Source: Anaerolineae bacterium
GTDB taxonomy: Bacteria; Chloroflexota; Anaerolineae; 4572-78; J111
Length of the DNA: 34,261 bases
Reading direction: 5' to 3'
Assembly (NCBI GenBank): GCA_016931895.1
Contig: JAFGDY010000045.1
Location: 1 to 34,261 of the forward strand
Shown piece by piece: positions 1 to 34,261 of the stretch. The notes beneath the pieces are model-generated. The model did not search any database and had not been told where the DNA came from. It saw only the letters and a list, made by a program, of their open reading frames with translations. Within the stretch, counting starts at the first letter, position 1, and every line of letters begins with the position of its first letter. A program made the position numbers and the translations under genes.

Positions 1-73
1 GAATATTGGCCTGAAACTCGATTGTTAAGGTTCAAATTCAATCCCTGGCTTCGACCAGGCCAGTTCACTTTGT

Positions 74-1354
74 CTAAATGCGAGATTGGAGTAACTTTCC
101 AGATTGAGAGGTAAGAAAAATGGTTCCGGTACTATGATTAACAATTTCGCCAATATCTTTAGCTATTCTCGCCTCTTCCACTTTAAAATCAGGGTCTAAA
201 ATCCTCAAACGCGCTTGATACATCCCCAGAATCACCGCTAATAGAAGAATTTCGAAAATTATAATCCGGCAATGCCGTACTGTGCATGCCTGGCGGAGAC
301 TATTAAAAATCAAGGCTCCCACGGGACCCAAAGAAAGCGCTACAATGGGAATAATTTGTATTTGATAATAATCAAAAGAAGATACTTTAAAGTTAAAGAC
401 CAATCCAAAGATAAAATATCCAATCCATAAACCAAATAATAAAGCTCGCGGCAATCCCGAATGAATAACTAACAGGCCAAAGAGTGAACCGATAATGGCT
501 ACGTACCCCACCGTTCGCCAAATCATAGTAAACCAGGCTTTCCAAAAAAATGATCCTCCCAACAAACCTAACTGATTGAGTTGAACCTGTCCTTTGACAA
601 AACCAACAATAAACACCCCGTAGAAAAAATAATAGAGTACAGCGAGTGATAAGCTTATCAAAACAAAAATCCAAAAATCTTGATGGCGTACCGACCGTCG
701 CAAACCCTGTTGAGAGATAGCAAGCGAGATAAAACTCCCAAATATTAAAAATATACAAATAGGCTTAATAAAAATGGCCACGGCGGCAGTCAGAGTAGCC
801 AGGAACAACTTACATCCTGACGGTTGTTCGTAATAACATAATATCACAAAGATGCTAACTAATAACATCATAAGCATCAAAATATCTGGCAAAAAACTCA
901 TGCTGGCCGTGACACCAAAAGGCAAAAAAAGATAAAAAGCTGTTGCGCACAACGCGGCATCGGTAAAAGTTATTTTGCCGGCAATCAAATACAAGAAAAT
1001 GCCGCCAATTACCCAAAACAGAGAGGACATAATCTGGGGAATACGAAGATTCTCCCGGCCAAAAATTTGATACCCTAAAGAGGCAATCCATTCTATAATG
1101 CGAGGTTCTAAGATTGCCATATTTTGTTTATTTTTAACGGCGGTTATCTTCCGCCATTCAGGAATTGAGTCTAGGCGTTCAAAATAGTATCCCCTGGCAA
1201 TAATCGCCGAATGATGCTGACGCAGAACATGAAAATTGAGCGAGAGTTCATTGATGTGATACAACCGAAGCCCAAAAGCGGCAACGAATAAAAAAATAAC
1301 CACCCACAAACGCTGCTTTTGGGTAAAAAAGGATGGGATCTGAGTTAGCATCAT
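74..1354 (-). CDS. GT39/ArnT-like membrane glycosyltransferase, probably truncated at its C-terminus
   Basis: 426-residue integral membrane protein with a first transmembrane helix at about residues 17-33 and about ten hydrophobic segments in all. After helix 1 come the loop motifs LNFHVLRQHHSAIIARGYYF and AILEPRIIEWIASLGY, the pattern of GT-C (GT39-like) transferases in which the first outer loop holds catalytic acidic residues. Such enzymes take a sugar from a polyprenyl-phosphate donor on the outer face of the membrane. ATG start at 1354; a second ATG follows directly. It is the last gene of a three-gene minus-strand cluster, 62 nt after the previous stop. The protein ends abruptly after TIFLTSQSGKLLQ, in what I recall as a conserved C-terminal segment of relatives, and another frame stays open from 86 to the window edge, so a frameshift is possible. 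Substrate unknown. Confidence 0.7.
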   Translation of the reverse strand: MMLTQIPSFFTQKQRLWVVIFLFVAAFGLRLYHINELSLNFHVLRQHHSAIIARGYYFERLDSIPEWRKITAVKNKQNMAILEPRIIEWIASLGYQIFGRENLRIPQIMSSLFWVIGGIFLYLIAGKITFTDAALCATAFYLFLPFGVTASMSFLPDILMLMMLLVSIFVILCYYEQPSGCKLFLATLTAAVAIFIKPICIFLIFGSFISLAISQQGLRRSVRHQDFWIFVLISLSLAVLYYFFYGVFIVGFVKGQVQLNQLGLLGGSFFWKAWFTMIWRTVGYVAIIGSLFGLLVIHSGLPRALLFGLWIGYFIFGLVFNFKVSSFDYYQIQIIPIVALSLGPVGALIFNSLRQACTVRHCRIIIFEILLLAVILGMYQARLRILDPDFKVEEARIAKDIGEIVNHSTGTIFLTSQSGKLLQSRI

Positions 1355-1416
1355 TTAGTCTTTCATATCTTTTAGATTTTTACAAGCCACAACTTGCCTC
1401 TTCTTATGGCCGGTAT

Positions 1417-3159
1417 TCATTTAACTCCAACCAACCAGCGCAAATCTGTCTGCGTCGTTGGCGTTTGGATGATATGCTTGTATGGATTGTAATCTGGAAC
1501 AGGGAAATCAACCAGACCTTCAGCCCGCAAATCTTCAATAATCCTTAATCGCTTTGGCGTTCCGTCATAAGCCATAAAGATAATTTGATTGTACGGCGTC
1601 ACTGTTTCTGCCCAAAGATTTCTGGCGCCTTCTTTAAGGAATAACTTTTTACGGATAAAGCCGTCTGCCGTAAAAAGCAACTTTTGGTCAAAAACTTCTC
1701 CTCTTAAATCATGTTTGCCATATAGTACATTGAGGGCACTCGTAGCTACCCAACTGGCGTCTAATGGCAACCTCTTTCCATTTGGGTTAAAAGAAGGTTT
1801 CTCATTGGTATCGCCTGACAATATAAAATAAATGACGGTTTTATCTTTGAGGTCTGGAGCCAGAGAAAAAAGTTCGTGCCATATCTGTTTCTGTTCTTCC
1901 CAGGCGATTCGGTTATCATATTGCACCCGGGCTTGCGCCGCTACTCCCCAAAAAAACAAGGGGGCCATTCCCGTTAAGACCACAAAATTGAGTTGCGATG
2001 ATCTGCGCGCCCGAAACAAAATTAAGGTTGCCAATAAAGCTACAATGGTTACGGCTGCGCCAAACTGAGCAAAAATATTTGCGCGGGAACCCAATGGTGA
2101 TAAGTTAGGGCTATCAACCGCAATCACCGGAATATATCCTATGGCAATGAACAACCCGCCGGTTAACATAACCCACATAAAACGGCGTATCAGCGCCAAA
2201 TGCTCTTTTTGCTTTAAAGTCACACGTTGTAATTTGCAGAGCCGACTAATCACATCACCTATAAAGCCACAAATTATTACAGCTAAAAAAAAGGCAATGA
2301 TGGCCTGCCACTTATTCAGGTAAAAAGCGTAAACCAGCGGTTCCAGCCATGCCCAAACCATCACCCGGTACCCCAAAATTAAACGTTCCATCAGCACAAG
2401 CGGCGTAAGTTGAAATCTGTTAAGGTAATTATCGTTGACGCCTATCAACAAATAACCAATCGTCCGCCAGAACATGAAGATAAGACCCAATATAAGCGGC
2501 AGCCATAAACCCAACCTATCTCGCCAGGAACTTGTCTTTTTAATCAAAAAAAACAGTAATACCCCCCAAGCCATCGCTACCCCAAACTGGGCTTCATATA
2601 TGCCAAAAGAGAGTAACAAACAAATTATTGCTATCCATAAAGCAACCCGGCATCCCGTATCGACGTAAATCACCAAGAGGTATGCATACAACAAAGTAAG
2701 CACAACCACCAGCCGGATACCGACCATCGTCAACCACATGTGGGTGAAGTCAGCCGGATACACCAGAAAAAGAGCGGCCACACTAAAGGCAAGAGGCGCA
2801 TTATCTGGCATAAATCTTAGCATAAGAAAATATAGTTGGATGGCCGCCAGCACATTTAGCCCCCAGAGCACAACATAAAAGGCATGCAAATTTAAACCAA
2901 AAACGGCATGCAGCATTAAAATTGGAGCTTCCAGCAAAGGGCGCCGTTCTGTCCAATCAAACCACTTCAATGAATCACCATACCACCGGCCAATAATATG
3001 TGACCAATCATCGCCATATAGAATAGGGGCATAAAAAAGCCAATAGGATGCAGCGCCAATCACCATTAACCCAATCGCAAACCAGGTATGCTTATTAAAG
3101 GCAAGGCGTTTGCTACTATTTTTACAACAATCGGCGCAGCTACTCCTGAAAAACATCAT
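1417..3159 (-). CDS. Multi-pass membrane protein, putative GT-C glycosyltransferase
   Basis: 580 residues. Residues about 25-430 are a series of hydrophobic helices; the last ~140 residues (from about 440) form a soluble, probably extracytoplasmic domain beginning near KDKTVIYFILSGDTNEKP. The loop after helix 1 holds LYGDDWSHIIGRWYG, an acidic pair placed where GT-C transferases carry catalytic Asp/Glu. I do not recognise a named family. Its ATG at 3157-3159 overlaps the stop of the upstream gene (TGA at 3156-3158) as ATGA, so translation is probably coupled. Two consecutive ATG codons leave the start uncertain by one codon. Its place among glycosyltransferases suggests a role in cell-surface glycan assembly; this is inference. 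Confidence 0.65.
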   Translation of the reverse strand: MMFFRSSCADCCKNSSKRLAFNKHTWFAIGLMVIGAASYWLFYAPILYGDDWSHIIGRWYGDSLKWFDWTERRPLLEAPILMLHAVFGLNLHAFYVVLWGLNVLAAIQLYFLMLRFMPDNAPLAFSVAALFLVYPADFTHMWLTMVGIRLVVVLTLLYAYLLVIYVDTGCRVALWIAIICLLLSFGIYEAQFGVAMAWGVLLFFLIKKTSSWRDRLGLWLPLILGLIFMFWRTIGYLLIGVNDNYLNRFQLTPLVLMERLILGYRVMVWAWLEPLVYAFYLNKWQAIIAFFLAVIICGFIGDVISRLCKLQRVTLKQKEHLALIRRFMWVMLTGGLFIAIGYIPVIAVDSPNLSPLGSRANIFAQFGAAVTIVALLATLILFRARRSSQLNFVVLTGMAPLFFWGVAAQARVQYDNRIAWEEQKQIWHELFSLAPDLKDKTVIYFILSGDTNEKPSFNPNGKRLPLDASWVATSALNVLYGKHDLRGEVFDQKLLFTADGFIRKKLFLKEGARNLWAETVTPYNQIIFMAYDGTPKRLRIIEDLRAEGLVDFPVPDYNPYKHIIQTPTTQTDLRWLVGVK

Positions 3160-5117
3160 GGCAGCTTATTGGTTTCTGTAAATATTTCACACGCCACAAT
3201 AAATAAATTTTCAGTCTGAAATAGTTTATCATTCTCAGGAATTGCGGCTAAAATAAAGGTATCCTGGCTAGAAATACGAGCCATTAATGCCTGATTATAG
3301 GGTTCATAAAAAATTTGTCCCTGTTGCAGATATGCTTTGGCGTAAGTTTTGCGGTCAATCACTAAATAATCAACCTGGCGCGTGTGGCAAAAATCAACCA
3401 GGGTTTGGGGATTGGCTGTGTAATAGGCCGCCAACGCCTCCCGAACAATCGTCGCTTCACCACTTTGTTCGCAGCTGAACAGGATTTTTCGTTTGGCAAA
3501 CAGGGGCACGCTGTCCAAAGCGTAGGGCGTGCCGGCAATTAATACATCTTTGGGTAAGGTTTCCAAAAACTCAAATAAAGCTCGTTCATGGGGCGCCGGA
3601 TTCAGGTAGCTAACCTCGGTGAATATTGGCGCGTAAACAGCCCAACCAAACAAAAAAAGCGCGCTTCCTGCGCCCATTAATATTTGACCGGCAAACGTTT
3701 GCCTCAAGCCAGATTCAATCGTTCTGGATTGGCCCAATCCGGTTACATTTGCAGTTGAACGTTGTGATTTTCTAATGACGGCAATGCCCAATATGCCACA
3801 GGCCAATCCGGCCGGCACCAACAGCCATTTCATATTAAACCGGCCAATCATTGTCCACTCAGACGGATACCACACCGCTAACCCCAAAACCAACATCTCA
3901 ATTCCCGCAATTAACCAGATTAATCGTTGCGGATGACGCCGAATCAAGGTGGGCGCTTCTTTAACCGCATCTATCATATTCAAAAAAACAAACATCAGGA
4001 GAAACAAAAATAGTCCTATTCTGGTGTATCGACTGGGCCAATAGAGAAAATTTGAACCCAACAACCAAATCACCAACCAGGACAAAACAAACATTAATAG
4101 GGCAGCGCCCAACATGCACCAGATGATGCGGGGCAGGTCAAACGCCTGCCCCCCCCGAACCAAATAAATCAAACAGCCAATAGAAAACAGGATAAACAAG
4201 TTTATCAAATCTTCGCCCAGGTCAACCAGGCCGCCTCGGCCAACCAGCGGAAAGATGACAAATAGAGGATGAGAACCTCCCGAACGATGGGCGGGGTTGT
4301 CCCATAAATATTGAGAGGTTGACGCCGCTTCAGAAGTTTGTTCTTGTTGGCCGGTTGCTGCCGGTTTTACCGTTGTGGCTACGCTCCTTATCTGTGACAG
4401 GGGGATAGGCAAAAGAAGCAAAGCCCCCAAACAAATAACAATAAACAAAGCCCCCAATCCTCCCTGCCCTAACGATAATTTGGGGTGTAAAGACCAATTT
4501 GCCTTTAACGCAAATACGCCCCAAATAGCGACCCCCAGGGCAAAAACCGGGGCAAATATCAATGCGCTTAACAGGATAACGACGGCGGCCGCAATATATT
4601 TCTGGCGATGTAAATAGTAAATTAGAGCAATAACCAAAGGGGTGGCAAAAGACCTTTGTAATCCATTAACAATAGAAATGCCCGAAGAAGAGGCTAAATT
4701 AAAAAATATAAATCCCAGGACCAGGACAATGCCGCTGTTACGCCCCCGCGCCAAACGGCCAAATTCAAATAGATACAAAACGGTCACAGGCGCTAAAAAA
4801 AAGGGGACAATTTTACTGAACAAAACCGGGCTTACAAAAAAGCTGGCCCCATAAAAAAGCAAACTATACCCCAAACTATAAAACGTCACCGGCACATCGG
4901 CCCAGGGTAAACGGATGGTTGTATAGCCCAGAGAATAATTTGGGAAAAGCGAGGGGTCTTGAAATTTATGCATCCAGTAAAAAGTGCGGAAATCCTCATC
5001 AACCCGAAATTCATCCGCCAGCCGAGGCGCTTGCAGCCAAGCCACAGCCAGAAGAGAGATAATTATCAATATAAGTCGCACATCCAGACGTTTAATGAAC
5101 TGCTGAATATACGTCAT
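3156..5117 (-). CDS. Large multi-pass membrane protein, putative GT-C glycosyltransferase
   Basis: 653 residues: helix 1 at about 13-30, then the acidic loop DEFRVDEDFRTFYWMHKFQD (about 34-53), about eleven further hydrophobic segments, and a C-terminal soluble domain from about residue 500 (NPAPHERALFEFLETLPKD onward). An acidic first loop, many helices and an outer C-terminal domain match the general plan of GT39/GT83-like enzymes, but I cannot name a family. The ATG at 5117 has AAGGAA about 7 nt upstream. It is first in a three-gene cluster and overlaps the next gene by ATGA. A MITE-like insertion ends 24 bp upstream of the start codon, so promoter and leader may have been altered by it. 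Confidence 0.65.
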   Translation of the reverse strand: MTYIQQFIKRLDVRLILIIISLLAVAWLQAPRLADEFRVDEDFRTFYWMHKFQDPSLFPNYSLGYTTIRLPWADVPVTFYSLGYSLLFYGASFFVSPVLFSKIVPFFLAPVTVLYLFEFGRLARGRNSGIVLVLGFIFFNLASSSGISIVNGLQRSFATPLVIALIYYLHRQKYIAAAVVILLSALIFAPVFALGVAIWGVFALKANWSLHPKLSLGQGGLGALFIVICLGALLLLPIPLSQIRSVATTVKPAATGQQEQTSEAASTSQYLWDNPAHRSGGSHPLFVIFPLVGRGGLVDLGEDLINLFILFSIGCLIYLVRGGQAFDLPRIIWCMLGAALLMFVLSWLVIWLLGSNFLYWPSRYTRIGLFLFLLMFVFLNMIDAVKEAPTLIRRHPQRLIWLIAGIEMLVLGLAVWYPSEWTMIGRFNMKWLLVPAGLACGILGIAVIRKSQRSTANVTGLGQSRTIESGLRQTFAGQILMGAGSALFLFGWAVYAPIFTEVSYLNPAPHERALFEFLETLPKDVLIAGTPYALDSVPLFAKRKILFSCEQSGEATIVREALAAYYTANPQTLVDFCHTRQVDYLVIDRKTYAKAYLQQGQIFYEPYNQALMARISSQDTFILAAIPENDKLFQTENLFIVACEIFTETNKLP

Positions 5118-5141
5118 TAATGTTTCCTTAAAATACGTCTT

Positions 5142-5342
5142 GGCTCATGTATAGAATCTGCGCATGTCATTGCGAGGGATCCAGACCCTAAAGGTCTCAG
5201 AGACCTTTAGGGTCTTCAACCCCTACAATGACCCTGGTTGTGTCATTAGTAGCGAAGCGAAGCAATCCCCATTCAGTAGGGGTGGAGACCGCTTCGCCTC
5301 CGGCTCGCGGTGACATATCCGCACCCGTTTTATACATGAGCC
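5142..5342. mobile_element. MITE-like non-autonomous element, 201 bp, with 12-bp TIRs and 8-bp target duplication
   Basis: The left end GGCTCATGTATA (5142-5153) is the exact reverse complement of the right end TATACATGAGCC (5331-5342). The inverted repeat continues imperfectly for about 40 bp. The element is flanked by perfect 8-bp direct repeats TACGTCTT at 5134-5141 and 5343-5350, the signature of transposition. No coding potential. Inside is a perfect 16-bp-arm palindrome (5183-5198 and 5200-5215) and a CATTGCGAG / GCGAAGCGAAGCAATCC type sequence, a kind of intergenic repeat I associate with several bacterial genomes. It probably depended on the transposase of a full-length IS elsewhere. 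It sits between divergent genes, 24 bp from the start codon of the minus-strand gene. Confidence 0.85.
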
Positions 5343-5357
5343 TACGTCTTTTGAAAG

Positions 5358-5443
5358 TAGGACTTACGCAAATCGTTGATGCATTCCAGAGGTGACAGTC
5401 ACTTTGTAAGTGACTGTCACCTCTGGAACGTGCATAAGTCCTA
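5358..5443. mobile_element. Small palindromic element bounded by TA (second MITE-like insertion)
   Basis: Outer inverted repeats AGGACTTACGCA (5359-5370) and TGCATAAGTCCT (5431-5442) match at 11 of 12 positions. An inner perfect 21-bp inverted repeat (5384-5404 and 5408-5428) is separated by only TGT, so a transcript would fold into one long hairpin. A TA dinucleotide lies at each end (5358-5359 and 5442-5443), which would fit TA-targeting (IS630/mariner-like) insertion. The GGACTTACGCA end resembles IS ends I have seen in other bacteria, but I cannot name the family. It lies 8 bp from the right target duplication of the neighbouring MITE-like element. Confidence 0.6.
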
Positions 5444-5474
5444 GAAAAATAATATCCGAAAAATCACGAGGCGA

Positions 5475-5503
5475 TGGATTCACCTCAGAAGTAGTGATAT
5501 AAT
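5475..5503 (+). promoter_or_regulatory. Possible sigma-70-type promoter for the GT87-like gene
   Basis: A perfect TATAAT lies at 5498-5503 with a weak -35 candidate TGGATT at 5475-5480 (17-bp spacer). If it is used, transcription starts near 5510 and the first in-frame ATG (5502) could not be the start codon. The ATG at 5538 would then be the likely start. The AGGAGG at 5505-5510 is then too far from 5538 to be its ribosome binding site, so the case remains open. Confidence 0.3.
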
Positions 5504-6719
5504 GAGGAGGTCAATCATCCAATATACCTTTACTACTATGAACCATCCTAAAAAACACCGGCAAACTTTTTTGATTCTACTCGGTTTATTCATCCTGGCC
5601 GTAAGCCTAATGATCATTCCTTCTTACCATTTGCTGGTCAAACCGCGCGGCCAGGCCTTTGACCTATTTTGGATTTGGGCCGGGGGGCGGGCCATCCTGT
5701 CCGGCCAAAATCCCTACGGCCCGGAAACCACCCGGGTAATCCAGCTTGGCGTTTTCAAAAAGATCATTCCCCCTCACCAATACCAGCACGGCTTTCCTCA
5801 TCCGGCCCACATTGCCTTTGTGCTGCTGCCCTTTGTAATTGCTCCGTTTTCCTGGTCCGTATTGGTGTGGACGGCGTTGCAAATTCCCCTGTTTATGGCC
5901 ATTCTGCTGTTGGGCTTCAACTTATTGGAGTGGCCGGTTCGGCCGGCTTTTTTATTTTTGCTGACCCTGTTGACCACCCTGGGCTTTCGTTATCCCATTA
6001 ACGTTTACGTGCTGGCCCAACTCCATTTTTTTGTCCTCTTTTGTTTTTTGCTCTCCCTCTGGCTTTACCGGCAGGGCCATCCCCGCCGGGCGGCGGTAGC
6101 CCTGGCCTGCGCCACCATTCGGCCCGATCTATCATTGATTGCCATTCTGCTGGCTTTGATTCTAACCCGGAATTCGGCCAAACGCAATGAATTTATAGTC
6201 ACCCTCCTGGCCGCCGGGTTGATCTTTGCCTTACTCCCTGTCCCTTTTATTGGCGTTTGGCCCCTGACCTGGCTCAAGGCTATGCGCAGTTACGGAAATA
6301 ATCCTTTTGCCACCTGGCCGCCTGAGTTGTTGTCGTTCTGGCTTAGAGTTGTTGTTTTGTTGGGGTTGGCCGTCTGGGCCGGGCGGTATCTGATTTTAGG
6401 CTGGCGCCGGCCATCCCCTTACCACCACAGCCTGATGGTTTCCGCCGTAATTTTATTTAGCTTGATTGTTTTGCCACAAACAGGCTCTTATACGCTCACG
6501 TTTGCCTTAGTGCCGGCGTTGATTTTTTTGCGTTATGCCCAATCGCTCTGGCTGCGGGCCGTTATCACGGCCAGCCTGCTGATGCCCTGGTTTTACTTTA
6601 TGCTGGGCCGCTCTTTTGACCGGCTGATCTTTTTACTCATTCCCCTGCAATTCATCATCTTTCAGGAATTGGTCAGGCTCACCCACTCCGTCCCCCTTAC
6701 CACAGAAAACCCTTCATAG
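5502..6719 (+). CDS. GT87-like (DUF2029) polyprenyl-phosphate-dependent membrane glycosyltransferase
   Basis: 405 residues from the first ATG, or 393 from the alternative ATG at 5538 (MNHPKKHRQ), which I favour because a TATAAT box overlaps the first ATG. About nine to ten hydrophobic segments. After helix 1 comes AFDLFWIWAGGRAILSGQNP followed by YGPET, the typical GT87 first-loop pattern (acidic residue, W, then G-NPY). GT87 enzymes such as mycobacterial mannosyltransferases use polyprenyl-phospho-mannose; the donor and acceptor here are unknown. It is the only plus-strand gene in the first 21 kb and its 3' end overlaps the convergent minus-strand gene by 23 nt. Related in plan to the minus-strand genes ending at 9842 and 18257. 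Confidence 0.75.
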   Translation: MRRSIIQYTFTTMNHPKKHRQTFLILLGLFILAVSLMIIPSYHLLVKPRGQAFDLFWIWAGGRAILSGQNPYGPETTRVIQLGVFKKIIPPHQYQHGFPHPAHIAFVLLPFVIAPFSWSVLVWTALQIPLFMAILLLGFNLLEWPVRPAFLFLLTLLTTLGFRYPINVYVLAQLHFFVLFCFLLSLWLYRQGHPRRAAVALACATIRPDLSLIAILLALILTRNSAKRNEFIVTLLAAGLIFALLPVPFIGVWPLTWLKAMRSYGNNPFATWPPELLSFWLRVVVLLGLAVWAGRYLILGWRRPSPYHHSLMVSAVILFSLIVLPQTGSYTLTFALVPALIFLRYAQSLWLRAVITASLLMPWFYFMLGRSFDRLIFLLIPLQFIIFQELVRLTHSVPLTTENPS

Positions 6720-7602
6720 CCGCCTCGTACACCCAGGAGCCTAAAACAATTCCTCCCCACCAGCGCCAATCTTCTGTTTCGCGCACAATGGCCGCCACCA
6801 TCGGCAGCATGGATTGGGCCATAAAATAAGGGGCAAAACATAGGGAAGCCGCGCACAAAAGCGCATCGCTTTTTCGCTTCAAGCCCAGATAAGTTAGAGG
6901 AATGCCCAAAACAATGGTGTAAGGAAACAGCGACATATTGGCCTGTTTGTTTGGCTGGTAAGCGATAATGTTCCACCACCACTGGCCCCAGATAAAAACT
7001 GAAACAACAAAGATCAACAAAGTGACCAAAATAGACCAACGATTAAGGCGCGGCAAGATCGCCAAAAATACGCCCTGGGGTTTGGCCAACAGGATGGGCA
7101 GCCCCAGGCCGCGCGGGAGCATCAACCCAAACAGCAGCAGCGCGTCAAGCTGGCCCAGGGCAAAGAAGGCGGCCATCGGCGCGGAAGCGGCCACGATCAA
7201 CGTTTTTTTGAGCGAGCCAACATACATCGCCACCGCAATCACCGAAATAATGATGAGCAAACTGGCCCCGGCCGGATGGGGCAGCACTGCCAGGGGATAC
7301 AAAACAGGAAATATCCAGGGCGGATTAAAGACCATTGCTTCTCGATGGTAAGGGTTTTGCCAATTCAAGGCGGCGGGCCTAAAGGTGTGCAGCCAATCCG
7401 TGTAATTGACCGGCATCCGGCTAAATAAGAACCAGGCCGTAACCAAGAGTGCAATCAGGAGGAGCGCCCGGAAAAGATAACGGCTAATAGACCGTCCCAG
7501 AAGCAACACCTTCTCTTTTTTTGACACCCCGTCTGGCAGGTCGTCAATGTTTAAAATAGCCTGCAACCAAGCCCTGATAGTGGCTGACCCCCGGCAAATC
7601 AT
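6697..7602 (-). CDS. Short GT87-like membrane protein
   Basis: 301 residues, shorter than the ~400 usual for GT87-like proteins. Helix 1 lies at about 41-60, then VNYTDWLHTFRPAALNWQNP and YHREA (the W...NPY first-loop pattern), then NPPWIFPVLYPLAVLP. A later segment FFALGQLDALLLFGL followed by AKPQGVFLAIL matches the minus-strand gene ending at 19588 (GQVDGLLVLGL, IKPQVTYLAFF), so the two are paralogs. The start ATG (7600-7602) overlaps the upstream stop as ATGA, indicating translational coupling. Last gene of the long minus-strand cluster. Likely a membrane glycosyltransferase; whether such short forms are catalytically active is not clear. Confidence 0.65.
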   Translation of the reverse strand: MICRGSATIRAWLQAILNIDDLPDGVSKKEKVLLLGRSISRYLFRALLLIALLVTAWFLFSRMPVNYTDWLHTFRPAALNWQNPYHREAMVFNPPWIFPVLYPLAVLPHPAGASLLIIISVIAVAMYVGSLKKTLIVAASAPMAAFFALGQLDALLLFGLMLPRGLGLPILLAKPQGVFLAILPRLNRWSILVTLLIFVVSVFIWGQWWWNIIAYQPNKQANMSLFPYTIVLGIPLTYLGLKRKSDALLCAASLCFAPYFMAQSMLPMVAAIVRETEDWRWWGGIVLGSWVYEAAMKGFLW

Positions 7603-9845
7603 GGTACTTCCACCACCTCATAAACCTGATACGCGCCGGCTACCTCAAACACGGGCCGCAAAAAATGAGTTTCTAAAGCGGCCAGCACGGTTTTATCAAC
7701 CACTTCCGGCGACTCATGCAATACAAACTGCAAACCGGAACGATGAAGGAGTACGTGCGTTACCCCGGCCTGTTGCCAGGCCCGGGCAATGGCTGCGGCA
7801 GAACCGTATTGCTGAACCAGATGCGGGAACGTATCCAAAATGCTGTCAGGCCGGCAATCTCGCTGGCAGTAGTAACTGCGCGGTTCCCATAAAAAAACAA
7901 TGGTTGCTTCAGCAGGCAAAACTTGGTTGATTTTCTGCATTGTGACATGATGGGGTCCTAATCGCCGGGTGAGATAAGCGTCCCGCGTTTCCAACCCTAC
8001 CAGGTAGGGCAAAGGGTTAACCTTAAGCGTAAACAACCCCACATCCATCACGGTCAGGGCCAGAGTCAGGCCAATGACAATATTGACAAAGCGACGTAAC
8101 GAAAAATGGGGCAAATCAAAGTTGGACAAGCCGGCCCACAACCATCCCACAACCGGAGCCAAGACTACCAAGGCGGGTAGCAACAGTCGAGATTGCCACA
8201 GCGAGCGGGACCAAACCACGCCTAATGTCCAAAAGGCAAAGTAAGCCAGGGCGTAAATCAGCAATGGGCCAGAGGCAACCGGGCGATGAGCAGAACGCCG
8301 CGAAAAACCCGCCCACACAATCAACGGTAGAAAAACCAAAAGAAGCGGGCCGGCCCGTCCATCCCAGAAATTCATATCACGTACCCCTAAGGTGAGCAAC
8401 CAGGGTAGAGTTAACAAAGTTATAGCAAGGTTTAGATAGTGCTCCTGAGTAGAGGAGAGACTGATATCCGTCCCTGTAGGTAATAATTTTGAACTAATGC
8501 TTTGAAAATCTATGGGTTGCCAGCCAATGCCCGTACCGGCAGCCGCATACCAATCGGCGCGAAAACTGTCCCAGTATTGACCGCCAAACAAGTGGTACAA
8601 AAATGGATAAACCGGGTTGCCGGTAAAGGTCCAATTTTTGAGGTACCAGGGGAGGGCGACTAATAAAGCGGGCAGGATAAAAACGGCCAAATTGGTAATA
8701 GAACGTAACGCGTGGCGCGTAAGACGTGAGACGCGAGACGTGACGGGTGAATCTCGATAGGTATACCAAAGGATAAGTCCACCGATGACCAAGGGGGTGA
8801 CAAAACCGGTGTACTTTAACCCCATGGCCAGCCCGGCGAAAACTCCACTGAAAATGAGCCAAGAAAACGGCGAATTATTAATTGTGAATTGTAAATTGTA
8901 AATTGTGAACTGTTTGGTTCCTGCCCCACTTGCCTGCTCCCTTTGGTTACTCTCGCCAATTTGCGATTTGTGATTTGCTGATGATTCGCTGTTTTTCCAA
9001 GAAATAAAGGCATACAGCGCGGCAAACTGGTAAAAGGCCAGGGCCAGGTCGTTGTAGGCCCAGCCGGCCAGGATACTGACCATTGGCATACCGGCAAAGA
9101 TGAGAACGGCTAACCAGCCTGCCTTTTTGTTTAAAAAGCGGCACGCGGTGAGATAAACCAAACCTGCCAGCAAGAAACCAAAACAGGCGTGCAATAACTT
9201 GGCGGCGATATCGCCACGCAGAAGCATGGCCCAGGCAAAGAGCATTTCCATCAACGAGGGAAAATTAAGATGCGGAATATCAATGCCGCCAATAATGCTT
9301 CCGGCTTGCAGGTAGAGTTTGGGGCCGGTGAGGTGATAGAAGAGTCCGTCCCAATCGGTGGGCGGCAGCAAGGCGATGAACAAAACGAATGAGGCAATAA
9401 GTAAACAGTAGATCGCCGGCCATAGCGGAGGAAAATTTTGGGGCCGCCAGCGCCGCCACTGACGGAAAAGGCGGGCTATCTGTGGAGCAAATATTACGCT
9501 TAGGGCAATAGTGATACCGTAGGCCACAATAGGCTGAAAGAAACCAACCAGTCCCACGGCCAGGCTAAGTAGACCCAACATTCCCAGGCCCAAGCCTGTA
9601 CCCAACACCAACGTTTCAATAAAAGAGAGGTCAAGGCGCAATCGTCGCAGGATCCAGTCCCCCATTGTCAAGGCAATAAGCACCAACCAGCCAGCTGCTA
9701 ACAGGTTAAGCAGGCTGTTGCCAACAGCCAGCACGTTTTCCGCGGAAAAGGGTTTCTGTTCAGGAACGGCAAAAAAGCTGCCAAGCACAAAAAATGTCCA
9801 CAATACAAACAAGCCTACCGGCAGCCATTTTCTCGACCGGTTCAT
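7599..9845 (-). CDS. GT39-like membrane glycosyltransferase with repeat-derived insertions
   Basis: 748 residues from the ATG at 9843-9845, which overlaps the upstream stop (TGA 9842-9844) as ATGA; a start at 9890 would add 15 residues in conflict with the upstream gene. About twelve or more hydrophobic segments, with a soluble C-terminal domain from about residue 605. The first large loop carries LPPTDWDGLFYHLTGPKLYL (about 162-181) and NFPSLMEMLF, the Asp/Glu-bearing loop seen in GT39-type proteins. Residues about 284-326 (QIGESNQREQ... FTIYNLQFTINN) are low-complexity and encoded by 7-bp tandem repeats; residues about 362-382 are encoded by a second repeat patch. Both lie in hydrophilic loops between helices and keep the frame. 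Donor and acceptor unknown. Confidence 0.7.
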   Translation of the reverse strand: MNRSRKWLPVGLFVLWTFFVLGSFFAVPEQKPFSAENVLAVGNSLLNLLAAGWLVLIALTMGDWILRRLRLDLSFIETLVLGTGLGLGMLGLLSLAVGLVGFFQPIVAYGITIALSVIFAPQIARLFRQWRRWRPQNFPPLWPAIYCLLIASFVLFIALLPPTDWDGLFYHLTGPKLYLQAGSIIGGIDIPHLNFPSLMEMLFAWAMLLRGDIAAKLLHACFGFLLAGLVYLTACRFLNKKAGWLAVLIFAGMPMVSILAGWAYNDLALAFYQFAALYAFISWKNSESSANHKSQIGESNQREQASGAGTKQFTIYNLQFTINNSPFSWLIFSGVFAGLAMGLKYTGFVTPLVIGGLILWYTYRDSPVTSRVSRLTRHALRSITNLAVFILPALLVALPWYLKNWTFTGNPVYPFLYHLFGGQYWDSFRADWYAAAGTGIGWQPIDFQSISSKLLPTGTDISLSSTQEHYLNLAITLLTLPWLLTLGVRDMNFWDGRAGPLLLVFLPLIVWAGFSRRSAHRPVASGPLLIYALAYFAFWTLGVVWSRSLWQSRLLLPALVVLAPVVGWLWAGLSNFDLPHFSLRRFVNIVIGLTLALTVMDVGLFTLKVNPLPYLVGLETRDAYLTRRLGPHHVTMQKINQVLPAEATIVFLWEPRSYYCQRDCRPDSILDTFPHLVQQYGSAAAIARAWQQAGVTHVLLHRSGLQFVLHESPEVVDKTVLAALETHFLRPVFEVAGAYQVYEVVEVP
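8705..8751. repeat. Degenerate heptanucleotide tandem repeat inside a coding region
   Basis: Units AGACGTG (8722-8728), AGACGCG (8729-8735), AGACGTG (8736-8742) and a decayed ACGGGTG follow one another, with CGTAACGCGTGGCGCGTA preceding. On the minus strand the patch encodes a Ser/Arg/Thr-rich loop of the GT39-like protein. Confidence 0.6.
8873..8981. repeat. Two heptanucleotide tandem repeat patches inside a coding region
   Basis: AATTATT, AATTGTG, AATTGTA, AATTGTA, AATTGTG lie in perfect 7-bp register at 8873-8907. A second patch ATTTGCG, ATTTGTG, ATTTGCT lies at 8959-8979. Seven-base units read through all three frames every 21 bases, giving the loop text FTIYNLQFTINN and ANHKSQIGE in the minus-strand protein. 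They resemble the short tandemly repeated repetitive (STRR) sequences of cyanobacteria in unit length and base pattern; a common origin is not shown. Confidence 0.75.
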
Positions 9846-11161
9846 GCCGGCCGCTCCATTTTTGCGGCGGCGCGCCACAGGGCGCGCCAATCAACAGCGT
9901 AGAGCAACAGCATAAGCGCCGGCAGCAGGCCGTGCATCATCACGTGTTCCCAATTTCCCTCCAGGGTGGCCATAAAAACACCCCACATCAAACCAAACAA
10001 ACTCGCCTGAATACCGACAACGGTTAAAATGCTCCATCTTTCTTTTTTCAAAGGGAATACCATCAAGCGTTGAAAAAAGAAAAAAAGCGGCAAATAAAGA
10101 ATCACCTGGTTGGTGGTAGCCGAACGGAAGGTGATAAGACTGCCCACAATCAGGGTGGTCATAACCGCCCAGGTATAAGCGCCGGGCCGGCCCCGTAAGG
10201 CCAGCCACCAGCCGGGCAGCAGGGCTAAAAAAAATAAAACCGATAACCCCATTGTTAATGGCGGAACCATTGTGACCGGCAGGAAGTAAAGAAGAAGATT
10301 TTCCAGGGGTGTGCCAAAGGCTACGTAATGGCTATAGGCGATAGCGTTGCGGACAAAGTCAAAGGGCCAGGTGGGGAGCATGAGCATGCTGGTCGTCACC
10401 AAAATCAACACACTCATTACAAAACTGCCGATGAGCCGCCAACGCCGCTGAAACAGCGCCCACAACAGCAAAAAGGCCAGTCCCAAAACCACCATCTGCG
10501 GTTTGATGGTGGTCAAGGATAAAAAAATACCGGCCCAAACGTCTTGCCGATTCTGAATACACCACAAGGCCAACACCAGGGCCAACCCCACCAGCACAGA
10601 AAACTGCCCCAGGATAATGGCCCGCGCCCCATTGTAGAAGAATATCCCCCAAAACAGGGTGAGCCAGAAGAGCCAGCGCGGTGGGCGCCAGCCCGACACC
10701 CAAATAGACCACAGCGTGGTCCCTATCAACATCAGTTGCAGCAGCGCTATCCAGATGGCCTGCGCCCAGGGATAAGCGATGAGACTGAGCGGCCAGAAGA
10801 AATAAAGCGTGTACAACGGATAGGCAAAGTAAGCCTGGTCTTTGATCTCCGGGCCAACCGCACGGCCAAACATGGCTATTTGGGCTTTTTCGGCAATAAC
10901 CTGATGGTAGGGATTTGTGCCGCGCAGCAAAAATTCACGCCCGCCCAGCCAGCGCACAAAAAAATCATTGCCGCCGGAGAATTTACTGGTAAAAACGGCG
11001 TGCAGCGCAACGGATTCGGCGGCCACCAGCAAACAAAGCAAAACGGCCAAAATGAGCCATTGGATAAGGGGTTGAGCTAACCTTCGTCGGGTGGGTTGGT
11101 CAATCACTTGATGGTCCATTGTTTTGGGCAATTGGCTTCTGGCCGGCAGACGAGTCGTCAT
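9842..11161 (-). CDS. GT87-like (DUF2029) membrane glycosyltransferase
   Basis: 439 residues from ATG at 11159-11161 (a TTG directly before it is possible; an internal ATG at 11119 would shorten it by 14). Helix 1 is at about 33-56, then a first loop with FSGGNDFFVRWLGGREFLLR followed by GTNPYHQV, the GT87 pattern of acidic residue, W and G-NPY, and then YFAYPLYTLYFFWPL. Later NGARAIILGQFSVL and LTTIKPQMVVLGL are typical GT87-like features. The first 62 nt overlap the 3' end of the upstream GT2 gene in a different frame, an unusually long overlap. It ends with ATGA overlap into the GT39-like gene. Probably uses a polyprenyl-phosphate sugar such as one made by its GT2 neighbour. Confidence 0.78.
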   Translation of the reverse strand: MTTRLPARSQLPKTMDHQVIDQPTRRRLAQPLIQWLILAVLLCLLVAAESVALHAVFTSKFSGGNDFFVRWLGGREFLLRGTNPYHQVIAEKAQIAMFGRAVGPEIKDQAYFAYPLYTLYFFWPLSLIAYPWAQAIWIALLQLMLIGTTLWSIWVSGWRPPRWLFWLTLFWGIFFYNGARAIILGQFSVLVGLALVLALWCIQNRQDVWAGIFLSLTTIKPQMVVLGLAFLLLWALFQRRWRLIGSFVMSVLILVTTSMLMLPTWPFDFVRNAIAYSHYVAFGTPLENLLLYFLPVTMVPPLTMGLSVLFFLALLPGWWLALRGRPGAYTWAVMTTLIVGSLITFRSATTNQVILYLPLFFFFQRLMVFPLKKERWSILTVVGIQASLFGLMWGVFMATLEGNWEHVMMHGLLPALMLLLYAVDWRALWRAAAKMERPA

Positions 11162-11873
11162 CAAAACGAGTCCGGGTGGGATTGTCCCGGTAAAAGAAAC
11201 GATACTTGATTAATGTCCAGATTGCAATCGCCCCATCGTACCATTGTATTTTTTTGCCCTCTGTCCAGGAGCGGGGGGCGTATGAGATAGGCACCTCGTG
11301 AATGGGCACTTTCCGCCGCAATAATTTGGCCGTCACTTCCGGGCAAAACTCAAAGCCATCCGTTTCCAGGCCCATCTCTCGCAGTAAGTTGGTTTTGATC
11401 ACTTTGTAACCGGTGGCTTCATCGGTAATGTGCGCGCCGTAGAGCCAATTGGTAATCCAGCTTAGTAACCGCCCGCCCCAGTAAAAGGCCCAGGAGGACC
11501 TGGCATTGCGACGGAGATTGCGCGAGCCATACACAACCTGCACCGAGGGGTCGGCAAAAGGAGCTAACAGGGCAGCGTAGTCAGCCGGGTCATATTCCAG
11601 GTCGGCATCCTGCACCAAAACCAAATCGCCGGTTGCCGCCTCCAGGCCGGTACGCATGGCCGCGCCCTTGCCTTGATTCTGCCGGTGCCGCAAGAGGCGC
11701 AACGGGGGCCGGCCACTGTGTTGCAGGCGAGCCAAAATAGCCGGAGATTGATCGTTGGAGCCATCATCAACCGTAATAATTTCGTAGGCCAGGCCCGTAG
11801 CCCGGACGCGGCCAATAATTTCGGCCAGGGTTGTTTCTTCGTTATAAACGGGGATAATGATGCTGAGTTTCAA
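11100..11873 (-). CDS. GT2 family polyprenyl(dolichol)-phosphate sugar synthase-like glycosyltransferase
   Basis: 257 residues with a GT-A fold plan: SIIIPVYNEE (residues 4-13), DDGSND (36-41), NQGKGAAMRTG (66-76) and the metal-binding QDADLEYDP (88-96, DxD at 89-91). The downstream ATGYKVIK and PISYAPRSWTEGKKIQWYDG motifs are characteristic of the dolichol-phosphate glucose/mannose synthase-like branch of GT2. It would transfer a sugar from a nucleotide-sugar to polyprenyl phosphate on the cytoplasmic face, giving donor for the GT-C enzymes around it. No transmembrane anchor. Start is TTG at 11871-11873; there is no upstream in-frame ATG near the conserved IPVYNEE. The last 20 codons overlap the next gene. 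Nucleotide-sugar specificity cannot be read from sequence. Confidence 0.88.
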   Translation of the reverse strand: MKLSIIIPVYNEETTLAEIIGRVRATGLAYEIITVDDGSNDQSPAILARLQHSGRPPLRLLRHRQNQGKGAAMRTGLEAATGDLVLVQDADLEYDPADYAALLAPFADPSVQVVYGSRNLRRNARSSWAFYWGGRLLSWITNWLYGAHITDEATGYKVIKTNLLREMGLETDGFEFCPEVTAKLLRRKVPIHEVPISYAPRSWTEGKKIQWYDGAIAIWTLIKYRFFYRDNPTRTRFDDDSSAGQKPIAQNNGPSSD

Positions 11874-11940
11874 TAGATTGATCCGTTCTCAATTGTGATT
11901 ATTCAAATACTACGCACCGCCATCCTTTATGGCAAAGTAA

Positions 11941-12016
11941 ACGACGAACGACCAACGACGAACGACCAATGACGTACGAATTGTTTTTGTCCTTCGTCCT
12001 TCGTCGTTGGTCGTTA
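11941..12016. repeat. Intergenic inverted and tandem repeat built of GACGAAC/GACCAAC heptamers
   Basis: Heptamer-like units GACGAAC, GACCAAC, GACGAAC, GACCAAT run from 11943. A 16-bp perfect inverted repeat pairs AACGACCAACGACGAA (11947-11962) with its complement at 12000-12015, so the region can form a hairpin. It fills most of the 140-bp gap (11874-12013) between a GT39-like gene and the GT2 gene. A related sequence lies at 28043-28110. Confidence 0.75.
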
Positions 12017-13495
12017 TTCATAGATTTCCAATCGAACGCAAGGAAACTCCTTCACTTGGCTCAACCTATCCTGGTGTTCAACCCACCATTTTTTAGCGGC
12101 CGGCAAGGACGGCAGCTTTTCCATATCAAAAGGCTGGCAATGGCCCATCAAATGGGCCGAGTTGTTTGGATGAGCAATGACGACCCACACCCTTTGCGAA
12201 TCGGCTTTGGCGGGGAGAAGTGCCGGCAAGTCAACTTTATCAAAACTGATGATCGGTTTAAGGGGAATAGAACCATGATAATAAAAACCAAGGGGGATTA
12301 GATATTGTTGGTACCACAGGGTAACGGTATCGCCGGTAGCGGCCTGATCTTCCAGATAGGCCCCTACGCCACGCCAATCCGCCCGGTTGTAAACAGTGGG
12401 GTCGTAATAAACACGATAGAGACCGGTGAGCATCGCTCCCAAAATAAAGGCCAGCAGCAGCCATTGTAAAGCTTTTAGCCGAATAGAGCCAATCCCGCCG
12501 GCTACCAGCAGCAGAAACGGCGGCAGCGAGAGGCTGATGTATCTATCCAGGTAAGTGGGCAAACGCAAAGAAACTAAAAATGTAACCAGGGGAGGGATGA
12601 AAAGCCATAAACCCAGTAACAAACCATAACGACTACGATATAAAAATCTGATTCCCCAAATGAGCAGTCCCAGGAAAATGCTTAAGGCCATCGCCACAAA
12701 GAGGGTGAGTTGCCCCGTATAACCCAGGCTAAAATTCCAAAAGGTTTGCAGCAAATCATAGCCGGTTGGCGTTTGTCGGGAGGCACTGCTCAAATAAAAT
12801 TGCCCCCAATCCAGCACAGTCAACAACCAGGGAAAGAGCGAAAGAGCGGCCAGTAGTTGCGCGCCCACCCAGGGAATTAACAAGGCATGATGCCGGCGGA
12901 GGGTGACCACGATAAAGATAAACTGCACCAACGGAATAAAAAAGGCAAAGTGGTGGCTGTTGATCCCAATCGCCGTGAACAGGGCCAGGGCCAGCCAATG
13001 GTAATAGCGCGGGCGGTCAAATGTGCGCATGAAAAAAAACATTGAGCCCAAGGCGCATAAAATGAGCAGCGTATACATACGGGCTTCTTGCGAATACCAA
13101 ACGTGAAAGGGGTTGGCGGCCAAAAAAACGGCGCTCAACAGACCAACGCGAGGATTGGCCGCCAGCCGGCCCAATTGGGCCAGCACAGGCACGGCCAACA
13201 CCCCCAACACCGCCGAAAGAAAACGCAGGCTGAATTCGTTAAAACCGCCCGCCATAAAAGGGCGCAACAAAATGTAATAAAGGGGCGAATGGTGCAAGCC
13301 CTCCTGCAACATGGATTGGATGGCAACGGGCAGGGGCTGGAGGGCAAACAACGCGCTAAGAGACTCGTCAAACCAGATACTTTGTTCGGGCAGTTGGTAG
13401 AGGCGCAGGGCCAAAGCCAACAGGGTCAAACCGGCCAGTAGCCATTGCTGGCGGAGCGTAAAATGCGGTTTGGGCAAAAGGGTCTGTTCACTCAT
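12014..13495 (-). CDS. GT39 family (mannosyltransferase-like) membrane glycosyltransferase
   Basis: 493 residues from ATG at 13493-13495, which overlaps the upstream stop by 8 nt; an open extension to 13732 encodes non-hydrophobic text inside the neighbouring gene and is rejected. This is the clearest GT39 member here: helix 1 (about 22-38), then LPEQSIWFDESLSALFAL with the hallmark DE pair (about residues 41-42), HHSPLYYILLRPFM, FNEFSLRFLSAVLGVLAVPV and NPFHVWYSQEARMYTLL (about 131-147). Ten or more helices, then a short outer C-terminal domain. GT39 enzymes transfer mannose or a related sugar from polyprenyl phosphate to proteins or lipids outside the membrane. The acceptor is unknown. Confidence 0.85.
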   Translation of the reverse strand: MSEQTLLPKPHFTLRQQWLLAGLTLLALALRLYQLPEQSIWFDESLSALFALQPLPVAIQSMLQEGLHHSPLYYILLRPFMAGGFNEFSLRFLSAVLGVLAVPVLAQLGRLAANPRVGLLSAVFLAANPFHVWYSQEARMYTLLILCALGSMFFFMRTFDRPRYYHWLALALFTAIGINSHHFAFFIPLVQFIFIVVTLRRHHALLIPWVGAQLLAALSLFPWLLTVLDWGQFYLSSASRQTPTGYDLLQTFWNFSLGYTGQLTLFVAMALSIFLGLLIWGIRFLYRSRYGLLLGLWLFIPPLVTFLVSLRLPTYLDRYISLSLPPFLLLVAGGIGSIRLKALQWLLLAFILGAMLTGLYRVYYDPTVYNRADWRGVGAYLEDQAATGDTVTLWYQQYLIPLGFYYHGSIPLKPIISFDKVDLPALLPAKADSQRVWVVIAHPNNSAHLMGHCQPFDMEKLPSLPAAKKWWVEHQDRLSQVKEFPCVRLEIYE

Positions 13496-15164
13496 GGTCA
13501 AGGTTGACGCGGTAAATTTGCACCACGCCATTATTGTACACCGGCTGCAAGTATGACATCCCCTCGGGCGAAAAGTCGCCCAGAGCTTGTTCTGCCGGGC
13601 CGTAGAAGAGATAAGTGATTTGATAATCCTGCAAGAGTTGGCGGCGAAACTCATCGTTATTGCGGGCAAAAAACTGCGGCAGTTTGGCCCGTTTGGCCTT
13701 TGAATGGATGGTTTCGGTGACGTGGCCGGCAAAAACCCGGGCTGGCATCCGGCTGGGCAGATAATTGCCGGTTTCGTAAGCCGCCAGGATCACGTCATTG
13801 GGAGCGGCTTGCCGCCCCAACCAATCGGCGGCGTTGATCTGGGCTTCGGCGTGGAAAAGGGGAGGGGCCTGACGGCTCACTTCGCCAAAAGAGCCAAACA
13901 AAATCATCAGGTTCGACAGGCTCAACAACGCCACCAGGCCCACGGAAGTTACCCGCCAAACACGCGACCCCCTGCCTGTTCCTCCATCCGTTTTGGAGCG
14001 GGCCTGCAACAAATACCATAAACCCAGCGCCGCCAAAACGGATAGCGGTATTTGCAGACCAAACATCAAGCGGCGTTGAAACCCAAAGGGAAAATAGAGT
14101 AGCAGCAGGGCGATAACACCCCAGCCTAGCAACAACAAGCTCCGGCTGGCCCCCCGCTGCCACTCCTGCCAGCCGCCCACGGCGGCCAGGGGGATGAGCA
14201 AGCCTATGGCCAGCAGGTAATGAACCGGCGCCGGCGAGAGAAAAAGATTTTCTATCCGCCAGGTTTTAAAAACAGGATTGGCGGTAAACACATAAGCATT
14301 ATACAACAAAACCGGCGCGGGTAGGGTAAACATCAAGGCCATGAGTTTTATCTCAGACCATGCCGCCTGATACATGGGTCTTTCCGACGTTTTCGGGGCC
14401 ATCGTCTCGCGCCATTGGCGTAACAGCCAGCCGCTGCCAACGGCCGCCAGCCCAATTAAAACGTAAAACGCAGCGATGAGGCCCACACCCAACAAGGCCA
14501 AACCGGCCAACAGCGCGTATCGCGCCCGCTGTTTTTCCCACGAAACCAGGGCCAGGAGGATGGCCCAGAGCAAAAGCGTTTGGGCTAACGCTAAATGAGG
14601 CAGGGCAAAAAGCAAATGAAAGGTAAAAGCTTCGGGCAGGTAAAAATCCAGGGGTAAACCCAACCAATCCAGCCAGCCCAATAAGGCTACCAACCAACCC
14701 AGGCCGCTGCCCAACGCTGCCAGCCAAAACACCAATCGTCGCACCGGCCGCTCGCCGGTAAAAAAGGCCGTGAAATAATAGATGGTCAACAATAAAATAA
14801 AGCCAAAAACTATCCGGGCCAGGTGATAGACCAAATCAAAAGATAAACCACTCAAGCGAGCCGGTTTGCCCAACACCAGGTGAAAAAGAAACAGATACAC
14901 GCCTTCGTGCGGCTCGGCGGTATAAAATAGGTGAAAGCGCCAACTGCCGCTTGCGCCCAAACGCATTTTAGCCAGGTAAGCATTGCCGTCTTCCACCCCA
15001 ATCACAAAACCGCCAAACTGGTTGGCCGGGGTTGAAAGCATTGCGCCATACAGGTAGGGCAGTGAGGTTATAAACATAATCACTACCGACCAGGCCAACA
15101 CCCATAGCCATTCTCTCCGGCCGACTCGCGCCACGCCGGTCACGCTTTTAGCCTCTGTCACCAT
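13488..15164 (-). CDS. Multi-pass membrane protein, putative GT-C glycosyltransferase
   Basis: 558 residues, ATG at 15162-15164. Helix 1 lies at about 20-42. The outer loop then contains FGGFVIGVEDGNAYLAKMRLG and FYTAEPHEGVYLFLFHLVLG, conserved-looking acidic loops, followed by many helices. The last ~105 residues (from about ADWLGRQAAPNDVILAAYETG) form a soluble domain similar in placement to those of the genes ending at 3156 and 1417. I recognise the overall plan but no named family. It overlaps the downstream GT39 gene by 8 nt and follows the tandem paralog pair by 38 nt, so it is part of the same transcription unit. Probably involved in surface polysaccharide or glycolipid assembly; inference from context. 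Confidence 0.62.
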   Translation of the reverse strand: MVTEAKSVTGVARVGRREWLWVLAWSVVIMFITSLPYLYGAMLSTPANQFGGFVIGVEDGNAYLAKMRLGASGSWRFHLFYTAEPHEGVYLFLFHLVLGKPARLSGLSFDLVYHLARIVFGFILLLTIYYFTAFFTGERPVRRLVFWLAALGSGLGWLVALLGWLDWLGLPLDFYLPEAFTFHLLFALPHLALAQTLLLWAILLALVSWEKQRARYALLAGLALLGVGLIAAFYVLIGLAAVGSGWLLRQWRETMAPKTSERPMYQAAWSEIKLMALMFTLPAPVLLYNAYVFTANPVFKTWRIENLFLSPAPVHYLLAIGLLIPLAAVGGWQEWQRGASRSLLLLGWGVIALLLLYFPFGFQRRLMFGLQIPLSVLAALGLWYLLQARSKTDGGTGRGSRVWRVTSVGLVALLSLSNLMILFGSFGEVSRQAPPLFHAEAQINAADWLGRQAAPNDVILAAYETGNYLPSRMPARVFAGHVTETIHSKAKRAKLPQFFARNNDEFRRQLLQDYQITYLFYGPAEQALGDFSPEGMSYLQPVYNNGVVQIYRVNLDHE

Positions 15165-15202
15165 TCAAAAACCCCGGTATTGTCTCCTTCTGGCTATAAA
15201 CA

Positions 15203-16717
15203 TCAATCTAATCCTTCTTTGCGGGCAAAAATCGCGGCCATCTCATCCTGGTAAATCTCCTGCCAGGCTGAATTTTGGCGCAGAAATTTGGCCAGGGTGC
15301 TATTTTTTTCAATGAATACCAAGTTGATCCCATCATCGGCCAGGGTTTGCGGCCAGCCATCATCGGCCACCATCACGCCAATATAACGCCGGATAAAGGC
15401 GTCATCGTAAAGATCGGTGCGGCCATCAATGTAAACCGGATATTGGGGCCAGAGTTTAAAAATGAGATAACCGCCCCAATTGTAGCTATTGAACATAGGG
15501 CCGGGGGGCTGTTGGCGCTTGACGAACTCAACCGCGTGGTAGGGCAGCGTGTTTTGCTCAACTTTCAGGCTGGTTTGGGGCATTAATGGGATGGCAATTT
15601 TGACCAGAGCGGCCATAACCACTAGCCCCAACAAAGCCCAATTGAGCCGGGAAAAGAGTCGCGAAGCGCGCGGGCGAGTCTCAAAGGAAGATAAAGGCGC
15701 GCGCGCGTAACCCCAGGTTTGCCACTGGCCGGTCCAGGCCAAATCCGCGTAACGGGCCAAAATGGGCGTAGTGACCAAACCAAAGGTGGCCATATTGCGC
15801 CCGGCAAACAAGGTCCAGCCGGCCCAAAGACCAACCAGGGTTAGATCGGTCCAGTCGGCGCGGCGCCCGGCGCGGCCCAAAGCGACCAGCTGTAGCAGCA
15901 ACATCAGGATAAAAGGTTGGGTATGGGGCATGTGAAAATCAGGGCTGCGCCACTCCTGGATAAAATCGCGCAATGCGCCGATGCCTACTGTTTGAAAAGG
16001 ATACAGCCACATCCGCCACGTGTGCGGATTAACAACCACCACCGCCAAACTGATCAAAACAACCACGCCCAAATGTTTGAGGCCGGGCCACGCTACCACG
16101 GGGTCGTCCCGGTGGCGGGTGAGGCTGTTCAGAGTTTCGCCAACCAGGTAGGCCAGCATCAACATAAAACCGATGGCAAAACCGCCGTGAAGATTGACCC
16201 ATAGCAGCATCACCAGGGGCAGCCAAGGTAGCAACCGGCTGCCGCGCCACTTGAACCGATACAACAGGTAACTGACCACTGCCGTTAGCGTAAAAGAAAG
16301 CATCTGCGGCCGCGCAATCCAGCCCACCGACGAAACAACCGCGCCCAAGATCATGGCAAACGCCGCAATGAACAAATTGGCCCTGATTTGCCTCCAGACC
16401 AACCAGAAGGCAATGGCGGCCAACGCGGCTACAGCCAACGACAGGACGGCCCAGCCCCCGATGGCATACAGGCCGTACCAGAAAATTTGGGCCAGCCAGC
16501 CATGGTCAATCCACAAAGCGCCCGCCTTGGAATGAGAAAAAGGATCGGTGGTGGGGATGGTCAGATTTTCAACAATGTATTGCCCGCTTCGTACATGCCA
16601 CCATGTATCGGGGGCAAAGGGGATGCGCACGGCCATAGTAAAAATGGAGATAAAAACAAGGGCCGTCACCAAATTTGGGATGGTAAGAACAGGCAAACCT
16701 TTTTTGGCTCGACTCAC
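15203..16717 (-). CDS. Membrane protein, putative GT-C glycosyltransferase (tandem paralog B)
   Basis: 504 residues, GTG start at 16715-16717 with GGAAG six bases upstream. Helix 1 is followed by PFAPDTWWHVRSGQYIVE and DPFSHSKAG, an outer loop with Asp and Trp-His residues, then about ten helices with LWVNLHGGFAIGF. The C-terminal domain from about residue 400 carries FNSYNWGGYLIFKLWPQYPV and YIDGRTDLYDDAFIRRYIGV. It is strongly similar along its whole length to the next gene upstream (16763-18229), including a block of nearly 30 identical residues around WLYPFQTVGIGALRDF, showing tandem duplication. No named family recognised; the architecture is that of a GT-C enzyme. Confidence 0.68.
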   Translation of the reverse strand: MSRAKKGLPVLTIPNLVTALVFISIFTMAVRIPFAPDTWWHVRSGQYIVENLTIPTTDPFSHSKAGALWIDHGWLAQIFWYGLYAIGGWAVLSLAVAALAAIAFWLVWRQIRANLFIAAFAMILGAVVSSVGWIARPQMLSFTLTAVVSYLLYRFKWRGSRLLPWLPLVMLLWVNLHGGFAIGFMLMLAYLVGETLNSLTRHRDDPVVAWPGLKHLGVVVLISLAVVVVNPHTWRMWLYPFQTVGIGALRDFIQEWRSPDFHMPHTQPFILMLLLQLVALGRAGRRADWTDLTLVGLWAGWTLFAGRNMATFGLVTTPILARYADLAWTGQWQTWGYARAPLSSFETRPRASRLFSRLNWALLGLVVMAALVKIAIPLMPQTSLKVEQNTLPYHAVEFVKRQQPPGPMFNSYNWGGYLIFKLWPQYPVYIDGRTDLYDDAFIRRYIGVMVADDGWPQTLADDGINLVFIEKNSTLAKFLRQNSAWQEIYQDEMAAIFARKEGLD

Positions 16718-16762
16718 AGATATCTTCCTTTCCTATCGCCGTCAAGATAGCCCCAATCAAGA

Positions 16763-18229
16763 TCAAGTAGATTTACGCATATAAACCACGGCCATCTCAT
16801 CCTGGTAAATCTTTTGCCAGGCCGAATGGTGTTTTAAAAATTTAGCCAGGATACTGTTACTTTCCACCAGCACCAGGTTAACGCCATCTTCCGCCAAAAT
16901 TTGTTCCCAGCCCTTATCAGCCACCATCACCTTTAAGTAACGCCGGATGAAGGCATCATCGTACAAATCGGTGCGACCATCAATATAAACGGGATAAGCG
17001 GGCCACAGTTTGAAAATAAGATAACCGCCCCAATTGTAACTGTTAAAAAGCGGGCCGGGGGGTTGATTTTTCTGGATAAATTGCACTGCCGCGACGGGTA
17101 AAATGTCCGATTCCGGCTCGGCGGCAGTTAAGGGTAAAAGCGTAACGCTCATCTGCACCAGGGCGGCCAGCGCCACCACAATGAGCAGGAACCAGTTAAA
17201 GTAGACTAATCTGGACTTTTTAGTTGGCAACCTGCTAGGTCCAGGCAAGTATTCTCCCACCACTGCGTCACTATAACGAGCCAGCACCGGCGCGGTCAAT
17301 AACCCATACAGGCCGATGTTTCGCGCGGCAAAAAGGCTCCAAACCAGCCACAAACTCACCAGGGTTAAGTCTGTCCAATCAACCCGGCGAGACGTAAACC
17401 CCATAGCCACTACCGTAAGCAGAAACATGATTACAAAAGGCCAGGTCATGCTGGCATGAAAATCAGGGCTGCGCCATTCCTGGATAAAATCGCGCAGCGC
17501 GCCAATGCCCACCGTTTGAAAAGGGTAAAGCCACATGCGCCAGCCATGCGGATTAATCACCACCACTCCAAAACTTAACATGGCTATCGCCAGCAGTATA
17601 CCGATTTGCCGCCATGGCAACACCGGATCGTCCCCATGCCTGGTGACGTGATTGAGGGTTTCGCCAAGCAGATAAACAACAACCAGCATAAAGGCAACGG
17701 CATAACCGCCATGCGCATTTGCCCATAGCACCGCCAGGAAGGGAAGGGCGTAAATCCAACGTGAGCCGGCGCGTTTGTATCGCTCCAACAGCAGCAAAAC
17801 CAACCCGGCCAGCAAAAACGAGAACATCTGGGGGCGAGCCACCCAGGTTAAGGCAGAGGTGATAACGCCCAACAAAATGGCAAAGGCGCGCAGGTACAGG
17901 TTGCCCGGTGTAACCCACCAAACCAGCCCAAACGCGCCAGTGACCAGCGCAGCCAACCCCAAACTCAGCCCGAGCCAGCCGCCCCAGGAAAATAACCCAT
18001 ACCAAAAGACCTGGCCCAATTTGGGATACATCCACACCTGGCCTGCGTGGGTATGGGAAAAGGGGTCGGTGGTAAAAATTGTCTGATTTTCAACAATGTA
18101 TTGGCCGGAGCGCAAATGCCACCAGGTATCGGTATCGGCGGGAATACGCACGGCCATGGTGAAAATGGCGATAAAAAGTATAACTACCAACAAGCGAGGA
18201 ATGGTAAGCCAAGGCCCAACTAACTTCAT
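16763..18229 (-). CDS. Membrane protein, putative GT-C glycosyltransferase (tandem paralog A)
   Basis: 488 residues, ATG at 18229. Same plan as its downstream neighbour 45 nt away: IPADTDTWWHLRSGQYIVEN and TTDPFSHTHAG in the first outer loop, VLWANAHGGYAVAFML in the middle, WLYPFQTVGIGALRDF, and the C-terminal FNSYNWGGYLIFKLWPAYPV with YIDGRTDLYDDAFIRRYLKV. The two proteins diverge mainly in the middle helices and the region before the C-terminal domain. Tandem copies suggest either dosage or divergence to different sugars or linkages. Function is inferred from context only. Confidence 0.68.
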   Translation of the reverse strand: MKLVGPWLTIPRLLVVILFIAIFTMAVRIPADTDTWWHLRSGQYIVENQTIFTTDPFSHTHAGQVWMYPKLGQVFWYGLFSWGGWLGLSLGLAALVTGAFGLVWWVTPGNLYLRAFAILLGVITSALTWVARPQMFSFLLAGLVLLLLERYKRAGSRWIYALPFLAVLWANAHGGYAVAFMLVVVYLLGETLNHVTRHGDDPVLPWRQIGILLAIAMLSFGVVVINPHGWRMWLYPFQTVGIGALRDFIQEWRSPDFHASMTWPFVIMFLLTVVAMGFTSRRVDWTDLTLVSLWLVWSLFAARNIGLYGLLTAPVLARYSDAVVGEYLPGPSRLPTKKSRLVYFNWFLLIVVALAALVQMSVTLLPLTAAEPESDILPVAAVQFIQKNQPPGPLFNSYNWGGYLIFKLWPAYPVYIDGRTDLYDDAFIRRYLKVMVADKGWEQILAEDGVNLVLVESNSILAKFLKHHSAWQKIYQDEMAVVYMRKST

Positions 18230-18256
18230 TTTAAACCCGTATCCAGACGATTTTCT

Positions 18257-19489
18257 TCACCGTACCGAAGCTGCCTCTGTAGCCCTGCCCCCCAGGAAGA
18301 GCATGCGATAAAGTTGATAGGCCAGCAATACAAAAATAAGCGTCCGCGCCAGAATGGTTACCGGCAATAATTCGGCCAGGCCGCGAGACAGGATAATGGG
18401 CCACTCCAAAAAATTAACAAAACCAAGCGCAATAATAAATAGCACGGCCTGTCTCTCAGGAAAGGAGAGCAGGAGCAAGGAAATCAAAAAAGTCTGCCAC
18501 TGCGGACTCCAGCCCGGCGACCAGAGCAGAAAAATGATAAAGGTGAAGGTTGTAAAAAGAACAATATCCAAATTAATGTCGGTGAGTATCCGGGGGCGAG
18601 TGAGAAGGTACAACCCCAACAGACCAAACGGGATAAAGGTGAGCCAAGCAGGAATACCGGCCGGATTGCCCAGTGGCTGAGTTGCTTTGGCGGCTTCAAA
18701 GTGGTCGGATAAAGCGCCAAAATTGCCGGTGGTATAATTGCCATCAAACAAGGCCCAAACGGTTTCATAAGATGATTTACTGGCCTGTGCTCGCACCGAC
18801 GCCAGGGTCATTGCCGGATTAACCAGCGCAAAAGGGCCAAAGATAATCAAAGCAATGAGAAGTGTTATGACGCCATAAATCAATGCTGTTTTAAGTCCTC
18901 TGGCTCGCCACACTGCGGCCAACAAAATAACCGGTAAAATTTTGACCATTGTCCCCAGGCCCAGAGCTGCGGCTAACGCCTTATCTTTATATTTCAGCAG
19001 GCTGTAAAGCGCCAGCAGGATAAAAAAGGTAGTGAGCGCGTCAAAATTACCCAACCAGAAAAAAACGGGCACAAAAAGGGCGGTATAAATCCAGGCTATT
19101 TGGATAGCCCGCGCCGGGCCACGTAGCAGAAATGCCAGGCGATAGAGCAAATAAAGATTACCGCCCTCAACCAAGAGTAACCCAAAAGCCAGCAGTAAAA
19201 TGTAATTTTTTAATTGCTGGCCGGCCAGGGTATAAACAGCAAGATTCAGGTAGGGGAAAATAGGGGGGAATTCGTACCAATAATGAATAAACGGGTAAAA
19301 TCCACGCCGGGACAAGTCGGCCAGGTTAAAATAATGACCATAATCGCCGTAGAAGATCAGGTTTTCCGGGGGAAACGCCATCAGCATCATCAGGCGGCTG
19401 GTGAAGAAGAGGGTGAGGATTAAGAAAAAATCAAAGGGGGGGGAATGAGATAAGTAGTTTTGGCTTGAATGTTTTGGCGAATGGGACAT
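18257..19489 (-). CDS. GT87-like membrane glycosyltransferase
   Basis: 410 residues, ATG at 19489. The first loop reads FPPENLIFYGDYGHYFNLAD (about 39-58), then GFYPFIHYWYEFPPIFPYL, the DxxxY...YPP layout of GT87/PIG-M-like mannosyltransferases. LGNFDALTTFFILLALYSLL, then LGTMVKILPVILLAAVWR (the K-hydrophobic-P motif near the middle) and a late WSPGWSPQWQTF support the call. About ten helices. It lies 98 nt after the upstream gene and 27 nt before the tandem pair. Likely uses a polyprenyl-phosphate sugar; acceptor unknown. Confidence 0.75.
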   Translation of the reverse strand: MSHSPKHSSQNYLSHSPPFDFFLILTLFFTSRLMMLMAFPPENLIFYGDYGHYFNLADLSRRGFYPFIHYWYEFPPIFPYLNLAVYTLAGQQLKNYILLLAFGLLLVEGGNLYLLYRLAFLLRGPARAIQIAWIYTALFVPVFFWLGNFDALTTFFILLALYSLLKYKDKALAAALGLGTMVKILPVILLAAVWRARGLKTALIYGVITLLIALIIFGPFALVNPAMTLASVRAQASKSSYETVWALFDGNYTTGNFGALSDHFEAAKATQPLGNPAGIPAWLTFIPFGLLGLYLLTRPRILTDINLDIVLFTTFTFIIFLLWSPGWSPQWQTFLISLLLLSFPERQAVLFIIALGFVNFLEWPIILSRGLAELLPVTILARTLIFVLLAYQLYRMLFLGGRATEAASVR

Positions 19490-19587
19490 AACTTTAGCGT
19501 CTTAAAGAAATCATGCCGGGTTACCGGGATTGTAAATATTTGTCTGCATTCTACCATGCCGGGCCAGCTTAACGTATGGGCTTTTTG

Positions 19588-20508
19588 TCATATAACCTGG
19601 CCGTTATATCCATTTAACCACCCCCGCCTTTTAGTGTAAAGACCCAGCCACAAGATAATTGGGAATAAATGCCCCAAATACCATGCCCAATCACCGAACC
19701 AATTGGACAGAAGCGGCAGCCATGAAACAATTATGGCCAGCAGGGCAACCCATTTTGCTACCCGCGCCAGAGCCGGCGTTATCACAATATAGTGGTAGGG
19801 GTGCAAATAAGGCAAACTAAATGTTCCGGCTAACATAAGCATATCCGCATCCCCCCTGGAGAACCAGAGCAAGAGAATGACCAACGGCAAAGACCAGGGC
19901 CACAAGTGGATGTCGTGTGAGACAAAACGGGAAAATTCACCTATTTTAAACAAATCCAGCGGCCAGAAACCCCAAATAATTATCGAAATTGCCAACCAAA
20001 TTATCAGGGCCAAGACATCCTGCTTACGAGTAAAAAAGGCCAGATAAGTAACTTGGGGTTTGATGGTAGCCAGCGGAACTAACCATGGTAAGCCCGTTAA
20101 TCCCAACACCAATAAGCCGTCCACCTGTCCCAAAAATATCACCCAAAAAACCGGCAGGGTAAAAAACGCAGCCCCCATAACCAGGCGCGAAGCGCGTCTT
20201 TGGTATAAAGCCAGGGCCAACCCGGTAAAGGTGAAACCAATCAAGCCCGGCCAGGTGAGATAGGATACATAAACAATCCACGGCGGATAATAAGCCGTAG
20301 CAGTTACTTTTTCACCCAGGCTAAAGTAGTGAACCCAATCATAGCCAATCAAGCCCGTGGCTGGCAAAAAATAACCAATCAAGGCAAAAACCAAAACGCC
20401 AACCACTACAAAAAGGAGATATTGCCACCATGGGAGGGCCCGAGGAGGGTCGGGGATAGGCGGGAAGAGGAACGCCTCAAATTTATGCCACACCGCTTGC
20501 CAGCTCAT
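19588..20508 (-). CDS. Short GT87-like membrane protein
   Basis: 306 residues, ATG at 20508 preceded by GGTGGG. Helix 1 (about 28-50), then TGLIGYDWVHYFSLGEK and AYYPPWIVYVSYLTWP, a shortened version of the GT87 first loop. FLGQVDGLLVLGLTGLPWLV and ATIKPQVTYLAFFTRK align with the short paralog at 6697-7602. Both are about 100 residues shorter than usual GT87 proteins. It follows the DPM1-type gene by 29 nt, so it is the second gene of the long minus-strand operon. The membrane topology fits a glycosyltransferase or an accessory subunit; I cannot decide. Confidence 0.6.
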   Translation of the reverse strand: MSWQAVWHKFEAFLFPPIPDPPRALPWWQYLLFVVVGVLVFALIGYFLPATGLIGYDWVHYFSLGEKVTATAYYPPWIVYVSYLTWPGLIGFTFTGLALALYQRRASRLVMGAAFFTLPVFWVIFLGQVDGLLVLGLTGLPWLVPLATIKPQVTYLAFFTRKQDVLALIIWLAISIIIWGFWPLDLFKIGEFSRFVSHDIHLWPWSLPLVILLLWFSRGDADMLMLAGTFSLPYLHPYHYIVITPALARVAKWVALLAIIVSWLPLLSNWFGDWAWYLGHLFPIILWLGLYTKRRGWLNGYNGQVI

Positions 20509-20537
20509 CGCCCACCTATAGCAACTTTCTTTCTTGA

Positions 20538-21344
20538 CTACAAGGAAGGGGGAGTTGTTTCTTTAGCCAAATTTTCTAAGCGCCCCACCTCGTCAGAAAC
20601 CGGCGGCAATACCGATACCTGCGCCAACCGTTTCCGTTTCAGTAATCGGCTGGCAAACAACCGCAACACCGTATACATAGCCTTGTAAATCTCTCGCTGA
20701 GATATTTTTGACTCTCCCCGCTCTCGGTTGGCAAAGATAATGGGAATTTCCCCTACGGTATAGCCTAGCCGCTGGCATCTAAATAACATTTCCACCAAAA
20801 ACGAGTAGCCATTAGAGAAAATCTGGTTCAGGTCAATATTTAGCAAAACCTCTCGGTGGTAACAACGAAAACCGGCTGTACAATCATGCGCCTTCAAGCC
20901 CAGCACTGTGCGTACAAAAGCATTGGCTCCCCAGCTCAAAAACCGGCGCCGCCAACCCCAATTTCGCACTCCACCCTGAGGAATATAACGCGAACCAATG
21001 GTAATGTGAAAATGATCGGCCAGCGCCACCAGACCCGGCAGGTAAGCGGGGCTGTGCGAAAAGTCGGCATCCATCGTGATCAAACGGTCTGCGCCTTCAG
21101 CCAAACCCTGTTTGAACCCCGCAATATAGGCCGTGCCCAGGCCCAACTTTCCCTCTCGGTGAATTACCCCCACCCGTCCATATTGTGCCGCCAACCCCTC
21201 CGCAATTTGCCCGGTTCCGTCCGGCGAGTTATCATCAACAATAATCACTCTGGCCTTAAGGTTTTCCAACGCCAGAATTTGTTCAACCAAATCGGTGATA
21301 TTTTCCTTTTCATTGTAAGTTGGCACAATTACACAAACGTCCAA
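20538..21344 (-). CDS. GT2 family DPM1-like polyprenyl-phosphate mannosyltransferase
   Basis: 268 residues, TTG start at 21342-21344 with AGGGTG just upstream. Motifs of soluble dolichol-phosphate mannose synthases are clear: CVIVPTYNEKENI (4-16), VDDNSPDGTG (36-45), GKLGLGTAYIAGF (65-77), MDADFSHSP (91-99, DxD at 92-94), GSRYIPQGGVRNWGWRRR, DCTAGFRCYHREVL and RGESKIS. It would use GDP-mannose (or a related nucleotide sugar) to charge polyprenyl phosphate on the cytoplasmic side. No C-terminal membrane anchor or GtrA-like domain, as in the single-subunit soluble types. It is the promoter-proximal gene of the long minus-strand cluster, which makes sense if it supplies the donor for the GT-C enzymes behind it. 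Confidence 0.9.
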   Translation of the reverse strand: MDVCVIVPTYNEKENITDLVEQILALENLKARVIIVDDNSPDGTGQIAEGLAAQYGRVGVIHREGKLGLGTAYIAGFKQGLAEGADRLITMDADFSHSPAYLPGLVALADHFHITIGSRYIPQGGVRNWGWRRRFLSWGANAFVRTVLGLKAHDCTAGFRCYHREVLLNIDLNQIFSNGYSFLVEMLFRCQRLGYTVGEIPIIFANRERGESKISQREIYKAMYTVLRLFASRLLKRKRLAQVSVLPPVSDEVGRLENLAKETTPPSL

Positions 21345-21455
21345 TGAAGCACCCTATCAACAAAATTTTGTCAACGAGCATCTTACCACAAAGCAGATTA
21401 TTGGGCTATTCATCAAACAGTAAAACTCTAAACGTTCAAATTCAGGAGAAAACTG

Positions 21456-22502
21456 ATGCCTACCTCAAGTAAAATCATTATTGAAACCATCACCAGCAAC
21501 GTTCTGCGCCATAACCCTCTGGGCGACCCCTCTCTTCGCCGTGTGCCCGTTTATCTGCCCCCCGGCTACGATGACGGCAATGCCCGCTATCCGGTCGTCT
21601 ACCTGCTGGCCGGCTTCACCGGACGAGGCACGGTTATGCTCAACGACTCCGCCTTTGACGAGACCATCCAGGAGCGCATGGATCGTCTTATCGCTACCGG
21701 AGAGGTTTGGCCCATGATCCTGGTGATGCCCGATTGTTTCACCCGTTACGGCGGCAGCCAATACCTCAATTCCCCCGCTACCGGCCGCTACGAAGATCAT
21801 TTGATTAATGAGTTACTACCATACATTGACCAACACTACCGCACCCAGGCCGAGCCTGGTTATCGCGCCATTGCCGGTAAATCCTCCGGCGGCTACGGCG
21901 CGCTGATCCAGGCCATGCGCCATCCCGATAGTTTCAGCGCCCTGGCCTGCCACAGCGGCGATATGTATTTTGAGTATTGTTACAAACCCGACTTCCCCAA
22001 ATCCCTTAATGCCTTTGCCCGCCATAACATTGACTCTGCCGCGGCCCTGCGTAATTTTTTAGCCGGCTTTCAGCCCAAAATGTACCCCAAACCGGCTGAT
22101 TTTTTTGACATCATCCAAATCGCGGCGATGTCGGCCTGCTACTCCCCCAATCCAGACTCCCCCTGCGGTTTTGATCTGCCCTTTGAATTCTACACCGGCC
22201 AACTTCGTCCCGAGGTGTGGCAACGCTGGCTGGCGCATGACCCTTTGAGCATGCTGGCGCAAAAAATTTATATTGACGCCCTGCGCCAGATGAAACTGAT
22301 TTACCTTGATTGCGGAAACCACGACGAATACGCCCTGCACTATGGCGCCCGGCTCTTCAGCCAACGGCTCACTGCGCTCAACCTGCCCCATACCTACCAG
22401 GAATTCGACGGCGGCCACCGCCACATCCAATTCCGCTACGATGAATCGCTCAAAGCCATTTCCCAAGCCTTTGCCCGCCAACCATCGTTACCGCTGCCTT
22501 AA
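21456..22502 (+). CDS. Esterase (esterase D/Fes-like, CE1-type alpha/beta hydrolase)
   Basis: 348 residues, ATG at 21456 with AGGAGA about 7 nt upstream. VPVYLPPGYDDGNARYPVVY and LLAGFTGRG open the fold; the nucleophile lies in GKSSGG (GxSxG, Ser143), a candidate acid is Asp290 in CGNHDEY and the catalytic His is in GGHRHIQFR (His321 or His323). This is the pattern of putative esterases related to enterochelin esterase and feruloyl/acetyl-xylan esterases. No obvious signal peptide, so it is probably cytoplasmic. The substrate is unknown; a carbohydrate or phenolic ester is possible. It is transcribed divergently from the glycosyltransferase operon and ends in a good terminator, so it seems to be a single-gene unit. 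Confidence 0.85.
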   Translation: MPTSSKIIIETITSNVLRHNPLGDPSLRRVPVYLPPGYDDGNARYPVVYLLAGFTGRGTVMLNDSAFDETIQERMDRLIATGEVWPMILVMPDCFTRYGGSQYLNSPATGRYEDHLINELLPYIDQHYRTQAEPGYRAIAGKSSGGYGALIQAMRHPDSFSALACHSGDMYFEYCYKPDFPKSLNAFARHNIDSAAALRNFLAGFQPKMYPKPADFFDIIQIAAMSACYSPNPDSPCGFDLPFEFYTGQLRPEVWQRWLAHDPLSMLAQKIYIDALRQMKLIYLDCGNHDEYALHYGARLFSQRLTALNLPHTYQEFDGGHRHIQFRYDESLKAISQAFARQPSLPLP

Positions 22503-22506
22503 ACCC

Positions 22507-22533
22507 AAAATGCCTCAACAGGAGGCGTTTTTT
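22507..22533 (+). terminator. Rho-independent terminator after the esterase gene
   Basis: AAAATGCCTC (22507-22516) pairs with GAGGCGTTTT (22522-22531) across a 5-base loop AACAG, with one G-T wobble, followed by further T residues. It lies 5 nt after the esterase stop codon. Confidence 0.85.
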
Positions 22534-22582
22534 ATTTCCTGGTTGTACTAACGGTCTATTTAACCTTGTTCTATTTTTTGAT

Positions 22583-25099
22583 ATGCTATACCTTAAGATG
22601 ATTAAATTGGGCATGCCCTTTTCAAAATTACGGAGCCTGGCCGGGATACTCTTGGCCCTGACCCTTATCTTTTCCATTGCCCAACCTGCCGCCGCCCAAG
22701 AGCCGCTGTTCTCATTACGCCTATTGGCCTGGTCAACCGACGGCTCGTTTTTAATCGGCGCAACCCCCGGCCAGGTGGTCATCCTGCCCGACACCTCGAC
22801 CCAACAGTTACAAACCCTCTGGCTGCTGCCCACCAATGGCCAGAAACCCCAACCCTTGGCCGTTGGATTTGCGCCTGCCCTCAGCCCGAACCGCCGCTTT
22901 GTCACCTTTACCCGCCTCGACGCCCAAAACCAGCCTGCTTTATGGGGCGTTAATCTCACCACCGGCGCGTTGCAAAAACTTAATCCTGATTCTTTATCTG
23001 CTGCTGCAGCCCCGGCCAGTGATCCGGCTGGGCAAATATCCATTTCGCGGGACGGTCAAAAACAAGCGATTGTGGTCGGTGAACTGGCTCAAGCAGAACT
23101 CTGGCTGGGTGAGACCGGCGGCCCGGCTCAATTGCGGCTGAAGGGTGAAAATGAGATCTTTAGCGACATCGCCTGGCGGCCCGATGGTCAGGCTCTGGCC
23201 CTCATCCGCACCCCTCTGGGCAGCGAAACCGATTCGGCCGGCGAACTATGGCGGCTGGACCTGCCGGACAATACTCTCACCCGCCTCAGCCAAAACAACG
23301 TGACCGACCGCTCTCCCCTTTGGAGCGCCGATGGGAGCAGCCTGGCAATTATTAGAAACGAACAGGTGGTAGTTGTGCCCGCCGCCGAGTTGATGGTTGA
23401 AGAATTTACCCTGGTCGAACAACTTCCCCCCATCCCCCTTCCTTTGGGCGTTACTGCCCAATTGACGCCGCCGGCCGCCATCAGAGTTATTCACCGCGCC
23501 GAAAACACCTGTCGCAGTGCTGTACCCGTCGGCCAAATTGACACCATCCCCTTTGAGGAGTATGTGCAGCGAGTTGTGCCGCACGAAGTGCCCTCTTACT
23601 GGCCTGCCGAAACCCTCAAAGCCCAGGCTGTAGCCGTCAGAACCTATGCCTGGGCCAAATACTTGCAAGACCCCGCCGCTGCTTACCACGTTACCGACTG
23701 GGTGAATCATCAATACATGTGCGACACTACCTCCCCCGCTACCAACCAGGCGGTTAATGATACAGCCGGCGAATACCTGGCCTACTACGGCAGCATGATC
23801 ACCGCCATGTACAGCGCCGAAAATTCCAGCCCCACCAAAAGCAGCCTCTACGTTAACTATTTGCAAGCCATAGACGATCCGGTTTCATTTGGCAAAACGC
23901 GCTACGGTCACGGCTACGGCATGGGCCAATGGGGGGCGCAGCGTTGGGCCGCCCAACACAACTGGTCGTACCAGGCTATTTTGCGCCATTACTACTCAAA
24001 CATCACCCTGGAAAAAGGGAACATCGGTTTCGCCGCCCCGCCAAATGTGGCTATTGTGGCCCCCTGGTCCAACCATTATCTCACCGGCAATAACCTCCGC
24101 CTCTTGGCCAATACCAGCGATGGGGATAACAGCATCACCCAGACCAACCTCTATCTCTCCACTCCAACCGGGACCAATCTGTTGGTCAGCGAGCCTGGCC
24201 CGGCCCAAAGCGTGGGTTACGTGCTCGATGTCTCAACCTGGGCCGAACAAACCCTGTTGAGCCAAACCCTGGTGCTCACCGCCGCAGCCGTTGACGCCAC
24301 CGGCCGGCGCGCAGTCTCCCCAGAGGTGGTCATTGGGCTGGATCGGGTGACTCCCACCGGCCTGCTCACCACCTCCGCCACGCTCACCGGCACCACCATC
24401 ATCACCGATTCTCCGGTACTCTCGTTAACGCTAACGGCCAACGACGACACCGCCGGGGTATCCGCCATATCAATGGGGCGATCTGACTGGGTTTGGGAAG
24501 GAGAAAACTTGACCCGGGAAGAGGTAGGCGGTTGGCCGGTTGGCCGGGTAATCAGCGACTCCCTGGCCCTCAATGGCTTGGCCATGCAGGCTACCGTTTC
24601 TGACAACCCGCCCGGCACCTGGTTCAGCTCTGAAATAACCCTTCCGGCGCCCAAGCAATACCGCGCTTATTTCAACCTAAAAGTTGGCGATCACACCACC
24701 CCGGCTGAAGTGGCCCGTCTGGAAATCATCAACAATGAAACCAATAATTTGATTGGGCTGCACCGCCTGCGCGGCACAGACTTTAGAGCCAGCAACGCCT
24801 ACCAGGAATTTCACGTAGACTTTGATTACCCCACAGTCGCCGCCGGCCAGCAGGGCGACCCCATCACCTTGCGTCTGGTTTTTCAAGATACAGCCAACCT
24901 CTCCCTGGATAGAGTCATTGTGCTCGAATACCCAATCCCCTTTACCACCACCCCCAGCTACGCCTATCCCTCCTTTCGGCTAAAAGTCATTGACGGGGCC
25001 GGCAACGTATCGGGTGACCTGCTGGTTCTGTCCCATTCACCCGTCTATTTACCCCTGATGATAAAGTCAACCCCCGTCAGACTTCCTGTGACTCCTTAA
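22583..25099 (+). CDS. Secreted SpoIID/LytB-domain protein with TolB-like propeller N-terminus
   Basis: 838 residues from the first ATG; the ATG at 22613 (MPFSKLRSLAG) gives a more typical signal peptide ending at AAAQEP. Residues about 40-290 contain repeated WSTDGS, LSPNRRFVTFTR, WRPDGQALALIR and WSADGSSLAIIR segments, as in PD40/TolB-type beta-propellers. Residues about 315-480 are a SpoIID/LytB domain: IPFEEYVQRVVPHEVPSYW, then ETLKAQAVAVRTYAWAKY, and GHGYGMGQWGAQRWA. SpoIID itself is a lytic transglycosylase; the conserved Glu in PHEVP is present. The last ~340 residues look like Ig-like or carbohydrate-binding beta-sandwiches. Probably acts on peptidoglycan or a surface glycan outside the cell. 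In a non-sporulating organism the role would be cell-wall remodelling, not sporulation; inference. Confidence 0.82.
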   Translation: MLYLKMIKLGMPFSKLRSLAGILLALTLIFSIAQPAAAQEPLFSLRLLAWSTDGSFLIGATPGQVVILPDTSTQQLQTLWLLPTNGQKPQPLAVGFAPALSPNRRFVTFTRLDAQNQPALWGVNLTTGALQKLNPDSLSAAAAPASDPAGQISISRDGQKQAIVVGELAQAELWLGETGGPAQLRLKGENEIFSDIAWRPDGQALALIRTPLGSETDSAGELWRLDLPDNTLTRLSQNNVTDRSPLWSADGSSLAIIRNEQVVVVPAAELMVEEFTLVEQLPPIPLPLGVTAQLTPPAAIRVIHRAENTCRSAVPVGQIDTIPFEEYVQRVVPHEVPSYWPAETLKAQAVAVRTYAWAKYLQDPAAAYHVTDWVNHQYMCDTTSPATNQAVNDTAGEYLAYYGSMITAMYSAENSSPTKSSLYVNYLQAIDDPVSFGKTRYGHGYGMGQWGAQRWAAQHNWSYQAILRHYYSNITLEKGNIGFAAPPNVAIVAPWSNHYLTGNNLRLLANTSDGDNSITQTNLYLSTPTGTNLLVSEPGPAQSVGYVLDVSTWAEQTLLSQTLVLTAAAVDATGRRAVSPEVVIGLDRVTPTGLLTTSATLTGTTIITDSPVLSLTLTANDDTAGVSAISMGRSDWVWEGENLTREEVGGWPVGRVISDSLALNGLAMQATVSDNPPGTWFSSEITLPAPKQYRAYFNLKVGDHTTPAEVARLEIINNETNNLIGLHRLRGTDFRASNAYQEFHVDFDYPTVAAGQQGDPITLRLVFQDTANLSLDRVIVLEYPIPFTTTPSYAYPSFRLKVIDGAGNVSGDLLVLSHSPVYLPLMIKSTPVRLPVTP

Positions 25100-25129
25100 A
25101 ATCATTCCAGCGGCTTACCTTTCCCTTTT

Positions 25130-25157
25130 TTGACAATCAATTACTATCCACTATAAT
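25130..25157 (+). promoter_or_regulatory. Consensus sigma-70-type promoter for the regulator-transporter operon
   Basis: TTGACA (25130-25135), a 16-bp spacer, and TATAAT (25152-25157): both hexamers are perfect. Transcription would start near 25164, leaving a leader of only about 23 nt before the ATG at 25187, too short for an FMN or TPP riboswitch and without a clear Shine-Dalgarno sequence. Confidence 0.75.
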
Positions 25158-25175
25158 AAACATCTGTTTTCTATA
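25152..25175 (+). promoter_or_regulatory. Candidate operator: inverted repeat over the -10 box and start site
   Basis: TATAATAAACA (25152-25162) and TGTTTTCTATA (25165-25175) are inverted repeats matching at 9 of 11 positions, with a perfect AAACA-TC-TGTTT core. The site covers the -10 box and the presumed transcription start, so a bound dimer would block RNA polymerase. The adjacent IclR-type regulator is the natural candidate to bind it; not demonstrated. Confidence 0.45.
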
Positions 25176-25186
25176 CTAAACTAACA

Positions 25187-26365
25187 ATGACGACCTACGC
25201 CCAACACGTCCCCGCCGCCGAGCGGACCTTACGCTTGTTAGAAACATTGGCCGCCGCGCCCGAAGGCTTTTTGGCCGGTGAACTGATTGAGAGCCTGCAA
25301 ATCTCGCGCAGCAGCCTCTTTGCCCTGCTCAATACCCTCAAAACCTATCACTATGTTGAACAAAGCGATGAACGGGGCCGTTACCGGGCCGGACCGGCTC
25401 TATACGCCCTCACGCCCGCCAAACACCGCGGGCTGGCCGCTTTAATAGAAACTTTTCACACCGACCCTGAATTCAGCGCCTTTACCGAAACCCTGGCCCT
25501 GGCCCGCCTTGACGGTGACAACACCATCATCATTGCCCAACAAGAAAGCCGGCAGCCGGTGCGGGTAGTGCTGGAAATTGGCCGGCGCCGCCCGGCTGCC
25601 GACACTGCCGCCGGATTGGTTTTATTGGCCGGCCTGCCAACCGATGCTGTTCAGCGCGCGCTTATCCCCTCAACCTCCGGTCTGACCGACACATTGGACC
25701 AGATTCGGCAAACAGGCATGGCCCAAACCCACCATAATGAAATGGTCGAAGTGGCCTCTCCTGTTTGCGCCGACGGCTATCAACCCATTGCCGCGCTACA
25801 GCTCAACATCCCTGCTTTTCGTTGGCAAAACAACAATGACCTAAACCAATCCCTGCGCCTGGCCGCCGGCCGCCTGTCGTATCGCCTGGGCGCGCCAGTT
25901 TACCAACCCTATGGCCAAACCCAGCCTGAACTGGTTGGGCCAACCAGGCCCCTTGACGCCAATGAAATCAACCAGTTTTTGCAGCAAGCCTGGGGAGCGC
26001 GCCTGGCCTGTACCCGCAAAAACGGCACGCCGCACGTTGTTCCCCTATGGTATGAATGGGACGGCCAATTTTTTTGGGTCACGGCTTCGGCCAACGCTTC
26101 GTGGGGTCATTACCTCCGTGAAAACACCTCGGTGTCCCTGACCGTTGACGAACCCTGGCCGCCGCTGCGTCGGGTGTTGGTCACCGGCAGCGCCCAGCCT
26201 GTTGCCGACAATACGCTGGCCGGAGGTGTGGCCGGGTTGAGAGAACGTTTAGTGACTCGCTATTTAGGCCAGGGCGCCAATCCAACAGCCATGCAGCAGA
26301 TGCAGTGGCAAGCCTTTCGCATAACGCCGCAAAAGATCATCGGCCAGCGAGGGCTGGGGGGTTAA
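25187..26365 (+). CDS. IclR-type transcriptional regulator fused to a PNPOx-like FMN-binding-fold domain
   Basis: 392 residues, ATG at 25187. Residues about 8-70 are an IclR winged helix-turn-helix (AAERTLRLLETLA, GELIESLQISRSSLFALLNT, GRYRAGPALYAL). Residues about 75-235 match the IclR effector domain (ADTAAGLVLLAGL, LDQIRQTGMAQTHHNEM, EVASPVCADG). Residues about 255-388 form a pyridoxamine-5'-phosphate-oxidase-like split barrel (LDANEINQFLQQAWGARLAC, TRKNGTPHVVPLWYEWDGQ, WVTASANASWGHYL, RRVLVTGSAQPV). That fold normally binds FMN, F420 or heme. IclR proteins are usually ~250 residues, so the third domain is an addition. It ends 4 nt before the ABC ATPase gene, indicating one operon. I infer a flavin- or vitamin-sensing regulator of the importer; the ligand is not shown. 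Confidence 0.85.
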   Translation: MTTYAQHVPAAERTLRLLETLAAAPEGFLAGELIESLQISRSSLFALLNTLKTYHYVEQSDERGRYRAGPALYALTPAKHRGLAALIETFHTDPEFSAFTETLALARLDGDNTIIIAQQESRQPVRVVLEIGRRRPAADTAAGLVLLAGLPTDAVQRALIPSTSGLTDTLDQIRQTGMAQTHHNEMVEVASPVCADGYQPIAALQLNIPAFRWQNNNDLNQSLRLAAGRLSYRLGAPVYQPYGQTQPELVGPTRPLDANEINQFLQQAWGARLACTRKNGTPHVVPLWYEWDGQFFWVTASANASWGHYLRENTSVSLTVDEPWPPLRRVLVTGSAQPVADNTLAGGVAGLRERLVTRYLGQGANPTAMQQMQWQAFRITPQKIIGQRGLGG

Positions 26366-26369
26366 AAAT

Positions 26370-27140
26370 ATGCCGTATCCGGCCATTGACGCTCAAATTC
26401 AACACGTGAGCCAAATTTTTCAGGAGCAGAGCCGCCGCCTGGTCGCGCTGCAAAACATCAACCTGAACGTCCGGGCCGGCGAGTTTGTCAGCCTGGTGGG
26501 GCCAAGCGGCTGCGGTAAATCAACCCTGCTACGGCTGGTGGCGGGTCTGCATGCTCCCACCTCTGGCCAAATTTTATTGGCCGGACAACCGCCAGCCAAA
26601 CTTCGCGCCCGCAAACAAATTGGCTGGATGGCCCAACAATCAGCCCTGCTGCCCTGGCGCACCGTGCTGGAAAATGTGCGCCTGCCTTTACAAGTCAACG
26701 GGCAAACCAAACCTCCCCCGGCTTCGCCGGAAGAACTGCTGCAACTGGTTGGCCTGCCGGACTTTGCCCACGCTTACCCGGCCACCCTCTCCGGCGGCAT
26801 GCAGCAGCGGGTGGCCCTGGCCCGCATGCTCACCATTGGCGCCTCACTCTGGCTCATGGACGAACCGTTTGCCGCCCTTGATGAACTGACCCGCGAAACC
26901 CTGGCCGATGAGCTGCTGGCCATCTGGCGCCAATTCCGGCCCACCGTTTTTTGGGTAACACATCATTTACCCGAAGCCGTTCGCCTATCCAACCGGGTCG
27001 TCATCCTCTCAGCCCGGCCCGGCCACATTCGCGGCGTCATCACCGTCAACTTGCCCCGTCCCCGCGACGACACCGGCCCGGAGTTTCAGGCTATTGTGCG
27101 GCAAGCGCGGCAGGTGATGGGCGCAAGCAATGAAGCGTAA
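26370..27140 (+). CDS. ABC transporter ATP-binding protein, NitT/TauT (ThiZ/RibZ/SsuB-like) family
   Basis: 256 residues, ATG at 26370 with GGGGGG about 7 nt upstream. Walker A is GPSGCGKST (44-52), the Q-loop lies in GWMAQQSALLPWRTVLENV, the signature is LSGGMQQRVALARML (about 140-154), and Walker B/D-loop is LWLMDEPFAALDELTRE (about 161-177), followed by the H-loop in FWVTHHLPEAVRLS. All catalytic motifs are intact. The subfamily is that of nitrate/taurine/thiamine-precursor/riboflavin importers. It energises uptake through the permease encoded next, with a 14-nt gap. Confidence 0.92.
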   Translation: MPYPAIDAQIQHVSQIFQEQSRRLVALQNINLNVRAGEFVSLVGPSGCGKSTLLRLVAGLHAPTSGQILLAGQPPAKLRARKQIGWMAQQSALLPWRTVLENVRLPLQVNGQTKPPPASPEELLQLVGLPDFAHAYPATLSGGMQQRVALARMLTIGASLWLMDEPFAALDELTRETLADELLAIWRQFRPTVFWVTHHLPEAVRLSNRVVILSARPGHIRGVITVNLPRPRDDTGPEFQAIVRQARQVMGASNEA

Positions 27141-27245
27141 GGAGTAGGCAGCAAGTGGCAGATAGCAAAGTAGAAGGTAACAAAGTAACCCGGCTTATAT
27201 ATTATGCCTCGCGTGTTATGTGTCACTTGTCACGGATTACATTCA
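27141..27245. repeat. Decayed short tandem repeats at the start of the permease gene
   Basis: Short, roughly heptad-spaced units recur, for example GGCAGCAAGTGGCAGATAGC, AAAGTAGAAGG, AACAAAGTAAC, and then GTGTTATGTGTCACTTGTCAC. The texture is like the clearer heptamer repeats elsewhere in the window. They lie between the ATPase stop and the first helix of the permease and seem to supply its N-terminal residues. Confidence 0.35.
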
Positions 27246-28000
27246 ACGCGCAACGGTTAACCCTCACCGACCGCACTATTGCCGGGTTGATTGTGGCTTT
27301 GGCGCTGCTGGGCTGGGAGGTGGCCCTGCGGCTCAACAATACGCCGGTCTATCTCCTGCCCGCGCCGTCGGACATTTTGCAAAAATTGTTGGAAAATCCC
27401 GGCCCGCTGCTGCTGGCCGGCGGCGTTACCCTGGCCGAGGCCCTGGCCGGGCTGGTGTTGGGCAGCAGCATTGGGCTGGCTCTGGCCCTGCTGTTGAATT
27501 TTTGGGCTAAATTGGAACAGGGCGTTCTTTCGCTGGCCATTCTCATCAAAGCCACTCCCCTGATTGCTATTGCGCCTATTTTGACCATCTGGCTTGGTTA
27601 CGGCCCGGCCCCTAAAATTGTGGTTACGGCCTTGTTGACCTTTTTCCCGGTCTTGATCAACGCCCTCAGCGGCTTCCGGGCCGTAGACAAAGCCATGCTG
27701 GACCTGGTGCGATCCTGGGACGCGAATCCCTGGGAGATATTTATTCATCTGCGCTGGCCAATGGCCCAACCCTATCTTTTTGCCGCCCTCAAAGTGGTTG
27801 GCCCGCTGGCCCTGATTGGGGCCGTAGTGGCCGAGTGGATGGGTGCCTCCAGCGGCCTGGGCCGCGAAATGTGGCTGGCCTACGCTAACCTGAACATGCC
27901 CGCCCTCTTTGCCGCCGTGTTTGTGCTCACCCTCATCAGCATTACGCTCTATCAAGGCATTATCTTATTGGAAAAACGGTTCCTATTTTGGCAGAAATAG
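27155..28000 (+). CDS. ABC transporter permease, NitT/TauT (ThiX/RibX-like) family
   Basis: 281 residues from the GTG at 27155, which has AAGGAG ten bases upstream; the ATG at 27218 is an alternative. The first ~35 residues are hydrophilic and look repeat-derived. The core has about six helices from residue 43 (TIAGLIVALALLGWEVALRL), followed by the loop PVYLLPAPSDILQKL typical of SsuC/TauC-like permeases. The EAA-type coupling loop is around VRSWDANPWEIFIHLRWPMA (about residues 188-207), and GAVVAEWMGASSGLGREM is a conserved late motif. It forms the membrane channel of the importer with the ATPase upstream and the lipoprotein downstream. Confidence 0.9.
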   Translation: MADSKVEGNKVTRLIYYASRVMCHLSRITFNAQRLTLTDRTIAGLIVALALLGWEVALRLNNTPVYLLPAPSDILQKLLENPGPLLLAGGVTLAEALAGLVLGSSIGLALALLLNFWAKLEQGVLSLAILIKATPLIAIAPILTIWLGYGPAPKIVVTALLTFFPVLINALSGFRAVDKAMLDLVRSWDANPWEIFIHLRWPMAQPYLFAALKVVGPLALIGAVVAEWMGASSGLGREMWLAYANLNMPALFAAVFVLTLISITLYQGIILLEKRFLFWQK

Positions 28001-28042
28001 CGGGCCGGCGCGCAGAGCGCAAAAAATCAACTTTATCCTTTT

Positions 28043-28110
28043 GACCAACGACCGCCGACGAACGACCGGCAAAAAAATAAGTCGTTCGTCATCCGTCGTT
28101 CGTCGTTTGC
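28043..28110. repeat. Intergenic GACGAAC-type repeat with hairpin potential
   Basis: GACGAACGAC (28057-28066) pairs exactly with GTCGTTCGTC (28081-28090), with further GTCGTTCGTCG at 28095-28105. The units are the same GACGAAC/GACCAAC heptamers seen at 11941-12016. It lies between permease and binding-protein genes, directly before the ribosome binding site of the latter, so it could shape the mRNA 5' of that gene. Confidence 0.65.
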
Positions 28111-28133
28111 TATATAGGAGGCTTCTGATCACA

Positions 28134-29132
28134 ATGAAACACAAACTCCATTTTCTACTCTTATTTTTCCTGCTCGCCGGCTGCCAACTTGCGCCGAAAG
28201 CAGTTGACCAGCCTCAAAAATCTCTCACCTTTATGGCCGGGTATAAACCGCAGGCCAATTTGCCTTTTGTGGGCGTTTATGTGGCCCAGGAAAAAGGCTT
28301 TTTTGCCGACGAAAAGTTGCAAGTAACCATTCAACACTCCGCCGGCGGCGGCGAACACCTGCAACTCCTGGCCGTTGGCAAAGTGGATGTGACCACCCAA
28401 GATGCCGCCATCCTACTCAAACGCCGCGCCGACCCCGGCCTGCCGCTGGTGTCCATTGCCTTGATCGGCCAGCAGGGACAGCAGGCGTTTGTGGCGCTGG
28501 CCGATTCCGGAGTTAAGTCGCCCCGGGATTGGGTTGGCAAAAACGTGGGGTACAAAGGTTCGCCCCCTCCCGACCTCTTTGCCCTGATGGCCGCGGCCGG
28601 CGTGGATCAGGCTAAAGTGAACCTGGTCAACGTTGGCTTTGATCCCCGCGCCCTGACCGAGGGCTTGGTTGACGTTTATCCGGTATTCAAATCAAACGAA
28701 CCCTACCTCATTCAGCAGTGGGGTTATGGCCTGACCATGTGGGAAGCCGCCGATTACGGCATCCCCAACCTGGGTTTAACCTACGTCACCACGCCCGCCA
28801 TTATTGAGCAAGACCCGGACCGCATGGCCCGGTTCCTGCGGGCTGCTCTGGCGGGCATTGAGTATGCCCGCCAACACCCCGACGAAGCGGTGGAGATTGT
28901 GTTAAAATACGCCGGCGAGCAGGCCGACCCTGCCCACATGCGCTACATGCTTGATACAGAACTGGCCGACGCCGTCTCCCCTGTTACCGAGGCCCACGGC
29001 CTTGGCTGGCAGACTATTGAACAGTGGCAGGCCCTGCAAGACATGCTGGTGGAATACCAGGCTATGGAAAAACCGATAGATGTGGAACAGGCGTTTACCA
29101 ACAACCTGCTGCCGCAAAATACCGGGCCATAG
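28134..29132 (+). CDS. ABC transporter substrate-binding lipoprotein, NMT1/THI5-like (RibY/ThiY type)
   Basis: 332 residues from ATG at 28134, with AGGAGG at 28116-28121; an upstream open extension to 27909 runs into the permease gene and is rejected. The N-terminus is a lipoprotein signal, FLLLFFLLAGC, with the lipidated Cys followed by Gln. The body is NMT1/THI5-like: FMAGYKPQANLPFVGVYVAQ, EKGFFADEKLQV, HSAGGGEHLQLLAVGKVDVT, KRRADPGLPLV, VNVGFDPRALTEGLVDVYPV, FKSNEPYLI and RMARFLRAALAGIEYARQHP. Relatives bind the pyrimidine precursor of thiamine (ThiY) or riboflavin (RibY of Chloroflexi, described by comparative genomics). The YKPQANLPFVGVYVA and FKSNEP segments remind me of RibY, but specificity needs a tree. 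It works with the two genes just upstream. Confidence 0.88.
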   Translation: MKHKLHFLLLFFLLAGCQLAPKAVDQPQKSLTFMAGYKPQANLPFVGVYVAQEKGFFADEKLQVTIQHSAGGGEHLQLLAVGKVDVTTQDAAILLKRRADPGLPLVSIALIGQQGQQAFVALADSGVKSPRDWVGKNVGYKGSPPPDLFALMAAAGVDQAKVNLVNVGFDPRALTEGLVDVYPVFKSNEPYLIQQWGYGLTMWEAADYGIPNLGLTYVTTPAIIEQDPDRMARFLRAALAGIEYARQHPDEAVEIVLKYAGEQADPAHMRYMLDTELADAVSPVTEAHGLGWQTIEQWQALQDMLVEYQAMEKPIDVEQAFTNNLLPQNTGP

Positions 29133-29139
29133 GTGAGTT

Positions 29140-29169
29140 TTCTCAAAACACCCCCAGGCCAGGTATAAT
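29140..29169 (+). promoter_or_regulatory. Possible promoter for the PA14 protein gene
   Basis: A perfect TATAAT lies at 29164-29169 with TTCTCA (29140-29145) 18 bp upstream as a weak -35. The start codon at 29205 is about 35 nt from the -10 box, with GAGG in between. The gene could thus be expressed apart from the transporter operon. Confidence 0.35.
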
Positions 29170-29204
29170 ATCGCCAGCTAAAAATGATGAGGTCGTCTTG
29201 ATCA

Positions 29205-30587
29205 ATGCCATTGTTTAAAATTAAAACCTGGTCTGGGGTCTCCCTGATTATCTGGTGGGGGCTGCTCACGCCAGCCTGTCTGGCCACGCCGCCGTCTAAT
29301 CCCGGCCCGGTTGTCACTTCTGCGCCAATCACGCCGTCCCTGTCCCCTCAAAGCACTTCAACTGCCACCCGGCCCGCTGCGCTCCACGACGCCCCAACAA
29401 TGTCCTCCCCTTCCACACCCACCAAATCATCCTTCAGCAGCCAAAACGATCTCTTAACCCTGCCTACCGCTTCGGCAACGCCCACCGCGGTCAGTATTCC
29501 CTGCACGGTGAACGTAAACACATTGCCTCTCCGAGAAGGCCCCGGCCCGGGCTACCGCCTGATCAAAACACTATCAACAAACGAAGCAGTGTCCGCTTTT
29601 AAGTGCGCTCCCGGCGGTGAATGGCTACTGGTAGAAACCAGACAAAAAGAAATTGGCTGGCTCCAGGCTAACGCTGTTGCCTGTCAAAATGACCTCACCC
29701 GCCTGCCCATGGCCGGGGGCGTCACCCCTCCAACGCCCCTTCCGGCGCCCCCCGGCGCGCTACCCTCCCCCAAAGCAACCTTTCCGGCCGTTACCCCCGC
29801 GCCCACGCCCACCCTGCCGGCCAATGCCTGGCGCGGCGAATATTACGATAACGCCAGCCTGTTGGGTGAGCCGGTTTTGATCCGCGAAGACCCGGACCTT
29901 AATTTCAACTGGATTTTGGACAGCCCGGCCCCCGGCCTCCCGGCCGATAATTTTTCGGCGCGCTGGACGCGCCTGTTTGACTTTATTGAAGGCGGCGATT
30001 ATCGCTTTTTTGCCGAAGTTGATGACGGCATCCGCCTGTACGTGGACGGCTGGCTGGTGATTGACGCCTGGCATACTTTTCTGCCCGTCCCCTATTCCGG
30101 CGACTTTGCCGACATTGAGCCGGGCTACCACGTTATTACGGTGGAGTATTTTGAATCCGGCGGCCATGCCAATATAAAAGTGTGGGCCGAAAAAACCCGC
30201 TTTATCGCCGCCGAATGGCGCGGGGAATACTATGATAATGCCGACCTGCAAGACCCGGCCTTTTTGATTCGCAGCGATGAAACCATTGATTTTGATTGGG
30301 GTGAAGGCTCGCCCGCCCCCGGCATTGAGGGCAATAGCTTTTCTGTCCGCTGGCGTAAAACGTTCTTTTTTGAGGGCGGGGATTACAAATTTTTTGCCCA
30401 AATAGCCGATAGAGACCGGGTAAAAATTTACCTGGATGGCTGGCTGCTGGTTGACGAGTATCAAGAGGACGGCGGCCTGGTGAGCGGTTACTTTGCCCAG
30501 GTGGGCGCGGGCTACCACGATATAACTGTGGAGTACCACGAAAATGTAGGCCGGGCCGGGATCAAGTTTTATTGGGAGAAGGATTAA
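29205..30587 (+). CDS. Exported protein with an SH3b domain and two PA14 domains
   Basis: 460 residues, ATG at 29205. The N-terminal hydrophobic segment (about 9-25, ending LLTPAC) is a signal peptide, perhaps a lipoprotein one though the lipobox is atypical. A Ser/Thr/Pro linker follows (about 26-95), then an SH3b-like domain (about 98-160, VNVNTLPLREGPGPGYRLIK, GGEWLLVETRQKEIGWLQ), a second Pro-rich linker, and two PA14 domains (about 208-330 and 336-460). Each PA14 unit begins WRGEYYDNA and has FFAEVDDGIRLYVDGWLVID or FFAQIADRDRVKIYLDGWLL. PA14 modules bind carbohydrates in several families; here both are tandem and terminal. Probably a surface glycan-binding protein. It may belong with the glycan genes nearby, but no enzyme domain is visible. 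Confidence 0.85.
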   Translation: MPLFKIKTWSGVSLIIWWGLLTPACLATPPSNPGPVVTSAPITPSLSPQSTSTATRPAALHDAPTMSSPSTPTKSSFSSQNDLLTLPTASATPTAVSIPCTVNVNTLPLREGPGPGYRLIKTLSTNEAVSAFKCAPGGEWLLVETRQKEIGWLQANAVACQNDLTRLPMAGGVTPPTPLPAPPGALPSPKATFPAVTPAPTPTLPANAWRGEYYDNASLLGEPVLIREDPDLNFNWILDSPAPGLPADNFSARWTRLFDFIEGGDYRFFAEVDDGIRLYVDGWLVIDAWHTFLPVPYSGDFADIEPGYHVITVEYFESGGHANIKVWAEKTRFIAAEWRGEYYDNADLQDPAFLIRSDETIDFDWGEGSPAPGIEGNSFSVRWRKTFFFEGGDYKFFAQIADRDRVKIYLDGWLLVDEYQEDGGLVSGYFAQVGAGYHDITVEYHENVGRAGIKFYWEKD

Positions 30588-30599
30588 ATACCGTCATAA

Positions 30600-31019
30600 T
30601 CAAGCCGACAAATTCTCCGGCCCAAAACTGTGGGGCAGTAAATCGGAAAAAGTAAATACTTTGTAATTACCTTCAATGTCGCCGATAATTACGGTCAGGT
30701 TGGGGGCAAACTCGCGCAGTACCTGGCGACACACGCCGCAGGGCATACCACCGTTTATCGTAACCACGGCGATGGCCGCAAAATCTTTATGTCCCTCAGA
30801 CACGGCCTTAAACACAGCTACCCGCTCGGCGCACATCGAGGGGCCGTAGGCGGCATTTTCCACATTGCAGCCCGGGTAGATTTTGCCATCGGCAGTCAAC
30901 AAAGCCGCGCCTACTTTGTAGTGCGAGTAAGGGACATAGGCGTATTCGCGGGCCTTAAGTGCTTCTTCGATCAAATGACCCCATTGAACATTGAGAGGAG
31001 TTTTAGCCGAGTCGGTCAT
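30600..31019 (-). CDS. cdd: Cytidine deaminase
   Basis: 139 residues, ATG at 31019, the usual length of the small homotetrameric enzymes. It hydrolyses cytidine and deoxycytidine to uridine and deoxyuridine in pyrimidine salvage. The zinc site is complete: Cys63 and the proton-shuttle Glu65 in MCAERVA, and Cys94 and Cys97 in MPCGVCRQVL. The substrate loop PYSHYKVGAAL (30-40) and GCNVENAAYGPS (50-61) are canonical. Last gene of the likely glmU-corC-cdd operon, 45 nt after the CBS protein gene, and convergent with the PA14 gene with only 12 nt between the stops. The C-terminal tail FSDLLPHSFGPENL is also typical. Confidence 0.95.
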   Translation of the reverse strand: MTDSAKTPLNVQWGHLIEEALKAREYAYVPYSHYKVGAALLTADGKIYPGCNVENAAYGPSMCAERVAVFKAVSEGHKDFAAIAVVTINGGMPCGVCRQVLREFAPNLTVIIGDIEGNYKVFTFSDLLPHSFGPENLSA

Positions 31020-31064
31020 AATTATCAGGTTAGCAGCCGCTAAATATTCAAACCTGCAACAATT

Positions 31065-32441
31065 TTACGGGGAGTCTGAAACCGTTTTACGCGGGTTACT
31101 CATCAACCTGGATGCGCTTTTTTCATCAGCCGCTCTGGTCTTGCCCTTCTGACCATTCCCTGCGTTATCCTGTAACTGTTGAATTTTCACCCGGCCAATG
31201 CGGCGTCCCTCCACCGCCAACACCGTTAAACGACTCTCGCCCACCTCCACAAAATCGCCCACTTCAGGCACGCGACCAAGCACTGAATAAACCAGCCCGC
31301 CCAGGGTATCGCTCTCGTCGGTGGGCAGGTCAATAGACATAATATTGTTGATGTCGTCCAAATCCGCACGGGCGTTAAAAATATACTCGCTATCGGAAAT
31401 ACGCTCCATGAAGAACTCTTCGCTGTCGTACTCGTCCTGAATTTCACCCACAATTTCTTCCAAAATATCCTCAATGGTTACCAAGCCGGCCATCCCGCCA
31501 TATTCGTCAACCACAATGGCAATATGCACTTTTTCCCGCTGCAACTCGCGCAAAAGGTCGCTGACCGGTTTAGTTTCGGGCACATAGTAAGCATCACGCA
31601 CCAAACATTGTACCTCATCCGGCGCAACGCCATCGCGCCAGTGAGCCAGCAAATCTTTGGCATAGAGGATGCCCTCAATATTATCAATGCTCTCTCTGTA
31701 AACCGGCACCCGTGAGTGGCCGGCCGCCACGATAATATCAAGGGCCTGACGCACCGACGTTCCCGCCTCAATCGCCACCACGTCAATGCGCGGTACCATA
31801 ATCTCGCGGGCCAGGGTATCATCCAGGTTGAAGATAGAATAGATCATCTCCTTTTCATCTTCTTTCAATGCTCCGCCTTCTTCGCTGGCATCCACGTAAG
31901 TGCGTAAATCCTCTTCGGTGATAATCCCCAACCCCTCGCTCTCTCCTTCACCGGAACGGCCGGTCAGCATCCAGCTAACCTTGGTCACAAGCCGGGCCAG
32001 GGGAGTGGCCAGCCGGGATAATAGGTAAATGGGGTGAATTGTCCACAGGGCTATGGTTTCAGCATAGTTACGGGCAATATCCCGGGGAATAAGTTCACCC
32101 AGAATAAGAGTAGTTAAAGCCGCCACCACAACAATGATAGCCGCGGCAATGAGGTTACTGATAGAGATAGCCCGGGCTAAAGGGGTGGTGTAAACCAAAA
32201 CCGCAAAAGCGATAATGGAAAAACCGATAAATTTGAGGGCAAGTTGCTCGGTGGCCAACAAACGAGAAGCATCCTCGGCCAGATCATCAACCAACTCGGC
32301 CCCCCGCCGACCTTCTTCAAGTAATTGTAACCGCCGCCACTTGCGAGTAGAAACGATAGCCTCTTTTGCCGCGGCAAAAAAAGCGTGCAACGCCAGCAAA
32401 ATCAAAAGAACAATTATAGACGCCGTACTGTCAGGGTCCAA
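31065..32441 (-). CDS. CNNM/CorC-type (HlyC/UPF0053) membrane protein with CBS pair
   Basis: 458 residues, TTG start at 32439-32441 supported by GGAG seven bases upstream. An N-terminal DUF21 (CNNM transmembrane) domain covers about residues 1-185, including [20 protein letters not shown] and [19 protein letters not shown] pair follows at about 205-335 ([55 protein letters not shown]). A CorC_HlyC transporter-associated domain covers about 350-435 ([35 protein letters not shown]). Relatives take part in Mg2+/Co2+ efflux or resistance; 'hemolysin' in older annotations is misleading. The final ~25 residues are charged and variable. It lies 38 nt after glmU. Confidence 0.9.
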
Positions 32442-32479
32442 CCAAGTACTCCAAGATAAAACAAACTAGAAATTTATCA

Positions 32480-33835
32480 CTATTCTGACGCTGTATTGAT
32501 ATCTTTCAAGCGGGCCGGGACGCCATAGGCCACTGCGCCATCAGGTACATCTTTCTTGACTACGGAACCGGCGCCCGTTTTGGCGTTTTTTCCAATATTG
32601 ACCGGGGCCACCAACATCGTATCGCTGCCAATGAACGCTCCATCACCAATGTTTGTTTGGTGTTTATTGACTCCATCATAGTTGCACGTAATGGTTCCGG
32701 CCCCAATGTTGACATCCGTGCCAATGGCGGCATCGCCTAAATAACTAAAATGGCCCATCTTGGTGCCTGGGCCCAGGTACGAATTTTTGACCTCGCCAAA
32801 ATTACCCATGTGGACTCCTTCGGCCAGGTGGGACCCCTTTCGCAGATGGCCAAACGGGCCAATATCCACGTTATTTTCCATCACTGCCTGCTCAACCACC
32901 GAAAACCGAATCTGACAATGATCACCGATGGTGGAGGCCTCAATATAACTATTAGGGCCAATGATACAATCACGCCCAATGGTGGTTTGACCCATCAGAA
33001 AAGTGTTGGGATAAATAACCGTGTCTGGGCCTATGGTTACGCCCAACTCAATATAAGTGGTCGCCGGATCAAGCATGGTCACCCCGGATTCCATCAGCTT
33101 TTGGTTGACCCGCTGGCGCAAGATAGCTTCAACATGGGCCAGGTGGGCACGATTGTTAATACCCAGCACTTCCGCTGGATCTGCTATGAGTTCGGTTTGA
33201 ACTGTTTTGCCTTGCTCAACCGCAATCCCAATTAAGTTAGTTAAATAATTGTTTTCTTTGTCCCCCGGGGTCACTTTTCCCAAATGATGCCACAGCCACT
33301 CAGCCTCAACAACATAAATACCCGTATTTAGCTCACAAACGGCCCGCTGCTCTGGCGTGCAATCAATCTTTTCAACAACTGCTTGCACAGCTCCCTGCTC
33401 GTCTCGCACCACCCGGCCCAAGCCAAAAGAATGTTCCCGCTCTACCACCAACATGGCTAATGGGCCTTGCGTTCTCTGGTAAACCGCAACCAGGTCTTGT
33501 AAGGTTTGGGGAGATAGTAACGGCATATTTCCATAAGTCGTCAATATAGCATCAGCTTTTCTTTCCAGCAAAGCACGGGCCTGCTGAACCGCATGCCTGC
33601 GGTCCGACTGCGGTGACTGAATAACAAAAGAGGTCTCATCGCCAAATTCAGCCTGTATCCGGTCATTAACTTCAGGCCCTACAATAACCACGGTCTCCAC
33701 CGGGTTTAAAGCTTTTACTGTCTCTAATACATAACCCAACATCGGTTTTCCCAGAATTGGGTGGAAGCTGGCGGGAGTTTTAGATTTCATCTGGTCATCT
33801 ATACCGACGGCCATAATTACAACAGCTAAATTCAT
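32480..33835 (-). CDS. glmU: GlmU-like protein: degenerate uridylyltransferase domain plus intact acetyltransferase domain
   Basis: 451 residues, close to the usual GlmU length. GlmU normally acetylates glucosamine-1-phosphate (C-terminal left-handed beta-helix) and then adds UMP (N-terminal domain) to make UDP-GlcNAc. The C-terminal half is well kept: FGHLRKGSHL (Arg332), VHMGNFGEVKNS, catalytic His362 in MGHFSYLGD, and INIGAG-type text NIGAGTITCNYDGVNKHQ. The N-terminal half has lost the core: the GxGTRM-x-S-x-x-PK motif reads AVGIDDQMKSKTPASFH (Gln15 for Arg, Ala22 for Lys), GTGHA reads DRRHA (78-82), and YGDxPL reads YGNMPL (Asn103 for the metal-binding Asp). ELNTGI and GINNR are retained. 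Possibly a monofunctional acetyltransferase, or a paralog with another sugar-nucleotide role. Confidence 0.85.
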   Translation of the reverse strand: MNLAVVIMAVGIDDQMKSKTPASFHPILGKPMLGYVLETVKALNPVETVVIVGPEVNDRIQAEFGDETSFVIQSPQSDRRHAVQQARALLERKADAILTTYGNMPLLSPQTLQDLVAVYQRTQGPLAMLVVEREHSFGLGRVVRDEQGAVQAVVEKIDCTPEQRAVCELNTGIYVVEAEWLWHHLGKVTPGDKENNYLTNLIGIAVEQGKTVQTELIADPAEVLGINNRAHLAHVEAILRQRVNQKLMESGVTMLDPATTYIELGVTIGPDTVIYPNTFLMGQTTIGRDCIIGPNSYIEASTIGDHCQIRFSVVEQAVMENNVDIGPFGHLRKGSHLAEGVHMGNFGEVKNSYLGPGTKMGHFSYLGDAAIGTDVNIGAGTITCNYDGVNKHQTNIGDGAFIGSDTMLVAPVNIGKNAKTGAGSVVKKDVPDGAVAYGVPARLKDINTASE

Positions 33836-34006
33836 CAGGTAACTCGCTTAGGATCGGGCTTAACCAACATCCTCAAATGCAGTCAGAAAATTCAGCTATC
33901 TTACCGCTGAAGATGGAAGTTATCAAAACGTAGGTTCTTATTAAAAAATGGCGGTTCAATGGGGTAACAATCCATAAACAAGGAGGATTAGATTTACTGC
34001 AACTTT
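33836..34006 (-). other. Presumed long leader of the glmU operon; no gene seen
   Basis: If transcription starts from the promoter at 34007-34035, about 165 nt precede the glmU ATG. The stretch has no ORF or tRNA. A small hairpin (33891-33896 with 33906-33911, TTCAGC/GCTGAA) is followed in the minus-strand sense by only four T residues, too weak to call an attenuator. No known riboswitch core (for example the glmS ribozyme type) is recognisable to me. Confidence 0.35.
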
Positions 34007-34035
34007 ATTGTAACACAGGGTCAACAATATATCAA
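34007..34035 (-). promoter_or_regulatory. Sigma-70-type promoter for the glmU-corC-cdd operon
   Basis: Read on the minus strand, TTGATA (34035-34030), a spacer of exactly 17 bp and TACAAT (34012-34007): five of six consensus bases in each hexamer with optimal spacing. It points towards glmU and lies just downstream of the 5S rRNA terminator. Confidence 0.65.
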
Positions 34036-34132
34036 TAGGGCCTAACCAGTGAGTTTCTTTTTAATTGAGTAACAATTTCTGGAAGCATACTCTTTTTAGT
34101 TTCGGTTTAGTTGGGTTAGGTTGCAGAAAATA

Positions 34133-34142
34133 AAAAAAGCCC
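34133..34142 (-). terminator. T-rich terminator after the 5S rRNA gene
   Basis: On the minus strand the 5S 3' end is followed by GAGGGCTTTTTTTATTTTC. The terminal 5S helix may act as the hairpin with the T run as the release signal. Confidence 0.55.
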
Positions 34143-34143
34143 T

Positions 34144-34259
34144 CTTGGCAATGACCTACTCTCCCGGAGGGTCGCCCCTCAAGTACCATCGGCGCTGGTG
34201 GGCTTAACTGCCGGGTTCGGGATGGAGCCGGGTGTACCCCCACCGCTAAAATCACCAAG
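34144..34259 (-). rRNA. rrf: 5S ribosomal RNA
   Basis: About 116 nt on the minus strand. The two ends pair as helix I (CTTGG with CCAAG). Internal landmarks of bacterial 5S are present in order: a CCCATCCCGAAC-like CTCCATCCCGAACCCGG, CAGTTAAGCCC, CAGCGCCGATGGTACTTG and GGGAGAGTAGGTC. Ends are set by helix I pairing and may be off by one or two bases. A 5S at the edge implies that 23S and 16S genes lie beyond the right edge on the same strand, upstream of it; that is inference. Confidence 0.95.
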
Positions 34260-34261
34260 AA

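Follow-up and report, generated by a model that had tools for sequence, protein, structure and literature searches.

A MITE-like insertion with IS1595-type ends and a hairpin-repeat filling upstream of a membrane-protein-like gene in an Anaerolineae genome

The 201-bp element at positions 5142-5342 of the 34,261-nucleotide stretch analyzed here (the window; contig C45 of G000, a 6.06-Mb draft genome in 320 contigs) is very probably a non-autonomous miniature transposon of the IS1595 lineage, in which ends shared with an IS enclose a filling of palindromic repeats. Comparisons drew mainly on G016, which belongs to the same order as G000, and on G001, the sole congener of G000 among the genomes compared.

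Anatomy of the element and its copies

The limits of the element can be read directly from its inverted ends, with GGCTCATGTATA at 5142-5153 and the reverse complement at 5331-5342; the exact 8-bp direct repeat TACGTCTT lies on either side, at 5134-5141 and 5343-5350. The two ends agree at all of the first 12 positions and at 17 of 22 overall. A repeat-finding program returned arms of 15 nt (93% complementary) and also recovered the 8-nt direct repeats and the inner palindrome. The window contains just two exact occurrences of GGCTCATGTATA. Inverted 12-mers spaced 50–400 bp apart number six in the window, against a mean of 1.17 in shuffles, and their combination with exact 8-bp flanking direct repeats was found once in the window and in none of 200 dinucleotide-preserving shuffles. 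An earlier note on this DNA had described a 201-bp element with perfect 12-bp inverted ends and perfect 8-bp flanking repeats, and both are present. The features of the region are as follows.

3156-5117, minus strand: gene of 653 aa, membrane-protein-like, with its upstream region interrupted
5123-5129, minus strand: ribosome-binding-site-like AAGGAAA, intact between insert and start codon
5134-5141, no strand: left target site duplication TACGTCTT, 8 bp
5142-5163, plus strand: left terminal inverted repeat, 22 bp, the first 12 perfect against the right end
5166-5176, plus strand: GTCATTGCGAG-type repeat of the MITE core, first part, resuming at 5253-5314
5177-5252, plus strand: 76-bp secondary insert with hairpin H2, terminating in TTAGTAG; absent from eight of nine other G000 copies
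5183-5215, no strand: hairpin H2, AGACCCTAAAGGTCTC A GAGACCTTTAGGGTCT, with 16-bp arms; present outside the MITE too, and in further genomes of the class
5253-5314, plus strand: GTCATTGCGAG-type core, second part, CGAAGCGAAGCAATCCCC ... GGTGAC
5321-5342, minus strand: right terminal inverted repeat, 22 bp
5343-5350, no strand: right target site duplication TACGTCTT, 8 bp
5358-5443, no strand: second, different MITE-like element, with ends TAGGACTTACGCA/TGCATAAGTCCTA
5384-5428, no strand: hairpin H1 of the second element, GTGACAGTCACTT TGT AAGTGACTGTCAC at 5392-5420
5538-6719, plus strand: divergent gene, weakly GT87-like (start from the G001 comparison; 5502 in the ORF list)

Searching G000 with the 201-bp sequence gave 33 matches of three kinds (the outer element, the inner hairpin and GTCATTGCGAG-type repeats), and the same query matched 26 of 61 genomes, a tally that includes genomes matching only the other repeat and not H2. 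Besides the window copy, G000 carries nine further whole or damaged copies of the MITE: six have both ends or nearly so (C205, C157, C105, C307, C163, and C277), two have lost one end (C88 and C317), and one is degenerate (C283). Only the last of these carries the H2 hairpin; since the other eight lack 5177-5252, the ordinary element is about 125 bp long and the window copy holds a 76-bp secondary insert. With that stretch removed, the window copy is 125 bp and is 83.7–95.2% identical over aligned columns to six G000 copies and 88.8% identical to one G016 copy; the C307 copy has 20 bp extra and the C157 copy a damaged right end. The 16-bp-arm palindrome that the earlier note saw nested in the element does exist, but it belongs to the stretch that most other copies lack. 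Read from its sequence, then, the element is a composite, a 125-bp MITE with a second repeat inside it and a core that resembles a third, GTCATTGCGAG-type repeat. It is a MITE, gene-less and too small to encode a transposase: it is short, has terminal inverted repeats and a duplication of fixed length, recurs at unrelated sites, and has ends in common with an autonomous element.

Similar ends recur well beyond these copies. The right end was found at 35 places in G016 (≤3 mismatches; none with the reversed control), many of them complete elements of 125–197 bp, and the MAG SulCav_AS07-7_2_58_45 (DYKX) holds 82-bp elements with similar ends. The further copies that the earlier note proposed looking for were thus found in G000 and G016 alike. 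In G000, 203 places lie within two mismatches of the 12-mer, most of them probably by chance, given that the reversed pattern already yields 126. Among 12 further G000 stretches at end-like 12-mers (one mismatch allowed, two for C1), nine lacked the 22-bp end, one had a weak end, and two (C205 and C206) proved to be an IS end.

Target duplications were scored with an element finder that required both ends plus 12 bp of flank, leaving out copies with damaged ends. It yielded 48 complete elements, not a random sample, from loci chosen for matching an end or the element; 26 had perfect duplications of 8 bp and five more had perfect duplications of 9 bp (31/48). At least seven of eight positions matched in 37 of the 48; re-pairing the flanks 1000 times gave 0.8 such elements on average and at most 5. 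The remaining 11 fell below 7/8 in register; five of them are the perfect 9-bp cases and the other six are unaccounted for. C277, a damaged-end copy outside the finder set, is flanked by AAAGAACT and AAAGAATT.

How the secondary insert arrived is less clear-cut: H2 may have moved by itself or been copied from another GTCATT-type repeat. The H2 unit with a nearly identical tail, TACAATGACCCTGGTTGTGTCATTAGTAG, occurs in the window and at four G001 loci (C154, C96, C135, and C144), each time behind a GTCATTnnGAG-like sequence; C196 of G000 has the unit behind such a sequence with a more changed tail, and no IS1595-type end is in view at C196 or at the four G001 units. C89 of G001 and C162 of G000 retain the tail and half of the hairpin. 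These shared surroundings make it a serious candidate, if not quite a favored one, that the 76-bp stretch entered when a GTCATTGCGAG-type repeat already bearing H2 recombined with another of its type, or through gene conversion between the two. Against this, the hairpin also occurs with unrelated flanks, from which it follows that H2 can travel alone. Across the examined loci it was found in 26 distinct contexts (≤4 substitutions), two of them in an IS1595-type element, and by the pattern used GTCATTnnGAG lay upstream in six of the 26. REP elements are marked by a GTAG or CGTC tag at one end and by a RAYT transposase; the 76-bp unit terminates in GTAG, and the hairpin core is also found without GTAG.

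The insertion site and neighboring genes

The gene at 3156-5117 is the first of three on the minus strand (3156-5117, 1417-3159, and 74-1354). The last of these matches PMT_2 (56.6 bits); the other two matched no Pfam family at E 0.001, and the plus-strand ORF at 5502-6719 scored 20.3 against GT87, under the cut-off of 25. The start codon of 3156-5117 (CAT at 5115-5117 on the plus strand) aligns with the start of the G001 orthologue, and the earlier note's placing of the insertion 24 bp upstream of a start codon is correct.

In G001 both flanking genes are kept (64 and 69% DNA identity), and neither MITE-like element lies between them; the start-to-start gap is 118 bp, as against 420 bp in the window. 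A relative with an empty site, for which the earlier note had asked, is therefore at hand, with flanks too diverged for a single TACGTCTT to be recognized. The empty orthologous site, the further copies, and the IS lineage with such ends described below bear out the note's reading of a MITE-like insertion. We infer that the G001 gap represents the older state and that H2 arrived later than the element that holds it.

The second element starts seven bases past the right duplication of the first and has 13 other places in G000 that cover at least 81 of 95 bases at ≥90%. Its filling, H1, also fills IS1595-type MITEs of another genome (SulCav). Two different mobile elements have probably reshaped the region upstream of 3156-5117 since the divergence from the G001 species. 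Near the plus-strand gene, the window and G001 share a stretch ATGGATTC.CCTC...TATAATGA, so that the near upstream region of this gene looks intact; by position, it is the minus-strand gene that is cut off from its former upstream DNA. The earlier note had held that the element replaced or separated the native promoter. Separation from upstream DNA stands, as a matter of position; no native promoter was recognized. Between the plus-strand gene and both elements, a terminator-like stem with a T-run lies on the minus strand at 5467-5487 (one found, 0.3 expected).

The element might instead have been kept as useful, serving as a promoter or a structured leader for gene 3156-5117. It sits just before the start codon, and the predicted leader RNA is far more stably folded than its shuffled versions (−111.9 kcal/mol, shuffle mean −70.1, z −8.9), leaving the ribosome-binding site unpaired. 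A consensus scan for outward sigma-70-like promoters found none in the element, its single hit pointing inward where 1.1 hits are expected by chance, and strong folding is expected of any palindromic MITE; we consider a useful role improbable.

Ends shared with an IS1595-type insertion sequence

In G006, ends of the same kind abut IS1595-type transposase sequence. This copy matches PF12762 (E 3.4e-16, 60.1 bits, cut-off 27); it scores 63.8 against the NCBIfam IS1595 model NF033547, below the cut-off of 75, and 23 bits against a cut-off of 25.4 for the zinc-ribbon domain PF12760. A 997-bp IS in G035 (locus L252, element at 528-1524) has such ends on both sides and the duplication TTAAGATT. In G000 itself, four contigs end in the terminal 81 or 86 bp of a single IS of the same type: the left end in C205 and C206 (81/81 identical) and the right end in C64 and C282 (86/86), while a third right end (83/83) stops near the end of C316. 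The flanks pair as 8-bp repeats, C205 with C64 as TGATTTTT and C206 with C282 as TTATTTTT, and the right ends match the G006 transposase at 92–96% over their final 24–25 codons. G000 thus appears to hold at least two copies of this IS, probably three, the interior being missing from the assembly, presumably because repeats break contigs. An IS with the same ends and 8-bp duplications, as the earlier note had suggested seeking, is accordingly present in G035 and, from its flank pairs, in G000.

Searches for the transposase were less productive. The PF12762 profile matched none of the three genomes G000, G001, and G016; the null in G000 follows from contigs breaking inside the IS, and those in G001 and G016 are without explanation. 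Protein searches recovered no intact transposase of the partner IS in G000, only C-terminal stubs (C64, C282, and C316), and not even stubs in G001 and G016. No autonomous copy was seen in G016 at 22 of the 35 right-end places, examined over ∼2.5 kb on each side where the contig allowed: by the score used, 15 had a second end within 200 bp and seven had just a single end, in several cases not far from where the contig stops, with no second end farther away than 200 bp. G006 has three more IS1595-type copies, with an open frame of 309 aa, in which the pattern used found no such ends.

Compared with the G000 IS ends, the MITE agrees at 16–18 of 22 positions and then at 1–4 of the next eight, which limits the homology to about 22 bp. 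From these ends, we consider that the MITE is, or formerly was, probably moved by the G000 IS or a close relative. The 4–6 differences within the 22 positions leave room for a different mover, and another, unseen IS1595 relative could be the one that mobilizes it.

Two transposases show a further peculiarity. In G035 (L252) and one G006 copy (L210), two frames meet at a shared GGGGGAAAAAAGG run that falls in the codons of TDEMFQNAGEK, an arrangement that looks like a programmed frameshift; IS1 uses a programmed frameshift. The G006 copies L231, L235, and L238 are open in one frame. L210 reads NTVKG where L252 has NTTEG and L200 NTMEG, and for this reason the L210 copy may be dead.

An origin as a classical decayed IS, an IS1595-type element that lost its interior, would account for the 22-bp ends and the duplications that the two have in common. 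The similarity stops at about base 22 (in G000 only the outer 81–86 bp of the IS can be compared), however, and the transposase frame of the G006 IS reaches within about 11 bp of its end, whereas the MITE interior resembles a free repeat (e.g., C18 of G000), making internal deletion very unlikely. The ISL3 family makes 8-bp duplications and has ends beginning GG, compatible with the GGCTC and 8-bp duplications seen here, but descent from it is hardly credible, as the transposases beside which like ends were found are of IS1595 type. As a candidate parent ISL3 was rejected, PF01610 (DDE_Tnp_ISL3) having no match in G000 against four positives among 14 control genomes.

Returning to a miniature transposon of the IS1595 lineage, the following steps are proposed, drawing for the transposition itself on general knowledge of DDE transposases. 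An IS1595-type transposase acting in trans would bind the MITE ends, which at ∼22 bp each are all that the MITE has in common with the transposase-bearing element, and a staggered cut at insertion would give the target duplication of 8 bp, sometimes 9 bp. The space between the ends is occupied by palindromic repeats and not by a shrunken IS: a GTCATTGCGAG-type repeat as filling, with the 76-bp H2 repeat lodged inside it in the window copy. Insertion here fell between the ribosome-binding site of gene 3156-5117 and its upstream region, in which the second MITE-like element is also located.

Hairpin fillings across genomes and known systems

A listing of 55 elements showed that interiors differ between genomes:

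G000: 5 elements, GTCATTGCGAG-type core, one with H2
G016: 23 elements, GTCATTGCGAG-type core, 21 also with hairpin CACTTGCACCGCACGCAAGTG (H3)
SulCav MAGs: 13 elements (11 DYKX, 1 DYKW, 1 DYLD), hairpin H1, GTGACAGTCACTT/AAGTGACTGTCAC
G007: 8 elements, GACCGGCCGGTC hairpin
G001: 2 elements, CTCTCCC/GGGAGAG-type repeats
G100: 2 elements, CTCTCCC/GGGAGAG-type repeats
G083: 1 element, GCGGACGTT
G018: 1 element, unclassified filling

GC occupies positions 21–22 of both ends in 54 of the 55; the finder did not require it, and many loci were found by a pattern that included GC at one end.

Three of the fillings, the GTCATTnnGAG family, H2, and H1, also exist apart from such ends. Within the first 20 contigs of G000 (265,186 bases), the 11-mer GTCATTGCGAG, allowed at most one mismatch, was found at 11 merged places, all of them away from an end; a recount on the same sample gave 12 hits, only two of them exact, where two control words had 0 and 1. 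A longer pattern gave nine hits there (control 0), most of the GTCATTTCGAG flavor, and by a loose rule one of these lay close to an end-like 12-mer. G000 thus has free members of the family, with the exact MITE-core flavor rare in the sampled contigs and a clear free copy of that flavor in C18.

H1 occurs in eight of 61 genomes, with 23 places in G000, 31 in G016 and no hit for the reversed control; the 265,186-base G000 sample contained none, and none was seen outside the MITE in the SulCav loci examined. No free GACCGGCCGGTC hairpin was found in G007 in 39,813 bases of 12 contigs. In G001 the CCCTCACCCC-type repeat was free at one place and near an end at seven, in a sample in which five of the stretches had been chosen for holding an end.

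The SulCav element deserves separate description. Its 82 bp consist of IS1595-type ends around H1, in nearly identical copies at 11 DYKX loci (L112, L113, L114, L116, L120, L121, L127, L133, L135, L141, and L144), most with duplications of 8 or 9 bp. One copy each in the MAGs DYKW (L130) and DYLD (L125, which bears the label Syntrophus) may reflect misbinning or transfer. The L130 copy (590-671) lies inside a GGAGATTGCTT-type repeat with the duplication TCGGGAGA, a reverse nesting. G016 has a third MITE-like type, with ends TAGAGTTGTTCC, that holds H1; both ends are seen in L266 and one in L151.

Like ends, 8-bp duplications, and a partner transposase matching PF12762 are features that the element has in common with the IS1595 family. 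One published IS1595-like element is described, in the part of the source covered, as 714 bp long with 18-bp inverted repeats and 8-bp duplicated target sites (PMC5424208). The window element differs from IS of this family in having no transposase and homology of only ∼22 bp per end. Several bacterial MITEs have been named, NEMIS, RUP, ERIC, Nezha, and Chunjie among them (covered parts of PMC3733652; review PMC10969869), and as described there these are likewise short, without transposase, bounded by inverted ends and duplications, mostly intergenic, and moved in trans; the present case departs from bacterial MITEs generally in that the hairpin repeats enclosed by similar ends vary from genome to genome. 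The text of the review PMC10969869 nowhere uses the words nested, chimer-, or IS1595. The parts of PMC3281130 and PMC9208149 covered contained nothing on IS1595-derived MITEs. A literature search, which covered few subscription journals, found no description of the window element and no report of a single set of IS ends whose hairpin fillings vary between genomes.

The principle of small palindromes or repeats inside larger elements has precedents. One comes from Thermomicrobium roseum, a member of the Chloroflexota. Small palindromes, in the form of REP elements, lie regularly inside larger ones in that bacterium and in Anabaena variabilis, for example; unlike here, the covered part of the source does not present the host palindromes as elements with IS ends (PMC3733652). 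The small mobile repeats SMR-A of the archaeon Haloquadratum walsbyi are comparable as tiny repeats inserted inside other small mobile elements, which they target, with 192 element-in-element events and a mover that is unknown; the SMR table, in the portion covered, has no SMR in a MITE and mainly lists PATEs and IS605-type elements as targets (PMC3119063). The window element is, in short, a real IS1595-type MITE in a usual kind of place, and its modular build is the unusual part.

Bacterial MITEs are usually explained as shrunken IS, yet many have nothing but their ends in common with any IS, and their origin is poorly settled. In the present case a single lineage of ends is traceable across several genomes, each with its own palindromic filling, and duplications show movement in several of them. 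Tentatively, and as a possibility we hold to be less than probable, the hairpin repeats of these Chloroflexota are interchangeable cargo or parasites of MITEs. Because a single end lineage combines varied fillings, duplications, and a likely partner IS, whether ends capture hairpins or hairpins invade MITEs is directly testable. Were the idea true, new MITE families would arise repeatedly as a pair of short IS ends captures a palindrome or is invaded by one, and a hairpin or cruciform between the ends would perhaps help the transposase to bring them together.

Follow-up and report, generated by a model that had tools for sequence, protein, structure and literature searches.

A glmU gene with a dismantled uridylyltransferase site in an Anaerolineae genome, and a candidate replacement nucleotidyltransferase of the 3pnn family

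The DNA analyzed here, referred to as the window, is a stretch of 34,261 nucleotides (contig JAFGDY010000045.1) from the draft genome of an Anaerolineae bacterium (GCA_016931895.1). Near one end it carries a glmU gene on the minus strand, flanked by a 5S rRNA gene, the only RNA family detected in an Rfam search of the window, and by a gene for a CNNM/CorC-type CBS protein. Membrane proteins of 300-760 aa, almost all encoded on the minus strand, follow one another over positions 74-20508, and two family-2-like glycosyltransferases are found among the membrane proteins of the window (11100-11873 and 20538-21344). The features of the glmU region are given below, with E. coli residue numbers and roles as in the GlmU structure literature.

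32480..33835, minus strand: glmU open reading frame, ATG start, 451 aa plus stop, uninterrupted and full length
33155..33835, minus strand: N-terminal uridylyltransferase domain, residues 1-227, active site dismantled
33791..33793, minus strand: Gln15, replacing catalytic Arg18 (E. coli numbering); Arg in 132 of 132 other GlmUs
33770..33772, minus strand: Ala22, replacing catalytic Lys25; Lys in 131 of 132 others
33596..33604, minus strand: Asp78-Arg79-Arg80, replacing Gly81-Thr82-Gly83 of the GTGHA loop (now DRRHA), from the alignment
33527..33529, minus strand: Asn103, replacing metal-binding Asp105; Asp in 132 of 132 others
33251..33253, minus strand: Asn195, replacing the invariant Glu (100%) of the GEYY motif
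32483..33154, minus strand: C-terminal left-handed beta-helix acetyltransferase domain, residues 228-451, with 34 of 34 near-invariant columns kept
32750..32752, minus strand: His362, acetyltransferase catalytic base (E. coli His363), conserved in 132 of 132 others and kept
34143..34259, minus strand: 5S rRNA (Rfam RF00001, 101 bits), marking the slot upstream
31065..32441, minus strand: CNNM/CorC-type CBS protein, 76% identical to that of congener G001, marking the slot downstream

The original prediction, made from the sequence alone, held that a full-length GlmU had lost several separate catalytic residues of its uridylyltransferase half. The frame is indeed complete, and its product scores 480 bits against the equivalog model TIGR01173 (curated cut-off, 367 bits) and about 330 bits against solved GlmU chains. 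Its AlphaFold2 model (mean pLDDT 88) finds GlmU structures as top PDB matches, with a TM of about 0.9. Because the model superposes on GlmU crystal structures, the catalytic residues, whose presence elsewhere in the protein had been named as evidence against the prediction, have not been relocated. This is the sole GlmU of the genome (assembly of 6.06 Mb in 320 contigs, 97.4% complete, with 4.7% contamination).

Conservation was assessed in an alignment of the window GlmU with 132 other GlmU sequences, in which columns conserved at 95% or more were considered near-invariant. The uridylyltransferase signature, composed of the GxGTRM...PK motif, the GTGHA loop and the metal-binding Asp, is not found in the window protein. 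The replacements first described (Gln15, Ala22, DRRHA, and Asn103) all stand in this alignment; in the other GlmUs, Gly81 and Thr82 of the loop are kept in 131 and 128 of 132 sequences, respectively. The list was slightly short, as it omitted Asn195, Ala10Val (Ala13 in E. coli numbering; Ala in 130 of 132 others), Gly13Asp, Thr14Asp, and Asp200Asn. In the acetyltransferase domain, the retention of His362, Arg332 and the surrounding motifs was equally well described: Arg332, Lys350, His362, Tyr365, Asn376, Asn385, and Lys391 are all present, matching E. coli R333, K351, H363, Y366, N377, N386, and K392. Deviations affect 10 of the 29 near-invariant columns of the N-terminal domain and none of the 34 of the acetyltransferase domain, a split that, judged from the alignment, is far from chance scatter. 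The sequence of the window GlmU predicts acetyltransferase activity only.

Since the sugar-binding residues Gly140, Glu155, Asn170, and Asn227 (window numbering) are retained, it is mainly the side of the site facing nucleotide, phosphate, and metal that is damaged. The N-terminal domain would still be folded but, having lost the GTG nucleotide loop together with the catalytic Arg, the catalytic Lys and the metal Asp, would be unable to bind and activate UTP-Mg, persisting as a decaying, scaffold-like remnant. The retained sugar site and the lack of any frameshift might instead speak for a residual uridylyltransferase activity through altered chemistry, a very improbable reading given that Arg, Lys, nucleotide loop, and metal ligand were lost together, two of these being invariant in 132 of 132 other GlmUs.

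Compared with the intact orthologues of relatives G003 and G009, the window protein shows 75% identity in the acetyltransferase domain, where the two orthologues share 80% with each other; in the N-terminal domain its identity to them falls to 49% and 44%, versus 66% between the two. The excess distance of the window GlmU over that of G003 is 0.35 for the N-terminal domain and 0.15 for the acetyltransferase domain. These protein distances fit relaxed constraint on the window N-terminal domain, with a ratio between the two domains that is not extreme within the family (rank 6 of 53, the intact sisters holding ranks 7 and 8). A stronger argument from rate acceleration was dropped, the ratio being just modestly high.

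A draft genome of 320 contigs with a contamination estimate of 4.7% could raise suspicion of an assembly error, a chimera, or a contaminating contig. The composition of the window fits the genome, long collinear blocks of it share 75-80% DNA identity with congener G001, the reading frame is uninterrupted, and the conserved-site changes are confined to one domain, all of which make such an artifact extremely improbable.

Within the family to which the window genome belongs (f1), the order of the locus is conserved, with the 5S rRNA just upstream of glmU and the CNNM/CorC-type gene downstream; the 5S rRNA adjoins the same slot in G001, G002, G003, G008, G009, and G011. The slot contains an intact GlmU in G003 and G009. 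In G002, G008, and G011 it contains the acetyltransferase domain alone, as an open reading frame of 227-232 aa that runs from the linker helix onward and is in no case truncated by a contig end. A bacterial GlmU is lacking in congener G001, where the interval between the 5S rRNA and CNNM genes (L170, G001:C104, 276-4777) encodes two phosphohexomutases and an archaeal-type bifunctional GlmU, the archaeal type having displaced the bacterial enzyme in place. A stand-alone bacterial uridylyltransferase domain occurs in G006 and in the sister families f2 and f3, and in the cases examined (G006, G016, and G012; L121, L122, and L177) an archaeal-type beta-helix protein adjoins it. As the contents of the slot and the kind of GlmU vary to this degree, the route to UDP-GlcNAc has evidently been reassembled on several occasions in these families. 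The arrangement in G006, G016, and G012 corresponds to a chimeric split GlmU, made of a bacterial uridylyltransferase and an archaeal-type beta-helix acetyltransferase. An FMN riboswitch was observed near the acetyltransferase-only glmU of G011 (L120, 4661-4825).

Decayed N-terminal domains were also identified in at least six more genomes of the class, outside family f1, in a count from which truncations at contig ends (G109, G123, and G177) were left out. In G026, a genome of a different family, GlmU (L130) is full length and its N-terminal domain has lost Lys25, Gln76, Gly81, Gly140, and more; in G364 a deletion has shortened the sugar-binding segment by about 40 residues; and in G176, G384, G236, G279, and G159 the N-terminal domain is strongly eroded, with an intact acetyltransferase behind it. 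In G117 (L268, G117:C155) the beta-helix lies, on inspection of the sequence, in one frame behind a stretch resembling a hotdog acyl-CoA thioesterase. It had been proposed to see whether the replacements define a clade: the exact set of substitutions is a singleton, common to no sampled relative, and what recurs among relatives is the loss of the domain function.

These relatives bear on a further reading, in which the N-terminal domain, though no longer catalytic, would act in sensing or assembly, binding GlcNAc-1-P or UDP-GlcNAc and regulating the acetyltransferase. A full-length frame, a predicted fold that appears intact, and the four sugar contacts named above would suit such a role. Other members of the family, however, delete the entire domain and keep the acetyltransferase, and the domain is thus not needed for acetyltransferase activity; G364 has lost the sugar-binding segment itself, and the branch of the window N-terminal domain is longer than those of the intact sisters. 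A sensor function is therefore improbable.

Comparison of the nucleotidyltransferases of acetyltransferase-only genomes with those of intact-GlmU genomes revealed a candidate family of about 305 aa, termed here 3pnn-type after its match in the PDB, which was first chosen post hoc from among the nucleotidyltransferases of the family. The window genome (G000) carries one copy, at C89:1370-2281. In a direct search the gene was present in 6 of 42 genomes (G000, G002, G005, G008, G011, and G026), which are all those then known to combine a dead or missing N-terminal domain with a retained acetyltransferase, plus G005, where no GlmU match was found. Across the class it occurs in 24 of 396 genomes, with positives in 10 of 60 families.

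The search for 3pnn-type genes in the 396 genomes was combined with a GlmU search and a search with the N-terminal domain alone. The gene was found in 20 of 100 genomes in which the N-terminal domain is weak or absent, and in 4 of 296, including the window genome, in which it is strong (Fisher 1e-9), the counts being of genomes, related ones included, rather than of independent events. Among genomes that keep the acetyltransferase and have lost the N-terminal domain the proportion rises to 10 of 13, compared with 3 of the 295 whose N-terminal domain is intact (Fisher 4e-14), where intact means for most of the 295 a strong N-terminal domain score, motifs having been read in about 55 genomes of the class. 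When the eight discovery genomes are left out, the first comparison becomes 16 of 95 versus 3 of 293 (p 3e-8), and the second, between genomes with the domain lost and intact, gives a p of 1.5e-7. The original prediction had pointed to a second GlmU or a stand-alone pyrophosphorylase in the genome as something to look for; no second GlmU exists, and the C89 gene is a candidate of the latter kind that tracks loss of the N-terminal domain.

Three genomes have an intact GlmU and a 3pnn-type gene together, and about 80 have neither a strong GlmU N-terminal domain nor a 3pnn-type gene. In genus g139 the gene accompanies an intact N-terminal domain in G203 and G342 and a deleted one in G364, a pattern suggesting that the gene was gained before the domain was lost. 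In the gene tree, the copy of the window genome groups with those of G071 (74% identical), G284, and G026, and the copies of G002, G005, G008, and G011 group with a Porphyromonas protein, which indicates two separate 3pnn-type lineages within family f1. The high identity to the G071 nucleotidyltransferase led us to consider whether C89 was contamination by an f15 organism, an idea rejected by composition, since the tetranucleotide correlation of the contig is 0.973 with the window genome and 0.497 with G071.

The C89 protein matches PDB 3pnn both by sequence (304 bits) and through its structural model (pLDDT 90), which aligns over 297 residues (Z 38.5, rmsd 2.1, 47% identity); the next structural matches are RmlA, GalU, and GlmU, with Z of about 20-22. 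It combines the nucleotidyltransferase fold with the Arg/Lys signature and the metal Asp, and the motifs GSRYG...K, KPWGT, and NADDxYG are invariant in 18 of 18 aligned 3pnn-type copies. No NCBIfam model matched the C89 protein.

A NahK-like kinase of 362-370 aa is encoded next to the 3pnn-type gene in G071, G176, and G262; that of G262 matches the solved NahK (N-acetylhexosamine 1-kinase) 4wh1 with an E of 3e-94, and the other two are 44-46% identical to it. The galE gene adjoins the 3pnn-type gene in G176 and G132. In G364 the gene is found among PIG-L deacetylase, SIS, NagC-like, and NamZ genes, an amino-sugar salvage cluster, and a PIG-L deacetylase gene also adjoins it in G026. Other neighborhoods include a MinD-like ATPase gene in G002, G008, and G011, homologues of which (38-43% identical) adjoin phosphomutase/uridylyltransferase genes in G006 and G010, and, in the window genome, a PfkB-type kinase gene rather than NahK. 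From the co-occurrence and from the NahK and GalE neighbors we infer UTP and GlcNAc-1-P as the substrates of the C89 protein. A fusion of about 740 aa, combining a GlmU-like nucleotidyltransferase with a phosphohexomutase, lies directly beside the 3pnn-type gene in G113 (L296, G113:C16, 4071-6293), and similar frames were seen in G054, G130, G161, G176, G196, G203, G208, G232, and G342.

Several other enzymes were considered as replacements. For the archaeal-type GlmU (TIGR03992), the best score in the window genome is 265 bits, from an RmlA-like protein, below the cut-off of 292 bits that is exceeded in G001 and G010; this enzyme serves in congener G001, is absent from the window genome, and was discarded. 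The UDPGP family (PF01704) looked like a replacement at first, each of the three acetyltransferase-only genomes having a full-length member. Full-length members were found in G002, G003, G004, G008, G009, and G011, all with the KLNGGLG motif, which we take to denote the UGP type and not the UAP1 type; the window genome has none, just a 120-aa partial match within a 1109-aa frame. The family was rejected, being of the UGP type (KLNGGLGT), co-occurring with intact GlmU, and absent from the window genome. Eukaryotic-type UDP-glucose pyrophosphorylases of this kind (PF01704, KLNGGLG) lie at L158-L161, L173, and L174 in genomes of the family, and both the window genome and G001 have a GalU-like gene whose neighbor, a frame of about 1110 aa, matches UDPGP in part. 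The ManC-like protein of C237 was set aside as being, by sequence, of the GDP-mannose type. A nucleotidyltransferase at C82:12029-12937, beside a galactokinase-like gene, was likewise dismissed, as it does not track loss of the GlmU N-terminal domain; its type is present in G001, G003, G006, G009, and G010.

It is nevertheless conceivable that the N-terminal domain is dead and that UDP-GlcNAc is supplied by the C82 enzyme, an RmlA-like protein or a promiscuous GalU, with the 3pnn-type enzyme serving, for example, UDP-GalNAc or UDP-MurNAc salvage. The window genome has at least nine further NTP_transferase genes, and G159 (L259, G159:C2; 100% complete) has an eroded N-terminal domain without a 3pnn-type gene, as probably does G339, classed from scores only. 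Because of G159 and the many genomes without both, other replacements must exist in the class. On the other side, the C82 type occurs where working alternatives exist and was not seen in G002, G008, and G011, and it is the 3pnn-type gene that does track the loss. A supply by one of these other enzymes is thus unlikely for the window genome.

The explanation we consider probable combines an acetyltransferase-only GlmU with a 3pnn-type C89 enzyme that supplies UDP-GlcNAc, the N-terminal domain having been lost recurrently. The C-terminal beta-helix of GlmU would convert GlcN-1-P and acetyl-CoA to GlcNAc-1-P as its sole activity, a step suggested by the complete conservation of the acetyltransferase site. 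The C89:1370-2281 enzyme would then convert UTP and GlcNAc-1-P to UDP-GlcNAc, as its co-occurrence, neighbors, and catalytic motifs suggest. The enzyme may belong to amino-sugar salvage, given the N-acetylhexosamine 1-kinase adjacent to it in relatives. Its gain would have rendered the N-terminal domain of GlmU dispensable, and repeated losses may then have taken the form of point mutations in the window genome, of erosion or an internal deletion in certain lineages, and of a clean excision elsewhere. With regard to the original prediction, the idea of an acetyltransferase-only enzyme with a nucleotidyltransferase elsewhere gains support from the C89 gene, its co-occurrence, and the in-place deletions; the alternative of a regulator found none.

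Peptidoglycan cannot be made without the synthesis of UDP-GlcNAc, and GlmU, a target for antibacterials, is treated as strictly bifunctional. Relatives at every stage (intact, eroded, and deleted) reveal here the dismantling of a fused, essential enzyme, and the phylogenetic pattern provides a structural-genomics orphan, 3pnn, with a testable function. Since the NCBI equivalog scores the window protein well above its cut-off, an annotation as bifunctional GlmU is no guarantee of the uridylyl step. The open-access literature searched contained no typical GlmU with a uridylyltransferase half killed by point mutations, and no recurrent in-place loss of that half alongside a 3pnn-type enzyme. More broadly, the 3pnn family may constitute an unrecognized class of UDP-N-acetylhexosamine pyrophosphorylases, derived from amino-sugar salvage, that displaced half of GlmU several times independently, a proposal for which we hold belief and doubt to be evenly balanced. 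As its structural representative comes from Porphyromonas, the family may also carry out uridylyl transfer in Bacteroidetes, from which GlmU is reported to be missing or lost (PMC7725333). In that genome survey, GlmU or GlmS was missing from many genomes, including all those sampled from the FCB group (PMC7725333). A non-orthologous uridylyltransferase is one possible answer.

The window GlmU resembles the bifunctional GlmUs (TIGR01173; structures from E. coli, S. pneumoniae, and M. tuberculosis) in its whole-length homology, its two-domain fold, an identical acetyltransferase active site, and a single copy per genome; it differs from them in its uridylyltransferase site, where the GTG loop, the metal Asp, and both the Arg and the Lys of catalysis are replaced. 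Bifunctional, archaeal-type, and split GlmUs are all known kinds. The archaeal-type GlmU catalyzes both GlmU steps, as its family name implies, and fills the 5S rRNA slot in G001; it is missing from the window genome and represents a separate evolutionary replacement.

The C89 protein belongs to the same family as PDB 3pnn, an uncharacterized protein of Porphyromonas gingivalis W83. The title of that entry names a glycosyltransferase or conserved domain protein, whereas the present analysis connects the family with NahK and with the loss of a GlmU domain; no open-access paper containing both '3PNN' and 'nucleotidyltransferase' was found. The adjacent NahK-like kinase and galE genes of some relatives recall the NahK/lacto-N-biose salvage pathway, in which, in bifidobacteria, the uridylyl step is carried out by a GalT-type transferase and not by a 3pnn-family pyrophosphorylase. 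The 3pnn-type enzyme may also be compared with MurU, the MurNAc-1-P uridylyltransferase of peptidoglycan recycling, as both would be stand-alone amino-sugar-1-P uridylyltransferases, and a NamZ gene lies near the 3pnn-type gene in G364. MurU is set apart from the 3pnn type by its shorter length, of about 225 aa.
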